The notes under the pieces were generated by a model. It was not told the origin of the DNA. It was given only the letters and a program-made list of their open reading frames with translations, and searched no databases. From assembly GCA_020051695.1 (NCBI GenBank), contig JAGVQM010000026.1, forward strand, positions 1 to 64,000: a DNA stretch of 64,000 nucleotides. The letters run 5' to 3'. The translations under genes and the position numbers were made by a program. Source of the stretch: Candidatus Zixiibacteriota bacterium (GTDB lineage Bacteria; Zixibacteria; MSB-5A5; WJJR01; JAJRUJ01). Shown in pieces: positions 1 to 64,000 of this stretch (positions within the stretch are counted from its first letter, which is position 1; each line of letters begins with the position of its first letter).

Positions 1-1303
1 ACGGACAGTTCCAACCGTCGGGATACACACGGCCATCCAATTGATTATAGACGAATTTGCAGATGACTTGGACATCGAGCGGTGTGGTTCCGCCGTCGTC
101 GTTCATGTCGCCTTTCATGCCGCAAAAGCACGGGGCAACGGCCATGGTCCAGACATAATCGTCGTGCGCAGGGCCTTCGGCGTTGCCGCCAACCCAGGGA
201 TCGGTGTTGCCGTCGAGACACGCCCAATTCCGGGCGCTCCAGACATGATCCCAGCCCAAAGTGGCTTCGACTTCGCTTATTCCCGATGGCGGCAGTTGGC
301 ATAACGTAGCTCTAAACGTAAGGGAATCATCATCCCAGCCCACTTCGCAGATGTCACCCCACCAATCGCACCAGATCTCCGGCCAGGCGTAGGTGTTGCA
401 TTTTGTATCGAAGGTAATTGTAATCGTGTCGCCCAACCTGATAGGTGACGGATAGTCCACATTTTGGACAGCAATCGTGAGCACCGTGTTTTCTTGTCCG
501 GCGACCGCTAAATACGCTTCTGTACCTATTATTGCACATGATACCGGCCTGCACCACTGCCCGAATTTTCCATCCATGCGAGAGAAAATCTGTTCAATAC
601 ACTGTCCGATATAATATGCATACTGCTCTCCGACAACGCCCATTGCGACACGAGCGTTGCCATAATGCGGATTGACGAGATCGTCGATTATTGAACTACT
701 GTAGCACGCCTGAATAAATACTAATGCTCCGTCTATATGGCCGTAAGCCCGGATATATGAATCCGTCACTGCGATGCAGGGATAATAATATGGAGCTGGT
801 GTTTCCATCGTTGTGATTTGGTAACTCGTATACTGGGAAAGATATTGGTCGTAAACCGAGTCTCTGGCCTCATAACCTTCTGTCGAATTGCTGTAAGCTT
901 CGACGGCCAACCTGTTCAATAATCCGTGACTTTGGATCAACAGCGTGCCCAAATCGTCCGAACACGAGCCCAGTATCTCCTTAAAAACCGGTAGGGTGCA
1001 CCCTTCAGGTCCGGGCGAAGGTTCATTCCAATCGGTGAGTATATAGTCCGGTTCCCATGCATACCTTTGTCCGGTTGTGCCTTCGGTGTTGCCATGAACA
1101 TGATCAAAATACGCTTGCATGCCATCCCAATATTGCCAGGCGAAAGGCGCGTAGAGGAATAAATGCCAATCATTTCCCAAATTGTCACCCGGCGTATAGT
1201 TCGATTGCGCCAGCGAACAATTGTGGGAAACCACAACCACCAACATCGCCCAGGGTGTGACGATAACCAAAGTCCAGCAAAGACGATATATTGCCTTATT
1301 CAT
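1..1303 (-). CDS. Secreted clan CD (caspase-fold) peptidase-like protein with dockerin, cut by left edge
   Basis: The frame opens at the ATG at 1303, 7 nt after an AAGGAG ribosome site, and stays open to the left edge (434 codons) without a stop. Residues 1-32 look like a signal peptide ending S-L-A. Two blocks typical of caspase/gingipain/clostripain folds then appear in the right order: LGTLLIQSHG (H126-G127) and GALVFIQACYSS (A199-C200), each a hydrophobic strand followed by the candidate catalytic residue. A beta-rich region follows (about 220-390), then a dockerin calcium loop starting GDMNDDG at 398. In clan CD the His-Cys dyad cleaves after a specific P1 residue. The spacing of 74 residues is wider than in caspases, so the peptidase call rests on motifs only. 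It lies 91 bp downstream of the 1395-2210 gene and is probably co-transcribed with it. Confidence 0.62.
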   Translation of the reverse strand, partial: MNKAIYRLCWTLVIVTPWAMLVVVVSHNCSLAQSNYTPGDNLGNDWHLFLYAPFAWQYWDGMQAYFDHVHGNTEGTTGQRYAWEPDYILTDWNEPSPGPEGCTLPVFKEILGSCSDDLGTLLIQSHGLLNRLAVEAYSNSTEGYEARDSVYDQYLSQYTSYQITTMETPAPYYYPCIAVTDSYIRAYGHIDGALVFIQACYSSSIIDDLVNPHYGNARVAMGVVGEQYAYYIGQCIEQIFSRMDGKFGQWCRPVSCAIIGTEAYLAVAGQENTVLTIAVQNVDYPSPIRLGDTITITFDTKCNTYAWPEIWCDWWGDICEVGWDDDSLTFRATLCQLPPSGISEVEATLGWDHVWSARNWACLDGNTDPWVGGNAEGPAHDDYVWTMAVAPCFCGMKGDMNDDGGTTPLDVQVICKFVYNQLDGRVYPDGWNCP

Positions 1304-1394
1304 GACACCACTCCTTGTCGGATTGAACGCAATAGTGCGGACATGCGATGACGACAAAACCCGTCACCGCTTATTGAACCAGGAAATGCTAGAA

Positions 1395-2210
1395 TTACCT
1401 GAATTCTCGGGCGATTTTGTCGGCATATTCTTCTTTGCCGATTATTTCCGCGATTCTCTTTTTACGCTCTTCGAAATTGGAGATTGTGGCCACGGCCTCA
1501 CGCAACTGCAAGAAGGTCGTCTCTGAATGCGGATAACTAATTGAGTGACTCCGTTTGCCTTCTTGGATGACCAATGCACCTTCTTTAAGCGTGATGATGA
1601 GGCGGTTGGCATATACCTGGAGCTTACTTCGGTTGTGTTCCAGGGCATCCGTTGAGATGGCATGAGGATTCGACGTAAGCCATAGTTCCTTTTCCCATTG
1701 ATATATAGTATCACGATAGCGGATGATTTGCTCCGTCAAAGTGTAGGCAGTGTCGATTGATTCTTGTGCTAATAAGAATGACAAGACACTATCGCGTGCT
1801 TCCGCAACTCCAAGAGAGTCGCGAAAGTCGGCGAAAATATCAAGTGCCTTGATGATGGCGGCATATGCACCGGTTGCAGTAGATTTGGTTAATTTCGCGC
1901 TTTCTTCGACAAACTCTGGTTTTGAAGTAAACACAGCCAAGCCATTGACCGTCACCGAGCTATCCGTCGTAGCCACAGTGTACGGCGGTTCCACCAGCAG
2001 GCCGTCCAGGATGAGCCAGCCGGTTTTGACCGCCGATGTATCGTTTCGGCGTTCGCGCATTTTTGAAAAGTATGCCTCACGCTCGGAATACCGCGCCGAG
2101 TCTGCTGATTGGCCGGCCATTTGGGCCGCTGCGATCGCCCCCAGAAAGACCGTCAGCACCAACGCCATGAACAGCCGCGCGATATTCCACGTAAGATTCT
2201 GTAATCTCAT
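1395..2210 (-). CDS. Secreted protein of unknown function (271 aa)
   Basis: The ATG at 2210 is preceded by a strong GGGGGAGGAAG ribosome site. Residues 1-29 form a signal peptide (hydrophobic ALVLTVFLGAIAAAQ), so the product is exported. The mature part is largely charged and helical: a short beta-like stretch (about 60-95, ending TVNGLAVFTSKPEF), then long helices with Arg/Lys/Glu-rich segments, ending EEYADKIAREFR. I recognise no family. It is the first gene of a probable two-gene operon with the caspase-fold dockerin protein downstream, so it could be that protein's partner or substrate, but this is inference from position only. Confidence 0.7.
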   Translation of the reverse strand: MRLQNLTWNIARLFMALVLTVFLGAIAAAQMAGQSADSARYSEREAYFSKMRERRNDTSAVKTGWLILDGLLVEPPYTVATTDSSVTVNGLAVFTSKPEFVEESAKLTKSTATGAYAAIIKALDIFADFRDSLGVAEARDSVLSFLLAQESIDTAYTLTEQIIRYRDTIYQWEKELWLTSNPHAISTDALEHNRSKLQVYANRLIITLKEGALVIQEGKRSHSISYPHSETTFLQLREAVATISNFEERKKRIAEIIGKEEYADKIAREFR

Positions 2211-2646
2211 GACTTCCTCCCCCGAAATGTTTTTTCACTTCCTACTATATATAACCCCGCTCAGCCAGTTTTGTTTACATCAACCCCTCCTTTTCTGCAT
2301 ATTTTTCTTCTTCCCAGGGCATATTCCACCCCATTTGTGACGCGGTTTTTCGATGTCTCCCGGAGAGTGCGCAAACCCGCCACTCTCTCAGGTGTTACTG
2401 CGGCTTTTGAACCGGCATCAACCGGTCTATTCTAAATCTGCGCGAATTACAATTTTTGTCAAGGATTATTCCGGGATTTTTTCGGGAAAACCGCCGAAGA
2501 CAAACATCGGATTATCGGCCCGTTAGGATGGCGGCACCAAAACGCCATTATCGTAGCCCATTCCCCGGTTTCTACAATTGACAGCAACCCGGATTGCACG
2601 TAAAATATATTGATAGGGGAGAAGCCGACCCAGCGGGGGAGAGGTT
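2211..2646. other. Divergent intergenic region
   Basis: This 436-bp gap separates divergent genes. It holds the consensus promoter of the plus-strand GTPase gene at 2578-2606. A hairpin is visible at 2363-2387 (GAGAGTG with CACTCTC, 11-nt loop). For the minus gene, a TTGACA (2462-2457) and a TATATA-like box (about 2245-2252) exist, but neither has a well-placed partner, so I do not call a minus promoter. No ORF here looks coding. Confidence 0.5.
2578..2606 (+). promoter_or_regulatory. Sigma70-type promoter of the TGS GTPase gene
   Basis: TTGACA (2578-2583), a 17-bp spacer and TAAAAT (2601-2606). The expected start of transcription near 2613 gives a leader of about 34 nt containing a GGGGGAG ribosome site just before the ATG at 2647. 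Confidence 0.75.
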
Positions 2647-3639
2647 ATGCCGGCCAATTTGCCGCCACAGTATATCGAGCTGGAAAGGGAATACCGCGCA
2701 GAAAAAGACCCGGCGCTCAAGCTCGAATTGTTACAACGCATGCTGGCTGAAATCCCCAAGCACAAGGGCACCGACCACCTGGTAGGCGAACTCAAGCAAA
2801 AAATCTCCCGGCTCAAAAAAGAACAAAAGCAGAAAAAATCCGGCGCCACGCGCCACGATGCGCCCGATCATGTGCCCAAAGAGGGCATCGCGCAATATGC
2901 GCTGGTCGGGCCGCCCAACAGCGGCAAATCGACGCTGCTGGCCGCGATGACCAACGCGACCCCGGAAATCGCCGATTTCGCCTTCACCACGCGCAAGCCG
3001 CTGCCCGGCATGACCGACTATGAGGGCGTGCAATTACAAATGGTCGATCTGCCGCCGGTCTGTTCTCAATTTTGTGAAAACTGGGTGACCAATATTGTGC
3101 GTGTGGCCGACATCGCGCTGGTAGTGTTGTCGCTGGGCGCCGATGATGTCCTGGACAGCTATGAAGACACCGTCAAACGCCTCGAACAGAGCAAGATTAT
3201 CCTAAACAATGATCCGCCGGCCATGGACCAGCCAGTCAACCTCATGAACAAGCGGACGATCCTGGTGGCCAACCAGGCCGACCAGCCCGGCGCGGATGAT
3301 CGGCTGAACATCATGCGCGAGGTCATGGAACTGCGTTTTCCAGTGGCGAAGGTCTCGGCCAAAACCGGCGAGAACCTTGATCAGTTGAAAAAAACGATGT
3401 TTTCCATTCTGGGCAAAATCAGGGTGTACACGAAAACGCCCGGCCGGGAAGCGGATTTCTCCGATCCGGTTGTCTTAAGTTACGGGGCAACGGTGGCCGA
3501 TGCCGCGCAGGTGATTCACAAGGACTTCGCCTTCAAACTGCAGTTTGCCAAGATCTGGGGACAACATACCTTTGACGGCCAGCGGGTGAAAGGCGATTTT
3601 GAAGTGCACGATGGTGACGTATTGGAATTTCACATCTGA
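2647..3639 (+). CDS. DRG/Obg-like GTPase with C-terminal TGS domain
   Basis: This 330-aa protein has an N-terminal charged helical region (1-66, coiled-coil-like, ending KKEQKQKK). A GTPase domain follows: P-loop GPPNSGKST at 88-96, switch II segment DLPP at 134-137, base-recognition NQAD and a VSAKTGEN G5 motif. The last 75 residues form a TGS domain (DPVVLSYGATVADAA...HDGDVLEFHI). DRG-type GTPases with TGS domains act on ribosomes or RNA; the exact partner here is unknown. The usual DxxG of switch II reads D-L-P-P, which removes the glycine that contacts the gamma phosphate, and the NKxD motif has Gln for Lys. Its own promoter sits 34 nt upstream. Confidence 0.85.
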   Translation: MPANLPPQYIELEREYRAEKDPALKLELLQRMLAEIPKHKGTDHLVGELKQKISRLKKEQKQKKSGATRHDAPDHVPKEGIAQYALVGPPNSGKSTLLAAMTNATPEIADFAFTTRKPLPGMTDYEGVQLQMVDLPPVCSQFCENWVTNIVRVADIALVVLSLGADDVLDSYEDTVKRLEQSKIILNNDPPAMDQPVNLMNKRTILVANQADQPGADDRLNIMREVMELRFPVAKVSAKTGENLDQLKKTMFSILGKIRVYTKTPGREADFSDPVVLSYGATVADAAQVIHKDFAFKLQFAKIWGQHTFDGQRVKGDFEVHDGDVLEFHI

Positions 3640-3719
3640 TTTTATTGGGCGGTCCACAGCTTTGCGCCGACATGAATTTGCCGAAATGATAAGCGGACAT
3701 TCAATGTGAGAGTGGATTT

Positions 3720-3890
3720 ATGAAAGTCATTAAAACGCTGGCCGTCATCCTGCTGGTACTCATCCTGGGTGCGCTGGTCTTTATCTTCTGGCCCAAAATC
3801 CGTGAGTACTGCGACCGCCGGCTGGCCGGCAGTGCCGACCGGGACAGCACGCCGGACGCCGATGCCGCGCCGGCAGCGGAACAGTCGTGA
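3720..3890 (+). CDS. Small single-pass membrane peptide (56 aa)
   Basis: The ATG at 3720 opens a frame that starts MKVIKTLAVILLVLILGALV, a clear hydrophobic helix, and continues with a short charged region containing one Cys (REYCDRR) and an Asp/Ala/Pro-rich tail ending AAPAAEQS. The stop codon shares four bases (GTGA) with the GTG start of the radical SAM gene, so the two are probably translationally coupled. No family is recognised. It may be a membrane partner, anchor or substrate of the downstream enzyme. The upstream ribosome site is weak. Confidence 0.55.
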   Translation: MKVIKTLAVILLVLILGALVFIFWPKIREYCDRRLAGSADRDSTPDADAAPAAEQS

Positions 3891-4816
3891 ACGCCGGCAT
3901 GCACAACCTCTCCGGCTTGCATTTGTTGTTGACGTATGGCTGCACGTCCGCCTGTGACCATTGCTTTGTGTATGGATCGCCGCGCAGCGATCAGGTGTTC
4001 ACTATTGCGCAGGTGCGGGAGATTATCCGTCAGGCGCGCGAAGTCCCCTCAGTGAAAACATTTTACTTCGAAGGTGGCGAACCGTTTTTGTATTACGCCC
4101 ATTTGCTGGAGGGCGTGCGGCTGGCGCGTGCAGCCGGGTATGACTGCGGGATTGTCAGCAACTCCTACTGGGCCTCGAGCGTCGAGGATGCCGAACTGTA
4201 TCTTCGACCGTTGGCCGAGCTGGGGATTGCCGACCTGTCCGTCTCTGATGACGAATTCCACAGCGATCCGGCGACCGGGCCGAGTCGCGCAGAGAATGCG
4301 CGACGCGCGGCCGAAAACCTCGGATTGCCGGTCAGCAAGATCTGCCTCACGCCCCCATGCGCAGTCCCCGGCGACGGCCGCGGGGGAGAGCCGGTGATCG
4401 GGGGCGACATAACGTTCAAAGGTCGGGCAGTCGACAACCTGATCGGAAATCTGCCCACTCGGCCGGCGGCCTCATTTACCTCATGTGATCAGGAAAATTT
4501 TCTTGATGTCGGCCGAGTGCACATTGATCCGTTCGGCTGGATTCATCTTTGCCAGGGTCTGGTGGCAGGCAATCTCTTCGAAAAACCACTCCAGGATATT
4601 ATTGCCGAGTATGACCCGGAACACGACCCGATTATCGGCCCGCTTATTCGGGGCGGACCGGCGGAATTAGCACAAACGCACGCGATTGATATCGGCGAAA
4701 GATTCGTCAGTGCCTGCCATATGTGTTTTCTAGCCCGCCGCGCCTTGCTCGAGCGATTCCCGACGATTCTCACGCCGCCGCGAGTCTATGGTTTAACCGA
4801 CGACGCCCGGCAATAG
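3887..4816 (+). CDS. Radical SAM protein with C-terminal cysteines
   Basis: The radical SAM signature CTSACDHC is present (C19, C23, C26), as is the FEGGEP motif at 61-66 that follows the second strand and contacts SAM. The protein would bind one 4Fe-4S cluster and cleave SAM to a 5'-deoxyadenosyl radical. Extra cysteines near the C-terminus (C200, C222, C277, C280) resemble an auxiliary-cluster region of the SPASM/twitch type but do not match a full SPASM pattern. The length is 309 aa from the GTG at 3887; an ATG at 3899 would also fit. Substrate unknown. It overlaps the 56-aa membrane peptide gene by 4 nt. Confidence 0.8.
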   Translation: MNAGMHNLSGLHLLLTYGCTSACDHCFVYGSPRSDQVFTIAQVREIIRQAREVPSVKTFYFEGGEPFLYYAHLLEGVRLARAAGYDCGIVSNSYWASSVEDAELYLRPLAELGIADLSVSDDEFHSDPATGPSRAENARRAAENLGLPVSKICLTPPCAVPGDGRGGEPVIGGDITFKGRAVDNLIGNLPTRPAASFTSCDQENFLDVGRVHIDPFGWIHLCQGLVAGNLFEKPLQDIIAEYDPEHDPIIGPLIRGGPAELAQTHAIDIGERFVSACHMCFLARRALLERFPTILTPPRVYGLTDDARQ

Positions 4817-4937
4817 TATCGCGGGCGATAGTCAGTACTCGTTACTCTTGCAAGCGATATCGTCATCCATGATATATCGGCCGACATTTCCTGCGGCAAA
4901 AAAGCATTCCCTTTTGCCCGCATTCAGAAAAACGATC

Positions 4938-6182
4938 TCACTCGACGATCAATGGCCGCAATGCCTGATTATTCTCCTCCTCGACCTCGTCGATTTCATT
5001 TACGCCGTCAACTGTACCAAAAATATCAACCGAACCGGGGGCATCGAATGTGAACGTGCCAATGTATTGCGTCCTGCTTTGATTCGCCGGAATATCCGAG
5101 ACCATCGCTGAACCGAGCAGTTGCCCTCCGGAGTCAGGGTCCCCCGCATACACCGCGACGGCGACATTTGTCGCGGCAATCAGCCCAAGATTATGCACAT
5201 GGAGGCCGATCCAGACCGGTTCACCCACCTCGATCTCCGATTTGCTGAAAAGTATGTCTTCGGTCGCGAGTGCAAGATCCGACCTGCGGCCTCCGGTACA
5301 CGGATTGCACGGAGGGATATCGCTGTTGCGATACACAAAAGCAGTGATTTCGGCCACGTCCAGCGGCGTGATGGCGTCATCACAATTCCAATCGCCGTTG
5401 ACCGCCGGACACCAGGGGACAGGCGGCGGCGCAGGGCGCAAACGATAGACGGTGTTGACCAGGTACATGACATCAACGGGATTAATTGCCGCGTCACCGT
5501 TGCAATCGCCAAGCGTCGTGCAATCACAATCCATGATGGTAATGACGCCTTTGTTAAACGCGAATTCATGCCCGCAGCCGGTCCATGGGTCTTGCGACGC
5601 ATGATTGCAAAACGGCGGGAATTCGGCGTCGGTCAAATAAATTATCGACAGGTCTCCGCCAAAACATGCCGTATCGAATTCGAATCTCCCGGGAGTGCCG
5701 GTAACGTCAAATGTAATTGTCACGACCGGGCGGCCATCATTCGGTAGTTCGGCCCCACCGGCACCCGCTGCCACAATCGCGAAGTGGTCGGGAGATACGC
5801 CATCATAACCGACATCACCATCAGGACTGCAGGGTGACAATGGAATACCGGGACGCAATGATTCGGTCAGTGAAGTCCATATGGGACTTTGGGGGTTCCA
5901 ATTCCAACTCACATTAAACTGGTACGGGTGGGAGTATCCTGTGCCGAGAGTGTCATAGGGGAGCGCCCCGGTCCAGAAGGAACCCGGGTCAAGTTCTCGC
6001 ACAACGACCGGAATGACGACCCCGGCAAGCGATGCTTCGTTATAGAGGATGAAATCCACCGTCACATTCTGACAGCCGGCATTGACTTGCTTGCTTGCAA
6101 TATCCAGGCGCCACTCAGCGGATATCGCTCCAGCCATCAGCAGCGTACAAACCAATCCGCCAATGGTCAGCGTGCGTTTCAT
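4938..6182 (-). CDS. Secreted dockerin protein with C-terminal CARDB-like domain (paralogue 2)
   Basis: A 414-aa exported protein with a signal peptide ending AISA before EWRLD. An N-terminal beta domain (about 23-200) carries conserved blocks ELDPGSFWTG and GYDGVSPDHFA. A dockerin pair follows, with canonical 12-residue calcium loops starting GDCNGDAAINPVD and GDWNCDDAITPLD. The last 100 residues form a CARDB-like Ig domain (EVGEPVWIGLHVHNLG...EVEEENNQALR). It is a tandem duplicate of the upstream gene at 6179-7525 and overlaps it by ATGA, so it is probably translated by coupling. CARDB and dockerin domains usually mediate adhesion or assembly outside the cell; the ligand is unknown. Confidence 0.82.
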   Translation of the reverse strand: MKRTLTIGGLVCTLLMAGAISAEWRLDIASKQVNAGCQNVTVDFILYNEASLAGVVIPVVVRELDPGSFWTGALPYDTLGTGYSHPYQFNVSWNWNPQSPIWTSLTESLRPGIPLSPCSPDGDVGYDGVSPDHFAIVAAGAGGAELPNDGRPVVTITFDVTGTPGRFEFDTACFGGDLSIIYLTDAEFPPFCNHASQDPWTGCGHEFAFNKGVITIMDCDCTTLGDCNGDAAINPVDVMYLVNTVYRLRPAPPPVPWCPAVNGDWNCDDAITPLDVAEITAFVYRNSDIPPCNPCTGGRRSDLALATEDILFSKSEIEVGEPVWIGLHVHNLGLIAATNVAVAVYAGDPDSGGQLLGSAMVSDIPANQSRTQYIGTFTFDAPGSVDIFGTVDGVNEIDEVEEENNQALRPLIVE

Positions 6183-7525
6183 TTTATACCTCTCATTTCC
6201 GTTGCCCGAAGCGGGCGTAATTGGATTGGTGTCCCCGGCTTCGGCTCTTCCGATTTCGGAATTATTCCGGCTTGTATCACATCCAATGCCATGAACGCTT
6301 TATTATTTGCCTCGTTGTATTCCACAATCAAGTCCGGATAATCCGCAACGCCGTAAATTGCGATTGTGCCCGGTTCATCGAAACTGAAAAAACCGCCGTA
6401 TGGCCCGCTCGTTCCACCGGGAGGAATATCGATTGTCGTCCCGTTTCCCAGAAGGATCCCACCGGCATCGGGATCTCCCTGATAAATATCCAATTGGGGA
6501 GAAAAGGCAGTATCCATGCCGATGTTGCGGATGCTGATCCAGATACCGACATCCTCGCCGACTTCAGCTTGGGCCGGGTTGAAATAAAGATCGTCCTCGG
6601 TAATGGTCAAATCGGGCAGCCAGCCGCCGCTGCAGGGATCACACGGCACGACGGGGCGGCTCCGGTATACAAGATGAATGAGGTAGGCCAGGTCAAGCGG
6701 TGAGCGTACGCCGTTGCAATCCCAGTCCCCATTGGGCACGGGGCAACCGAAAATTCCGGGGATAGGCAACTCATACCCCAAATAGACCGCCCCAACCATA
6801 TAGGCAACGTCTACGGGATTAATCAGTCCGTTGCCGTCCATATCGCCCAGTCCGGCGCAGGAACATTCGGTGATCGTGATCACCCCTTTATTGAACGCCG
6901 TCTCTCCGGTGCCGGTCGGGCCGTGATCGACCGGGGGGAATTCGCAATCGATCATGTAAATGGTGGATAGAGATCCACTGACGCACCCTGTATCAATTTC
7001 GAAAACTCCCGGATTCTCGGTGACGTCAAACGCGATAGTGACAAAGGGTTGCAGACTTGGCTCAGCATAGGTACAGGCGCCTTGAAGATCTACAATAACG
7101 GCAAAGTGATCCGGCGATATTCCATCATAGCCGATGTCGCCGACGGGATCACAAGGGACTTCGGGAACTAAGGGCCTTAATTCAATTATTGGTGGTGAAG
7201 TCCACGGGCAGGGACCTAATCCGCACCAATCCGTATATCGCCAATCCACATTGTACGCGAACGGATGAGTATTAAAATAGGTATTCGCCGTATCATACGG
7301 CAAATCGCCCGACCAGAACGAACCGGGATCGATTTCCTTAATCACCAGCGGGATAGTAACGGCAGCAAGACCATTATCCCACGAAGCTAATATGTTTAGC
7401 GAGACATCCTCTTGGCCGGCGAATACCGTTTTGCTTTCTACCTCAATCCGCCATTCGGCAAAAAGGGGGGAGGCCGACCAGAGGAGCATAACGAGCACCA
7501 GAAAAACCAACCGTTTGCGCATCAT
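6179..7525 (-). CDS. Secreted dockerin protein with C-terminal CARDB-like domain (paralogue 1)
   Basis: A 448-aa protein of the same build as its downstream neighbour: signal peptide ending PLFA before EWRIE, beta domain with EIDPGSFWSGDLPYDT and GYDGISPDHFAV, dockerin loops beginning GDMDGNGLINPVD and GDWDCNGVRSPLD (both canonical 12-residue spacing), and a CARDB-like domain (EVGEDVGIWISIRNIG...VEYNEANNKAF). It extends about 15 residues past the CARDB domain with a Pro/Lys/Arg-rich tail. The stop overlaps the start of the next gene (ATGA at 6182-6179). A promoter is visible at 7690-7663. Cys pairs in the dockerin linkers suggest disulphides and extracytoplasmic folding. Confidence 0.82.
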   Translation of the reverse strand: MMRKRLVFLVLVMLLWSASPLFAEWRIEVESKTVFAGQEDVSLNILASWDNGLAAVTIPLVIKEIDPGSFWSGDLPYDTANTYFNTHPFAYNVDWRYTDWCGLGPCPWTSPPIIELRPLVPEVPCDPVGDIGYDGISPDHFAVIVDLQGACTYAEPSLQPFVTIAFDVTENPGVFEIDTGCVSGSLSTIYMIDCEFPPVDHGPTGTGETAFNKGVITITECSCAGLGDMDGNGLINPVDVAYMVGAVYLGYELPIPGIFGCPVPNGDWDCNGVRSPLDLAYLIHLVYRSRPVVPCDPCSGGWLPDLTITEDDLYFNPAQAEVGEDVGIWISIRNIGMDTAFSPQLDIYQGDPDAGGILLGNGTTIDIPPGGTSGPYGGFFSFDEPGTIAIYGVADYPDLIVEYNEANNKAFMALDVIQAGIIPKSEEPKPGTPIQLRPLRATEMRGIK

Positions 7526-7662
7526 TATTCCTCCGCGGTTTGATTCGTCATACTTGATGCCGCCCGGAGAGCAGTTGAAATGACGGTAACCCCAGCCCAG
7601 GCCGGGCGGCAGCGATTAAAAACAAACTCCACCAAAGACCACCGCACTAAACCTGTACAGGC

Positions 7663-7690
7663 AAGATACAAGGAGGAGAAATCTTGTCAA
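7663..7690 (-). promoter_or_regulatory. Promoter of the tandem dockerin genes
   Basis: Read on the minus strand: TTGACA (7690-7685), a 16-bp spacer and TATCTT (7668-7663). Transcription would start near 7656, leaving a leader of about 130 nt before the ATG at 7525. The 16-bp spacer matches that of the promoters before the giant exported proteins. Confidence 0.5.
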
Positions 7691-7757
7691 GAGCAAACCG
7701 GGGGAAATCAATAGCTTATGGGCAGTTAACAACTGGCATCAGTCAAACCCTGAGTCG

Positions 7758-8072
7758 TTAGGCCAAATCCTCCAGGCGCATCCTGGCTCGGTTGACGATA
7801 TGCAGGTCGCCTTTTTTTTCGGCGTTGGCAATAGCCAGTTTGTATGTCAGCCGCGCATCATCAATTTGCCCGGCTTGCTCCTGCAGCGTGCCCAATTCCA
7901 GATATGCCGCGCCATATCCCGGATCGATCTCGACGGTCTTTTGATATTGGGCGATGGCCTCGTCGATCCGCCCGGCATCACGGTATAAATTCCCCAGGCC
8001 GAAACGGGTCAAAGCGTCGTCGGGGAAGACCCGCAGTACCTCGAGGAAATCCTGTTCGCGCTGTTCATCCAT
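7758..8072 (-). CDS. Small TPR protein (104 aa)
   Basis: The sequence consists almost entirely of TPR helices: LTRFGLGNLYRDAGRIDEAIAQYQKTVEIDP (about 20-50), AAYLELGTLQEQAGQIDDARLTYKLAI (about 54-83) and a capping helix. There is no signal peptide, so it should act in the cytoplasm as a protein-binding adaptor. It starts 18 bp after the stop of the amidohydrolase-like gene on the same strand and is probably its operon partner. No specific function can be assigned. Confidence 0.75.
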   Translation of the reverse strand: MDEQREQDFLEVLRVFPDDALTRFGLGNLYRDAGRIDEAIAQYQKTVEIDPGYGAAYLELGTLQEQAGQIDDARLTYKLAIANAEKKGDLHIVNRARMRLEDLA

Positions 8073-8090
8073 ACATCACCTGACATCCTA

Positions 8091-9098
8091 TTATAATGTC
8101 AGCAAATATGAGTGGTTGTGATCGTCCAGGCGAAACAACCGCTTGATATTCCCACCCAAAATCATGCCAATTTCCTCGTGAGCTACGCCGAGTTTACGCA
8201 ATGCCGCCAGAAACGCGCGAAACTTGTCGCTGCGCCAACCACGGGGGAGGACCCCGGAACCGGTACCGAAGAGTATCCGGGTGTGCCCATAGGCCCGCAT
8301 CGACATCTCCAGCAAGTATTCAAAATCGGCCGGGCTATACGTGCAGTCGTAAACGTCATCGACCGGGAAGGCACTCAAATAAACATTTGGACATAACAAA
8401 CCCAGACGGAGCACCTCGAGGATGTTTTTCTCACAAATATGGGTAATAACGAATTTCACCGTCGGGAAATCGGATGCGGCAAAATGAAGCTGGGCCGGGT
8501 TGTTGAAACGAGGGTCGTGGTTGTCCGCCGCGCCCCACACGGCCGCCAGATCACCGCGGCAGGGACCATAATCAACATAAACGACCAGCTGTAACTGCTT
8601 GGCCAGGCGGTAGATCGGGTACACTCGCTCATCAGCCGCATGAAATCGATGTTGACAGGGATGCAAATAAATGCCCCTGACCCCGCTAACCCGCCACGCG
8701 TGCTCAATAACTTCCTCCGCGACATCGAGAAAGGGATTAACCGAAATGAAGGCGATGAACCGGTGTGGGCGGGCGCGAACGGCCTTGTTGATTGAATATT
8801 CGTCACCGGGAACACCCGCCAGCAGGCACGCCCGCGAAATGCCGTACCGATCCAGTTGCGAAGCCCAGCGCTCGCCCAGGCCGGCCGGATCAAGCGGCGG
8901 CAAATCTATCTTCAGACGGCGGGTTTGCCGACGGATGAAATGGTCAATATCTTCGTCAAAATTTGCAGAAAGCTGGGTGATCAGCCGCAAGTAGTTGTAA
9001 GAATACAAATGAACATGGCTGTCAATAACTTCCCAGCTCGAATCAACAATATCCGCAAGAAAACTGCTTTTTCCGTTTTCACACATTGCAAAATGCAA
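8091..9098 (-). CDS. Amidohydrolase-family (PF04909-like) TIM-barrel protein with altered active site
   Basis: A 335-aa protein with the N-terminal metal motif DSHVH (H28, H30) after strand 1 and the strand-6 His in KFVITHI (H220), as in amidohydrolase-2 decarboxylases and hydrolases. Two usual ligand positions differ: after strand 5, where H-x-G is expected, it reads YVDYG (D176), and the strand-8 FGSD motif reads FGTG (G280 for the catalytic Asp). It may therefore be inactive on classic substrates or use another chemistry. No good ribosome site precedes the ATG at 9098; starts at residue 5 or further in are possible. It is followed closely by the small TPR gene. Confidence 0.72.
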   Translation of the reverse strand: MHFAMCENGKSSFLADIVDSSWEVIDSHVHLYSYNYLRLITQLSANFDEDIDHFIRRQTRRLKIDLPPLDPAGLGERWASQLDRYGISRACLLAGVPGDEYSINKAVRARPHRFIAFISVNPFLDVAEEVIEHAWRVSGVRGIYLHPCQHRFHAADERVYPIYRLAKQLQLVVYVDYGPCRGDLAAVWGAADNHDPRFNNPAQLHFAASDFPTVKFVITHICEKNILEVLRLGLLCPNVYLSAFPVDDVYDCTYSPADFEYLLEMSMRAYGHTRILFGTGSGVLPRGWRSDKFRAFLAALRKLGVAHEEIGMILGGNIKRLFRLDDHNHSYLLTL

Positions 9099-10011
9099 TC
9101 ATTTGCACATTTTTTCAGTCCGGTTCAGTACCACGTGGCTTAATCGTACATCACGCAAAGCGATTTGACCAGCAAAAAAATGCATCTGGCGGCGAGTTCG
9201 CTCGAATCAAATAAGTAAGTGGCAAACTGACAATGGAATAACCTTAAATATTTATTGAAGGTCTGAAGCAGGCCTGGCGGGGGGGCGAGGTTTTGTCGCC
9301 CAAGCGTGGATGATTTAAGAATTAAATACAAATATTTACATAATGTATATTATCAGACGTTACGAATTGAGCAAAGCAAATATGGGGAGTCGAAATTTTC
9401 GTTAACTTAAAGATTTACGTTAAGTTTGGCGATTTCCTCCGGTTTGCTGAAGTAAATCAACAAATGGGAATGCGTTTTGCGCAAAGACACTGCGGAGTCG
9501 GATGGCGACAAAGAGGCACGAGGAATTAAAAATGTTAACACATGACACATCAATGAGATGCAGATCATACCGACCGGAACGCCTATTTACTGCCGGGTTG
9601 TGCGATGGATCGCCGGTTGCAAAATATGTGAACCGGCAGTTTTCAAATGGGTTAGCACTTGACATTTCGAGTTTTGGTTATATAATGATGACGAGCGGAG
9701 GAGTGCGCCAAGTGAGGTATTCCCCGCCATACCGCAATACAGTACCGGCCCTACGGCGGGCATTACTAATCGCGAGGGCCACCGAGATTGATCGGTCGGT
9801 TGATACAAGCGAGGGACATAGCGAATCATTGCCAACGGATAACGAGTCGAAAACGCGTGACGAATTCGACTCAGGGGACTTTGCCCTGGTGAGGTGTGGG
9901 TGTGATTCGACGAGGGTCCGGGACGGCCGGGAAACGAGTATGTTCCTGCTTTCCGGCCCATGTGCGGATCATCCCAAAAGTCTGTTGGTTTATGATCTAT
10001 AAGGAGGGAAC
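9099..10011. other. Divergent intergenic region with long leader of the 1753-aa protein gene
   Basis: This 913-bp gap separates the minus amidohydrolase gene from the giant plus gene. The section 9300-9420 is AT-rich. A fully consensus promoter lies at 9659-9686, leaving a leader of about 320 nt that ends in a strong AAGGAGGGAAC ribosome site before the ATG at 10012. A plus-strand open frame (9502-10002) spans the promoter but has no protein-like character. No known riboswitch was recognised in the leader. Confidence 0.5.
9659..9686 (+). promoter_or_regulatory. Consensus promoter of the 1753-aa exported protein gene
   Basis: TTGACA (9659-9664), a 16-bp spacer and TATAAT (9681-9686), a perfect match in both hexamers. 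The inferred start near 9693 leaves an untranslated leader of about 320 nt. Confidence 0.78.
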
Positions 10012-13000
10012 ATGACTGGGTATAGGCACAAATCGCATTGGATTATGCTGACCGGTGCGCTCCTGCTCGGTATCATTTTCACGTCGTGGGGTAGGCCGGC
10101 TTCCGCCGCCGACTCGCGCGCAGAATGGGAAGCGCACGTGCGAGACAGTCTGTTTTCCGTTGCCGCCGGGGTCATGTACCCCGTCGAGCCCAGTATCCAG
10201 GACATTCTGGATAATTTCGGTTATGATATCGACGCCGAAAACGACATGCTCGATCTCGATGTCTTCTGCCTGTTCCCTCAATCGACCTGGACATTAATGG
10301 CCGAATACTCGGGTGCCGCCGCGACCCATACCGCCGGCTGGTACTCTTCCCTGGCGCCGCACGATACGCATACGGTCCTGACCGGGTCGCATATTCCGGG
10401 GGACGCGGCGATTATGGGCGGGGGTTTGAGCGGACTGCACGGCATATTTCACCGCCGCGATGCCGGTACGACCTGGTATTCGCAGACCGCGCTTAACTAT
10501 GACGGGACGACTCACCACCGGGTGTACGCTCTGCCCGGCGGCGTTGGGTATATCGTGTTCTGGGAAGACCTGGGCTGGGTCACCGACGGCGATTACAACG
10601 ATATGGTTTTTGAGGTCCGGCCGCAGAACCAGGCCCCGCAAATCGGGATTGCCTTGGCCAAATTGTGCGGCGCGGCCTGTCCCCCGCACCTGATCTGTGA
10701 GGGAGATTCTGTCTGTTTGGAGATATTGGTCAGCGATCCCGGCTGTTTCGGCGATACCGTGACTGTCTCTATGGTTACTGGTGAGGGCACATTTAGCCCG
10801 GTCATCGGTGTCGGTGATTTTACCCCCATTCACTGCTGGGTGCCGGTCTGGGAGGGTTCCAAGCAGTTTATTTTCCGCGCCACGGATAACCTCGGCTTAT
10901 GGTCCGAGGTTGAAACCTGGGTTATCATTGCTTTTGATCACACTCCGCCGGTCTTGCCGGAGGCCTATATCGGGCAGCGGACCGCATGCCTGCCCGAACA
11001 GATCTGTATCGATTTCCCGATCGGTGATGAGTCGATCCATCAATTGTGGATCGAGCCCATCGGCGCCTACAACGAAAACCTGCAGCAGGTGTGTTTTGAT
11101 GCCGATACGGCGGGGACGTACACCTTGTGGGTCCGCGCCGTTGATACCTGCGAGAACGAAGCGTCGACGATGGTCCAGGTGACGGTCGAAACCACCTCTC
11201 CCCCGGTGATTACCGCCGACCCAGACAATTATTTCGATATCTGCGGTCCGGATTCGCTGTGTGTTGGATTTTCGGCCTACGATCCGGACGATGATATTGA
11301 CTCGATCTGGACTACCGCTCCGGGCATGCTGAATTTTACCGACTCTACACTGTGTTATAAAGCCCTCGAACCGGATCTTGTGCAAATCCCGATTTACATC
11401 GTCGATCTTTGCGGCTATGCCGATACCGCGTTCGTGAATTTTCATATCACCGGCGGAGGCGGCGCCACGCTGACCTGCCCCGGGATGATCGATACGGTAT
11501 TGTGTGAGGACGGCGCGGTGTGTTTCCCGATCTCGGTCAGCAACAGCGCTGCCTCGATCACCGTCTCACCGATCGGCGTATATGACCCGCAAAACCGTAC
11601 AGTCTGCTTTACCACGAACGGTACGGGCGTTTATAATCTTCGCCTTATTGCCGAAGACGACTGTGGCGGTGACACCTGCGATGTTACTGTCAATGTAACG
11701 ATTAATGAATACCCGAGCATCGCGATGGCTGACGATTACGCGCGGTTCCTGTGTCGGCCCGAACAGCTCTGCGTCCCGTTTATCTGCACCGATCCTGACG
11801 ATAACCTGGCCTCCTGCACGATCATCGAAGCACCGGCCGGTTATACGGTCATCGGCAGCGAGGTGTGTTTCATGCCCACTGCTGACGGCGTGTATCGGGT
11901 GATTGCCGAAGCCGCCGATGAGTGCGGGTTAACCGATCGTGATACCGTCCTGGTCACCGTTACTCTCAACGAAGCACCCGTAATAAGTGGTGCAGGACAA
12001 CTGGCCGTCGGTCTGTGTGCCGCTGACTCGGTATGTATCGACGTGGATATCACCGATGCCGACGGCAATCTTGCTGAAGTCATTGCCAGTCCTAATGCCG
12101 CGTATAACAAGGCGCTGGGCCGGGTGTGTTTTTATGCGGCCGCCGACGGCATCTACACGATTCGTTTGATCGCCGTTGATGAGTGCGACGATGCCGATAC
12201 GCTCGATATCGCGGTCGATGTGACATTGAATGCGGCGCCGAATATTACCTGCCCCGACCCGCTCGATACGCTCCTGTGCGAGGCGGGTGTATTGTGTGTC
12301 GATATGAACTTGCCGTCCATCGCCGGTGGCCTGACCGTGACGGTCAGCCCGATCGGGTACTATAACCCGGCCACCGATCGGTTGTGTTTCGACGCCGATA
12401 CCGCGGGCGTTTACCTGTTGACTGTGACCGCGGTTGACACCTGTGGCGGGCAGGATATGTGCACTGCGCAGGTCACCGTCGGGTTTAATAACCCGCCGCA
12501 GGTTATCGGACAGACCACGCTTGATTTCAACTTGTGCAAACCACAGCAAATCTGTTTCCCGGTCTCCTGTTTCGATCCGGACGGCAACCTCAGCTTGTGC
12601 GAGAAGATCAGCGGTCCCGGGACCTACAACGGAACCCAGATTTGTTTCACGCCTGCGGCCACCGGTGTTTACAATTTCACTGTCCGCGCCACCGACCTTT
12701 GCGGTCTGACTGCACAATTGAACATCAGTGTCCACGTGGTTATCGACCGGCCCCCGGTGATCGTTGCCCCGGCCGATACGAGCGCCCTGGTTTGCGATCC
12801 CGGGATGATCTGCGTCGAATACACCGTCGCCGATCCGGACGGCGGTGATGTCTCGGTCACCTCAACACTGGGGACCGTCATCGAAGCCGAAAATCTGTTT
12901 TGCATGTATTTTGATGCCGACGGCACGGCGTGTGCCGACCTGATCGCCGAGGATATCTGCGGCAACAAAGACACCGCCCATGTCTGTTTCACGGCGGACG

Positions 13001-15273
13001 TGAATCGGAAACCGGAAATCATTGTGGCCGGTGATTTCGACACGGCATTGTGCGGGCCGACGCAGGTGTGCCTGCCGGTGCAGGTTATCGAACCGGAAGG
13101 CATCGCCTCGGCTTCAGTCCTGCCGTTTGGTGCGTTCAATGCTGCACACACTGAATTCTGCTTCGACGCCGATACCTCGGGGTCATATAAAATGACCCTG
13201 ATTGTCGTGGATATTTGCGGGGACGCCGATACTGCAACGGTTACAGTCAGTGTTGATCTTAACGATTCGCCGGTGTTGACTGTGCCGGGGGATCAGGCGG
13301 TATTTTTCTGTTTGCCCGGCCAATCGGTATGTATTACCGGCATCGTGGCTGCCGATCCGGACGACAACCTGACCGGGGTCGCGTTGACCTCGGGCATCGG
13401 GATTTTGAATATGTTTGCCGGGGAACTGTGTTTTGACCCGGACACCGCCGGTCACTATTGCTTCGAAATCACCGCCACGGACGATTGCGGTTCGACCGCA
13501 GTGAAGACGTTCTGTGTGACGATGTACGCTGGTGCGCCGCCGGTGATTACGCTGGTGCCGACCGTTGATGTCGATATCGAAGAACCCGGTGAGATCTGTT
13601 TCCCGGTCCGCTCGGACGACGCCGACCTCAATCAACTGTTCGACTTGTCGCTGCTCTCAGGGGCCGGGACCTTTCCGAGTGTTGCGGGACGGAACACGAT
13701 CAACGCCGAACACTGTTTTTGGGCGGATACCGCCGGCTGCTACCCCTTCGTCTTCGAGTCCGTTGATTCCTGCGGTCTGTTCGATATCGAATCGACGGTA
13801 GTGTGCATTACGATCACGCCGCCCGACAGCAGTTTTAGGATTTGCATCGATACGATCAGCGCGCTCAACGGCTACAATGTCGATCTGGCGGTGATTGTGT
13901 ATGAAGCAATGCCTTTCGGCGGCTTCGACCTGTTGATTTGTTTTGACCCGTCCGTGTTGTCGTTCAATCACGTGACCAAAGGACCGGCCATCCAAGACTG
14001 GGAGTATTTCACCTATCGGGCGGCCAGCCCGGCCGGGTGTGTCTCCCCATGCAATGTTACGGCAGTCCATCTGATCGGCGTCGCGGATATGAATAATGGC
14101 AGCAGCCATCCCCCTGAGGAAGCCCTGCTCCCCAAGGGTGATCTGGCCTATTTGAACTTCTTCGTAACTGAGGACCGCAATGTTATCGGTCAGTGTATCC
14201 CCATCCAATTTTGCTGGTATGACTGCACCGATAACGCGCTTTCCAGTCCCACGGGCGACACGACCTACCTTGCATATAATATTGCGGATTTGCTGCCCGG
14301 CGAGAATTGTCTTTCCAGCGAAAAGCCGTTTCTGCCGTTGCCGTTAATCGATTTTTGCAACGGTCGGATCTGCGTGATTCCCCCACCGGATGATCGCGGC
14401 GATATCAACCTTAACGGTATCGCCAATGAAATCGGGGACGCCGTACTGTTCACCAATTATTTCCTCTATGGCAACTCCGTTTGGCATCCGATCTACTACG
14501 AAAACCAATGGCTGGCGAGCGATATTAACAACGACGGCATGACCCGCTCCATCGCTGATTTGGTATATCTGATTCGGATCCTTACCGGTGACGCCGAGCC
14601 GATCCCGGCCTCCGGGGAGGGCAAGGTTCTCCCCTATGGAGACTCGGTACAACTGGAAACAAGGTATGAGGATGGCGAACTCATCATTACCAGCCGTTCG
14701 CCGGTGAGCATGGGTGGGTTATTCCTCCGGCTGAGTGGTGATTTCAGCCAAGCTGAACGTCCGCGCTTCGCCGGCGAAGTTGCTTCCATGCCGCCCAAAT
14801 ACCGGCTAACCGACTCCGGCCTGCGTATCTTGTTGACCAGCATGGAGAAAGGTGTAACAATTCCAGAGGGTTACCTGGAGTTGGCCCGCATTCCGATGCC
14901 TGAGGCAGGCGATATCTCAATTTCCGAAGCTGACGCCTCGACATATCAGGGGCAGTCGATTTCTGTCGACATCCACTCGGCTCGGGCCGTAGTCCCTCAG
15001 GGCTTCGAACTGGCGCAGAATTATCCAAACCCGTTCAACGCCGGGACGGTGATTCAATTCGCCTTGCCGTACGCATCCGACTATCGGATAACGATATATG
15101 ACGTAACCGGACGAAAAGTGCGGGAATTTTCCGGAGCAGCTGAGGCCGGAATTATGCAGGTTTATTGGGATGGTTGCGACGAGGGTGGTCGGATCATGGC
15201 CTCCGGCATTTATTTCTATCGGGCCTCGTCCGGCGAATTCAGTGACTCCCGGAAAATGATCCTGATGAAATAA
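10012..15273 (+). CDS. Giant exported protein: DUF4114, 12 Ig-like modules, cohesin-like, dockerin, sorting tail (1753 aa)
   Basis: Signal peptide 1-34 (ending PASAAD). A DUF4114/LruC-type domain occupies about 60-205, with the acidic signature DGDYNDMVFEV near 192-202. Twelve Ig/cadherin-like modules of 80-100 residues follow (206-1270), most with the pattern ...CxxxxxCxP...DPDxN...CFDADTAGxY...DxCG. A cohesin-like beta domain begins FRICIDT at 1275 (to about 1425). A dockerin starts RGDINLNG at 1462 and ends near 1527, with both calcium loops one residue longer than usual. A second beta domain precedes the C-terminal tail (1665-1753: QNYPNPFNAGT, IYDVTGRKV, SRKMILMK) that resembles type A signals of the type IX secretion system. 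Many Cys imply disulphides. Likely a surface or matrix protein; ligand unknown. Confidence 0.88.
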   Translation: MTGYRHKSHWIMLTGALLLGIIFTSWGRPASAADSRAEWEAHVRDSLFSVAAGVMYPVEPSIQDILDNFGYDIDAENDMLDLDVFCLFPQSTWTLMAEYSGAAATHTAGWYSSLAPHDTHTVLTGSHIPGDAAIMGGGLSGLHGIFHRRDAGTTWYSQTALNYDGTTHHRVYALPGGVGYIVFWEDLGWVTDGDYNDMVFEVRPQNQAPQIGIALAKLCGAACPPHLICEGDSVCLEILVSDPGCFGDTVTVSMVTGEGTFSPVIGVGDFTPIHCWVPVWEGSKQFIFRATDNLGLWSEVETWVIIAFDHTPPVLPEAYIGQRTACLPEQICIDFPIGDESIHQLWIEPIGAYNENLQQVCFDADTAGTYTLWVRAVDTCENEASTMVQVTVETTSPPVITADPDNYFDICGPDSLCVGFSAYDPDDDIDSIWTTAPGMLNFTDSTLCYKALEPDLVQIPIYIVDLCGYADTAFVNFHITGGGGATLTCPGMIDTVLCEDGAVCFPISVSNSAASITVSPIGVYDPQNRTVCFTTNGTGVYNLRLIAEDDCGGDTCDVTVNVTINEYPSIAMADDYARFLCRPEQLCVPFICTDPDDNLASCTIIEAPAGYTVIGSEVCFMPTADGVYRVIAEAADECGLTDRDTVLVTVTLNEAPVISGAGQLAVGLCAADSVCIDVDITDADGNLAEVIASPNAAYNKALGRVCFYAAADGIYTIRLIAVDECDDADTLDIAVDVTLNAAPNITCPDPLDTLLCEAGVLCVDMNLPSIAGGLTVTVSPIGYYNPATDRLCFDADTAGVYLLTVTAVDTCGGQDMCTAQVTVGFNNPPQVIGQTTLDFNLCKPQQICFPVSCFDPDGNLSLCEKISGPGTYNGTQICFTPAATGVYNFTVRATDLCGLTAQLNISVHVVIDRPPVIVAPADTSALVCDPGMICVEYTVADPDGGDVSVTSTLGTVIEAENLFCMYFDADGTACADLIAEDICGNKDTAHVCFTADVNRKPEIIVAGDFDTALCGPTQVCLPVQVIEPEGIASASVLPFGAFNAAHTEFCFDADTSGSYKMTLIVVDICGDADTATVTVSVDLNDSPVLTVPGDQAVFFCLPGQSVCITGIVAADPDDNLTGVALTSGIGILNMFAGELCFDPDTAGHYCFEITATDDCGSTAVKTFCVTMYAGAPPVITLVPTVDVDIEEPGEICFPVRSDDADLNQLFDLSLLSGAGTFPSVAGRNTINAEHCFWADTAGCYPFVFESVDSCGLFDIESTVVCITITPPDSSFRICIDTISALNGYNVDLAVIVYEAMPFGGFDLLICFDPSVLSFNHVTKGPAIQDWEYFTYRAASPAGCVSPCNVTAVHLIGVADMNNGSSHPPEEALLPKGDLAYLNFFVTEDRNVIGQCIPIQFCWYDCTDNALSSPTGDTTYLAYNIADLLPGENCLSSEKPFLPLPLIDFCNGRICVIPPPDDRGDINLNGIANEIGDAVLFTNYFLYGNSVWHPIYYENQWLASDINNDGMTRSIADLVYLIRILTGDAEPIPASGEGKVLPYGDSVQLETRYEDGELIITSRSPVSMGGLFLRLSGDFSQAERPRFAGEVASMPPKYRLTDSGLRILLTSMEKGVTIPEGYLELARIPMPEAGDISISEADASTYQGQSISVDIHSARAVVPQGFELAQNYPNPFNAGTVIQFALPYASDYRITIYDVTGRKVREFSGAAEAGIMQVYWDGCDEGGRIMASGIYFYRASSGEFSDSRKMILMK

Positions 15274-15298
15274 TCCCCGCCGAATTTCGAAAAACCTT

Positions 15299-15325
15299 AG
15301 CCCCTCGGGTCTTCCGAGGGGCTTT
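15299..15325 (+). terminator. Rho-independent terminator after the 1753-aa gene
   Basis: A 10-bp perfect stem AGCCCCTCGG / CCGAGGGGCT with loop GTCTT, followed by a short T run. It lies 25 nt after the stop codon. Confidence 0.8.
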
Positions 15326-15376
15326 AACATATTGTACCGCAACGAAAAAAAATCTTAGAAATTGTTAAAGTAATCC

Positions 15377-15404
15377 TTGACATTCTGCGCGAATTCTCTA
15401 AAAT
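15377..15404 (+). promoter_or_regulatory. Promoter of the 3498-aa exported protein gene
   Basis: TTGACA (15377-15382), a 16-bp spacer and TAAAAT (15399-15404). Transcription would start near 15411, about 450 nt before the ATG at 15863. Confidence 0.7.
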
Positions 15405-15862
15405 AATGTAGGAACCTGCCGGGTTGTGCGGGTTTACTGATTTTTACCACAGGGTTGTTCCGTGGGTTGTGGTCAAGACGATGCAGTCATTAACGAATCG
15501 TGGAATGGCCGAAGGATTTCTATCTGTTACCTGGTGGTGTGGCGCGGGTGGTTGGGATAACCAAACGTGATGATCGGTGAATGATATTTTGCCGGTTACG
15601 CCGAAAGATGAAAACAGCAATCGCCGAATGCCGAGTGCATTGGCGATGATGTTGACAACCTGGTCCCGGGAGGCCGGATGGCCCTTGCGCTAAAGTTTTC
15701 CGCCGGATTTCCCCTTTTTTTGAGCACCCGCCGCGCCATCGGGATTTCCGATGACTGGTGGGAACGCTCATTTGGGATCAGGATGCTGTTTAACTGCGAA
15801 AAAAACAGGGATACTTATATACCCCTCTTGGGAGATGATTTAGAGTCTGAGGAGAACGGGAA

Positions 15863-18800
15863 ATGAACAAAAAGTCCTGGTTTGTACTTGTCCTGCTGAT
15901 TTCCTCGCTTTTCGTGTTCAATCAATCCACAATTTCCGCACCGCGCGAAACCGAAGCCAAAGCGACGGTGGAACAAAACGCAGAATGGCAGGCCGTCCGC
16001 GGTTTGTCCGATGAGGCCTCACTCCGCTACCGCGAGGAGCATCAAAACGAGCCGCACGATGCCGAGTTTCTGGCCAAACGCAATGCTGCGGTGAACCTGG
16101 CGGCCGAGGCCGCGGCGCTGTCGATTACCACAAATACCAATCCCAACGATTTAATGGCTGCGTTCCTTGTCCCGAACACGGGCATTACCGTGACGAATGT
16201 CGATTTTACTGGTGATTACCGCGCGGCGGGTTTGTACACCGACGGCCCGGAAGATATCGACAATGGGATTATCCTGGCGACGGGCAGGGTAACCGATGCG
16301 CTGCCCCCCGACAATTCCGGCCAAACAGGGACCAACTTGCGCGAACCGGGCTGTAGCGAATGCAATGCGTTGATCCCGGGTTATACCAGCCGTGATGCTG
16401 CCATTTTTGAAATCACCTTTGATGCCGGCCCGGCCTGCAGCACGATCTCTTTTGATTTTGTATTCGGGAGTGAGGAATATCCCGAATGGGTCGGCAGTCA
16501 ATATAACGACGTTTTTGGGGCGTATCTGAACGGAGTTCAGGTTGCCTTTGATGATATCGGCGCGCCGATTACTATCAATGGGCCGTTTTTCTCGGGGTCG
16601 TATGTTCAAACGCCTCCCGGCAACGGTTTGGAATACGACGGCAGTACACTGAAACTGCGCACGAATGCCGCGGTGACCGCCGGCAGCACCGGCAACACCC
16701 TTGTGCTGGTGATTTGTGACGCGGGCGACTATATCTACGACTCGGGTGTTTTCCTGGCTAATCTCGAAGGCAGCGGCGAGACCATTCCCTGCACTGGTAT
16801 CCCCCCGCAGTTCGACCACCCGCCCACGCCGGATTGCGGCGATACGATGTATGTGGCAGTCGGCAATCTCATTACTTTCGCTATTCAGGCCTCCGATCAG
16901 GGACCGAATTACGATACCGTCACGGTGACGGCCACCGGCATTCCGACCGGTGCATCAATGTCTCCGGCCCTGCCGATTTTCGGTGACCCGGTCACCAGCA
17001 CGTTTTCCTGGACACCTGTTTCCGGCCAGGGTGGCTATCACACCATCACCTTTACGGCAACCGATTTGGCGCCATGCTTCTTTACGGAGGATTGCCAATT
17101 CGTCATTTTTGTCGATGACACCGCGCCGGTAATTACCTGCCCGGCCGACATTACGGTCGAATGCGACGAATCGACCGATCCGTCGAACACCGGCTACGCC
17201 ACCGCCACCGACGATAATGACCCCAACCCGGTGATTACCTATTCCGACAGCGAGTCCGCCGGCGCCTGTCCGCAGGAAAAGACAATTACCCGGACATGGA
17301 CGGCTACAGACAACCTGGGCAATTTTTCCACTTGCGATCAGATCATCACCGTCGATGATTCTGAGGCGCCGGTGATTACCTGTCCCGCCAATCTTACCAT
17401 CGAATGCACGGCCTCGACCGACCCGTCCAATACCGGGTATGCCTCGGCGACGGACAATTGCGATACCAACCCGACGGTAACACATACCGACTCGCAAAAC
17501 GGCGATGTCATCACGCGCACCTGGACGGCGACTGACGATTGTGGTAACAGCGCACAATGCCAGCAGGTGATCACCATCGACGATACTGTCGCCCCGGTGA
17601 TCACGTGTCCGGCCAACCTCACCATCGAGTGTGATGAATCCACCGCCCCGGCCAACACCGGTTCGGCCACGGCCACCGACAACTGCGACGCGTCACCGTC
17701 GATTAGTTACACCGACGAAGAGACGCTGAGCAAGTGCGTGGCCTGCCCGCCGTGTCCGCAGGAAAAAACAATCACACGTACCTGGACGGCTACCGATGAT
17801 TATGCGAATTCGGCCCAATGTGTCCAGACGATAACAGTTCAGGACATCACCGCTCCGGTGATCACCTGCCCGGCTAATGTCACTATCGAGTGTGACGAAT
17901 CGATCAACCCGTCCAACACCGGATTGGCTACGGCCGTCGATAATTGCGATCCCGCTCCGGCAATGACCTACGCCGATACGCAAAACGGCGATGTCATCAC
18001 GCGGACATGGACGGCAACCGACGACTGCGGCAATTATGCGCAATGCCAGCAAGTAATCACGGTGGAAGACACGACGGACCCGGTAATTACCTGTCCGGCC
18101 AATATTACAGTTGAATGTGACGCTTCCACGGCCCCGGCCAACACCGGCACGGCCACTGCCACCGACAACTGCGATGCCACACCGGCAATCACCTATGCCG
18201 ATACGGAAACATCCGGTGCGTGCGCGCAGGAAAAAACCATCACGCGCACCTGGACTGCCACCGACGACGACGGCAATTTTGCCCAGTGCACGCAGACCAT
18301 AACTGTCGTCGACAATACGCCGCCGGTGATCTCCTGCCCCGCGAATATCGGCATCGAATGTGACGAATCACTTGACCCGTCGCATACCGGGACGGCCACC
18401 GCGACCGACAACTGCGATCCGGCGCCCTCGATAACTTATTCCGATCAGCAGCACATCGGCTCGATCACTCGCACGTGGACCGCAACGGATGCCTGCGGCA
18501 ATTCTGCGCAGTGCCAGCAGACCATTACCGTGGACGACACCACCAATCCGGTGATTACCTGTCCGGCCGACATTACTATTGAATGCAGCGCCTCGACGGC
18601 CCCGGCCAACACCGGCTCGGCCACGGCGACCGACAATTGTGATGTGAACCCGGCGATTACCTACAGCGACAGCGAAACTGCAGGGAGTTGCCCGCAGGAG
18701 AAAACGATTACGCGGACCTGGACGGCCACCGACGATAACGGCAATTATGCGCAGTGCGCCCAAACCATCACCGTCGTGGATACCACCCCGCCGGCGATCT

Positions 18801-21800
18801 CCTGTCCGGCCAATATCACCATCGAATGTGATGAATCCACCGCCCCGGCCAATACCGGGACGGCAACAGCAACGGATAACTGCGATCCCAGCCCGGCGGT
18901 CACCTACGCCGATGCGCAAAACGGCAGGATTATCACCCGCACCTGGACGGCGACCGACGACTGCGGCAATAGCGCGCAGTGCCAGCAAACGATTACCCTT
19001 GAAGATACCACGGCGCCGGTGATTTCCTGCCCGGCCAATGCCACCGTCGAATGTGACGAATCGACCGCGCCGGCCAATACCGGATCGGCCACAGCCACCG
19101 ACAATTGCGACGGCACGCCGACGATCACCTACGCGGATACGGAAACCGCCGGTTCGTGCGGCCAGGAAAAGACAATTACGCGGACCTGGACGGCGACCGA
19201 CGACGACTTGAATTCTGCTCAGTGCATGCAGACAATTACCGTGGTGGACAACACCGCGCCGGCTGTCAGTTGCCCGGCGAATGTGACGATTGAATGTGAT
19301 GAGTCCATTAATCCGTCGCACACCGGTTGGGCCACGGCGACTGATAATTGCGACCCGTCTCCGGTAATCACCTACGGTGACCAGCAAACCGGCGGCACAA
19401 TTACCCGGACCTGGACGGCAACCGACGACTGCGGCAATTCCGCGCAGTGCCAGCAGACCATTACCGTAGAAGATTCAACTGCTCCGATTGTCACGTGTCC
19501 GGCCGATATTACCATAAGCTGCATGGCTTCGACCGCGCCCGGAAATACCGGATGGGCGACAGCCACGGACAACTGCGATGCGACTCCGGCCATCAGCTAT
19601 ACCGATGCAATTACCCCCGGCGCCTGTCCGCAGGCCAAATCGATAGCCCGCACCTGGAAGGCCATGGATGATGCGGGTAACTTCGCCACCTGCGTCCAGA
19701 CGATAACTGTTGTCGATAATACGCCGCCGGTCATCTATGGTTGCCCGGCCGACGCGAACGTCGAATGCGACAACATCCCCTCGGCCGCCGTGGTTTCGGC
19801 AACGGACAATTGCGATCAAAGCCCGACGATTTACTTTAATGAGACCAGCAACCTGACCGGTTGCGGCGGGTATGCCGGGACCATCACCCGGACGTGGACC
19901 GCGACCGACGATTGCGGCAACAGCGCGCAATGTGTGCAAGTCCTGACTGTCGTGGATTCCGACGATCCGGTCATCTCTTGTCCGGCGGATATCACGATCA
20001 ACTGCGATGAATCAATTAACCCGTCGCACACCGGCTCGGCCACGGCCATCGACAACTGCGATCCGAACCCGGCCGTAACCTACGCCGACAGCGAAACCGC
20101 CGGCAGCTGCGCCCAGGAAAAAACTATTACTCGTACCTGGACGGCCACTGACGGCTGCGGCAACTCCGCGCAGTGCGTACAAACGATTACCGTCGTGGAC
20201 AACGCCGCCCCCATCCTTACCGGCTGTCCTGCCGATGTGACTGTTGAATGTAACAACATTCCCGGCGCCGCTGCGGTGACGGCAACGGATAATTGTGATC
20301 CCAGCCCGACCGTGACGTTGAACCAGGTGAATACCCTCACCGGCTGCGGCGGTTATACCGGTACCATTACTCGTACCTGGACCGCGGTCGATGACTGCGG
20401 CAACTCCGCAAATTGCACGCAGGAGATCACCGTTGTCGACAATACTGCTCCGGTAATCAGTTGCCCGGCGAATATCGATCTAGAATGTGATGAATCGACC
20501 GCCCCGGCCAACACCGGGTATGCCACGGCCACCGACAACTGCGACACGAATCCGACGGTTGCCTATGCTGATGTCCAGAACAACGGGACAATCACGCGGA
20601 CCTGGACCGCCACCGATGCCTGCGGCAATCAGTCCAGTTGTGTCCAGACGATCACGATTGATGATACCACCCCGCCGGTGATTACCTGCCCCGGCGCGGT
20701 AACTGTCGAATGCGGCCAATCGACCGCTCCGTCTCAGACCGGGTATGCCACGGCCACCGATAATTGTGATGCTTCACCGGATATCACGTATGCCGATGTC
20801 CTAAACGGCGTTGTGATCACCCGAACCTGGACTGCCACCGATGACGGCGGCAATTCCTCACAATGTCAGCAGACAATAACCATTGAAGACACGACGCCGC
20901 CGGTCATCACGTGCCCCGCGAATACTGCGGTTGAGTGCGACGCCTCGACTGATCCGGGAAGTACCGGTTCGGCGACCGCGACGGATAACTGCGATGCGAA
21001 TCCGTCGATTACGTATGCCGATAGCGAGGCCGCCGGCTCATGTGCGCAGGCGAAAACGATAACCCGCACCTGGACGGCCACGGACGGCGCCGGCAATTTC
21101 GCGACGTGTCAGCAGATCATTACCGTGCAGGACAACACCGCGCCGGTCATCACCTGCCCGCCGACCGCCACGGTTGAATGTAACGGCTCGATGGCCCCGG
21201 CGAGCACCGGCTCGGCCACGGCGGTGGACAATTGTGATCCCGCCCCGGTCATTTCGTACTCCGACAGTGAAACACCGGGCGCCTGCGCCCAGGAGAAGAC
21301 GATCAGCCGCACCTGGACGGCCACTGATGCCTGCGGTAATCAGACCTCCTGCGTCCAGACAATTAACGTCGTGGATACCACGCCGCCGATGATCTCCTGC
21401 CCCGCGGGCAAGACCATCTCCTGTGATGAATCCGACGATCCGGCGAACACTGGTACCGCGACAGCAACGGATAATTGCGATACCGCGCCGGCGATTACCT
21501 ACGCCGATAGTGAGGCAGCCGGAGCATGCGCGCAGGAAAAGACAATCACGCGGACCTGGACGGCGACCGACGATTGCGGTAATTCGGCGCAGTGTACGCA
21601 GACCATCACGGTTATCGACAACGTTGATCCGGTGTTGCTCGGCTGTCCCGGCAATGCGACGGTCGAATGCAGCAATATCCCGGCCGCCGCCAACGTGACG
21701 GCTACCGACAACTGTGACCCGAACCCGAATGTTGCTTTCACAGAGACGAGTAATATGACCGGCTGTGGCGGTTACACCGGGACAATCACGCGCACCTGGA

Positions 21801-24800
21801 CCGCCACCGACGCCTGCGGCAATCAATCGAGCTGTATGCAGCTGCTCACCGTCGTGGACAATGTTGCACCGGTACTCTCCTGCCCAGCCGATATTAATGT
21901 CGAATGTGACGAGTCGACCGATCCGGCCCATACCGGATATGCCACGGCCACGGACACGGGTTGTGACCCGGCGCCGTCGGTCTCATTCAGCGATAACGCG
22001 GTAAACGGGACGATCACTCGCACGTGGACAGCCATGGACGCCTGCGGCAACCAGGCGAGCTGCGATCAAATCATCACCATTGAAGATACGACAGTCCCGG
22101 TTATCACCTGCCCGGCTGATGTGACCATCTCCTGTACGGCTTCCACCAACCCGTCGAATACGGGCATAGCCACGGCGGCCGATAACTGCGACCCCAATCC
22201 GGCAATTACCTATGCCGACAGCGAAACCGCCGGCTCGTGCGGCCAGGAGAAGACCATCACGCGGACCTGGACGGCAACTGATGACGCGGGTAATATTGCC
22301 CAATGTGTCCAAGTCATCACTGTTATCGACAACACCGCGCCGGTCATTTCCGGCCCCGGTAATAAGACAATTCAGTGTACCGCGTCGACCGACCCGAGCA
22401 ACACTGGACAGGCCACAGCAACCGATAACTGTGACCCGGTGCCGGCCGTGACCTACTCTGACACTGAAACTGCCGGCTCATGCCCGCAAGCCAAAGTGAT
22501 CACGCGGACCTGGACAGCGACGGACGATTGCGGAAATGCCGCACAGTCCGTGCAAACGATTACAGTCATCGATAATGTCCCGCCGGTTCTGGCCGGATGT
22601 CCCGCCAATACGACTGCCGAGTGCGATAATATCCCGGCGCCCGCCGGCGGCATCACAGCCACCGACCTTTGTGATCCGAGTCCGGTAATCACCTTTAATG
22701 AGACCAGCAATCTTAATGGTTGCGGCGGCATGACTGGGACGATCACGCGGACGTGGACGGCGATAGACGCCTGCGGCAACCAGGCCAGTTGTTCACAGGT
22801 GATTACTGTTGTCGATACCACCCCACCGACTTTGACCAATTGTCCGGGTAATGCGACCGTTACCTGCGGTAATATCCCTGCGCCGCCGACAGTGACCGCG
22901 CAGGATAATTGTTCGGGCGCGACCGTGGCTTTCGCCGAAACGCCCAACCTTTCGGCCTGCGGCAATTACACCGGGACGATTACCCGGACGTGGACGGCAA
23001 CCGATGGATGTGGAAACCAGGCCAGTTGTACCCAGGTCCTCACTGTCGTGGACCTGACTGCGCCGGTGATCACCTGTCCAGCCGCCATCACGGTCGAATG
23101 CAATACGTCGGTTCTTCCGTCGGTGACCGGTACGGCGACCGCCACGGACAATTGCGATCCGAACCCGCTGATCACTTATAGTGACAACCAGGTTTCGGGC
23201 GCCTGTGCTCAGGCGAAGATTATCACCCGTACCTGGACCGCCACCGATGATTGCGGCAACGCCGCAAGTTGCGCCCAGATCATCACCGTGTTGGATACTC
23301 AGGCCCCAGTGATCAGCGGGCCGTCCGGCATCACAATCAACTGCGACCAATCTGCTGACCCGGCATTTACCGGCCAGGCGAGCGCAGTCGACAACTGCGA
23401 TCCGGCCCCGTCGGTGACATATGCCGACACTGAGACTGCCGGGACTTGTCCGCAGGAAAAGACCATCACGCGAACCTGGACGGCAACTGATGCCTGCAAT
23501 AATTCGGCACAGTTTGTGCAGACAATTATGGTGCAGGATGTAATCGCGCCGGTACTGGTCGGTTGTGTTGAAGATATCATGGCCCCCTGCGACAACATCC
23601 CGGCCCCGGCAACGCTCACGGCTACGGATAATTGTGATCCGGCGCCGGTGGTAGCGTTTAATGAAGTTGCCGACTTAACCGGTTGTGGCGGCTATACCGG
23701 GACGATTACCCGGACCTGGACGGCCACCGATGCCTGCGGGAACGGATCAAGCTGCACCCAGATTCTCACTGTCATCGACGCCGTTGCACCGATTATCTCG
23801 ACGTGCCCCGGTGACCTCACTATCGCATGTCTGGAAGATCTGCCACCGTGCGAAACCAGCGGTGTCGTGGCCACCGACAATTGCTCCGCGACGGTACAAC
23901 TTGCCTGTGGGCGGACCGATAACGGCGGCAGCGGCAGTCAAAGCGACCCGCTGATTTATACCGATACATTCACCGCCACCGACGCGTGCGGTAACCAGGC
24001 GACCTGCCAGCGGACGATCACTGTTCAGGATACCGAGGCGCCGACGTTCTCCGGATGTCCAGGAAACGCAACGGTGAATTGTGATGCCATCCCACCGGAA
24101 GCGACAGTGACAGCATCTGATAACTGCACCCCTGCCCTGACAGTAGTGTTCGATGCTGATACGACATATGTGGACGGCAGCACGCACTGTTTTGAACGGA
24201 TTACCCGCACCTGGACGGCAGCAGACGCGCTGGGCAACCAGGGTGTCTGCACTCAGGTGATTACGGTCACTGACGGCGTTGCTCCGGTGATCACCGGTCC
24301 GGGCAATCAGACGCATTTCTGGACAGACGGGCCGGTAACATTGCAGGTGCAGGCCACGGATAATTGTTGTATCGCCTCCGAGTTCACCTATCTGCTCGGT
24401 ACGCCTCCGCCTCCGGGCGTCAGCGCCAAAGTGGCCGCGATGCCGGGGTTGAACCTTGATCCGCAAACCGGTGTGATTACATATGATCCCGGTTGTCTCC
24501 ATGTTGCCGGCAGTCCCTACACTGTCGTAGTAACGGTCAGCGATTGCCGCGGCAATATCGGCCAGCATAGCTTCACCATTACTGTAAACAACACGCTGCC
24601 GACGATTGCCTGCCCGCCGGATATTGCGCAATGGTATTCATACCAGGGTGAAATTCGCGAGACTATTACAGCCAGTGATGCGGACGGCGATCCGATCGAT
24701 GTCGAGGTCCTGTCCACGACCTGGTTCGGCGAGCCGATCGGCGTCCCGGCCGGGATGGGTATTGAGGGCGCTTATGAATTCGTCTGGGATCCGGACTGGC

Positions 24801-26359
24801 TGGAAGAAGGCGACTGGGTGGTAACTCTCGCGGTCGACGACGGTTGCCAGCAGCAGACCTGTTCGTTCGATATTCAGGTGACCGGCAAATTCCGCTTGAG
24901 TGTCTCGGATACCTGTGTTCTTCCGGGTTACAATGCCGACGTGTTCATCACCAGCACCAATACGCTGGAAGTCGGCGGTATCGACCTGCTGCTGACGTAT
25001 GACCAGAGCGGCCTGCGGTTCATTGCTGCTGAACCGTGGGGCAACGAACTCCCCTTATGGGAGTATTTCACCTATCGCAGCAGCGCGTTCGATAACTGCG
25101 GTGGAGGATGTCCTTCGGGTCTCCTGAGAATTATCGCGATTGCCGATCTGCCTAATGGCACACCTACTCCACCGGACGAGGCGTTTCATCCCAACGGCAA
25201 GATCGTGAAACTGACGTTCGCCACCACCGATGATCGCTCCTTCATCGGCCAGTGTTTCTGGCTCGACTGGGCTTGGTTCGATTGCGGGGACAACACGCTG
25301 TCCTCCAAGCTCGGCGACACATTATTTATCGCTCAGGATATCGATCGGCTGCTGCCGGGGGAAAACTGCACCGAAGGATTCGAGCAAAAAGATATCGAAC
25401 CTCAACCCTCGCTGGATTTCAGTGAAGGCGCAGTCTGTATCTGTCCGCCGCCGGATGACCGTGGTGATATCAACCTCAACGGGCTGGCCAACGAAATCGC
25501 CGATGCCGTGTTGTTCTCCAATTACTTCATCTTTGGCCCGACCGCCCTGGGTTACGGGATCGACGAATACTACGAAAACCGTGTCCTGGCCACCGATATC
25601 AACGATGACGGGGTTGTGCTGACGATTGCCGATCTGGTATATCTGATTCGCATCCTTACCGGTGATGCCATCCCCTACGGCGAATCCGGCGAGGGCGGCG
25701 GAGCCAGGACGGCTCCCTCGGCCGAAACCGGTTCAGCAGTTTATCTGGAACGCGGCGGCGATGTGGCCCGCATTCGGGCCGATGTACCCGTGGCGATGGG
25801 TGCGATGGCCCTCACATTGAAAGTAGACGGGTTGCACGTCGGTGAATTGGAAGCCGCCGCAGAGATTGCCGGAATGACCGTCAAATCCGGTCTGGCCGAA
25901 GACGGCCTGTTGCGGGTTCTGATTTTCTCGATGGATCCGAAAAACAGCATCCCTGCCGGTACCGGCGAGCTGCTCACCATCCCGCTGGCGGGAGACGGCT
26001 CCATCGAACTGGCCGGGGCGGATGCCTCGGACCGTGAAGGCCGCGTGCTGTTGGTGGAATTGGGCCGGATAGCGGCAATCCCTGAACAGTATGAATTGTT
26101 GCAGAACTACCCCAACCCGTTCAACGCCGGCACGATGATCCGCTTCCGTCTCCCCGAAGCCGCCGATTGGCGCGTGACAATTTATGACGTCGCCGGCCGG
26201 TTGGTCCGGGAGTTCACCGGCTTTGCCGAACCCGGCACGATCAGTATCAACTGGAACGGGAAAACCGAAAATGGTGAGGCGGTCTCTTCGGGCATGTATT
26301 TCTACCGGATGAGTACATCCTCATTTGCGCAGACAAAGAAGATGGTCCTGGTGAAGTAA
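15863..26359 (+). CDS. Giant exported protein: choice-of-anchor-L, 30 HYR-like repeats, cohesin-like, dockerin, sorting tail (3498 aa)
   Basis: Signal peptide 1-29 (ending STISA). A choice-of-anchor-L domain spans about 95-305, marked by the FVFGSEEYPEWVG motif and NDVFGAYLNG. After a short Ig domain, 30 HYR-like repeats of 74-87 residues run from 421 to 2806. Two further Ig-like domains follow, then a cohesin-like domain (about 3010-3170), a dockerin starting RGDINLNG near 3200 with lengthened calcium loops, a beta domain, and the sorting tail from 3411 (QNYPNPFNAGT, IYDVAGRLV, KKMVLVK). Each HYR repeat has about five Cys, so the protein should be strongly cross-linked by disulphides outside the cell. 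HYR domains are usually adhesive. A GAGGAG ribosome site supports the start. From about residue 2807 it is homologous to the 37655 protein. Confidence 0.9.
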   Translation: MNKKSWFVLVLLISSLFVFNQSTISAPRETEAKATVEQNAEWQAVRGLSDEASLRYREEHQNEPHDAEFLAKRNAAVNLAAEAAALSITTNTNPNDLMAAFLVPNTGITVTNVDFTGDYRAAGLYTDGPEDIDNGIILATGRVTDALPPDNSGQTGTNLREPGCSECNALIPGYTSRDAAIFEITFDAGPACSTISFDFVFGSEEYPEWVGSQYNDVFGAYLNGVQVAFDDIGAPITINGPFFSGSYVQTPPGNGLEYDGSTLKLRTNAAVTAGSTGNTLVLVICDAGDYIYDSGVFLANLEGSGETIPCTGIPPQFDHPPTPDCGDTMYVAVGNLITFAIQASDQGPNYDTVTVTATGIPTGASMSPALPIFGDPVTSTFSWTPVSGQGGYHTITFTATDLAPCFFTEDCQFVIFVDDTAPVITCPADITVECDESTDPSNTGYATATDDNDPNPVITYSDSESAGACPQEKTITRTWTATDNLGNFSTCDQIITVDDSEAPVITCPANLTIECTASTDPSNTGYASATDNCDTNPTVTHTDSQNGDVITRTWTATDDCGNSAQCQQVITIDDTVAPVITCPANLTIECDESTAPANTGSATATDNCDASPSISYTDEETLSKCVACPPCPQEKTITRTWTATDDYANSAQCVQTITVQDITAPVITCPANVTIECDESINPSNTGLATAVDNCDPAPAMTYADTQNGDVITRTWTATDDCGNYAQCQQVITVEDTTDPVITCPANITVECDASTAPANTGTATATDNCDATPAITYADTETSGACAQEKTITRTWTATDDDGNFAQCTQTITVVDNTPPVISCPANIGIECDESLDPSHTGTATATDNCDPAPSITYSDQQHIGSITRTWTATDACGNSAQCQQTITVDDTTNPVITCPADITIECSASTAPANTGSATATDNCDVNPAITYSDSETAGSCPQEKTITRTWTATDDNGNYAQCAQTITVVDTTPPAISCPANITIECDESTAPANTGTATATDNCDPSPAVTYADAQNGRIITRTWTATDDCGNSAQCQQTITLEDTTAPVISCPANATVECDESTAPANTGSATATDNCDGTPTITYADTETAGSCGQEKTITRTWTATDDDLNSAQCMQTITVVDNTAPAVSCPANVTIECDESINPSHTGWATATDNCDPSPVITYGDQQTGGTITRTWTATDDCGNSAQCQQTITVEDSTAPIVTCPADITISCMASTAPGNTGWATATDNCDATPAISYTDAITPGACPQAKSIARTWKAMDDAGNFATCVQTITVVDNTPPVIYGCPADANVECDNIPSAAVVSATDNCDQSPTIYFNETSNLTGCGGYAGTITRTWTATDDCGNSAQCVQVLTVVDSDDPVISCPADITINCDESINPSHTGSATAIDNCDPNPAVTYADSETAGSCAQEKTITRTWTATDGCGNSAQCVQTITVVDNAAPILTGCPADVTVECNNIPGAAAVTATDNCDPSPTVTLNQVNTLTGCGGYTGTITRTWTAVDDCGNSANCTQEITVVDNTAPVISCPANIDLECDESTAPANTGYATATDNCDTNPTVAYADVQNNGTITRTWTATDACGNQSSCVQTITIDDTTPPVITCPGAVTVECGQSTAPSQTGYATATDNCDASPDITYADVLNGVVITRTWTATDDGGNSSQCQQTITIEDTTPPVITCPANTAVECDASTDPGSTGSATATDNCDANPSITYADSEAAGSCAQAKTITRTWTATDGAGNFATCQQIITVQDNTAPVITCPPTATVECNGSMAPASTGSATAVDNCDPAPVISYSDSETPGACAQEKTISRTWTATDACGNQTSCVQTINVVDTTPPMISCPAGKTISCDESDDPANTGTATATDNCDTAPAITYADSEAAGACAQEKTITRTWTATDDCGNSAQCTQTITVIDNVDPVLLGCPGNATVECSNIPAAANVTATDNCDPNPNVAFTETSNMTGCGGYTGTITRTWTATDACGNQSSCMQLLTVVDNVAPVLSCPADINVECDESTDPAHTGYATATDTGCDPAPSVSFSDNAVNGTITRTWTAMDACGNQASCDQIITIEDTTVPVITCPADVTISCTASTNPSNTGIATAADNCDPNPAITYADSETAGSCGQEKTITRTWTATDDAGNIAQCVQVITVIDNTAPVISGPGNKTIQCTASTDPSNTGQATATDNCDPVPAVTYSDTETAGSCPQAKVITRTWTATDDCGNAAQSVQTITVIDNVPPVLAGCPANTTAECDNIPAPAGGITATDLCDPSPVITFNETSNLNGCGGMTGTITRTWTAIDACGNQASCSQVITVVDTTPPTLTNCPGNATVTCGNIPAPPTVTAQDNCSGATVAFAETPNLSACGNYTGTITRTWTATDGCGNQASCTQVLTVVDLTAPVITCPAAITVECNTSVLPSVTGTATATDNCDPNPLITYSDNQVSGACAQAKIITRTWTATDDCGNAASCAQIITVLDTQAPVISGPSGITINCDQSADPAFTGQASAVDNCDPAPSVTYADTETAGTCPQEKTITRTWTATDACNNSAQFVQTIMVQDVIAPVLVGCVEDIMAPCDNIPAPATLTATDNCDPAPVVAFNEVADLTGCGGYTGTITRTWTATDACGNGSSCTQILTVIDAVAPIISTCPGDLTIACLEDLPPCETSGVVATDNCSATVQLACGRTDNGGSGSQSDPLIYTDTFTATDACGNQATCQRTITVQDTEAPTFSGCPGNATVNCDAIPPEATVTASDNCTPALTVVFDADTTYVDGSTHCFERITRTWTAADALGNQGVCTQVITVTDGVAPVITGPGNQTHFWTDGPVTLQVQATDNCCIASEFTYLLGTPPPPGVSAKVAAMPGLNLDPQTGVITYDPGCLHVAGSPYTVVVTVSDCRGNIGQHSFTITVNNTLPTIACPPDIAQWYSYQGEIRETITASDADGDPIDVEVLSTTWFGEPIGVPAGMGIEGAYEFVWDPDWLEEGDWVVTLAVDDGCQQQTCSFDIQVTGKFRLSVSDTCVLPGYNADVFITSTNTLEVGGIDLLLTYDQSGLRFIAAEPWGNELPLWEYFTYRSSAFDNCGGGCPSGLLRIIAIADLPNGTPTPPDEAFHPNGKIVKLTFATTDDRSFIGQCFWLDWAWFDCGDNTLSSKLGDTLFIAQDIDRLLPGENCTEGFEQKDIEPQPSLDFSEGAVCICPPPDDRGDINLNGLANEIADAVLFSNYFIFGPTALGYGIDEYYENRVLATDINDDGVVLTIADLVYLIRILTGDAIPYGESGEGGGARTAPSAETGSAVYLERGGDVARIRADVPVAMGAMALTLKVDGLHVGELEAAAEIAGMTVKSGLAEDGLLRVLIFSMDPKNSIPAGTGELLTIPLAGDGSIELAGADASDREGRVLLVELGRIAAIPEQYELLQNYPNPFNAGTMIRFRLPEAADWRVTIYDVAGRLVREFTGFAEPGTISINWNGKTENGEAVSSGMYFYRMSTSSFAQTKKMVLVK
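17123..24280 (+). repeat. Tandem array of 30 HYR-like coding repeats
   Basis: Thirty units with the core APVITCPANITVEC...ATATDNCDP...TITRTWTATDDCGN...QTITVVD are encoded in tandem (mean 79.6 residues, 239 bp). Three unit types can be told apart by the segment before TITRTW: type A (QNGDV-like, about 74 aa), type B (ETAGSCAQEK-like, about 81 aa) and type C (ETSNLTGCGGYTG, starting with an extra Gly-Cys). Units 1-11 alternate B-A-B-A without a break, so growth there probably went by two-unit steps. Units 12-28 mix A, B and C; units 29-30 are divergent. Confidence 0.9.
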
Positions 26360-26410
26360 ACAACTCATAACCCAAGTAACCGGTAACTTCCAACAAACCC
26401 GGTTTGAAAA

Positions 26411-26440
26411 GAAAAACCCCTGCATGGGCAGGGGTTTTTC
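26411..26440. terminator. Bidirectional terminator between the 3498-aa gene and greA
   Basis: A 13-bp perfect stem GAAAAACCCCTGC / GCAGGGGTTTTTC with loop ATGG. A and T runs on either side allow it to end both the plus-strand giant gene and the minus-strand greA operon. Confidence 0.9.
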
Positions 26441-26515
26441 TTTTGCCCGATTTTGGATCTTCAATTAATTACTTATGAAGAATTGCTGCGGCATCCTGCC
26501 CAATCATGGTGGCAT

Positions 26516-26986
26516 TTAGCGGGTAACCGCAAGAATCTCATATTCAATCGTCCCCGCCGGAACTTGAATTTGCACTTTGTCTCCCGCCGATTTGCCCAGT
26601 AGCCCCCTCCCGATCGGCGATTTGATGGAGATTTTGTTGTTGTCGATGTCGGCTTCCTCGGCCGAGACCAGCGTGTATTCCAGTTCCTCGCCGTTGCGGC
26701 AGTCGCGCAGTTTGACGGTGGACAACAGATAGGCCTTGGAAGCATCAATATCGCCTGCCTCAATGATGCGGACGCGCGTCAATTGGTCTTCCAGTTCGGC
26801 GATTTTGCGCTCGATGAAGACTTGTTTTTCCTTGGCCGCGTGATATTCGGCGTTTTCGCTGAGGTCGCCGAACTCCCGGGCGCGCTTGATTTCCCGCACT
26901 ACTTCCATGCGGTCGATGGTCTTTAACCGGTGCAGCTCCTGTTGCAGCTTCTCGGCGCCTTCTTTGGATAAATGTATAATTTCCAT
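26516..26986 (-). CDS. greA: Transcription elongation factor GreA
   Basis: A 156-aa protein of typical GreA length. The N-terminal coiled-coil hairpin carries the tip motif GDLSENAEYHAAKE (about 40-53), whose acidic residues reach into the RNA polymerase secondary channel to stimulate cleavage of backtracked RNA. The C-terminal FKBP-like domain has KISIKSPIGRGLLGKSAGD, the usual GreA signature. It is the last gene of the operon that begins with the cation efflux gene, 66 bp after glgA, and ends before the bidirectional terminator at 26411-26440. Confidence 0.96.
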   Translation of the reverse strand: MEIIHLSKEGAEKLQQELHRLKTIDRMEVVREIKRAREFGDLSENAEYHAAKEKQVFIERKIAELEDQLTRVRIIEAGDIDASKAYLLSTVKLRDCRNGEELEYTLVSAEEADIDNNKISIKSPIGRGLLGKSAGDKVQIQVPAGTIEYEILAVTR

Positions 26987-27052
26987 ACCTGCCTCTTCTC
27001 CATTCCGTGCGTTAATACATAGGCGGTTTTACTCAGCAGGACAAGATGAAAA

Positions 27053-28531
27053 TCACGGCGCAATGGCCGCGTGGTAGAGTCGTTCGTATTTGGCCGCCGA
27101 TGCGCCCCAGGAGAAATCTTTGCCCATGCCATTGGCCATGATTTTTTCCCAACTGGACGACAGGGAAAACGCGGCCAGCGTCCGGTCAATGGCGCCCAGC
27201 AGTTCGCGGCCCAGATAGGCATCGAAGACAAAACCGGTACCGGTGCCCCGTTCGAGGTCAACGTCTTCCACTGTATCGGCCAGCCCGCCGGTGCGGCGGA
27301 CGATCGGCACGGTCCCGTATTTCAGGGAGTACAACTGGTTCAAGCCGCACGGTTCGTAACGTGACGGCATCACGAACATGTCGCAGCCGGCTTCGATCAG
27401 GTGGGCCACGCGGTTGTCAAATGCCAAGAAAGCATGGAATTTCTGCGGATATTTCGCCTGTAATTTCTCAAACAAGTCGTGGTATTTCTTCGCGCCGGTG
27501 CCCAGCAGCACAAACAATAGATCGCGTTCGAACAGCTGTTCGGCGATGGCGGCAAGCAAATCAAAACCCTTCTGATCGTCGAGGCGGGAGATCACCCCCA
27601 GCAGCGGCAACTGATGGCCGGAAGCCTTGAAGCCGCATTCATCCATGAGTACCTGCTTGTTCTTTTTCTTCCCCAGCATATTGCCGGGGGAAAATTTGGC
27701 GTGAATCAGCGGGTCGACTGCGGGGTCCCAGACCGCATAATCAATGCCGTTGATAATACCGTACAAATCCGCCGCACGGTCGCGCAGGACGCCTTCCAGC
27801 CCGCAACCGAGATCGGGGCCGGTCTGAATTTCGCGGGAATATGTCTCGGAAACAGTATTGATTTTATCCGCGTAACAGATCCCGGCTTTTAGAAAATTGA
27901 CTTTGTCGTAAAACTCAAAGTAAGACATCGGCGCAAAATATGCAGGATCGAGGCTCAGCACCGCGAAACGCTCCCGCGGAAACTGCCCATGATAGGCCAG
28001 ATTATGGATCGTGATTACCGTTCTGGTCTGCCGGAAAAAGTCAGCGGCGGCATATTCGGTTTTCAGCAGCGCGGGAATAAAGGCACTCTGCCAGTCATTG
28101 ACGTGGATAATATCGGGATGGTAATCGGCGTGTATACACCATTCCAGCACCGCCCGCGAGAAATAAGCGAAACGCTCATCGTTGTCCGCCCAGTCCTTGC
28201 CGGTTGCGGGATCGCGATACAATTCCGGACGCCGGAAATATCTTTCGTGGGAAATGAAAATAAACTCAACGCCCCGCGGTCCGGCCAGTTCATAGACCTC
28301 TACCGGCTCGTTTTTTCCGTTGACCGGCACTGTAAAGGCCGGCAGGCCGGACGGCGCCGGGGAATGTGGGCCGTCGTATAACGTCTGGTAGCGGGGCATG
28401 ATGACCCGGACGTCATGGCCCCTGGCGGCCAGGGCCTGGGGCAGCGCCCCGGCGACATCGGCCAATCCGCCGGTCTTGGCGAAGGGGACGACTTCCGGAG
28501 AGGCATAGACGATCTTCAAGCTTCTGGCCAT
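27053..28531 (-). CDS. glgA: Glycogen synthase (ADP-glucose), GT5
   Basis: A 492-aa enzyme transferring glucose from ADP-glucose to the end of an alpha-1,4-glucan. The N-terminal KTGGLADV motif at 19-26 binds ADP-glucose. The C-terminal Rossmann domain has PSRYEPCGLNQLYSLKYGT and RRTGGLADTV, both diagnostic of GT5 synthases. The start at 28531 gives MARSLKIVYASPEVVPF, as expected for the family. It sits 16 bp after galT on the same strand, linking hexose-phosphate handling and glycogen formation in one operon; no glgC, glgB or glgP lies in the window. Confidence 0.95.
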   Translation of the reverse strand: MARSLKIVYASPEVVPFAKTGGLADVAGALPQALAARGHDVRVIMPRYQTLYDGPHSPAPSGLPAFTVPVNGKNEPVEVYELAGPRGVEFIFISHERYFRRPELYRDPATGKDWADNDERFAYFSRAVLEWCIHADYHPDIIHVNDWQSAFIPALLKTEYAAADFFRQTRTVITIHNLAYHGQFPRERFAVLSLDPAYFAPMSYFEFYDKVNFLKAGICYADKINTVSETYSREIQTGPDLGCGLEGVLRDRAADLYGIINGIDYAVWDPAVDPLIHAKFSPGNMLGKKKNKQVLMDECGFKASGHQLPLLGVISRLDDQKGFDLLAAIAEQLFERDLLFVLLGTGAKKYHDLFEKLQAKYPQKFHAFLAFDNRVAHLIEAGCDMFVMPSRYEPCGLNQLYSLKYGTVPIVRRTGGLADTVEDVDLERGTGTGFVFDAYLGRELLGAIDRTLAAFSLSSSWEKIMANGMGKDFSWGASAAKYERLYHAAIAP

Positions 28532-28547
28532 GCATCGACCCTCGCGA

Positions 28548-29582
28548 TTAATGCGGTGGGTTCACCGGCTGTGGCGCCGGGCTGGTGACCTGCGCCTCGC
28601 GCAGGTATTGCGCGGCGTCCTCCGGCGGAGTGGGATTGATATAAAAACCGGTGCCCCACTCGAAACCGGCGACACGCGTCAGCTTGGGAATAAGTTCAAT
28701 ATGCCAGTGATACTGCAGCCCGTGTTCGCTGGTGTGCGGTGCGGCATGGATCATGTAATTGTATGGCGGATTGTTCAGCACCGTGCTAATCCGCCACAGA
28801 CAATCTTTCAATACTGCCGCCAGCGATTCAATCCGGTCATCGCCGATCTTCACAAACCGCGATTCGTGCTGCTTCGGTAACAACCAGGTCTCAAAGGGAA
28901 ACCTTGGCGCAAACGGCTCAATGGCCACGAATGAATCATTTTCCGAAATCACCCGGATTTTGTCGTTCAATTCCTGCCGGACAATATCGCAAAAGATACA
29001 CCGTTCCTTGTATTCAAAGTATTTATGCGCCCCGCTCAGTTCCTCGGCGACCCGCTTGGGGACCACCGGCGTGGCGATGAGCTGGGAATGGGAATGCGAC
29101 AACGACGCTCCGGCGGCCACCCCCTTGTTCTTAAAGACCATGACATACCGAAACCGGGAGTCTTTTTCCAGGTCGAGCACGCGTTCGCGGTACATCCACA
29201 ATACTTCGGCGACTTGTGAGATCGACATCGATTCCAATTCCTGCTCGTGATTGGGCGTTTCGATAATGACCTCGTGCGCTCCGATCCCGTTCATCTTGTC
29301 GAAAATTCCCACGCCTTCCCGTTGCAGGTCACCCTCGATTTTCAAGGCGGGGAATTTATTGGAAATCGTCCGCACCCGCCATCCCGGGGTGTTCGGGTAT
29401 GTGCCGTGTTCACGGAGGGTCAGGATTTCCGGCGGGGTCGCGCTCTCGTTTCCCGGACAAAACGGGCAGATTCGGGAATCGACTCGATCGGTGCGAGTCG
29501 GGAAATCGGTTGGTCGTTTGCCGCGCTCCGTTGCGATAATTACCCAACGTCCAATCACAGGATCTTTTCGTAATTCCGGCAT
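28548..29582 (-). CDS. galT: Galactose-1-phosphate uridylyltransferase family (GalT, HIT superfamily)
   Basis: A 344-aa protein. It begins PELRKDPVIGRWVIIA and has two zinc CxxC pairs, ICPFC and RCIFC, as in GalT. The catalytic histidine segment is LSHSHSQLIATPVVP, where the middle residue of the usual H-P-H is Ser. The tail HWHIELIPKLTRVAGFEWGTGFYINP matches the second histidine block. GalT swaps UMP between UDP-glucose and galactose-1-phosphate. Because the gene sits directly before glgA, a role with ADP-glucose (the ADP-glucose phosphorylase branch of the same family) is also possible. Confidence 0.85.
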   Translation of the reverse strand: MPELRKDPVIGRWVIIATERGKRPTDFPTRTDRVDSRICPFCPGNESATPPEILTLREHGTYPNTPGWRVRTISNKFPALKIEGDLQREGVGIFDKMNGIGAHEVIIETPNHEQELESMSISQVAEVLWMYRERVLDLEKDSRFRYVMVFKNKGVAAGASLSHSHSQLIATPVVPKRVAEELSGAHKYFEYKERCIFCDIVRQELNDKIRVISENDSFVAIEPFAPRFPFETWLLPKQHESRFVKIGDDRIESLAAVLKDCLWRISTVLNNPPYNYMIHAAPHTSEHGLQYHWHIELIPKLTRVAGFEWGTGFYINPTPPEDAAQYLREAQVTSPAPQPVNPPH

Positions 29583-29631
29583 AGATCTGTCTCCACCAAC
29601 GGCCCACCCGCCAATCCGGGACTTGCCAGGT

Positions 29632-30915
29632 TCAACCTCTCAAAAACAGCTCTCGGTGCTTCCGGGATTGGGCAAAAATACTGTCGAACAGCCGCGCCTG
29701 CGCGCCGGTGAACGGCACATTCCGCCGCCGACAGACCGCTTCGGCTGTTTGCCGGGCTTTTGCCGGATGATGCTCCACAAACGCTCCGTTGCCCCCCCAG
29801 ATAAACTCCGGGATGTACTTGGGAATTACACCGTGCCCGCCGAAAATGTTTCCGGCAAAACCGATCATGCCTCCGGTCGGGAGGAGTGTTCCAATCCCCG
29901 TCTTTGTATGATCGGCCAGGAACGAACCGACCTTGATTTCACCGGTATTGACCGATACTCCGCGTTGCGTCACCTTGACCGGGCCGTAATTGTTTTTCAA
30001 ATCCGAATTGGTGGTCATTGCTCCCAGGTTGACCCATTCGCCCACCAGACTGTGTCCCAGGAACCCGTCATGGTGTTTATTGGCCCAACCCAAAAAGACC
30101 GAGGCCTCGACTTCACCGCCGACCCGGCAGGCCGGCCCGATTGTCGACCCGGCCCGTATCTTACTGCCAAAAATCACCGAGTTTTCACCGAGCGCAGCCG
30201 GACCCTCAACATAGGTATGCGGGTCAATCCTGACATTGGCGCCGAGGATGATCGGCCCCCCGCGAGCATCGAGCACGACCTGAGGCCCGACTTGTGCTCC
30301 TGCTCCGTGGTAGATACTCCCCGGCTCGAGAAAATGCGCACCGTTCTTCGCCTCAGCGGTCATCAGACATTCCGGCTCTCTGGCCGCCAGGGTGTCAAAA
30401 TCGGCTGCGATTTGTTCAGGGTTACAATTAACCACATCCCATAAATGATCGATGACCACACCGGGGACCTCATGTGCCCCAGCGTCGGTTTCGGGAAAAT
30501 CACCGGTCCCGCCTGAATCCAACCAGCGACACACACCGGGATGAAGCGGTTGCCTGCCCGTGTCGATTCGCAAACCGACTGTTCGCCCTGCGCAATGTAA
30601 TAATACATCGCGGGATAGCTCATGTAAATTAAAGTGGCACTTGCGAGGTAACAGCCAACGTGCGTCGAGGACCCAGATATCCGCATTTCCCCAATCAACC
30701 ATTCGATTCACCGGGTGTCCGGTGCGTTCGGCAACTACTTCGGCTAATTCCGTCTGGCAGAAAAAGTGCAGTAGATCCGGTTTCAGCCACGCAGCCCATT
30801 TCTCCCATAACAGGGTCGCCCCACAGCGGAGCATATACGGCGGCCGTGAGACGCATATCGGCCACAAGGCGTCGACCGCCGGTCCTTCGACAACCAGTAG
30901 CACACGTTTTTTCAT
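29632..30915 (-). CDS. Alternative GlmU-type sugar nucleotidyltransferase/acetyltransferase
   Basis: A 427-aa protein of the family seen in Bacteroidetes in place of classic GlmU. The N-terminal part has the sequence RPPYMLRCGATLLWEKW (24-40), which matches the R-x-G-x-x-x-x-x-EKW start of that family. The second half is a left-handed hexapeptide-repeat domain (GPQVVLDARGGPIILGANVRIDP...) closing with DHTKTGIGTLLPTGGMIGFAGNIFGG. By family it would make UDP-N-acetylglucosamine or a related activated sugar for the cell envelope. It overlaps the upstream cation efflux gene by 4 nt (ATGA). Confidence 0.8.
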   Translation of the reverse strand: MKKRVLLVVEGPAVDALWPICVSRPPYMLRCGATLLWEKWAAWLKPDLLHFFCQTELAEVVAERTGHPVNRMVDWGNADIWVLDARWLLPRKCHFNLHELSRDVLLHCAGRTVGLRIDTGRQPLHPGVCRWLDSGGTGDFPETDAGAHEVPGVVIDHLWDVVNCNPEQIAADFDTLAAREPECLMTAEAKNGAHFLEPGSIYHGAGAQVGPQVVLDARGGPIILGANVRIDPHTYVEGPAALGENSVIFGSKIRAGSTIGPACRVGGEVEASVFLGWANKHHDGFLGHSLVGEWVNLGAMTTNSDLKNNYGPVKVTQRGVSVNTGEIKVGSFLADHTKTGIGTLLPTGGMIGFAGNIFGGHGVIPKYIPEFIWGGNGAFVEHHPAKARQTAEAVCRRRNVPFTGAQARLFDSIFAQSRKHRELFLRG

Positions 30916-31817
30916 TCCGTCGTGTTCACTCCCTCTGGCGCCGCGCGGAACGTTTCCAGCGGCTCGACATGTACGATGACATCCTGGACCTCGGGGTGGC
31001 GTTCCAGCACCGCTCTCCGGGCGCGTCCGGCGACCTCATGCCCCTCATATACCGATAATGTGCCGTCGACCAGGATTTCAGCATAGATGATAAACTTGCT
31101 GCCCAGGGTCCGCGCGCGAGTGTGGTGCAGACCCTTCACGGCGGCGGTCTGGGTCAGTGTCTGTTTGATCGGGTCCAGCATTGCGGCATCCGGCTGGCCG
31201 GACATCAGGATATAGACATTATCATATAAAATACGGATCGCGTGGTACATGATCAGCGCTGCGACCCATAACGCGGCCAACGGGTCCAGAATCGGCCAGC
31301 CGATCCGTGCGGCAAAAATGCCGATTAAAGCGCCCGAGGTGGCCAGCACATCGGATTTATGGTCGATGGCGGTTGCATAAACTGCCGGCGAACGAGTCAG
31401 TTGTGCGACGCGGAATGTATATTTATATAGAACAGTTTTGGCGATGATAACACCTGCAGCCACAATTACGGGCAAGAGCGTTGGTGAATGCAACCCACCC
31501 CCGCGCAAGGCGGTCCAAGCGTGTTCGGCCACGAAAATACCGGTGCTGAATACGACCACGCCGACAAATAACGCGGCCAGGACATCCGCGTTGCCGTGCC
31601 CGTAGGGATGGCCGCGGTCCGGGGGACGGTGTGAAATCCAGTTTCCCACCCAGGCGACAACCGATGAGATGATATCGACGAGGGAGTTGATGCCGTCGGC
31701 GACCAGCGCCCGGGAATTGCCCACGATGCCCGCAAAAAGTTTCACCGCGGCCAGCAGGCCGTTTGCCACCACACAGATCCTCAAGCAAACGATAGCTGAA
31801 TCCAGTCCCGACATCAT
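30912..31817 (-). CDS. Cation diffusion facilitator (CDF) metal efflux transporter
   Basis: A 301-aa membrane protein. TM2 carries ALVADGINSLVDIISS, the D-x-x-x-D metal site of CDF proteins; TM5 has ATAIDHKSDVLATSGALIG with the second H-x-x-x-D pair. The cytoplasmic C-terminal domain (about 205-295) ends EVQDVIVHVEPLE, as in Zn/Fe/Mn CDF transporters. It exchanges divalent cations for protons. It is the first gene of the operon running down to greA, with a promoter at 31869-31841. Confidence 0.92.
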   Translation of the reverse strand: MMSGLDSAIVCLRICVVANGLLAAVKLFAGIVGNSRALVADGINSLVDIISSVVAWVGNWISHRPPDRGHPYGHGNADVLAALFVGVVVFSTGIFVAEHAWTALRGGGLHSPTLLPVIVAAGVIIAKTVLYKYTFRVAQLTRSPAVYATAIDHKSDVLATSGALIGIFAARIGWPILDPLAALWVAALIMYHAIRILYDNVYILMSGQPDAAMLDPIKQTLTQTAAVKGLHHTRARTLGSKFIIYAEILVDGTLSVYEGHEVAGRARRAVLERHPEVQDVIVHVEPLETFRAAPEGVNTTE

Positions 31818-31840
31818 GCCTCCCGCTTGCGCGAGCTGGT

Positions 31841-31869
31841 AGTATATATGATCGACGAATCCTAATCAA
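31841..31869 (-). promoter_or_regulatory. Promoter of the cdf-glmU-galT-glgA-greA operon
   Basis: Read on the minus strand: TTGATT (31869-31864), a 17-bp spacer and TATACT (31846-31841). The transcript would start near 31834, 17 nt before the ATG at 31817. Confidence 0.55.
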
Positions 31870-31974
31870 TGCCCATCTGCCGACCATCCCCGGGAGCGCA
31901 CCCACCACCACGCGAACAGACGCCGGTTCCTGCCCGCCCGCGCGATGAACAACTCCCGCCATCGACCATTCAAA

Positions 31975-31999
31975 AAGCCCCGCGCGTGGCGCGGGGCTT
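31975..31999 (-). terminator. Terminator after the 266-aa TPR gene
   Basis: On the minus strand, the 11-bp perfect stem AAGCCCCGCGC / GCGCGGGGCTT with a 3-nt loop, followed by a run of T (complement of A 31972-31976). It lies 30 nt past the TPR gene stop. Confidence 0.88.
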
Positions 32000-32028
32000 C
32001 TCATGTCGTGAGTATGCCAAAGGTTGCG

Positions 32029-32829
32029 CTATTGCGATTCGAGCCACTCTCGGATGGATTTGATGATCCCGCGGGCTTCTTCGACTTGCTTGGACCATTT
32101 ACTCTTGCCCGTGGCTTTATCAACAAAGGCCTGATACGCCGCAATCGCGCCTTCATAGTCCTCCGCAAGCTGTTTGCTAATGGCCAGGTTGTACAGGGCG
32201 TTGATATAATCGGGCTTGATCTCCACGGCCTTTTGATAGGCCTTGATGGCCTCGCTGTTGTTTTTCTGGTCGCGATACAGATTGCCGAGATTGTAGTACG
32301 CCATGTAGTTTGCGGCATCCAGCCTGATGACCGCCTGGTACTGGCTCACCGATTTGGCCGACTGATTGGCGTCCTTGTAGGCCGAGGCCAGCATCATCAT
32401 CGTCGATACATTGGCGGAATCAAGCTTCAGCGATTTTTCATAGGCCTCGAGCGCCGAACTGTACTGTTTTCTTTTTTCTTCAATCTGGCCAAACGTTTTC
32501 CAGGCCATTGCGCTGGTCGAATCGAGCTTCAAAGCCGCCTGTAAATGTTCCGAGGCCTTAGCCATATCGCCCTTGTCAAAATACAACGCGCCGAGATTAA
32601 TGTGTGCGTCCCGGTAGTTCGGAGCCAGTTTGATTGCCGCTTCATATTGAGTGATGGCCACGTCGATTTTCTTCGCCTGGGAGGCCTCGACGCCGGCATT
32701 AAAATGCACTTTGGCCGTGTCGGGGATCTGTGCCCGGGCAATCTTTGCCGCGCAAACGACCACCATGCTCATGGTCAACACCATTGTGGCCATCCCGGCA
32801 GTTCGTTTAAGTACTTGGGTGTGCCTCAA
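32029..32829 (-). CDS. Exported TPR-repeat protein (266 aa)
   Basis: After an N-terminal signal segment (GMATMVLTMSMVVVCAAKIARAQ, 13-35) six to seven TPR units follow (about 40-245), each with the spaced Gly/Ala/Tyr/Pro pattern (for example AYYNLGNLYRDQKNNSEAIKAYQKAVEIKP). The last unit ends in a charged helix and WLESQ. TPR scaffolds bind other proteins; export suggests a periplasmic role in complex assembly. It is 104 bp from purE on the same strand and has its own terminator. No specific function recognised. Confidence 0.82.
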   Translation of the reverse strand: MRHTQVLKRTAGMATMVLTMSMVVVCAAKIARAQIPDTAKVHFNAGVEASQAKKIDVAITQYEAAIKLAPNYRDAHINLGALYFDKGDMAKASEHLQAALKLDSTSAMAWKTFGQIEEKRKQYSSALEAYEKSLKLDSANVSTMMMLASAYKDANQSAKSVSQYQAVIRLDAANYMAYYNLGNLYRDQKNNSEAIKAYQKAVEIKPDYINALYNLAISKQLAEDYEGAIAAYQAFVDKATGKSKWSKQVEEARGIIKSIREWLESQ

Positions 32830-32933
32830 AACCTACTCCTCCCCTGTTTAGTTCCTATCGCTGTTTACCAAAGTCTTATACAATGTAACGGGCCAAATTT
32901 CCCAATTGTTGCAATTTATTACGACACATGCGC

Positions 32934-33383
32934 TTACTCGGCACCGCGCCGTTTTTGAATTCTCTTCCGAACTTCATCGTTGCCTACGGCGATGATTTGG
33001 GCCGCCAGAATTGCGGCATTAATCGCCCCGTGTTTGCCGACAGCGACCGTCGCCACCGGCACACCGCGTGGCATTTGGACCGTCGATAGTAATGAATCCA
33101 ACCCGGATAACTCTGAGCCGGACAGCGGCACGCCAATGACCGGCCGATCGGTCAAAGACGCAACTACTCCGGCCAGATGGGCCGCCATTCCCGCGCCGCA
33201 GATAAACACCTTTGTCCCGTCGGCCGTTGCCTTTTCCACCAAGGCCTTCGTGCGCCGCGGCTGCCGGTGAGCGGAGGAAACCTCCAGGGCATAGGTGATG
33301 CCCAATTCGGCAAGTGTTTCCCCGGCCGTGGCCATAATCGTACGGTCGGATTCTGATCCCATCATAATTAGGACTTCCGTCAT
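32934..33383 (-). CDS. purE: N5-carboxyaminoimidazole ribonucleotide mutase
   Basis: A 149-aa class I PurE, converting N5-CAIR to CAIR in purine synthesis. It shows the family markers MGSESD (8-13), SSAHRQP (with the catalytic His) and CGAGMAAHLAGVVAS. The final residues are Arg/Lys-rich. It lies 50 bp downstream of purD in the same operon; purK is not in the window. Confidence 0.95.
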   Translation of the reverse strand: MTEVLIMMGSESDRTIMATAGETLAELGITYALEVSSAHRQPRRTKALVEKATADGTKVFICGAGMAAHLAGVVASLTDRPVIGVPLSGSELSGLDSLLSTVQMPRGVPVATVAVGKHGAINAAILAAQIIAVGNDEVRKRIQKRRGAE

Positions 33384-33433
33384 ATACTCACTCCGCCTAA
33401 AACTAACCGCCGGATTTTGGGGGTGGTCCCGTC

Positions 33434-34759
33434 CTAATAATCGCGCCGCCGAGTATAGTGCATTCTCCCCCGCGAGCGCGTACGTGCCTTCCGGTCCACC
33501 CCGGCCTTATACCCGATGTCACTGCGGTATTGCATCCCCTTGAACCGGACCTTGTCGATGGCCTCATAGGCCTTGGCTACCGCTCGTTCATACGAGCCGG
33601 CCACCCCCGTTATTCCCAGGACACGGCCGCCTGAAGTCACCACCTGCCCTTCGTCCAGCGTCGTGCCGGCATGAAAGATGTATGTATCCGGATCGGTGAC
33701 CGAATCCAGCCCGGTGATGGGAATTCCTTTATCATATTTTCCGGGATAGCCGCGCGAGGCCAGGATGACACAAACGGCGATTTCATCAGACCATTGGACC
33801 TGTTCCAGGTCCAACTCGCCTTCGATACAGGACATCATTATTTCAACAAGGTCCGACTGCAAAAGCGGCAGGACAACCTGTGTTTCCGGATCGCCGAAAC
33901 GGCAATTGAACTCGAGGACCCGTGGTCCGTCATCGGTCATCATCAGTCCGGCATACAGGCAGCCGGTAAACGGGCAGCCGTCCTGCCTCATCCCGTCAAT
34001 TGCCGGGCCAATCACGGTGCTGCCGACAAGCTCCATGATCTCCGGGTCCATAATTCTGGTCGGAGCGTAGGCGCCCATCCCGCCGGTATTTGGTCCCCGG
34101 TCCGCATCGAAAACGCGCTTGTGGTCACGGGCGGCAATCATCATCGAATATGTCCGGCCGTCGGCGAAGGCCATCACGCTGACTTCCTCTCCGGCCAGAC
34201 ACTGCTCGACCAGGATTTTTGAACCCGCCTCGCCAAAGGCCCGCTCGACCATCACTTTCTGAATCGCGGCCGCGGCGTCATCGGCAGACTCCGGTAACAA
34301 GACCCCTTTTCCGGCCGCGAGGCCATCGGCTTTGATCACTACCTGCCCGTCCTGCTCCCGGGCAAACTTGATGGCTTCGGCCGAGTCGGTGAACACCCTA
34401 TAGGGGGCGGTGGGGATATTGTACCGGCGCATCAAATCCTTGGCAAAAGCTTTGGAGCCCTCGATCGCCGCTGCCTTGCGGGTGGGCCCAAAAACGCGTA
34501 CCCCCGCATCACTCAGCGCATCGGTCAGGCCGCCGACCAAGGGTACCTCGGGGCCGATGACAACAAGATCGATTTTCCGCTCCCGGGCAAAGGCGCAGAT
34601 TGCCCCAAAATCAGCGAGGCGGATATTCACACACGAGGCAATCCGGGCCATGCCGGCGTTCCCCGGGATGGCATAAAGTTCCTCAGTGTGACGGCTTTTC
34701 TTCAAGGCCCAGCACAAAGTATGTTCTCGTCCGCCGCTGCCGATAACCAGGATGTTCAT
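33434..34759 (-). CDS. purD: Phosphoribosylamine-glycine ligase
   Basis: An ATP-grasp enzyme joining phosphoribosylamine and glycine. From the ATG at 34759 the protein is 441 aa and starts MNILVIGSGGREHTLCWAL, exactly the PurD N-terminus. An in-frame extension upstream (to 34915) lacks family similarity and is rejected. An AAGGGGGAAC ribosome site precedes the chosen start. ATP-grasp motifs include KADGLAAGKGV and RFGDPETQVVLPLL. The C-terminal tail ends YKAGVDRKARTRSRGRMHY-like, unusually basic. A TTGGGG-N17-TATACT pair about 25-50 nt upstream may be its promoter. Confidence 0.95.
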   Translation of the reverse strand: MNILVIGSGGREHTLCWALKKSRHTEELYAIPGNAGMARIASCVNIRLADFGAICAFARERKIDLVVIGPEVPLVGGLTDALSDAGVRVFGPTRKAAAIEGSKAFAKDLMRRYNIPTAPYRVFTDSAEAIKFAREQDGQVVIKADGLAAGKGVLLPESADDAAAAIQKVMVERAFGEAGSKILVEQCLAGEEVSVMAFADGRTYSMMIAARDHKRVFDADRGPNTGGMGAYAPTRIMDPEIMELVGSTVIGPAIDGMRQDGCPFTGCLYAGLMMTDDGPRVLEFNCRFGDPETQVVLPLLQSDLVEIMMSCIEGELDLEQVQWSDEIAVCVILASRGYPGKYDKGIPITGLDSVTDPDTYIFHAGTTLDEGQVVTSGGRVLGITGVAGSYERAVAKAYEAIDKVRFKGMQYRSDIGYKAGVDRKARTRSRGRMHYTRRRDY

Positions 34760-34922
34760 CGTCTTTGTTCCCCCTTCATCCGAGCAGTATATATAACTGT
34801 TCTCCCGCCCCCAAAAAAACCAAAAATTGATCCCGCTTTCCGCGGGGCGGGGATTTTCGACAAATCCGGGACTTCCGGCAAATTGGCCGAACCCTGGATC
34901 CCCACCGATTCTCAAAATACTC

Positions 34923-34951
34923 TTGCCGTTGAACGCAATTTGCTCTACACT
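34923..34951 (+). promoter_or_regulatory. Putative promoter giving a leaderless transcript for the transporter gene
   Basis: TTGCCG (34923-34928), a 17-bp spacer and TACACT (34946-34951). The expected start falls about 7 nt downstream, on the A of the ATG at 34958. No ribosome site is seen before that ATG, which fits a leaderless message. Confidence 0.45.
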
Positions 34952-34957
34952 CCGACC

Positions 34958-35641
34958 ATGGCGAATAGCGTCTTGTTCCTGATCTGGGCTTTCGTCTGCT
35001 TGAGCTTTGTCCTTATCGCCTTTCGCTTCGGCAAATGCTGGCTTTTTGGCATAGTGGTGGCCGATGTCATCCTGGCCAATATCTTTGTTGTTAAGGGAAT
35101 GGTATTATTCGGCCTGGCGGCCACCGGGGGGAATGTGGTCTATGCCTCAATCTTCCTGGCCACGGATATTTTGGCCGAACACTACGGATATAACACAGCC
35201 CGCCGCGCCGTATTCCTTGGCTTTTTTGCCTCGATCTTCTTCTTAGTCGCCACCCAGTTCACTTTGAAATTCGAACCTGCCGACTACGATATCGCGCAGC
35301 CGGCGTTTTCCACAATATTCTCCCTTACACCGCGGATAGTGATTGCCTCGATGATCGCCTACCTGATTAGCCAGAACCTTGCTATTTCATTATTTCATGC
35401 CATCAAACGACTTACGGGCGGCAGGCATTTGTGGTTGCGGAACAACGGCTCGACAATTGCCTCCCAATTTGTTGATACAGCTATATTTACACTGATTGCC
35501 TTCTGGGGTGTGTACCCGCACTTATTGGAAATGATCCTTTTTACCTGGCTGCTGAAAGTCATTGTTGCAATCTGCGGTACTCCCTTCATGTACCTTGCCG
35601 CCCATTTTAAACCGGACGACGCGGCTGACCACAGGGAATGA
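34958..35641 (+). CDS. yhhQ: Queuosine-precursor transporter-like (VUT/DUF165) membrane protein
   Basis: A 227-aa protein with six or so membrane helices. The family markers VVADVILANIFVVKGMVLFGL, VYASIFLATDILAEHYG and SQFVDTAIFTLIAFWG match the YhhQ/VUT group, which imports queuine-type precursors (preQ0/preQ1) for tRNA modification in the characterised members. The ATG at 34958 matches the family start (MANSVLFLIWAFVCLSFV); an in-frame extension to 34688 runs antisense over purD and is rejected. No ribosome site precedes the ATG; see the promoter entry. Confidence 0.85.
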   Translation: MANSVLFLIWAFVCLSFVLIAFRFGKCWLFGIVVADVILANIFVVKGMVLFGLAATGGNVVYASIFLATDILAEHYGYNTARRAVFLGFFASIFFLVATQFTLKFEPADYDIAQPAFSTIFSLTPRIVIASMIAYLISQNLAISLFHAIKRLTGGRHLWLRNNGSTIASQFVDTAIFTLIAFWGVYPHLLEMILFTWLLKVIVAICGTPFMYLAAHFKPDDAADHRE

Positions 35642-36115
35642 CCCACGCCATGTTCGAACAATTTGCCTCCTTTTGTTCCTGTTGGCGAAAGATGCGAATT
35701 TTCGGTTGACATGGTTGCTCCGATTCTCGTAGGTTGAATTGTGGAATCCGGGGATGACGACACCCTAGTGGTGATTGAACTTAAGCTATTGACTTAATAT
35801 CGATTAGATGTTTGCCCCGGGCGGAAGATTTTGAAAGGATCGATTTTCTAATGTATTGATAGTATAACCCGGTGTCGGGGAGGGTCAGACATCGGGTTGT
35901 GAAAACCAGGGCAGTACCCGGGAGTCGAGAAAATCGGCTCCCGTCCGTTACGGGGCAGCATGTAATCTAAATAATCATCCGCGGGCGCTCGTAACACTTG
36001 TTGCGGATCTTCGGTTTAATAGGTTTGTAATTGGTTTAAATATAATATGTTATCGCCATCAAGTGAAGTGCAGCAATAAATATCCGCCAGTCGCACCATT
36101 TGGGAGTTGGAAAAT
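35642..36115. other. Intergenic region before the CBS-like gene
   Basis: This 474-bp stretch has no convincing ORF. A TATAAT sits at 36041-36046 but without a clear -35 partner. A hairpin CGGGAG...CTCCCG is at 35919-35943, preceded by a G-rich section (35875-35918) that could fold further. No T run follows it and no known riboswitch consensus was recognised. The gene's ribosome site GGGAG is at 36102-36106. Confidence 0.4.
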
Positions 36116-37123
36116 ATGAGCAGTCAAACCGCAAGCCCTTGCCCACCGGCCATCAACGAAAATGTCCTGTCCCTCATCGGCAATACCCCGCTGGTCAAAT
36201 TGCAGAATGTTTGCGGCAGCGGCCCCCACACCGTGCTGGCTAAGCTGGAATTTCTTAATCCGTCCGGTTCGGTTAAAGACCGGATGAGTCTCTATATAAT
36301 TGAGGACGCTGAAAAGCAGGGTCTGCTCCAGCCCGGCGGGCTGATTATCGACAACTCCTCCGGCAATACCGCGGTCAGCGTGGCCATGATTGCGGCGATC
36401 AAGGGATATCGTTCGCTGTTCACCGTGCCGGACAAGACCTCGCAGGAGAAGATCGACTTAATCAAATCACTTGGCGCGGAAGTGGTTATCTGTCCGCACG
36501 AGGTTCCCCACGACCATCCCGATTCATATTATTCGACAGCACGCCGCCTGGCCGTTGAGCGCGGCGCGTTTTTGATCAATCAATATCATAACCAGAAGAA
36601 CATCGAAGCGCATTATCGGACCACCGGGCCGGAGATCTGGCGGCAAACCGGCGGCAAGCTCGACATTTTTGTGGCCGGCATCGGCACCGGCGGGACCTTC
36701 TCGGGCATTGCCCGTTACCTTAAGGAAAAAAATCCGGCAGTTGTGAATGTGGCGGTCGATCCGGTCGGATCGATTTTCTTCGACCATATTACTTCTGGGA
36801 AAAAAGTCGAGCCGGGGGGGTACAAAGTGGAAGGTATTGGTACAGATGTGCTTACCGGCGCGATGGATTTTTCGACTGTAGATAAAATCATCCAAGTCGA
36901 TGACAGGCAAGCATTTCTGGCGGCCCGCGACCTGGTTCGCCGGGAGGGGTTGCTGGCGGGCGGTTCCTCCGGGTCGGTCATTGCCGCAATCAACAAACTG
37001 ATTCCCTCCCTTTCTTCCTCGGTTGGAAAAACAATCGTGACCCTTCTCCCCGATTCCGGGATGCGTTATTTAAGCAAATTTCTAAGTGATTCCTGGATGC
37101 GTCAACACGGCTTTCGGGATTAA
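36116..37123 (+). CDS. Cystathionine beta-synthase-like / cysteine synthase PLP enzyme
   Basis: A fold-type II PLP enzyme of 335 aa. NPSGSVKDRMSL holds the PLP lysine, NSSGNTAVS the substrate loop, GTGGTFSG the phosphate loop and GGSSGS the pyridine-N contact. The segments HYRTTGPEIW, YKVEGIGTD and LPDSGMRYLSKFLSDSWM resemble cystathionine beta-synthase more than CysK, but there is no C-terminal CBS (Bateman) pair and no N-terminal heme region. It should condense serine, or an activated serine, with homocysteine or sulphide. The ATG at 36116 follows GGGAG by 9 nt; a TTG at 36107 lacks a ribosome site. No sulphur pathway gene is adjacent. Confidence 0.88.
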   Translation: MSSQTASPCPPAINENVLSLIGNTPLVKLQNVCGSGPHTVLAKLEFLNPSGSVKDRMSLYIIEDAEKQGLLQPGGLIIDNSSGNTAVSVAMIAAIKGYRSLFTVPDKTSQEKIDLIKSLGAEVVICPHEVPHDHPDSYYSTARRLAVERGAFLINQYHNQKNIEAHYRTTGPEIWRQTGGKLDIFVAGIGTGGTFSGIARYLKEKNPAVVNVAVDPVGSIFFDHITSGKKVEPGGYKVEGIGTDVLTGAMDFSTVDKIIQVDDRQAFLAARDLVRREGLLAGGSSGSVIAAINKLIPSLSSSVGKTIVTLLPDSGMRYLSKFLSDSWMRQHGFRD

Positions 37124-37169
37124 CGGCCAAATGCGGTAGATTCGTTTTTGATTTGCCGTGGATGGCATA

Positions 37170-37205
37170 GCGCCATTATGGCTGTCGGCAATGCCACTAT
37201 GGCGC
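37170..37205. repeat. Imperfect inverted repeat after the CBS-like gene
   Basis: GCGCCATTATGG (37170-37181) and CCACTATGGCGC (37194-37205) pair with two mismatches around a 12-nt loop. There is no T run, so a simple rho-independent terminator is unlikely; a 3' end structure or protein site is possible. Confidence 0.4.
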
Positions 37206-37293
37206 ATTGTTCGCTTATTACTCTCGGGGAAATTCTGATAATTTCCGCATACGTTGCCGAAAACATATTTTTTATAAAAAAACGAAAAAAAAC

Positions 37294-37321
37294 TTGACAT
37301 TGGCTAAAATCATGTTAAGTT
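37294..37321 (+). promoter_or_regulatory. Promoter of the 912-aa exported protein gene
   Basis: TTGACA (37294-37299), a 16-bp spacer and TAAGTT (37316-37321), with A-rich DNA just upstream that could act as an UP element. Leader length is about 330 nt. Confidence 0.55.
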
Positions 37322-37654
37322 GTTGTCACCGTGTAAGAGATTTATTCGTTTTGTGTGTCACAGTATTGATCTTGCCCCGCGAATTCAAGCTAAATTCGGA
37401 GGAGTTGGTTTGTTCGTCGGACAATGCTCAGATTCTTGAGTTTCTTTTGACCATAGATTCACGGTTTACAAGTAAATACCCCCTAGTTAAGAGGGTTCCT
37501 TTTTAACGTAAATCGCGGCTCGACAACTTGGATTCTACAACCGGCGGTTTCGTTGCTCCAGGGGAACCACGTTCTCCCTCCGACAAACCAAATTGTCGTC
37601 GGAAGGGAATTTAAGGAGCGTTTGAAATTGCAAAGCGCAAAGGAGCAAGAAAGA

Positions 37655-40393
37655 ATGAAACATAAGTTAAGCTATTCACTCTTGCTTTCTCTGGTTGTGC
37701 TCTTTTCATTCAATCTCGCTCAAGCCCAGAATATTTCGATCGTCGGGCCGGATCCGGCACATGATCCTCTTCTGCCCACCACTGCTTATTGCTATGATGT
37801 GGTAGCGGATGATATGACCGGGATTACGGCGTTCACGATGGCGGTCGACGTCAGCGGCGCGGGTTTTGCCACAGGTTCCATCACCACCATGCCCGGTTTG
37901 GCCGGTGTTGTTGTCAACGTTGTTGGCGACCAGGTCCAGCTCGGCTATGTTGGCGCCGGTGGCGGCGCGCAGGAAGTGCTAATCACCATTTGCGTTACCA
38001 CGACTGACGTGTGTGGCGCGGATGTTGTGTTTGCAGAAGGTTTCTTCGGCCCGGCCCCCAGCGCATTTGCGCTCGGCGGTTGCGGTTCGGTGTACACCTT
38101 CACCGGTTTGACCAACACGCTGTATGATGGCACACCGGTCTGCGGCACGACCCCTGACGTAAATCTGGCTTGCGGCGGTACGATTGTCGATAAGCCGATC
38201 ATCGCAGCCGATCCTATCGGCTTGCCTTTGACGTACAATCAGATTGCCGGTGTGGGTTCCACGGACCCGGTTACCGGTCTGTACGACTACACCCCTGCCG
38301 GCAGCGAGTGTGACTTCACGTCGACGGTCGAAGTCGAAGTGACGAACCCTTGCGGGAACACCGCGGTCTGTTCGTTTGATGTCATTTACGACCAGGCAGC
38401 GCCGGTCCTTACCGTCCCCGCAGCTCAGACGGAACATTGGAATCAGGGCACGCAGTTCTACGCCGCTTCGGCGACGGATGACGGCTGCCCGGTTCCCAGC
38501 ACCCTGACCTACACGATTGAAGGTGTCGCGGGCGGCACGCCGGTCAATGGTATTGGCATTGGCGGCACCACCGGTGAAATCACCTTCGATCCGGACTGTG
38601 GCGATGTCGGCAAGACCTTCACCGTGACCGTCCGTGTAACTGATGGTTGCGAATTTGACGAAGATTCTTTCGACATTTCCGTGACCAACGACCTGCCGAC
38701 GATTGTTTGCCCGGCTGACGTCGACCCGTGGATGTCCTACTGGGGCCCCATGAGCCTGCCGTTCACCGCCGGTGATGCAAGTGATCCGGTTGTCGTAACC
38801 ATCCTTGGCGTGACCCAGGATGCCATCTCGGTTCCCGTCCCTGCTGGCATGTCCATTTCCGGGACATACAACTTTGGTTGGGATCCGGATTGGACCCAGG
38901 CCGGCCTGTGGGTGATTACGCTGCAGGTTGACGACGGCTGTGCGCAGGCGATCTGCGATTTCTCAGTCGTGGTCATCGACAAGTTCCACCTGGATATCAG
39001 TGATGTATCAGTTCTCCCGGGTCACAATGCCACGGTATTCGTGAGCATTAACGAATCGGAAGAGATCGGTGGTATGGACCTCCTGATCACTTACGATCCG
39101 ACCATCGCCTTCCTGTCGGCTGAACCGATGGGCGACCTGCTGGGTTGGGAATACTTCACCTACCGTAAATCCATGCAGGATAATTGCGGTGGTGGATGCC
39201 CGACCGGCGTCATTCATATTATCGCCATCGCCAACATGCCCGACGGCGTGACCCCGGCTGAATCGATCTACACCCCGAGCGGCAATATCATCTCGCTGAC
39301 TTTTGCCACTCCGGAGAGTTTCAATTACCTCAATCAGTGCTTCCACTTGAACTGGGGATTCTTTGACTGCACCGATAACACCATCTCCGATCGGAGTGGT
39401 GAAATCCTGTTTGTGGCCGAAGATACCGACCTGTTGTCGGACCCCGGCTGTCTGGAAGGGTTCAAATCTGATTGGAATCCCGTACCGTGGGTCAACTACT
39501 ATCCCGGTCAGATCTGCATCATTCCGCCTGCGGACGATCGCGGTGACATCAACTTGAATGGTATCGCGAACGAAATCGCCGATGCGGTTATGTTCTCGAA
39601 CTACTTCATCTATGGGCCGAGTGTGTTGCACGACGACACAATTCCCGATTATTTTGATAACCGGGTATTGGCCTCTGATGTCAACGATGACGGCACTCCG
39701 CTGACCATCGCCGACCTCGTGTACTTGATCCGCATCCTCACCGGCGACGCCATTCCGTACGGCGAATCCGGTGAAAGCAAAGTCGCTCCGTTTGCCCACG
39801 CGGCCGACGTGTCCTTCGAGCTTGGCAATGAGATGGTTGTCTCCGCCTACTCGCCGGTCGACGTTGGTGGTGCGGCGTTTATCTTCCGCCACACCGGCGA
39901 AATCGGCACACCGATTGCGACCGATGCCACGTCCGACATGACCATCCGCTCCTCGGATAAAAATGGTGAATTGCGCGTCCTCGTCTTCTCGATGGAGCAC
40001 AACACCATCGTTTCCGGGGCCAATGACCTGTTCACCGTTGCGACCAATGGCAATACCGTTGAATTGGTCGAGGTGCAGTTCTCCGACGCGGAAGGCAGCC
40101 TGCTTGCTGTAAACACCAACAAGATTGCTCCGCCGACAGCGTTCGCGCTGCTGCAAAACTATCCGAACCCGTTCAACGCGGGCACGGAAATCCGTTTTGC
40201 GCTGCCGATTGCTTCCGACTGGACCGTTGGTATTTACAACGTAGCCGGACAGCTGGTTAAGGAATTCAAGGGTGCCAACGAAGCCGGCATGGTTTCCCTG
40301 CACTGGGATGCCACCACCGCTTCGGGTATTTACTTCTACAAACTGACTGCTGGTGACTTTACCGACACCAAGAAGATGGTTTTGATGAAGTAA
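37655..40393 (+). CDS. Exported protein: Ig-like domains, cohesin-like, dockerin, sorting tail (912 aa)
   Basis: The ATG at 37655 starts a clean signal peptide (MKHKLSYSLLLSLVVLFSFN...AQA); an upstream in-frame start at 37553 is rejected. Residues about 25-440 hold a beta domain and Ig-like modules rich in Cys. The cohesin-like domain begins FHLDISDVSVLPG at 444 and contains GMDLLITYDPT and GWEYFTYR. The dockerin starts RGDINLNG at 629 (loops one residue long), and the sorting tail starts at 829 (QNYPNPFNAGT, IYNVAGQLV, TKKMVLMK). The last 600 residues are homologous to those of the 3498-aa protein. Likely a surface protein of the same system. Its terminator is shared with rtcB. Confidence 0.88.
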   Translation: MKHKLSYSLLLSLVVLFSFNLAQAQNISIVGPDPAHDPLLPTTAYCYDVVADDMTGITAFTMAVDVSGAGFATGSITTMPGLAGVVVNVVGDQVQLGYVGAGGGAQEVLITICVTTTDVCGADVVFAEGFFGPAPSAFALGGCGSVYTFTGLTNTLYDGTPVCGTTPDVNLACGGTIVDKPIIAADPIGLPLTYNQIAGVGSTDPVTGLYDYTPAGSECDFTSTVEVEVTNPCGNTAVCSFDVIYDQAAPVLTVPAAQTEHWNQGTQFYAASATDDGCPVPSTLTYTIEGVAGGTPVNGIGIGGTTGEITFDPDCGDVGKTFTVTVRVTDGCEFDEDSFDISVTNDLPTIVCPADVDPWMSYWGPMSLPFTAGDASDPVVVTILGVTQDAISVPVPAGMSISGTYNFGWDPDWTQAGLWVITLQVDDGCAQAICDFSVVVIDKFHLDISDVSVLPGHNATVFVSINESEEIGGMDLLITYDPTIAFLSAEPMGDLLGWEYFTYRKSMQDNCGGGCPTGVIHIIAIANMPDGVTPAESIYTPSGNIISLTFATPESFNYLNQCFHLNWGFFDCTDNTISDRSGEILFVAEDTDLLSDPGCLEGFKSDWNPVPWVNYYPGQICIIPPADDRGDINLNGIANEIADAVMFSNYFIYGPSVLHDDTIPDYFDNRVLASDVNDDGTPLTIADLVYLIRILTGDAIPYGESGESKVAPFAHAADVSFELGNEMVVSAYSPVDVGGAAFIFRHTGEIGTPIATDATSDMTIRSSDKNGELRVLVFSMEHNTIVSGANDLFTVATNGNTVELVEVQFSDAEGSLLAVNTNKIAPPTAFALLQNYPNPFNAGTEIRFALPIASDWTVGIYNVAGQLVKEFKGANEAGMVSLHWDATTASGIYFYKLTAGDFTDTKKMVLMK

Positions 40394-40422
40394 ATCCCGC
40401 CCTGAGCGAGATTCCTGAGTAC

Positions 40423-40456
40423 AAAAAACCCCCGGTCTAACGACCGGGGGTTTTTT
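40423..40456. terminator. Bidirectional terminator between the 912-aa gene and rtcB
   Basis: A 15-bp perfect stem AAAAAACCCCCGGTC / GACCGGGGGTTTTTT with a 4-nt loop (TAAC), T-rich on both strands. It ends the plus gene (stop 40393) and rtcB on the minus strand (stop 40484). Confidence 0.92.
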
Positions 40457-40483
40457 TCAAGCCGGTTCCTGATATTCTTAACT

Positions 40484-41929
40484 TCAACCTTTAATGCAAC
40501 CGATTGGAGTCATCTGCGCTACGGGTCGCGAGATACCGATGTTTTTCACGGCATCGACGACTTGAGAAATATCCTTGTAGGCCAATCCCGCCTCTTCAGC
40601 CAGGCCCGGCAGTGATGCGGCGCGGACGGCAATGCCGTTTTTCTGCATTTTTTGCAGTAACTCATTACCCCGTACCATCTTTTTGGCCTTGGAGCGCGAC
40701 AAAGTCCGCCCGGCGCCGTGCAGGGTCGAGCCGAATGTCTCTTGCATGGCCTGCTCAGTCCCAAGCAGCAGGTATGACCCGGTTTCCATTGAACCGCCGA
40801 CAATAACCGGCTGTCCGATATTGCGATAGACCTCCGGCACCTCTTTTTGTCCCGGCCCGAACGCCCGCGTTGCGCCTTTGCGGTGGACCAAAACCCGGCG
40901 GCTGCGCCCTTCGATGGTATGCTGTTCCAGCTTGGCAATGTTATGGGCGACGTCATAGACGATATTCATTCCTAACTCGTTGTCCGACTTGCGAAATACC
41001 TTGACAAACGACTGGCGGATCCGGTGCGTGATAACCTGCCGGTTGGCGAACGCCGAATTTGCCGCGCATTTCATCGCAGCAAAATAATCCTGCCCCTCGG
41101 GCGAGGTAAAGGGCGCGCAGGCCAACTCCCTGTCTCCCGTTGAGATACCATACTTCGCCATGGCCTTGCCGAATATTTGCAGGTAATCGGTGCCGATCTG
41201 ATGGCCAAAACCGCGCGAACCACAATGCAGCATGACGGTAATCTGGTTTGGCCGGTCGAGCCCCAAAACCCTGGCGGCCTCCCGATCATAGACGTTTTCC
41301 GGCTTAACTACTTGTATTTCAAGGAAATGGTTTCCTGACCCCAGGGTGCCCAGTTGTTCCAGTCCGCGCTTTAACGCCTTGGACGAGACCTTGCCCGGAT
41401 TAGCGCCGGCAATGCACCCCTGCTCCTCAATGCGATCCTGGTCTGCGTGGTCGGCATAGCCGTTTTTGACACACCAACCTACACCCTCCACTAAAACATG
41501 CTTGAATTCGGCCTCAGGGAGCTTGAGCAGGCCTGTGGCGCCTACCCCGCAGGGAACGTTCTTGTACAGTGTATCCAGCAGTTCTTTAATCTTCGGCGCC
41601 ACTTCATCTGAAGTTAAGTTAGTGCGAATCAAACGAATACCGCAATTTATGTCAAAGCCGATCCCCCCCGGCGAAATAACGCCCTCATCCGGGTCGAATG
41701 CCGCAACCCCGCCGATGGGAAAGCCGTACCCCCAGTGCCCGTCCGGCATACACAATGCGTGCTGCAAGATGCCGGGCAACGTGGCGACATTGGTAATCTG
41801 ATTGATGACACCTTCGTCCAGAGTCTGAATCAGGGTTTCCGAGGAAAGAATCCTGGCTGGAACGCGCATGCCGGCCTTTGCCGACTGGGGAATTTCCCAA
41901 ATACCATCGCGGATTTTTTCCAAATTCAT
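40484..41929 (-). CDS. rtcB: RNA-splicing ligase RtcB
   Basis: A 481-aa RNA ligase that joins 2',3'-cyclic phosphate (or 3'-phosphate) ends to 5'-OH RNA using GTP and Mn2+. Metal-site motifs GGIGFDINCGIRL, GSGNHFLEIQ and HCGSRGFGHQIG are present, and the guanylylated histidine lies in VHRKGATRAFGPG. The length is typical. It is followed by the 40423-40456 terminator and preceded 9 bp upstream by archease, its known activator, so the two form a functional unit for RNA repair or tRNA ligation. Confidence 0.96.
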   Translation of the reverse strand: MNLEKIRDGIWEIPQSAKAGMRVPARILSSETLIQTLDEGVINQITNVATLPGILQHALCMPDGHWGYGFPIGGVAAFDPDEGVISPGGIGFDINCGIRLIRTNLTSDEVAPKIKELLDTLYKNVPCGVGATGLLKLPEAEFKHVLVEGVGWCVKNGYADHADQDRIEEQGCIAGANPGKVSSKALKRGLEQLGTLGSGNHFLEIQVVKPENVYDREAARVLGLDRPNQITVMLHCGSRGFGHQIGTDYLQIFGKAMAKYGISTGDRELACAPFTSPEGQDYFAAMKCAANSAFANRQVITHRIRQSFVKVFRKSDNELGMNIVYDVAHNIAKLEQHTIEGRSRRVLVHRKGATRAFGPGQKEVPEVYRNIGQPVIVGGSMETGSYLLLGTEQAMQETFGSTLHGAGRTLSRSKAKKMVRGNELLQKMQKNGIAVRAASLPGLAEEAGLAYKDISQVVDAVKNIGISRPVAQMTPIGCIKG

Positions 41930-41938
41930 GGCTATCTC

Positions 41939-42382
41939 CTAAATATCCAGCACCACACGGGCCTCGAATTTCCCGTCAACCTCTTTAATTTCAAAGAGAT
42001 GATACGTCACGGCCTTGACATCCTGTCCTAATTCATGGCCGGCGGGGTCGATTTCGCCGCCCCCGCAATCGGCCGCCAGCTCGAACAGACCGGCGATATG
42101 CTTAATCGTTAAGTCGAATTCAACGAAGATAACTCGTTCTACATCTTTTAGATATATCAACTCAGACAACCATTGATAGAGCAAGTCTTCCAGAGTTTCC
42201 GCCTGTATTGTGATGGTTTTTTGGACGGTGACAGTAATATCGGCCAAGCGGATCATCACACCCGCTGCGGCCAGGGCGGCCGCCCGGAAAAGCTCCTCCG
42301 GCGTGTCCCCGGCGGCTTCGAAGGCGACATCGGCTATCGCAATATCCGGCAAGTAGTTGTATGAATACGCCATAAAATCCAC
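41939..42382 (-). CDS. Archease (RtcB activator)
   Basis: From the GTG at 42382 the protein is 147 aa, the usual archease length, with GGGGAG 9 nt upstream as ribosome site. It contains NYLPDIAIADVAFEAAG (family HTADVGFxAxG), PEELFRAAALAA, LLYQWLSELIYL and HELGQDVKAVTYH...ARVVLDI. The usual H-T-A-D near the start reads D-I-A-I-A-D, so one conserved His is replaced. Archease speeds guanylylation of RtcB and allows several turnovers. A longer in-frame start (42529) would be translated through the ferredoxin terminator and is rejected. Confidence 0.88.
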   Translation of the reverse strand: MDFMAYSYNYLPDIAIADVAFEAAGDTPEELFRAAALAAAGVMIRLADITVTVQKTITIQAETLEDLLYQWLSELIYLKDVERVIFVEFDLTIKHIAGLFELAADCGGGEIDPAGHELGQDVKAVTYHLFEIKEVDGKFEARVVLDI

Positions 42383-42431
42383 CGTGGCTTTCTCCCCAAG
42401 AAGGTACGCGTAGTCCTCCGCCGACTGCCAC

Positions 42432-42459
42432 AAAAAAACGGGCCGCACAATGCGGCCCG
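42432..42459 (-). terminator. Terminator of the ferredoxin gene
   Basis: On the minus strand, a 9-bp perfect stem CGGGCCGCA / TGCGGCCCG with a 3-nt loop, then seven T (complement of A 42432-42438). It lies between the ferredoxin stop and the archease start, so archease-rtcB must have some read-through or their own promoter. Confidence 0.88.
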
Positions 42460-42486
42460 CGCAATTTGTCGAACATTTAGCAGGAT

Positions 42487-42699
42487 TTAACCCTTGCCGA
42501 ACGGTCCCTTGCCGTCTTTTTCGATACAATCAACCGGGCAAACCTCCACGCAATGCGAGCCGTCGTCCTGATCTTCGCATTCGTTGCACGTGGTGGGGTC
42601 GATGATATAAATATCGTCGCCTTCGGTGATTGACTCTGTCGGGCACTCCGGCAAACATAGTCCGCAATTGGTGCAATCTTCCAGGATTACCAGCGACAT
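42487..42699 (-). CDS. Alvin-type 2[4Fe-4S] ferredoxin
   Basis: A 70-aa ferredoxin with C9-x2-C12-x2-C15-x3-C19-P for one cluster and C38-x2-C41-x8-C50-x3-C54-P for the other. The eight-residue insertion inside the second motif and an extra C58 match the Allochromatium vinosum (Alvin) type, whose clusters have very low potentials. It should carry single electrons in the cytoplasm. It has its own terminator, and its partner is not evident in the window, although a radical SAM enzyme and other reductive steps exist. Confidence 0.93.
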   Translation of the reverse strand: MSLVILEDCTNCGLCLPECPTESITEGDDIYIIDPTTCNECEDQDDGSHCVEVCPVDCIEKDGKGPFGKG

Positions 42700-42902
42700 C
42701 TTGGTACACCTCCGTTATTAATTATTTACGTTTCTATCCGCTGTTCAGCCACCCCTTATATCAACCATTTACGATAAAAGGCAAGTAAAACTTCAGCTTA
42801 ATCCGCCGGCGCCGCCCTTATTTTGACAGAAAGAAGCGGAGTGACCTTTAAATACAACTAATGAGATTACAATGATTTACAGCTTAGCCTATCGCCCGTT
42901 CT

Positions 42903-43700
42903 TTAACGAGCATAACCGATTCCGGTGATCGGAATCGAGATACGCTCGGTCGAATCCGCTGCACATTCGACAGTGATTGAACTGGTGTATTCCCCCAAGG
43001 GCGGGTCTTTCACCAGGGAAAACGTCAATGTTGCCGTCTCCCCCGGCCCTAGATCGGTACCTGAAAGACTGACCGAAAGGAAATCATGGGCTAAAGGTAA
43101 GACAGATAAACTGATACGCTTTTTTGCGGTGGGATTGGTGATCGTCAGTTCTCGCTGTTTGATATCGATTTTATTGAAGCGGACTGTCGGACCGCCGACT
43201 ACCGCCAATTGGGGCTCCCGTCCAACGATACCTTTGACATAGAGCTCGCACAAACCGTTAACCGGGTCGTTGGACAGAACATTGATCTTCTTAACCACCT
43301 TCCCGGGAATATTTTTGGTATCGAAATTGACTTTGATTTCGACTTGTTCCCCCGGATTCAGGAACGCCTGTTTCAGTGGGACCGTTGTGCATCCACATGT
43401 GGGGCTTATTTTTACGATATTCAAGACCCCGTCGCCGACGTTTTTGGCGATAAAAGCATGCGCGAAGATCCCTTTCTGGGGCATATAACCGAAATCAAAG
43501 ACCGTTTCGGCGATTTCGATTTTGCCCTGCCCGCCCTTGCTGTTCTTCGGTTGTTCGGCCAAGCCGCTACCGCCCATTGAAAAGCCGAATAGAACGGCAA
43601 AAAGTGCAACCCCGACAATGGCTTTGGCGGATGACCGCCGCCGGAAACCATCGCCGGAGGCGAACCGACCGTTCAATGCATAATCATAAGTTTTCGGCAT
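42903..43700 (-). CDS. DUF1573 exported protein
   Basis: From the ATG at 43700 the protein is 265 aa. A signal/TM segment (about 25-50, IVGVALFAVLFGFS) precedes a DUF1573 (ASH-like Ig) domain: IEIAETVFDFGYMPQKG, KNVGDGVLNIVKISPTCGCT and LNPGEQVEIKVNFDTKNIPG. A second Ig-like domain follows to the C-terminus (VLPLAHDFLSVS...VECAADSTERISIPI). DUF1573 proteins are common in the Bacteroidetes/FCB periplasm; molecular role unknown. The 5' end overlaps the 3' end of the upstream exported gene by 28 nt, so coupling is likely. A GTG at 43709 is an alternative start. Confidence 0.85.
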   Translation of the reverse strand: MPKTYDYALNGRFASGDGFRRRSSAKAIVGVALFAVLFGFSMGGSGLAEQPKNSKGGQGKIEIAETVFDFGYMPQKGIFAHAFIAKNVGDGVLNIVKISPTCGCTTVPLKQAFLNPGEQVEIKVNFDTKNIPGKVVKKINVLSNDPVNGLCELYVKGIVGREPQLAVVGGPTVRFNKIDIKQRELTITNPTAKKRISLSVLPLAHDFLSVSLSGTDLGPGETATLTFSLVKDPPLGEYTSSITVECAADSTERISIPITGIGYAR

Positions 43701-45358
43701 AACGACCACTCTTGTGCCCTCACTGTAACAAAATACAATCCAGTTGGCAACTGGTTTCCATGTTTATCTCGGCAATTAAGTGAAATGCCGTAACGCCCTC
43801 GTGTAATATCGATTACGTGATACTCTACAGGGGCGACTTCCTGCCCCAGGATATTCAGGACGCTGATTCGGCAGGACTGGCGCCCGCCTCCGGCCACCAC
43901 CCGGTCAAGCCCGGATTCTAAATCCGGCACAACCGGAGGGGTGAATTCGACGGTAATCTGCTCTCGGCCGGGATTGGGGAAAAGCCGCACCGACGGTGTC
44001 GCCGCCGGGCCGACCTCCCCCTCATTCTGGATACCGGTTTCACCGGCGGAAATTATCTCGATGATGCCCTCGGGCAGATATGCCGCCTGCCTGCCGGCGT
44101 TGTTTCCGACACGGAACAGTGCGCAAACCTCATAGACGCCGCAATCGAGGGTTTTCGTCTTGGGTCGAAGGACAAACTCGCCGGAATCCTGCCTATTGAA
44201 AACTATTGTGGGACTATCGGCCTGCAAGGGAATCGAATCGACCGCAGGTTCCGGCCCCGCGACGCCGTCGGCGGGAAACACCGGTCTAAGCCATCCAGCA
44301 GAAAAGTTAACCTCAAGCGGTGCATGACCATAATTGGTAAACGAACACGGCAGCTGTAATTGCGCGCCCTGCACGACCGGGGATTGCTCCTCAAACTCCA
44401 GTTCGCAGGGAAAGGGCGAGGCGGGATTTATGCCGACAATTGCCGGTCGTGAAGTATCCTCAAGGTTAACCGCACGAACAATATACTCGTAGCGGAAATC
44501 GACGATGACCGCGGTGTCCTCGAAACAAAATTGTGAGCCGGGTATACAGGCGTAATTCGGGGCCACGGTTTCCCGGTCATCCGGCGCTATTTCATATCGT
44601 GAAATGGTGAATTCCTGATCCGGATTCTCTTCATCCTGAGGTATACACTCGTTTGCGTAAGGCAGTGTGGCCAGCAGGATCATAAAATTATGCAAGACCC
44701 ACACTTGCCACTCGGAATCGGGCAATCCCCCAACGCGGAACAGGGTCTGAAACATGGCCGGTTCGCAATCGACGCCGAGGCAAACCAGGTCCGGAAACTC
44801 GGGGGGCCATTCGACGACCAGCCAGACCGTGTCTCCGACAGTCACCGGCGTCCCGGAAAAAAAATCGACATGTAAATATCCGCCCTCCGGCGGGATTCCG
44901 GCGGCCGCGGGGCTGTATATCTCAAAGTCAATCAAGGGATTTCCGGGGATGATCGACGTATTGTCGAACAGCCCGATGCGCAGCGAGGCGTGGTTTGACC
45001 AATCTTCGTTGGAGTAATCCCGGCCCTTTTCCACCCAGATCTCGGCGAACTCCGGGACTTGGCGGGACGGCGACAGAACAAAACGAGACGCAATCTGATG
45101 CGCGCCCGGGTCTTTGGAAACATACATGCCCCGACAGCGCACATTCGAACCGCTGCGATAGGTGGTATCCTGCAGCCCAGGGTACAGCCATTGTATCTTA
45201 TTGTAGCCCAACGAATCGAAGGCACCGATCAGCCCCAGCGGCGCACTGACCTCGGCCGACCGCACAGTATTGGCCGCGAAAAGCCATTGAACCAGCAGTA
45301 TGACCAATGCCCGGCAGAGTACACGAGGTTGTCCCAGAAGTGATCTTTTTGTTGTCAT
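43673..45358 (-). CDS. Exported protein with type-IX-like sorting tail (561 aa)
   Basis: The start is uncertain: the ATG at 45358 gives TTKRSLLGQPRVLCRALVILLVQWLFAA, a workable signal peptide, but this ATG and the first 12 or so codons lie within the 45323-45463 inverted-repeat element; upstream ATGs (45466, 45484) give non-signal sequence. The mature part has beta-rich segments (about 40-430). The C-terminus has VRLFPNPGREQITVEF, ISVLNILGQEV and TGLYFVTVRAQEWSLCRKLMIMH, a sorting tail of the SVxxPNPx...GxYxx type. Function unknown. It overlaps the downstream DUF1573 gene. Confidence 0.72.
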   Translation of the reverse strand: MTTKRSLLGQPRVLCRALVILLVQWLFAANTVRSAEVSAPLGLIGAFDSLGYNKIQWLYPGLQDTTYRSGSNVRCRGMYVSKDPGAHQIASRFVLSPSRQVPEFAEIWVEKGRDYSNEDWSNHASLRIGLFDNTSIIPGNPLIDFEIYSPAAAGIPPEGGYLHVDFFSGTPVTVGDTVWLVVEWPPEFPDLVCLGVDCEPAMFQTLFRVGGLPDSEWQVWVLHNFMILLATLPYANECIPQDEENPDQEFTISRYEIAPDDRETVAPNYACIPGSQFCFEDTAVIVDFRYEYIVRAVNLEDTSRPAIVGINPASPFPCELEFEEQSPVVQGAQLQLPCSFTNYGHAPLEVNFSAGWLRPVFPADGVAGPEPAVDSIPLQADSPTIVFNRQDSGEFVLRPKTKTLDCGVYEVCALFRVGNNAGRQAAYLPEGIIEIISAGETGIQNEGEVGPAATPSVRLFPNPGREQITVEFTPPVVPDLESGLDRVVAGGGRQSCRISVLNILGQEVAPVEYHVIDITRGRYGISLNCRDKHGNQLPTGLYFVTVRAQEWSLCRKLMIMH

Positions 45359-45463
45359 GCCCGTCCGCCGCGGCGGAGGCATCCAATTTCTTGTGTCACA
45401 ATGACTGGATTCCGGCCTGCGCCGGAATGACAGAGGGAAAAAGGGCTTCTGGGACAGCCTCGT
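45323..45463. mobile_element. MITE-like element with 18-bp terminal inverted repeats
   Basis: ACGAGGTTGTCCCAGAAG (45323-45340) and the complement of ACGAGGCTGTCCCAGAAG (45446-45463) form 18-bp inverted ends with one mismatch. Inside lies an inner palindrome (TTCCGGC / GCCGGAA, about 45410-45427) of the GTCATTCCGGCGCAGG type that recurs in many bacterial genomes, and a GC-rich stretch GTCCGCCGCGGCGGAGG. It encodes no protein of its own. No target-site duplication was evident. One end lies inside the coding start of the 43673-45358 gene. Confidence 0.7.
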
Positions 45464-46128
45464 ATTCATTGCTGTACGTTCCAAATTCGAGTATCAAGGA
45501 TAACATAATACAAAACTCTGCGGCCGATGTCAAATATCTTTAGTCCCGTCGACATTTTTTCTGCCCCTGAGGACCGCCCGCGCGAGAAGACCCCCGAAAA
45601 AGAACTGCAAAAAAAGCTTGACAATCCACTGGGGATGTGTATTTTACCGTCGAGCGTTTGACAGCCGTAAGTTGGCTGACCTTTTCAAAAGAGAAAAACT
45701 TCGTCGTAAAAAGTTCGAACCCTGCTGGGAAGGGCACTTTTTGCGAACGGGTTTTTGCATCCTCCTCCGAAGCCTGTTCTAATTGAGCTTTTCCTGACGG
45801 CTATTTACAAACAAATAGCAATTTGGGTTTGAAACAAACGCATCTGGAAAGTAGGAGTCCGAAAAGCAAGCAATGCTTTGGGATTCTTCATCTGGGAAGT
45901 TAGCAACTGGACTAGTTCGGAACAGAAAGTCGAAAGTCCGAAATTAAGGAGAGATTGCTGGTAATGCAGATAAAGCAAACAGCCGATTACGGTAGTAAAA
46001 ACCCGGTCGGTTGGCGGCAATCTGGGGTGATGGCGATGACAACTCAAACCAGTCAAAGGCGTTACCCTGACGGCTATCTTCCGAATGTGAAATTCCCAAC
46101 TTTTTCGGATTGCAGGAGGAATCAGTAA
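45464..46128. other. Divergent intergenic region and long leader of the 1505-aa protein gene
   Basis: This 665-bp region holds the promoter at 45618-45645 and an untranslated leader of about 480 nt ending in CAGGAGGAATC before the ATG at 46129. The leader has several short complementary segments (for example GACAGCC...GGCTG around 45660-45680, AGCAAGCAATGCTT around 45868-45881), but no known riboswitch or peptide leader is evident. Small ORFs in it do not look real. Confidence 0.5.
45618..45645 (+). promoter_or_regulatory. Promoter of the 1505-aa exported protein gene
   Basis: TTGACA (45618-45623), a 16-bp spacer and TATTTT (45640-45645), with an A run immediately upstream. Leader length is about 480 nt. 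Confidence 0.55.
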
Positions 46129-49100
46129 ATGCTCAAAAGACTGCTTTTAAGTGTCTTAGTTTTGGGCTTGGTGTTCACGGCGGTCGTTCCGGCTATGGCC
46201 GAGAAAGATCTTAATGATCTGGATGCTATTGGTCCGATCGATATTTCCACCGGTAGGAATTTGGCGAAGCACTATGACTACCTGGAAGTCAATCGTGGCG
46301 ATGCAATAGCTTACACAGGTCAACCGGTCCATCTCGGTAAAGCGGCCGATGTCTGCGAAGACTATCGCAGCCGCGGCTTCCGCTGGTATTTTGGCGGAAC
46401 GATTTTTGACGGCGCGGTCTATTTCGCCTACCAGGATATGGAAACTGTATGCCCCACACCGTACACCATGGAAGTAACCACGGCCTGGATGGCGATGGTT
46501 ACCCACGGCTCGGCGGGTACGGCACAGTTCCATGCCGAGGTCTGGAGCGCTGATCTTTCAGATCCGTCCTGCCCCGTTCCTGGCTCGCCGATGGTCATCG
46601 GACCCACAGTGACCTACGCCATCAACGCAGGAACTGCCGGCATGGCGGTAGAAATACCGCTGGCTGCCAGCCCCTATGATTATGCCTGTGTGGATGGTCC
46701 GTACTTCATCGCGGTTGTTCCGGGACCGCAAAGCGCGGGTGTCCTGCTGGGCGCCTGGGCTTCCGACGACGTGAACCCCGGCCAATTCTGCGTGTGGTAT
46801 TGGCAGAATGTGACGGACCCCTCGATTTCCGACTTTGCGGCATATTTCTGGGATGGATTGACCACGCTGGACTTGAACCTCTCGTCCTATGCGAAGACCT
46901 CCGACCAGAATGACTGCCACCTGCCCGGCCTTTGCGGCTGGAATTACTGGCACTGCGGTTATGGTGACGGTAGCTTGAGTGATTTCGCGATGCCGTCGAT
47001 TTCCGGCTCTCGCGATAAGATCTGGACCCAGTTTGAATCTGCCTCCCCGTGCACCATTTTGCAGGTTGACCTGTACTATGGCAGCGTCAGGGTTGGCGAC
47101 CCGGGTCTGCGCATCTCGATTTTTGACGATGACGGCGGCTATCCCGGTAACGAAATCGTGGGTGAAGATTTCACACCCGCGGACTATGACTGGGTTTCGG
47201 CGAACTTCGCCGCGGACCAGCCGGTTATCGTTCCGGTCGGCAAATACTACGTGATGGCGAGCCGTCGTTCGGACGCCACCGACGCGGATACGACCGGTAT
47301 TATTTTATCGACTCCGGGTACCTGCGATGTTGAATGCAGGTCCGGCGTCACCGGTAACACGGGCGTAGAACAATACTTCTGCGACCTGTATGGTGCGGGT
47401 AGTGAGTACAACATGGTTACTGAAGTTTACACCTGCTGTGCTCAACCCAAGACCTGTGAACCGGGCCCCGGAATTCCGGATGACTGGTCCACGTATGCGC
47501 ACGATTTCGCGCGCACTTCTCGTTCCTCGATGGCCCTGGGCGCAAGCCCGTGCGACATCCAACTGAACTGGAAACGCAACACCCCCAGAGCGGGCTGCGT
47601 GTTCAATAACGTCAGCGCTGCGGGCGGCAAGGTGTTCGCCTCCGACGATCAATCGCTCAACTGCTTCGACCTGGCCTACGGCACGGTCGACGGCACCCCC
47701 GGCGGCATCCAGGGTCCGATTTGGACCTACTATGATCCGCTCGGTGTTGCCACTGCAGGCGGCATGCGCAACAACATCACCGTGGCCGGCGGCTACTGCT
47801 ACGGCTCCGGCGGTGCGGCGCAATCGTTCTTCAAGTTGGATACCGCGAAGGTAGATGTCCTGCCTGGACCTCCTGACGGCATTCAGGATTACGTCTGGAG
47901 CCGGCACTACAACTCGCATGGTAACGGCGCTGCCGACATGCTGGGCGCGACCATCCGGTTCTCGGTCAGTGTTGTGATCGGCAGCAAAGTTATCGTGGCT
48001 ACTGAAGGCGGACGGCTGTACTGTTTGAACAACGCAGACGGCACGAACCACACCGATTGGTCGACCAACCCTGTCCTACTGACCGGCGCAATCATGCACA
48101 GCCCGGCCTATGACGGCGCGGGCAACCTGTATGTGGCTACCGCAGTCGGCGGCAGGATCTACAAAGTCAGTCTGGCCAACGGTACCTCGACGTTGATCTT
48201 CACTGAACCCGACGGCGACGGCTTCACAGCCGGTGTCTCGTATGATGCAGATGAAGACGTGCTGTATGCGGCTTCGAGAGGCACCACGCCGATGCGGTTC
48301 AAACTGACCACCACTGGTTCTGTGGTGTGGCAGTTTGCGCAAGGCAACGTCATTTACGGCGCGCCGACTGTCGACGGCAAGAAAGTGTATTTCGGGCAGG
48401 ATAGTCCCGCTCAGGGTCTCCTGGTCGTGGATAAGTTCACCGGCGCGGTAGAGTACAACTTCGCCGTTGACGGTGTCGGAATGGTGACTGGTCCGGTTAC
48501 GGCGACGGCTGATTGCTATCTGTTTGCCGGCGACCGGACAGGCGGCTGGCACCTGGTGAATTCCCAGACCAGTTCACGTATCTGGTCGCGTCACTTCCAG
48601 GATTTCGTCTGGGGTACCGCTCTGATCCATCATGACCTCGAAAATAAAGATTACGCGGTCATGAGCATCTGGTCGGATTATATGACCGGCTTTGCGTATG
48701 GCGGAGTGTTCTGCTGGGAACTCAATGCAGCTCCTCGCCCGATGCTGGAACAGTACGTCACCGAAGTCAACATCCCGGTGCCGTTTGGCTCCGGCGGTCC
48801 CAATCCGGGCGCAGCTCCGGATGCCTTTGCCAACCTTTCCGGTTGTGGGGCTTTGACGATCTCCGGTACGCCTGTGTATGACCTTGACCCGCCGCTCATT
48901 TCCGAGCTGAAGGCCAAAATCACGCAGGGCAATCCGAAGAGCGCGATGACGGCCGGCAAAGTGGCCGACCAGCTCGCGGGTGACGACTACCTGTCGTTCT
49001 TTGAAGAAAGCCGTGCGGAAAAGGCCGCTTTGATGAACGGATCCACCGAAGACGTCACTGCTGAGGACTTCGGACGGCATCAGAGCAAGATCAATTTCGA

Positions 49101-50646
49101 TCGGGCCAAGAACTCGCGGTCTCTCGCGGCCGGCGCAGCGACACTTCGGACCTTCAATGTCGCGGTCGACGTGGCCTCACCGATCCCCGGCGGCACCACC
49201 TTTGGTCTCACCTGGGATTGGGACGGCAGCGGTCTCGAACGTTCGGTCAGCTCCGACTTCATTGAGCTGGTCAACGACGATCCGGACTTCTATCCCGAAA
49301 TGGTGGGCTACGGCTACTATCCGGGCATCACCGTGAACTATGTTGGCGGCTGCTTGTACGAATGGTTCGAGGACATGTACTGGAACGGCTACGAAATGTG
49401 GCACCTCGAACAAGTCTCCAACTACGGTCGGACCGGTGACGGCACCGGTTATGGTCTTGATTGGGGTGATGGCGTCAATGATGCACCGATTTATGACGGC
49501 GGCTTTATTCTGGCCCAGGTCGGCGCAGATTACGCCATGACCACCATCTTCGATCAGACCGAAATGGCCGATCGCTTCCTGCCGAATCCCAGCCCGATGT
49601 CGGGTGTCTGCGGTATCGACTATGCTGACTACGTCCCGTTGGGCCGGTCAGTGGTGGTCGACTGGAACGCAGGCGGCGGCTGCCCGCCGGTGCTCGATGT
49701 TGATTATCTCAACGTTGAGGCCGATGTCTCCTGGACGTCCTTCATCGACAGTGCCGCAGCGTATGACTACACGCTGGGCACCAACATCACCCAGGTTGAA
49801 ATTTCGGCGTACGACTTCGGCGACGGCTACGGCGACCTCAAGCTGTACCACTACAAGGTCGAAGAACGCAATGGCGTGTCGGTTCCCGACCTCGTTGCCG
49901 GTATGTTCCACGACTGGGATATGCAGCCATCTTCTGCACGGAACTCAGTAGTTATCGCTGCTGATGCCGGCGGCTATGCCGTTTGGGATTCCGGTGCTCC
50001 GACCTTGGCGCTTGGCCAGATGGTCCTTGGCGGTGTTCCGAGTCTGACGAACAGTTCGCTGGTTGAGGGCGTTCAATACCGCGCCCTGGTCGGCGGCGCC
50101 AACGGCTACAGCGTGTACAACACGACCTGCGTCCAGTGCTGCACCAACAGCGACCTGGAGTGGATGGACTGTATCGATAACTACTGGTTCGGCGCCTTCG
50201 TCGAAACAGATATCGGCAGCGACGCTCAACCGCATGGTGACAAGCACGGTCTGTTCCTGTGGCCGGAATTCACCCTGGCCCCGAACGGCGAACAGCACCT
50301 GTATTGCGCGACGTTCGGTGTGGATGCGAGTTCCAACGACCGTACCACGGTCGAGAACAACATCCGCAGCATGGCCTTCCGGGCCAACAAGTGGGCCGGT
50401 TTCAACCGTGGTGACGTCAATGACGACAACGTCATCGACGCTATCGACGTGGCCTACCTTTATGGTGTGGTCAACGGCAGCGGCTGGCCGGTGTTCCCGT
50501 ATAATGATTCGGAAAGCACTAATGGCGGTAACGGCGACGTTAACTTCAGCGGTGCGACCGATGGCGCAGACGTGACCTATCTGATGAACTATCTGATGGG
50601 CGGTCCCGCTCCGATGGGTGGATGGCGTTTCAGCTTCATGCCGTAA
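46129..50646 (+). CDS. Exported PQQ-like beta-propeller protein with C-terminal dockerin (1505 aa)
   Basis: Signal peptide 1-24 (ending VVPAMAE). Residues about 60-440 contain two beta-sandwich-like segments with repeated GLCGWNYWHCGYGD and YGSVRVGDPGLRISIFDDDGGYPG, the latter typical of carbohydrate- or surface-binding jelly rolls. From about 453 (WSTYAHDFARTSRSS) to about 880 a PQQ-like propeller is suggested by repeats such as GGRLYCLNNADGT, GGRIYKVSLANGT and FAGDRTGGWHLVN. The C-terminal third is unassigned. A canonical dockerin closes the protein (GDVNDDNVIDAIDV at about 1428 and GDVNFSGATDGADV). It ends right after the dockerin with no sorting tail. Strong ribosome site AGGAGG. A strong terminator follows. 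Confidence 0.85.
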   Translation: MLKRLLLSVLVLGLVFTAVVPAMAEKDLNDLDAIGPIDISTGRNLAKHYDYLEVNRGDAIAYTGQPVHLGKAADVCEDYRSRGFRWYFGGTIFDGAVYFAYQDMETVCPTPYTMEVTTAWMAMVTHGSAGTAQFHAEVWSADLSDPSCPVPGSPMVIGPTVTYAINAGTAGMAVEIPLAASPYDYACVDGPYFIAVVPGPQSAGVLLGAWASDDVNPGQFCVWYWQNVTDPSISDFAAYFWDGLTTLDLNLSSYAKTSDQNDCHLPGLCGWNYWHCGYGDGSLSDFAMPSISGSRDKIWTQFESASPCTILQVDLYYGSVRVGDPGLRISIFDDDGGYPGNEIVGEDFTPADYDWVSANFAADQPVIVPVGKYYVMASRRSDATDADTTGIILSTPGTCDVECRSGVTGNTGVEQYFCDLYGAGSEYNMVTEVYTCCAQPKTCEPGPGIPDDWSTYAHDFARTSRSSMALGASPCDIQLNWKRNTPRAGCVFNNVSAAGGKVFASDDQSLNCFDLAYGTVDGTPGGIQGPIWTYYDPLGVATAGGMRNNITVAGGYCYGSGGAAQSFFKLDTAKVDVLPGPPDGIQDYVWSRHYNSHGNGAADMLGATIRFSVSVVIGSKVIVATEGGRLYCLNNADGTNHTDWSTNPVLLTGAIMHSPAYDGAGNLYVATAVGGRIYKVSLANGTSTLIFTEPDGDGFTAGVSYDADEDVLYAASRGTTPMRFKLTTTGSVVWQFAQGNVIYGAPTVDGKKVYFGQDSPAQGLLVVDKFTGAVEYNFAVDGVGMVTGPVTATADCYLFAGDRTGGWHLVNSQTSSRIWSRHFQDFVWGTALIHHDLENKDYAVMSIWSDYMTGFAYGGVFCWELNAAPRPMLEQYVTEVNIPVPFGSGGPNPGAAPDAFANLSGCGALTISGTPVYDLDPPLISELKAKITQGNPKSAMTAGKVADQLAGDDYLSFFEESRAEKAALMNGSTEDVTAEDFGRHQSKINFDRAKNSRSLAAGAATLRTFNVAVDVASPIPGGTTFGLTWDWDGSGLERSVSSDFIELVNDDPDFYPEMVGYGYYPGITVNYVGGCLYEWFEDMYWNGYEMWHLEQVSNYGRTGDGTGYGLDWGDGVNDAPIYDGGFILAQVGADYAMTTIFDQTEMADRFLPNPSPMSGVCGIDYADYVPLGRSVVVDWNAGGGCPPVLDVDYLNVEADVSWTSFIDSAAAYDYTLGTNITQVEISAYDFGDGYGDLKLYHYKVEERNGVSVPDLVAGMFHDWDMQPSSARNSVVIAADAGGYAVWDSGAPTLALGQMVLGGVPSLTNSSLVEGVQYRALVGGANGYSVYNTTCVQCCTNSDLEWMDCIDNYWFGAFVETDIGSDAQPHGDKHGLFLWPEFTLAPNGEQHLYCATFGVDASSNDRTTVENNIRSMAFRANKWAGFNRGDVNDDNVIDAIDVAYLYGVVNGSGWPVFPYNDSESTNGGNGDVNFSGATDGADVTYLMNYLMGGPAPMGGWRFSFMP

Positions 50647-50676
50647 ACCTTCGGTCATTATGTCTCTACGGAGATC

Positions 50677-50712
50677 AAAGGGGAAGCGAGCAATCGCTTC
50701 CCCTTTCTTTTT
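50677..50712 (+). terminator. Terminator after the 1505-aa gene
   Basis: A 13-bp perfect stem AAAGGGGAAGCGA / TCGCTTCCCCTTT with loop GCAA, followed by CTTTTT. It is 31 nt past the stop. Confidence 0.92.
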
Positions 50713-50805
50713 CCCCGGTCTGCCTGGTGCCTGTTCCGCCAAATCGCCGGTCCCTTTCCCGCGCCGGTTATATTATATTCTGAGGGTGAGGGGGAACCGA
50801 TCGGC

Positions 50806-52191
50806 ATGAACAGCATCCCGAATATCCAGCGGAGATATGTACTGCTGATTTATGGCTGGCTGCTGGTGATCATCGCCGCAGGTTGCGGGTCCGGGAGTGA
50901 TGCGCCAGGGCCGCCGGAAACCACGGGGAACATGGCTGAAAATCCGGCCCGCGCGGAAACGTTATTCGCCGCCGGCCGGTTTGCCGCTGCCGATTCCCTC
51001 TTGCAGCAAGCCGAATCAGCGGGAGATACCGGCGCGGCTGTCCATGACCTGCAAATGATGAATCTGGCCGCCTGGGCCGAAAAATCCGCCGCAACCGGGG
51101 ATTCCGCGACGATGGCTCGTTGTCTGCTGCGGCTGGCGGCCCGGCCTCTCCCCGATTCGATCATGTTGGCGATTGGCCCATTGGCGGAAATCGCCTACCA
51201 CGCGCGGGCGCTCACCGACAACATCGTGGCCGATTACGCGCCGCGCTTCACCGCAGATGGGCGGAAAATGGTATATTTTTCGCGGCTGGAGCGTGAAGGG
51301 CTGGAATTTCTGTCCAAAACATATGCGGTACGCTATCAGACACAAATTTGCCTGCTGGATCCGGCATCCGGCGTTGTTGAAATCATCTCGGATGGTCGCG
51401 CGTCGGAATTTTTCCCGGATATTTCTCCGGACGGCCGGTTTGTCGTCTGCCAGCGGGCCGACGGCGATACGCTCAAAGGCGAGTGGACCGCTGCGGCGCA
51501 TTCATATTTGTATCTCTACGATCTGGCGGACGGCTCAGGGCGGCCGTTGGGGAGCGATACAATTTTTGCCCAGTGTCCGCGTTTTTGTTCCGGCGGCAAT
51601 GAAGTGATTTTTATTACTTATGCCGACGGCCCGGAAGGCGTGATTACTTCGTTGAATCTCGCCGACGAGACGCTCACGCCGCGCTACCTCTATGAAACTC
51701 TGATCCATTCTCCCAAACCGGGGGGCGTGTTTTGTCCAACATTTCTTGCCGATCAGCGGCGGATGGTGTTCCAGGCCGGGATATTGGACCATAAAGGCCT
51801 CTATGTTGCGGATGAGTTCGGCCGCAAGATGGTCCGATTGTCCCCCAACCGGACGGAGTGGCATCATGATACCCGCGAATGGCACCCCGCGGTATCCCCC
51901 GACGGCATGTGGGTCGTTTTTATTGCCGAGGTCGACGACGGCGAGGAATTGTTTATCCGCGCTGTCGCCGGGGGCGGCAGGCGGCAGCTTACTTTTGATG
52001 GCTATCGCAAGATGTTTCCTGCATATTCACCGGATGGGAAATATCTCGCCTACGGGGCCCGGCCCCCAGGCGAAGACGACGCCGATTATGAAATCTACCT
52101 GTTGCAACTGGCCGCCGAGGAATACCGGGAAGATATCGGTCGCTCGGCCCGGGCGACTTTGCAGCGCGCGCAGCGGCTTTTTCAACCATAG
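50806..52191 (+). CDS. TolB-like (PD40 repeat) lipoprotein
   Basis: A 461-aa protein. The N-terminus ends its hydrophobic stretch with LVIIAAGC, a lipobox with Cys about 27, so it should be a lipid-anchored envelope protein. Four PD40/WD40-like blades are visible by their motifs: APRFTADGRKMVYFSR, FFPDISPDGRFVVCQR, WHPAVSPDGMWVVFIAE and MFPAYSPDGKYLAYGAR. Such propellers bind other envelope proteins. An N-terminal helical region (about 45-135) resembles TPR-type helices. A TATATT box sits about 30 nt upstream. It precedes the S2P-type protease gene by 35 bp and may share its transcript. Confidence 0.85.
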   Translation: MNSIPNIQRRYVLLIYGWLLVIIAAGCGSGSDAPGPPETTGNMAENPARAETLFAAGRFAAADSLLQQAESAGDTGAAVHDLQMMNLAAWAEKSAATGDSATMARCLLRLAARPLPDSIMLAIGPLAEIAYHARALTDNIVADYAPRFTADGRKMVYFSRLEREGLEFLSKTYAVRYQTQICLLDPASGVVEIISDGRASEFFPDISPDGRFVVCQRADGDTLKGEWTAAAHSYLYLYDLADGSGRPLGSDTIFAQCPRFCSGGNEVIFITYADGPEGVITSLNLADETLTPRYLYETLIHSPKPGGVFCPTFLADQRRMVFQAGILDHKGLYVADEFGRKMVRLSPNRTEWHHDTREWHPAVSPDGMWVVFIAEVDDGEELFIRAVAGGGRRQLTFDGYRKMFPAYSPDGKYLAYGARPPGEDDADYEIYLLQLAAEEYREDIGRSARATLQRAQRLFQP

Positions 52192-52226
52192 CGGCCGGTA
52201 ACCCACCCCAGGCAATCGCGCAGAAT

Positions 52227-53309
52227 ATGAGACGACGACGGAAAGAAGAGTTGCGTGCGATGGGCGATTATTTTTGCCGGACGCTGGCTGATCTTTTCGA
52301 ATGCGAGGCGGTGTATTCCGCCCAAACAACGACCGTCATTCGCGGGCGGCCCCGTGTTTCTGTAGAGACGCTGGAATCCATGGCCAACGCGCGGTTAAAC
52401 CCGGAGGGATTCCGCGTCACGTGTGACGGTGTGCAGGATAAATTCACGCTCAGTATTACCTCGGGGGCTATTGGCCGGGGATTCCCCTGGCTCAATGTTG
52501 TATTGTTTGCCGCGACGGTGTTTTCGGTGTTATTCACCGCCGCGCTCAATGCCTCGGGGGAGGCCTTGTTCGATGATTGGTCGCTGATCCGGACGGGCAT
52601 CCCGTTTACGTTCTGGCTGATCTTCATTTTACTGCTTCACGAACTGGGGCATTACACGTATTCCCGGCTGCGCGGAGTGGATGTTAGTCTCCCATATTTT
52701 ATCCCCGCGCCGTTTTTCTTTATCCTCGGTACACTGGGGGCGGTCATCAAATCCCGATCGCCGATTAAAAACCGTCGCGACCTGCTGGATGTCGCCGCCG
52801 CGGGACCGATTGCCGGTTTTGTTGTGGCCGTGGCCGCAATTGTCATCGGGTTGGGCCAATCGGAAATCGTCGAAAGCGCGGGGATCGGCGGCTATTACCT
52901 AGGAGATTCAATTCTGTTTCGGTTATTGTCCCGACTGGTCATCGGGACCATTCCAGAGGGGCAGGATATTATCCTGCACCCCATTGCCTTTGCCGGTTGG
53001 GTGGGGCTTCTGGTAACCATGCTCAACCTGCTGCCGGTCGGTTCACTCGATGGCGGCCATATCATCTACGCCCTGGCCGGGCGGCGTCAACGCATGATTG
53101 GCTACATGACCATCGCCCTGTTGTTTGCTTTGTCATTTTGGTGGCCGGGTTGGCTCATTTGGGGTGGGTTGACATTATTCATGGGCCCGGCCCATCCGCC
53201 GACCCTGTTTGATGAAGTCCCTCTTGGCCGTGGGCGGCGGTTAATCGGCTATGCCTGTATGCTGATATTCGTATTGTGTTTCATTCCCGTGCCTTTTACC
53301 TCCCTGTAG
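52227..53309 (+). CDS. Site-2-protease-type (M50) membrane metalloprotease
   Basis: A 360-aa integral membrane protease with zinc motif HELGHY in a transmembrane helix (about 134-139) and the second motif NLLPVGSLDGGH with the metal-binding Asp. The block LPYFIPAPFFFILGTLGAVIKSRSPI and the N-terminal soluble region (1-85) are like those of the plant/cyanobacterial EGY1-type S2P group rather than RseP; there is no PDZ domain. It would cleave membrane-embedded substrates. It follows the TolB-like lipoprotein gene by 35 bp on the same strand. Confidence 0.9.
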   Translation: MRRRRKEELRAMGDYFCRTLADLFECEAVYSAQTTTVIRGRPRVSVETLESMANARLNPEGFRVTCDGVQDKFTLSITSGAIGRGFPWLNVVLFAATVFSVLFTAALNASGEALFDDWSLIRTGIPFTFWLIFILLLHELGHYTYSRLRGVDVSLPYFIPAPFFFILGTLGAVIKSRSPIKNRRDLLDVAAAGPIAGFVVAVAAIVIGLGQSEIVESAGIGGYYLGDSILFRLLSRLVIGTIPEGQDIILHPIAFAGWVGLLVTMLNLLPVGSLDGGHIIYALAGRRQRMIGYMTIALLFALSFWWPGWLIWGGLTLFMGPAHPPTLFDEVPLGRGRRLIGYACMLIFVLCFIPVPFTSL

Positions 53310-53846
53310 GTTTGCTGCGTTGCGAAACGCAGGCCCTGCGATTCCCGTATTTTACAATATATTAATAAGTTAGCTTTGTTTGTATCATCCCGTGGCAATC
53401 ACCGGTAGCGCAGAACATGCGCCTTTTGGTCATCCAAAAGGATGAGTAGATGTAATGCGACAGCTTAATATGTTGTAACGTAACTTGTTACGGCATTGTG
53501 GCTAAGTTTTTGGCCGGGTGGCACAACATTTGATTCATACAGAAAAAGAACCCGTAATCCTCCTTTAAGGTAACCGGAGGGTGGGCCGAAGAACTGGAGA
53601 TGATATAAGGAGTCTGTTGAAAAGCCCGATTTGAACACAGGCGCCTGGCAGGACCAAAAGAATAATCAAAGGGGATTCGGCCCATCGTCGCAAACAGGCG
53701 GTAGTATTGAGATAGAGTGTGGAAGGGCAGTAAGAGGGGTGGATGGGGCTCCGGAAACGGAGCCCCTTTGTTTTATGGATAGTTTGTACCTGTGCCGGAT
53801 CCACGGGACAGCGCATTCAACATGTAAACCGGTATTTTATGATGCC
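53310..53846 (+). other. Structured non-coding region between M50 gene and doxX
   Basis: A 537-bp stretch without convincing ORFs. Perfect hairpins include CTGCGTT-GCGA-AACGCAG (53315-53332) and CCTTTTGG-TCAT-CCAAAAGG (53422-53441); a palindrome CGTAACTTGTTACG is at 53479-53492 and a CCTCC...GGAGG pair near 53560-53580. A strong terminator closes it at 53745-53774. It could be a long 3' untranslated region of the protease transcript or an independent small RNA. I recognised no 6S, tmRNA, RNase P or SRP signature. Confidence 0.45.
53745..53774 (+). terminator. Strong terminator 435 nt after the M50 gene
   Basis: A 9-bp perfect stem GGGGCTCCG / CGGAGCCCC with GAAA tetraloop, followed by TTTGTTTT. 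Oriented to end plus-strand transcripts. Confidence 0.9.
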
Positions 53847-54326
53847 TTAACGCGCCGGAACCGGCGTGCGTGGGCCGAACACACGGGAGACCGAGACATA
53901 GCGATTATCAAAATATGCGGCGTGGACCGCCAACAACAGCATCCCGATGTCTTGTAAGAGCAGGTTTAACCCCAGAGTCCGAGCATGAGTAGAAGTCGAG
54001 AAACACCCGCAATTGATATTAATTCCCTGGGACAAAGCGAGTGAGACAGCCCCGATAAACATCACGAGCATCGCCACGGCCCAGGCCGCCGCCGGCCGCA
54101 CCAACACACCCAAAATCAGGGCAATACCACACAACAACTCCAGCATGGGGAGAATCAGGGCAAAAATGTTGATCAGGACCGCTGGAAGCAATTGATAATT
54201 ATTGACAATCTTCGCGAACTCCCCGGGATGGGATATTTTATCGAGGGAGGCGTAGATAAAAATCAGCCCCAGCGCCACGCGAACGAGCAACCCGACGATT
54301 TTATTGCCGATGAGTTTTTTGATCAT
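53847..54326 (-). CDS. DoxX family membrane protein
   Basis: A 159-aa protein with four predicted membrane helices (about 10-28, 50-72, 78-98, 110-135) and the DoxX start pattern GLLVRVALGLIFIYASLDKISHPGEFAKIV. The middle has LPMLELLCGIALILGV, and a Cys-x-Cys-Cys-like GININCGCFS lies near 116-125. Members act in quinone/thiol-linked electron transfer or thiosulphate metabolism. It lies 11 bp downstream of a rhodanese gene on the same strand, a pairing that supports a sulphur/thiol redox role. Confidence 0.9.
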   Translation of the reverse strand: MIKKLIGNKIVGLLVRVALGLIFIYASLDKISHPGEFAKIVNNYQLLPAVLINIFALILPMLELLCGIALILGVLVRPAAAWAVAMLVMFIGAVSLALSQGININCGCFSTSTHARTLGLNLLLQDIGMLLLAVHAAYFDNRYVSVSRVFGPRTPVPAR

Positions 54327-54337
54327 GTTTTGGCCGT

Positions 54338-54847
54338 CTACGATTCATCCTGCGGCATTGTCGTCGGAAAGCCGCGTGATTGCCATTCCGACCAGCCGCC
54401 AAAGAAGATGTGGATTTTGCCGTAACCCAATTCCCGCAAATGGCGGCCTTCGTAGAGCGATAATTCACATTCGGCGCCGGAACAATAAATCACCAGATCA
54501 GCGTCTTTAGCTAGTAACGGCTCGACATCCGGCCAATGGTCGTCAAACCAGTCAAACGGCAGGTTGAGAGCGCCGCGGATATGGCCGAGGTCATACTCCT
54601 CGGATTCACGGGCATCGAGAAAGATCGTCCCCGGATCATGAAACAGGCCATAGGCCTCTTTGAGCGTGATAAACGGTGGGTCGCCTTCCTCGGCGGACGG
54701 GGGTATAATCACGGAATCGGCGCCATACTCGATTTTCGGATAATTACCTACCAGCGGGATACCCTCAGAATTGAGGGCATTCCCCGCCAGACCGAGCGCG
54801 GCGGCAAGAACCACCATTAGTGCCATGCTGATAATGAGTTTCTTCAT
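54338..54847 (-). CDS. Membrane-anchored or exported rhodanese-like protein
   Basis: A 169-aa protein with an N-terminal signal/anchor (MKKLIISMALMVVLAAALGLAGN) followed by a rhodanese domain (about 65-160): FLDARESEEYDLGHIRGALNLPF with the entry Asp/His, and active-site loop VIYCSGAECELS with the sulphur-accepting Cys. It would transfer sulphane sulphur outside the cytoplasm. It is followed 11 bp later by doxX. Confidence 0.9.
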   Translation of the reverse strand: MKKLIISMALMVVLAAALGLAGNALNSEGIPLVGNYPKIEYGADSVIIPPSAEEGDPPFITLKEAYGLFHDPGTIFLDARESEEYDLGHIRGALNLPFDWFDDHWPDVEPLLAKDADLVIYCSGAECELSLYEGRHLRELGYGKIHIFFGGWSEWQSRGFPTTMPQDES

Positions 54848-54933
54848 CCTGCTCTCGACCCCGCTGTTCTAGGCGACCTTATTATACGGTTTTTACCCAA
54901 AAAACGACAAGTTGTTCATTCCTTTTGCCCCGA

Positions 54934-55662
54934 TTATGTCTCGGGCACTGGGGTATTTGACGGCGCCGTGTGCGGCATGAATATTGTCGCGACCCCTCCC
55001 CAGAGCGGGAGACAGCGACATCCGGCAAACCCGGCTTCGACAAAAACCTGCGCGATTTCCCCGGCCGAGGGAAACACGAGTACGGACCCGGCGAGGTAGC
55101 GATAGGCCGTTCCCTGATCACGGTGGATCATCGCGGCCATCCTCGGCATGATGCGTTGAAAATACAAGTCATAAACGCTGTGCCACCAGCCCGCGGCCGG
55201 CCGGGTGGCATCCAAAAACACTCCTGTTGCCCCCGGCCGCAGGACCCGGGCGGTTTCCCGAGCGACCGGCCCGATCCCCGGCAAATTCCGCAGTACAAAT
55301 GACGACATCGCTCCATCAAAGGTGCCTGTTTTGAAAGGCAGCCGTTCGACATCGGCCAACACAAAGGCCACCTGGTCCCGCCATGGTCGGCCCGAAAATT
55401 TGCCCCGGGCACAGGCCATCATTTCCCGGCTAAAATCTACAATGATAACTTGCGCAGTTTCCGGACCACTCTCGCAATAGGCCTCGGTCAGATCGCCGGT
55501 GCCGCCTCCCAGATCAACAATTCTGCCCGCCCGCGGCAGGTGGATCACAACCCGCCGTCGCCAGCGGCGGTCCTGCCCCAGACTGATGATGCGGTTGGCC
55601 CGGTCGTAGCGTCCGGCCAATGTCGCATACATCCGGCGAATAAACAATTTCTTGTTCTGCAT
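54934..55662 (-). CDS. ubiE: Demethylmenaquinone/ubiquinone C-methyltransferase UbiE/MenG
   Basis: A 242-aa SAM-dependent enzyme for the C-methylation step of menaquinone (and ubiquinone). The start MYATLAGRYDRANRIISLGQDRRWRRRVV and the SAM loop VDLGGGTGDLT are diagnostic, as is MSSFVLRNLPG. The C-terminal part has VFLDATRPAAGWWHSVYDLYFQRIMPRMAA and AYRYLAGSVLVFPSAGE. Given the FCB context, menaquinone is the likely substrate. Confidence 0.93.
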   Translation of the reverse strand: MQNKKLFIRRMYATLAGRYDRANRIISLGQDRRWRRRVVIHLPRAGRIVDLGGGTGDLTEAYCESGPETAQVIIVDFSREMMACARGKFSGRPWRDQVAFVLADVERLPFKTGTFDGAMSSFVLRNLPGIGPVARETARVLRPGATGVFLDATRPAAGWWHSVYDLYFQRIMPRMAAMIHRDQGTAYRYLAGSVLVFPSAGEIAQVFVEAGFAGCRCLPLWGGVATIFMPHTAPSNTPVPET

Positions 55663-55705
55663 GAGACGGGCACGACTTAGCCGACGATCACCCGGGAAAT
55701 GTCAA

Positions 55706-56191
55706 TCAACCTTGACTATTGGGACCAAACAATTGGAAGGATTTGGCCTTCCATTTGCCCTCGACGTTTCGGAATTCGATGACAACGAAGCTCCCTTTGA
55801 CAACCGTGCCGTCCCTGGTGAATACGGCGTTGAGGACCGCTCGCGCCTCGCTCTCGGACAAACGGAGGCGCCGGACCGTGAATTCCACCCGTTGGGCATC
55901 GACACCGGCCCACAGCGTGTCAATAAATGCGGCGGCATCAAAAGATTCGGTGACGGCATCTTTGAATTTGTCCGGGTCCCGTTCAATAGCCCACGAGCTG
56001 AAATCGGTGATCATTGTGCGAATGATATCATTATCGGCGTCCCGTGGACTATCAAATCCGTCGTCTTCCTCAACAGCAGTGTCCTGCTGAGGAGTCTTTT
56101 CAGTCTCGGACGTGCAGCCACCAAGCAACAAGGCCATCAGCGCGGCCAGGATCAAGACATACCCACCGGAACTTTTCGAAAACCTGATCAT
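55706..56191 (-). CDS. Lipoprotein of unknown function (161 aa)
   Basis: From the ATG at 56191, preceded by AAGGAG, the product begins MIRFSKSSGGYVLILAALMALLLGGC, a signal peptide with lipobox LGGC. A long acidic linker follows, then an alpha/beta domain (about 60-155) with DFSSWAIERDPDKF, RVEFTVRRLRLSESEARAVLNAVF and SFVVIEFRNVEGKWKAKSFQLFG, which resembles an NTF2-like fold. An in-frame start at 56305 is less likely because it buries the signal peptide. Function unknown; it lies between ubiE and rsgA. Confidence 0.7.
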   Translation of the reverse strand: MIRFSKSSGGYVLILAALMALLLGGCTSETEKTPQQDTAVEEDDGFDSPRDADNDIIRTMITDFSSWAIERDPDKFKDAVTESFDAAAFIDTLWAGVDAQRVEFTVRRLRLSESEARAVLNAVFTRDGTVVKGSFVVIEFRNVEGKWKAKSFQLFGPNSQG

Positions 56192-56311
56192 ATTTTTCTC
56201 CTTGTCCAATTCCATCCCCCCCGGGCCGGCCATTCGCCGCCCGGTGTTACCGGAGAGTACGGAAAAATGATCTTGCGGGCAAGGGGGATGACGAATAGTA
56301 ACCACAGTCTT

Positions 56312-57226
56312 TCAGCCGAGGGAGTCATAGATGCGTACATATCCCTCATACCGTTCCGTTGCCAGTTCGCCGCGGGCAACGGCGTCCTTGACCGCACACC
56401 CGGGTTCTCCGATGTGCATGCAGTTGCGAAATCGGCAGCGGCCGCCCAACTCCCGCATTTCCGGGTATAATCCGGCCAGCTCGCCGGGTTTAATCTCCCA
56501 TAAGCCGATCTCACGCAATCCCGGCGAATCGGCAACATACCCGCCAAAGCCCAACGGGTGCAGCCGCACCGCAGTAGTCGTATGGACCCCTTTGCCGGTA
56601 GCTGAGGAAATTTCCGCGGTTTTTATTTCCAGCCCCGGCTGGAGGGCATTGATAATTGTGGATTTCCCCACGCCGGAATGTCCGGCAAATAACGAGACCC
56701 GGTATTGCATGATTTCGCGGATTTTCTCTAATCCCTCACCGGTCAGTGCGGAGCAGCCGATGACTGAGTACCCCGCCGCGCGGTAGATGGCAACTGCGCG
56801 GAGATACTTCTCTGAGGGATCAAGGTCAATTTTGTTGATGCACACGCAGCCACTCATCCCGGAACGCTCGGCCGCCAGCAGGAAACGGTCGATTACTCCC
56901 AGTTTGAGGCGGGGTTTATCGGCCGCGGCCACGACTACGAGCTGGTCCACATTGGCGACGATTACCTGTTCGAAATCCGGGTTCTCGACGGCAGGACGGG
57001 ACAATTTCGTCTTCCTTTCGGCGACGCCGGTTATTGTTCCATACGGTGGTTGTTCGATGACGAACTCAACCCGATCACCGACGACCACCGGCGAGGATTG
57101 TCCTTTTCCCGCAATACGAAACACGCCACGGATTCCGCAATCAAAGGTGCCGTCGGCGGCCTGCACGATAAACCGCTTGCCGAAGGCCTGGAGCACTCGT
57201 CCCGATTTCAGTTCATCCGGCGTCAT
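56312..57226 (-). CDS. rsgA: Ribosome small-subunit-dependent GTPase RsgA
   Basis: A 304-aa circularly permuted GTPase. The OB-fold N-terminus (1-80) leads to the permuted G4 INKIDL and G5 GCSALTGEG, then P-loop GHSGVGKST, G3 DSPGLREIG and the zinc region CRFRNCMHIGEPGC. It aids late 30S ribosome maturation. The length is typical. It lies in a row of minus-strand genes upstream of ubiE; the gaps of 56-120 bp leave the operon limits open. Confidence 0.95.
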   Translation of the reverse strand: MTPDELKSGRVLQAFGKRFIVQAADGTFDCGIRGVFRIAGKGQSSPVVVGDRVEFVIEQPPYGTITGVAERKTKLSRPAVENPDFEQVIVANVDQLVVVAAADKPRLKLGVIDRFLLAAERSGMSGCVCINKIDLDPSEKYLRAVAIYRAAGYSVIGCSALTGEGLEKIREIMQYRVSLFAGHSGVGKSTIINALQPGLEIKTAEISSATGKGVHTTTAVRLHPLGFGGYVADSPGLREIGLWEIKPGELAGLYPEMRELGGRCRFRNCMHIGEPGCAVKDAVARGELATERYEGYVRIYDSLG

Positions 57227-57282
57227 ATTATTCGGTATTCAGGGGCTTCAGGATCTTCGAGCAGCCAGTCGATACATGCCCG

Positions 57283-58377
57283 TCATCCCCGGTCAATCGT
57301 CTCGACTTCAAGGGGATCATCATCGAGTCGGCGACGCTCATCCCGGCTTCCATTGAATGGGTATTTTCCTGCGGCAAACTCCTTCTGCTCACGTAGGGAT
57401 TCCGGCGTTTGATATTCTTTCCAGTGGATATGCGAGGAGAACGAATAGTATGTCCCAAGCAGAGCGATCGGGACGATCTCGACCGCGTGCAGGACCAGAG
57501 AAAAACTCAGGGCGGCATCCTTGGGAATACCGAAGAACGACAGCCCCAGGATGCAGGCAAATTGAAAGGTACCGAGATTGCCGGGAGAGATCTGGACCAT
57601 GATCGCAACGGTGTTGACAATGAGAATGACCAGTGCGCCCCAAAACGGCAAATTGAAACCAAAAGCTTTGATTAATGAAAATACCGCCATGGCGTGGACC
57701 AGCCAGGAGCCAAGCGAAAGCACGATCACCAGGATCAGATGCCGCCCGCTTTTCAACATCCGGAGTCCGGCCAGAAACGAATTGGAAATATTGATTATTT
57801 TGCGCAGCCAGCGGCGCGGCAGGCGGTACATCCATCGCGGTAACGAATGTGTCGATTTGTCCCGCTTGTGCAACAGGAAATAGAAAAAACCGAAAAACAG
57901 CAGACAGATGAACAGGATGACGGCCTCTCCCCGGACCAGCCAGTCGGGGAAAACAAACAATGATGAAGCAGCAAAGATGAGCATCAGGAGGGTCAACCCG
58001 TCGAAAAGCACCTCGAGGACCACCATAGTAAACGAAAAAGTCTTGGTCAGATCGAGCATCCGTGAGAAAAACAACACCCGGGCCACCGGCCCCAGGGCCG
58101 GGACGAAGCTATTGAGCAACTGCGCCACATTAAAAATGGAGAACACGCGCCAGCCGTTGATTTTTTTTTCCGGGTCAATGATAATCTTCAGGCGTTGCGC
58201 GCGGAACAACGGCATCAAAAAGACGCCGCAGAAGACCGGAATAAAATACAGCGGTTCAATATGTTTGATCGCGGCCCAGGAGGCCTTAAGATCGATGCCC
58301 CAGAATGAAAACGCCAGAAAAGCGACTGCGACACAAATGCCGTAGAATCTCTTTTTCCTCAGCAGAGTCCAACTCAT
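57283..58377 (-). CDS. Lysylphosphatidylglycerol-synthase TM/UPF0104 flippase-like protein
   Basis: A 364-aa integral membrane protein with 7-8 hydrophobic helices, matching the LPG_synthase_TM (UPF0104) pattern: FFSRMLDLTKTFSFTMVVLEVLFDGLTLL, MVQISPGNLGTFQFACILGLSFFGIPKDAALSFSLVLHAVEIVPIALLG. Family members flip lipids or aid glycolipid transport. There is no synthase domain at the C-terminus. The tail from about 320 is basic and ends EVETIDRG. It lies 130 bp downstream of batE. Confidence 0.85.
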   Translation of the reverse strand: MSWTLLRKKRFYGICVAVAFLAFSFWGIDLKASWAAIKHIEPLYFIPVFCGVFLMPLFRAQRLKIIIDPEKKINGWRVFSIFNVAQLLNSFVPALGPVARVLFFSRMLDLTKTFSFTMVVLEVLFDGLTLLMLIFAASSLFVFPDWLVRGEAVILFICLLFFGFFYFLLHKRDKSTHSLPRWMYRLPRRWLRKIINISNSFLAGLRMLKSGRHLILVIVLSLGSWLVHAMAVFSLIKAFGFNLPFWGALVILIVNTVAIMVQISPGNLGTFQFACILGLSFFGIPKDAALSFSLVLHAVEIVPIALLGTYYSFSSHIHWKEYQTPESLREQKEFAAGKYPFNGSRDERRRLDDDPLEVETIDRG

Positions 58378-58507
58378 ATCTATCGCCGCTTATTCCGGCC
58401 CCGCCGGCATCCACGGACTATGAAAAGCCATCGCCTCGCCGGTGTCAAATCATTTCCCCGCCGGCTGTCGCGGCTGGGCCGCCGGCAAAGCGCCTTCCCG
58501 TAAGCAT

Positions 58508-59329
58508 TTAGATGCGTACAACGCTGTCGGCCTGGATCCAGCCCTTGATTCCGTTGGCGAAACTCACCAAATACCAGCCGGATTCCAGTCGGTCAATGGT
58601 GAAGATCAGGCCGTCATGCCCGGTGAACTGAAGGGTGTAATCGCCGCCCGGCCCGCCGCGAACATCGGTCGCCGCCTCAATGATTACTCCCTGTTGGAGG
58701 TAGTACTGATCATAGTATCGCCGCGCCGCGCCGCCCATGGTCAACAGCCAGATAAACATGCCGAAGCCAAGCCAGTACCACCCGGCCCTTCCCCCACGGC
58801 CATACCACACTTTGAATGCGGCCAGGACGGCCAGGATAAAAAGCAGCATTCCGGAAAAGCCGAGCCATTCGGCTACAGTATACCGGCCAGCCAGCGCATC
58901 GGCCCAGCCAAGAAAGAACAGCCGGCCGGATTGCTCCATTTTATCCGCTGTATATAAGCGGACAAACTGCAGGTTGGCTTCAATGTCGGCATCACGCGGC
59001 GCCAGACGCTGCGCGCGCACGTAGGCGCGGATGGCCAGCCCCAGGTGGCCGGCTTTGAATTCCGCATTCCCCAAATTGTACCATACGCGCGCATCATCAT
59101 AACCCTGATCGATCATTTGACCATACAGGGAAGCGGCCCCGGCATAATCACCCCGTTCATAACAGGTGCCGGCGCTGTCGAATGCCGCGGTCACACTCTG
59201 TGCCCCGCATGGTACACAAAGCAGGGGAAACGCGCAGCCACAGCCGGCCAGGATTATAATCACCCGCCGAGATTGGGCAGCGCAAGTCCGCAGCATCTCC
59301 AATATGATCAAACCGTTTTTTTCTGCCAT
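58508..59329 (-). CDS. batE: Bat operon TPR/SH3 protein (BatE-like)
   Basis: A 273-aa protein with an N-terminal signal segment, TPR helices (about 55-120: GTCYERGDYAGAASLYGQMIDQG, VWYNLGNAEFKAGHLGLAIRAYVRAQRLAP), two membrane helices (about 145-200), and a C-terminal SH3-like domain (about 205-273, AATDVRGGPGGDYTLQFTGHDG...LVSFANGIKGWIQADSVVRI). This order matches BatE of the Bacteroides aerotolerance locus. It overlaps batD by 22 nt and is the last of the Bat genes. Confidence 0.85.
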   Translation of the reverse strand: MAEKNGLIILEMLRTCAAQSRRVIIILAGCGCAFPLLCVPCGAQSVTAAFDSAGTCYERGDYAGAASLYGQMIDQGYDDARVWYNLGNAEFKAGHLGLAIRAYVRAQRLAPRDADIEANLQFVRLYTADKMEQSGRLFFLGWADALAGRYTVAEWLGFSGMLLFILAVLAAFKVWYGRGGRAGWYWLGFGMFIWLLTMGGAARRYYDQYYLQQGVIIEAATDVRGGPGGDYTLQFTGHDGLIFTIDRLESGWYLVSFANGIKGWIQADSVVRI

Positions 59330-61155
59330 GTTTTGTCCAGTCGGTCAAGAAAGTGCTCCGTCCGCCGGCACTCTTCGATTAAAGACTCCGCGGCATTGCT
59401 GCCCGGCGCAAACCGCGCCTGGTCACACCGGTCCAAAATCGCAATAAATTCCTCGGACATGCCGCTGTCGATTCCCACCTCGGCAAATGCCGTGGAGATA
59501 TCGACGCGCGTGAGGCCCTTGCCGGAGCGATTGAACCGGTCGCCGAAATAATCGGCAAGGGTTTCGGCCACCGCGGCATAAAAACCGGGAGCGTCGGCGG
59601 CCGCGGCGTGCTTCCTGGCTTTGGCCAGTCTGGCCAGCGCGCTTTTTCGGGCAGAACGTGACCGGCGATAGGCAACATCGGTTTCCAGCCGGTCCCGGCG
59701 ACGGCGGGCGATAACCACGATGCCGAAACCGAGCAGGGAAATGACCTGTAGTGCACATAGCAGCACATGCGATGAGGCACTGCCACTCCGAAGGGGCGAG
59801 CCGTCCAGGTCTTTCAGGAAACGAATGTCCTTGGCCAGATACCCAAGTTCTTCGGTACCGGCGGCACGCGGCGGAATGGAGAATTCACCTTCCCCCGGGG
59901 TAACCGTAACGCTGACCGGCGGTGTATGGCGGCTGACATATTGTTTGGCGTTCGGGTCGAAATAGGTCAGGGTAAAACCCGGCAATTCGTAGGTACCCGC
60001 GCGACGAGGCACGAAAACTTCCTCGAATATTTTCGAGCCGCTGACCCGATAGCCGGTTTTGCTGATATTCTCCTCCGAGCCGGCATTGTACAGCCGAAAA
60101 TCATCCGGGGCCGTCACACTTGGTTCAGTGATGGATTTAATATTGCCTTGTCCCGAGATCGTCACTTTGGCGGTGATCGGCTCATTGACCGCCACCGTTG
60201 TTCGATCGTAATTGACGGTGATATCAAATGTACCGACCAGCCCGGAAAATTCCGGTGGACGGCCCCGGCTCGGCAACGGCAGGACCACCAATTTCAGCGG
60301 TTTCGTCGTCAGCGTCAGCGGTTTCCCCTGCCGAAACATGGAAAACATGTCGTCATTAAACATCCCGAACGGGTCCCGCCGCGAACGTTGCGACTCGTCG
60401 GGGACCATCGCCGTCAGGGTAAACGGCTCGATGGTCTTCTCCCCGGCCGAGATGGGAAACAGGGCGGTCCTGATTTCCGTGACGTCGTACCTCACGCCCT
60501 TGATTGTCTGATAGTCTTTCTTGTTGGGCGGCAGGTCCTCTTTCCAGAAATCAGTCAGGGCCGGTGGACGATATTCCGGACTGGCGTGCAGCCGTTCCCC
60601 ACGGTAGAAACGGAACACCAGCGTGGCGCTCTGGTTGACGTAAACCGTGTCCTGCTGTAATGAGGCCTCGACATACAGCCGATGCTGGTCCCGGCCCGGC
60701 GCCTCGCCCGCAGGGGCCGGGGTCTTATCCTGCGGGGTGGGAGGAGCCGACGGTGTCGGATCGGTGACGGTAATGGTAATCGGCGCGGTGCGGTACGTTT
60801 GCCCGTCGATAGTCAGGGTGGCCGAGCCGATGGTCAGCGCGCCGGTCTTTTTGGGCACCAGGATATAATTGATGCTCACCGAGGAAGACACCTGCCCATT
60901 GATCCAGTTGAATGACTGGCTGCTGCCCGAGGAATAAACATCGAAATCATCAAGCCGCGGCAGAACCGGGTCCGGCAAGGATTTGACATCGCCGGTTATC
61001 TGCAGTGTATACGTCAGCGATTCCTCCAGGGCCAGTTCCGTCCGGTCGACCCCGGCAGAGATATTGACGGCTGCGCCGACCGTACCGGGCAGTACCACCA
61101 GGAACATGAACAGGACACCAAGGCATCCGGCAATTTCATGTAGCGTTCGCACCAT
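59308..61155 (-). CDS. batD: BatD (oxygen tolerance family)
   Basis: A 615-aa protein with signal peptide (LFMFLVVLPGTVGAAV), several beta-sandwich domains of the BatD type starting SAGVDRTELALEESLTYTLQITGD, and a membrane helix near residue 485 (VISLLGFGIVVIARRRRD). The cytoplasmic C-terminus (about 505-610) is helical with YRRSRSARKSALARLAKARKHA. In Bacteroides the Bat system aids survival under oxygen stress; the molecular role of BatD is unsettled. The gene sits 17 bp after batC and overlaps batE. Confidence 0.93.
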   Translation of the reverse strand: MVRTLHEIAGCLGVLFMFLVVLPGTVGAAVNISAGVDRTELALEESLTYTLQITGDVKSLPDPVLPRLDDFDVYSSGSSQSFNWINGQVSSSVSINYILVPKKTGALTIGSATLTIDGQTYRTAPITITVTDPTPSAPPTPQDKTPAPAGEAPGRDQHRLYVEASLQQDTVYVNQSATLVFRFYRGERLHASPEYRPPALTDFWKEDLPPNKKDYQTIKGVRYDVTEIRTALFPISAGEKTIEPFTLTAMVPDESQRSRRDPFGMFNDDMFSMFRQGKPLTLTTKPLKLVVLPLPSRGRPPEFSGLVGTFDITVNYDRTTVAVNEPITAKVTISGQGNIKSITEPSVTAPDDFRLYNAGSEENISKTGYRVSGSKIFEEVFVPRRAGTYELPGFTLTYFDPNAKQYVSRHTPPVSVTVTPGEGEFSIPPRAAGTEELGYLAKDIRFLKDLDGSPLRSGSASSHVLLCALQVISLLGFGIVVIARRRRDRLETDVAYRRSRSARKSALARLAKARKHAAAADAPGFYAAVAETLADYFGDRFNRSGKGLTRVDISTAFAEVGIDSGMSEEFIAILDRCDQARFAPGSNAAESLIEECRRTEHFLDRLDKTWQKKTV

Positions 61156-61172
61156 TTCGGACTCTGTATTGC

Positions 61173-62009
61173 TTACCAGTCTTTTCCCGGCGCGCGTTCG
61201 GGCGTTGCCTGGACTTTTTGTTTTTCTTTCTGCAAACGCCGCTCTTCTTCTTTGAGCGCGTCCAGGATTCGCTCCGTATCCTCTTTGGTCAAACCCTCCA
61301 CCGGTTGGGCCTGCTGCTGCTGTTCGGTGGAATCTCCCTGTTCGCCGTCTTGCGGCTGGGATTGTTGCTGGTTTTTCTGCTGGTCATTTTGTTGTTGTTG
61401 TTGCTGCTGTTGATCCTGCTGGTCCTGATTTTGCTCATCATTTTGTTGTTGTTCTTGCTGCTCTTGTTGCTGCTGTTGTTGTTGCTGCTGGTCCTGCTGT
61501 TGCGGTTGCAGTTGTTCCTTGAGCATTTTCCGCGCAAGTTCAAGATTGAACTTGGCGTCGACATCTTCGGGATTGATCGACAAGGCCTGTTTATAGGATT
61601 CGATGGCCTCGGGATATTTCTGCTGGCGGAACAGCGAGTTGCCGGTGTTGTAGTGCGCACTGGCTTCCAGCGCGGCGCTTTCGGTGTTCAGCGAACCGGG
61701 ATAGGTTTGGGCGGCCTCTTCAAAGGCGCCCTGCCGGTATAAAACGCCGGCGATGTTATATTGCACCTCAGGTGCTTCCGGACGTTCGATCTGCGCTTCG
61801 CGGTACCGGGCCAGCGCTTCGTCATATTTGCCCTGTTCGTATAATTCGTTGCCCTCTTCGATCAACCGTTTGTAGTCATCGGCGCAGGCATTCGTGCCGG
61901 CGAACGCGGCCCCCATCGTGAACAACAGGCAGCACAAAAGTACTACCCTGCGGGACCGGTCCGGCGATGTCATAATCCTGTCCATATTACAAACACCCTT
62001 TCCGTTCAC
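61173..62009 (-). CDS. batC: BatC-like TPR protein with Q-rich linker
   Basis: A 278-aa exported protein. After a signal segment (RRVVLLCCLLFTMGAAFAG) three TPR units lie at about 45-165 (NELYEQGKYDEALARYREAQIERP...). Residues about 170-240 are almost only Q, N, D and E, with several runs of eight or nine Gln. The C-terminus has DTERILDALKEEERRLQKEKQK, a short helix also seen in other BatC proteins. The start overlaps the end of batB (ATGA). Confidence 0.9.
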   Translation of the reverse strand: MNGKGVCNMDRIMTSPDRSRRVVLLCCLLFTMGAAFAGTNACADDYKRLIEEGNELYEQGKYDEALARYREAQIERPEAPEVQYNIAGVLYRQGAFEEAAQTYPGSLNTESAALEASAHYNTGNSLFRQQKYPEAIESYKQALSINPEDVDAKFNLELARKMLKEQLQPQQQDQQQQQQQQQEQQEQQQNDEQNQDQQDQQQQQQQQNDQQKNQQQSQPQDGEQGDSTEQQQQAQPVEGLTKEDTERILDALKEEERRLQKEKQKVQATPERAPGKDW

Positions 62010-63010
62010 CCGCGCCTGCGGCGTTCGGAAAGCACGGCTTCCACAGCAAATAATAGTGCCGCCGGGATTAAAAACCAGCTAAAACGGTCCTCGTACTGCG
62101 TGAACAACTTCCCCTCGAGTTCTTTTTTTTCCATCTGCGATATCTCTTCATAGATCTTGTCGAGTTCCAATTCACCGGCGGAGGCGCGGTAGTATGTGCC
62201 CTCCGTGGCCAGCGCGACTTTTTGCAGGGTATATTCGTCCAGTTTGCTCAGGATCACCCGGCCATCGCGGTCTTTCTTAAACCCGGTGACATTGCCCTGT
62301 GCATCGAGTTCAGGTATCGGTTCGCCGGAGGGGGAACCAATGCCGATGGCGTGAATAATCACGCCGGCTTGTTGGGCTTCCTCGGCAGCGGCTTCGACGT
62401 CACCCTCGTGGTCCTCACCGTCAGTGATCAACAATATGACTTTAAATTTTTTCTCGGAGGCGTCGAACATCCCGGTGCCTTTCCGGATGGCCTCCGTGAG
62501 CGCCGTGCCCGGCCGCCCGACTGAATACATGTCCACCGCATCGACCAGAACCTGCGCCGCATTATAATCAAGGGTCAGGGGACATTGAATAATTGCCTCA
62601 CCGGCAAAGCAGACCAGCCCCACCCGGTCGCCTTCCATCCGTTCGAGCATGCCGTAGATTTCCTGCTTGGCTTTGCTCAGCCGGTCGGGGCGCATATCGC
62701 GGGCCAGCATCGAACGGGAGGTATCCAGGACGACGACAATGTCGATGCCGCGCCGCTTCATGAAGACCATTTTTTCGCCGAACTGGGGCCGCGCCAGGGC
62801 CACGGACAGCAGGATTACCGCCAACAGCAGCAGGATGCTTTTAACTGCCCGGCGGCGCGGCGAATACCCGGCCAGCAGGCGGTCAAGCAGCGACTGATCG
62901 GCAAAACGGCCACGGGCCCGCGCCCGCAGACGATAGGCCAGCCACAACACCAGCGCCAGCACCGGGGCCAGCCATAACAACCACAAATATATCGGAGCGC
63001 CAAAACGCAT
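62006..63010 (-). CDS. batB: BatB von Willebrand factor A-domain protein
   Basis: A 334-aa membrane protein with two N-terminal helices (about 5-30 and 55-75), a vWA domain (about 88-290) whose metal site is DTSRSM and ITDGEDHEGD, and a C-terminal helix (about 305-325). The family works with BatA, also a vWA protein. It starts 10 bp after the batA stop, and its end overlaps batC. Confidence 0.93.
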   Translation of the reverse strand: MRFGAPIYLWLLWLAPVLALVLWLAYRLRARARGRFADQSLLDRLLAGYSPRRRAVKSILLLLAVILLSVALARPQFGEKMVFMKRRGIDIVVVLDTSRSMLARDMRPDRLSKAKQEIYGMLERMEGDRVGLVCFAGEAIIQCPLTLDYNAAQVLVDAVDMYSVGRPGTALTEAIRKGTGMFDASEKKFKVILLITDGEDHEGDVEAAAEEAQQAGVIIHAIGIGSPSGEPIPELDAQGNVTGFKKDRDGRVILSKLDEYTLQKVALATEGTYYRASAGELELDKIYEEISQMEKKELEGKLFTQYEDRFSWFLIPAALLFAVEAVLSERRRRG

Positions 63011-63020
63011 GGTTTCTTCC

Positions 63021-64000
63021 CTATGGTATGCGCCGGTATCGGGTATGGGTCAGCAATAACTCGAACAGGAACAGCCCCAGCCCCGCCAACGAAAAATAGA
63101 CAAACAACTCCTGGTAGCGCGTATATTGCTGTGATTTAATTTCTGTTTTTTCCAATGCCGAAATCTGATCGTAAATGCCGGCCAGCATCTCCGGCGTCTG
63201 CGCCCGGAAATACAGGCCGCCGGTCATCTCGGCCATTTGTTTGAGCATTTCCTCGTCGATCTGGTCCGGCAAATAGCGATAGCGTTTGCCGAAGATCGGA
63301 TCATCGATCGGATACGGCGCCTTCCCCGGTTTGCCCACCCCAACGGCATACAACTTCACGTTCAATGTTTTGGCCATTTCAGCGGCCGGGATCGGATCGG
63401 GGAATCCGGCGTTATTGACCCCGTCAGTCAGCAGGATCATGACTTTTGACTCGGCTTTGGAATCCCGCAGCCGATTAAGCCCGGTGGCCACGGCCAGGCC
63501 GATCGCAGTGCCGTCTTCCAGCAGGCCGAAATCGACCTCTTCGAGGAAATTGACCAGCACGCCGTAATCCAGCGTGAGCGGACATTGCGTAAACGCCTGC
63601 TTGGAGAATACCACCAGCCCGATCCGGTCGTTGGAGCGGCCCGCCACAAAATCCTTGATTACCCCTTTGGCCACAGCCAGCCGGTTATCCGGTTTGAAAT
63701 CCTCGGCTTTCATCGAACTGGAAATATCGAGGACCAGCATGATATCGATCCCCTCGGCAGTTACTTCATACATGACCGTGCCTGCCTGCGGCCGCGCGGC
63801 CGCGACAATGATAAGGGCCAGGACCACAGCCCGCAGCACAACGATCACATGACGCTGGCGGACGCGGGCCGTCGGCTTGATGCCGCTCACCAGACGGATA
63901 TCCGAAAACCGGATCGGCGTCTGATGCCCCCGCCGGCGGACGAAATACACGTACAACACCACCGGAATACTCACCAGCAGGACAAGGACGAACGGCAGGG
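63021..64000 (-). CDS. batA: BatA von Willebrand factor A-domain protein, 5' end cut by right edge
   Basis: The frame is open through the right edge, so the true start lies beyond the window; a GTG at 63974 is not the start because the upstream codons (LPFVLVLLV) continue a membrane helix. The N-terminal helix and RRRGHQTPIRFSDIRLVSG match the BatA start region. A second helix (VLALIIVAAARP) precedes the vWA domain with DISSSMKAEDF and LTDGVNNAGFPDP metal motifs, and one helix follows at the C-terminus (LFVYFSLAGLGLFLFELLL). It is probably preceded outside the window by moxR and a DUF58 gene, as in other Bat loci (inference). Confidence 0.93.
   Translation of the reverse strand, partial: LPFVLVLLVSIPVVLYVYFVRRRGHQTPIRFSDIRLVSGIKPTARVRQRHVIVVLRAVVLALIIVAAARPQAGTVMYEVTAEGIDIMLVLDISSSMKAEDFKPDNRLAVAKGVIKDFVAGRSNDRIGLVVFSKQAFTQCPLTLDYGVLVNFLEEVDFGLLEDGTAIGLAVATGLNRLRDSKAESKVMILLTDGVNNAGFPDPIPAAEMAKTLNVKLYAVGVGKPGKAPYPIDDPIFGKRYRYLPDQIDEEMLKQMAEMTGGLYFRAQTPEMLAGIYDQISALEKTEIKSQQYTRYQELFVYFSLAGLGLFLFELLLTHTRYRRIP

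Follow-up and report, generated by a model that had tools for sequence, protein, structure and literature searches.

At the left end of the window, by which we mean the whole 64,000-nucleotide stretch of Candidatus Zixiibacteriota DNA analysed here, lies a minus-strand gene whose predicted product joins a candidate His–Cys catalytic pair to a dockerin. An earlier note, made from the letters of the DNA, had read this product as an exported, candidate clan CD cysteine peptidase with a likeness to gingipain and clostripain. This raised the questions of whether the gene encodes a caspase-like peptidase that is held outside the cell, which clan CD family stands nearest to it, and what the genes around it may contribute.

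Completion of the window gene and its signal sequence

The putative caspase-like dockerin protein gene runs on the minus strand from an ATG at 1303 to base 2 (2..1303), covering 434 codons before it leaves the window. The left edge of the window is base 1 of contig C6 and so is also the end of that contig, in a genome of 3.53 Mb and 43 contigs. We found that contigs C15 and C17 begin with the same 43 bases in which the C6 minus strand ends, and that contig C14 terminates in them too. Joining C6 to C15 or C17 extends the gene, which had been left cut at the left edge, to a protein of 471 aa with two dockerin repeats and a stop (434 of 471 codons in the window, the 3′ end on another contig), and the C15-joined and C17-joined proteins differ at one residue. 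Because this overlap completes the frame, we take the window gene to be probably intact and the contig to be broken, probably as an assembly artefact, inside a repeat common to two gene copies. The second copy of the peptidase-type gene, on C14, has 76% identical residues over 373 codons. The window gene is under purifying selection, with a dN/dS of 0.19 against this paralogue over 373 codons, which argues that it is more than a chance frame. Relative to the C6 copy, the C14 copy (L009, C14:1-1400) has a one-base frameshift near residue 374, which lies near the end of the contig and may be an error of assembly.

Residues 1–32 (1208..1303, minus strand) were recognised by eye as a signal sequence ending in CSLAQ, and the three sequences compared (the window gene, the C14 copy and the homologue in genome G001) all share A32 and Q33. 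The protein is likely to be exported. The window protein had nothing above the curated cut-off in Pfam or NCBIfam, and no match in PHROGs or among PDB sequences. One Pfam candidate, 4HBT, was rejected as below cut-off (E 0.1 and 0.082).

The dockerin end and its possible binding partners

The first dockerin repeat (residues 387–434; 2..145, minus strand) lies in the window and the second follows on C15 or C17 after the join, bearing out the dockerin end that the earlier note had described. The completed protein, with both repeats present, scored 21.6 bits (E 2.5e-4) against Pfam Dockerin_1 (PF00404, type I), under the cut-off of 22.9, and its homologue in genome G089 scored 39.2 bits, over that cut-off. 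The completed protein ends in the dockerin, and Pfam gave no Por_Secre_tail match that would mark a T9SS type A sorting domain. A search of its own genome with the window protein (E up to 10) gave 67 matches. Setting aside the two gene copies, all of them but one start at residue 362 or beyond, and that one starts at 313. The same genome holds 7 cohesin-like places over the cut-off among the 12 listed, with cohesin-like modules on contigs C37, C35, C20 and C6; the cohesin model also matched 2 of 14 control genomes, in one of them over the cut-off.

Elsewhere in the window, the protein encoded at 37661-40390, within the region 37553-40393, combines a T9SS type A sorting domain with a marginal match to cohesin, which scored 24.4 bits in the whole protein (cut-off 24.1) and 20.6 for the same place in the genome-wide scan; it is a possible surface scaffold for dockerin proteins. 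The genome also encodes five C25 peptidases, the window gene not being among them. By eye, L027 and, as far as its locus reaches, L029 carry dockerin repeats, L028 ends in a T9SS-like tail and L025 in a similar one.

Conservation of the histidine and the cysteine in a small family

Residues 33–375 (179..1207, minus strand; alignments A3 and A8) form the catalytic-type domain and a subsequent beta-rich region. A family profile, A3, built from the first four homologues, found matches in 5 of 132 genomes of the phylum at E up to 0.001. A wider contig scan, whose patterns reach close relatives only, returned two loci, both from Zixiibacteriota and both already in the family (G032 and G001); the relatives named here are Candidatus Zixiibacteriota MAGs. 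The six-member alignment comprises sequences from five genomes, two from the source genome itself (G000) and one each from G001, G089, G032 and G103. Identity between lineages is 30–44%, rising to 81% between the two own-genome copies, and 41 positions are invariant in all six members.

Within residues 33–382 the window protein has 8 histidines and 12 cysteines. H126, the candidate catalytic histidine (926..928, minus strand, codon checked; in TLLIQSHGLL), and C102 are kept in 6/6 homologues, and C200, the candidate catalytic cysteine (704..706, minus strand, codon checked; in LVFIQACYSSS), in 5/6. H68 is likewise kept in five and C302 in four, and the remaining histidines and cysteines of this region in three or fewer. 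The His–Cys pair thus stands where the earlier note had placed it, and the order, histidine before cysteine, is the one used to define clan CD in the available text of PMC4357240.

The G103 member departs at ten positions from a residue common to the other five members, among them C200 (Tyr) and G127 (Ala), and it looks like a pseudoenzyme. Behind its domain come a cohesin match of 18.9 bits, below the cut-off of 24.1, and, by eye, a T9SS-like tail; NCBIfam gave no match for its cut form. This raises an alternative for the whole family, namely a caspase-like, secreted and tethered protein that serves as a binding or structural domain and keeps the dyad for reasons other than catalysis. The loss of the cysteine and of the post-histidine glycine in one of six members, with 41 positions still invariant, is consistent with this alternative, as is the cohesin match with the tail behind it, and pseudo-orthocaspases have been put at 8.6% of bacterial orthocaspases in the available text of PMC6426788. 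However, five of the six members retain the dyad across lineages that differ at 56–70% of aligned positions, and we regard a non-enzymatic family as rather unlikely.

Both own-genome copies carry a dockerin. The remaining members differ in their C-terminal parts. The G089 protein has, by eye, a VWA-like stretch before its dockerin, the G032 frame runs off its contig, and the G001 protein reaches a stop, near a contig end, without a preceding dockerin. The G032 homologue also has an in-frame TAA between its His and Cys parts (L023:2978-2980).

Profile comparison places the family near C14 and CHAT

Family libraries did not identify the fold directly. Pfam gave no clan CD match for the family members (a scan of 7 rows, of which two come from a single protein), and the models for C14 (PF00656), CHAT (PF12770), C11 clostripain (PF03415) and C25 gingipain (PF01364) had no match in the window family. 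There was no CHAT place in the source genome at E up to 1e-8, and a PDB search with the family profile, taken to E 10, matched no chain. For profile comparison we used a panel of phylum sequences from places that received loci (34 for C25, 30 for C14, 30 for CHAT and 14 for C11, the last from 23 places after short, partial or stop-containing ones were left out). The panel was confined to these four families, C13 being too rare in the phylum for profile building (4 of 129 genomes). With hhalign, family alignment A8 scored 25.6 against CHAT, a value reached by 0/200 column shuffles, 23.4 against C25 (3/200), 17.7 against C14 (5/200) and 16.3 against C11 (50/200). The CHAT and C25 matches both place C200 on the catalytic cysteine; in the extended alignment H126 falls onto the histidine in CHAT only, with low per-column confidence, and not in C25. 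The family core alone scored 24.3 against CHAT. A reversed decoy reached 23.5, and the top-scoring shuffle, the one of 150 to equal or exceed the core, reached 27.1; the direct profile match to clan CD thus appears weak.

A second profile search, with A8 and a threshold of E 1, found matches in 11 of the 132 genomes, and two of these provided a route to known families. The G014 protein (L174) matched at E 4.4e-4 over model positions 84–213, the His-to-Cys core, and the G113 protein (L175) at E 0.006 per genome in a search of 132 genomes, a match that on its own could be chance. The two proteins, which we call linkers, resemble each other, keep the motifs STHGG/GHGG and IDAC, and have no clan CD family match in Pfam or NCBIfam. 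Weaker matches in G125 (L176), G099, G096 and G119 (E 0.19–0.28) were left out of the family. Against the family core the linker pair gave an hhalign probability of 93.8 and E 1.7e-7 over 119 columns (0/200 shuffles), a number that is partly circular because the linkers were chosen for their likeness to the family. The comparison of the linker pair with Pfam C14 sequences is not circular; it gave a probability of 93.4 and E 2.5e-7, with the histidines aligned to each other and the cysteines likewise, was reached by 0/200 shuffles and stood far above reversed decoys. When the linkers were added to the family, the eight-sequence core matched CHAT with a probability of 71 and E 3.7e-5 (0/150 shuffles), scored 24.0 against both C25 and C14 (0/150 each) and 15.5 against C11 (9/150). 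Homology to a recognised clan CD family is thus seen via the linkers only, the direct match being weak. On the strength of the linker route to C14 and the linker-added CHAT match, we judge it highly probable that the window family has a caspase-like fold, as the earlier note had proposed, and likely that this fold is nearer to C14 and CHAT than to gingipain or clostripain.

The spacing of the two residues was also compared. It is 74–83 residues in five members of the family (G032 was excluded because its frame is broken between them), against 31–51 in C25 (n=34), 25–56 in C14 (n=30) and 47–77 in CHAT (n=30) of the phylum. We dropped spacing alone as a proof of CHAT membership, given the H585/C627 pair of Craspase and the H2003/C2029 pair of separase, as numbered in the available text of PMC9729208.

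In clan CD the two residues of the dyad stand where two strands of a six-stranded sheet end on their C-terminal side. Structure prediction was of limited help. An AlphaFold2 model of the catalytic domain, made from few alignment rows, had a mean pLDDT of 36.3, with strands before H126 and C200 in a model too poor to decide the fold, and a partner-protein model, likewise from few rows, reached 57.0. At E up to 0.001 Foldseek found no PDB match for either low-pLDDT model, and the 50 matches listed for the catalytic model included no caspase. A different fold altogether, in which the His and Cys are conserved by chance and have nothing to do with clan CD, would fit the failure of family libraries and structure search to find clan CD directly, and direct profile scores that lie near those of decoys. 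Yet the linker route leads to C14 with both residues in register and far above shuffles and reversed decoys, the residues stand in the His-then-Cys order, and strands are predicted before both, albeit in a low-confidence model; we consider an unrelated fold improbable. A gingipain-like C25 peptidase is very improbable: although C25 peptidases occur in 60/60 genomes searched, two of this genome's own carry dockerin repeats by eye, a local profile match puts C200 on the C25 cysteine (0/40 shuffles) and the score with linkers added was reached by none of 150 shuffles, the histidine is unaligned, 3/200 shuffles reach the score of the family, the spacing falls outside the C25 range, and the linkers score 15.3 on C25 against 49.9 on C14. 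The likeness to gingipain and clostripain put forward in the earlier note does not hold up, since C25 and C11 are both weaker than CHAT and the linkers match C14.

The linkers themselves may represent a second unlisted group of caspase-like proteins. Both have export signals by eye, with a dockerin-like pair at the N terminus of the G014 protein and a lipoprotein-like signal in the G113 protein.

A partner gene upstream of the Cys-intact copies

Just upstream of both own-genome copies, on the same strand, is a gene for a signal-like protein of about 270 aa, which was absent from the finding in the earlier note. In the window this partner gene (1395..2210, minus strand) encodes 271 aa with an N-terminal signal-like helix by eye and the motifs WLILDG, EPPY and VNGL in that order, and its dN/dS against the C14 copy is 0.31 over 268 codons. 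We found the partner upstream of 5/5 peptidase-type genes that retain the cysteine, in four genomes of three families (two in G000 and one each in G001, G089 and G032, the last counted as Cys-intact despite the in-frame TAA noted above). Beside the Cys-less G103 copy the partner is absent, and the upstream neighbour there is dihydroorotase-like by eye.

The linkers bear on what the partner may be. The linker region ahead of the catalytic core matched the central region of the partner over 56 columns with E 8.7e-4 and a score of 27.8, above the best of 200 shuffles (19.7) and modestly above the best reversed or unrelated comparison (23.3). The score was 24.2 with query and target swapped, ranged from 24.6 to 29.4 when one partner was left out, and was 18.9 and 23.3 against the single linkers. 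Neither linker genome had a separate partner gene at E up to 0.01. These results suggest, short of proof, that a domain found ahead of the peptidase in the linkers exists in the partner as a chain of its own.

Independently of fold and enzyme activity, the upstream gene could instead encode a secreted protein that has no relation to the peptidase and is simply carried along with its gene. The pairing is one-sided: the partner family occupies 10 clear places in 5 genomes, with a short marginal match in a further genome, G095 (E 0.002), and 5 of the 10 lack an adjoining peptidase gene in the available DNA. Two of these five form a tandem on contig C32 of G001, about 3 kb or less from the contig end. 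Set against this are the position of the partner upstream of every Cys-intact gene and the part of it that the linkers seem to carry as a fused domain. We hold mere co-travel to be a serious possibility, at slightly under even odds.

In the G001 tandem (L043), the two partner-family genes have nearly identical signal sequences and divergent bodies.

A proposed tethered peptidase with a partner in trans

The reading that we favour, with a probability of about 0.52, is a secreted clan CD cysteine peptidase that is tethered outside the cell by its dockerin and acted on in trans by a secreted partner. It builds on the purifying selection, the dockerin repeats, the conserved dyad, the profile link to C14 and CHAT and the conserved gene pair. 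The peptidase and the product of the gene just upstream would both be exported, as their signals suggest by eye. The C-terminal dockerin would then bind cohesin-like modules of surface proteins, tethering the enzyme extracellularly, where C200, assisted by H126, may cut peptide bonds in proteins near the cell surface. The partner would probably act in trans on the peptidase domain, as a separate-chain pro-domain, a chaperone or an inhibitor.

A more specific version, a split-zymogen system outside the cell in which the tethered peptidase has its pro-domain or inhibitor encoded by a separate upstream gene that is fused to it in distant relatives, is suggested by the presence of the partner beside every Cys-intact copy, its absence at the Cys-less copy and its apparent fusion in the linkers; we consider this version doubtful. 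If the favoured reading is true, a phylum of uncultured sediment bacteria, rich in C25 peptidases as well, would have an unlisted family of secreted peptidases of the caspase-like type, and cohesin–dockerin tethering would again be serving proteolysis. The partner and its absence beside the Cys-less homologue would offer a simple way to test how a caspase-like enzyme outside the cell might be restrained.

Relation to known clan CD and dockerin proteins

The window family shares with C14 (caspases, metacaspases and orthocaspases) a dyad of His then Cys in SHG and AC contexts, and the linkers align with C14 over both residues. In contrast to C14, the window family has no PF00656 match and a longer His–Cys spacing than the 30 C14 sequences of the phylum, and the window protein has a signal sequence and a dockerin; the term 'dockerin' occurs 0 times in the available text of a 2012 survey of prokaryotic caspase homologs (PMC3501461). 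CHAT (PF12770, as in the TPR-CHAT of Craspase) is the best direct profile match, with an overlapping spacing; in the extended alignment both His and Cys fall in register, with low per-column confidence around the His. Unlike CHAT, the window family has no PF12770 match in Pfam, which found no TPR either, and it has a signal sequence, whereas the characterised TPR-CHAT is, in the available text of PMC9729208, activated by non-self target RNA.

Dockerin-bearing clan CD enzymes are already known in kind. As described in the available part of PMC8542988, Candidatus Stygibacter (Cloacimonadota) has a C25 peptidase with a signal peptide and a C-terminal dockerin, alongside a scaffoldin-like cohesin protein with a surface-attachment CTD. 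That enzyme resembles the window protein in clan, signal peptide and C-terminal dockerin and differs in family, the window protein not being C25. The dockerin-bearing putative cysteine peptidase RflaF_05439 of the Ruminococcus flavefaciens cellulosome, as far as the available text of PMC3573020 describes it, is unlike the window protein in having an NlpC/P60 papain-like fold. In open-licence PMC literature we found neither the window family nor a dockerin-bearing C14- or CHAT-like protein.

The duplicated unit

The peptidase-type gene and its partner belong to a duplicated unit that spans 1-2499 of the window, is 77% identical between its copies on C6 and C14, and takes in about 290 bases 5′ of the partner gene. 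An Rfam scan of window positions 1-3000 gave no match at E up to 1, and scans for promoters and terminators gave counts close to the chance mean (5 against 3.2, and 4 against 2.8). The stretch upstream of the partner gene that is common to both pair copies (2212..2499, minus strand; no Rfam match) has 84.7% identity over a 294-column alignment, more than the unit as a whole. Along the window gene, synonymous divergence from the C14 copy drops from a pS of 0.77 in the His half to 0.47 in the Cys half and 0.25 in the beta region, and the dockerin ends are almost identical; this falling pS and near-identity look like gene conversion at the 3′ end of the two copies.
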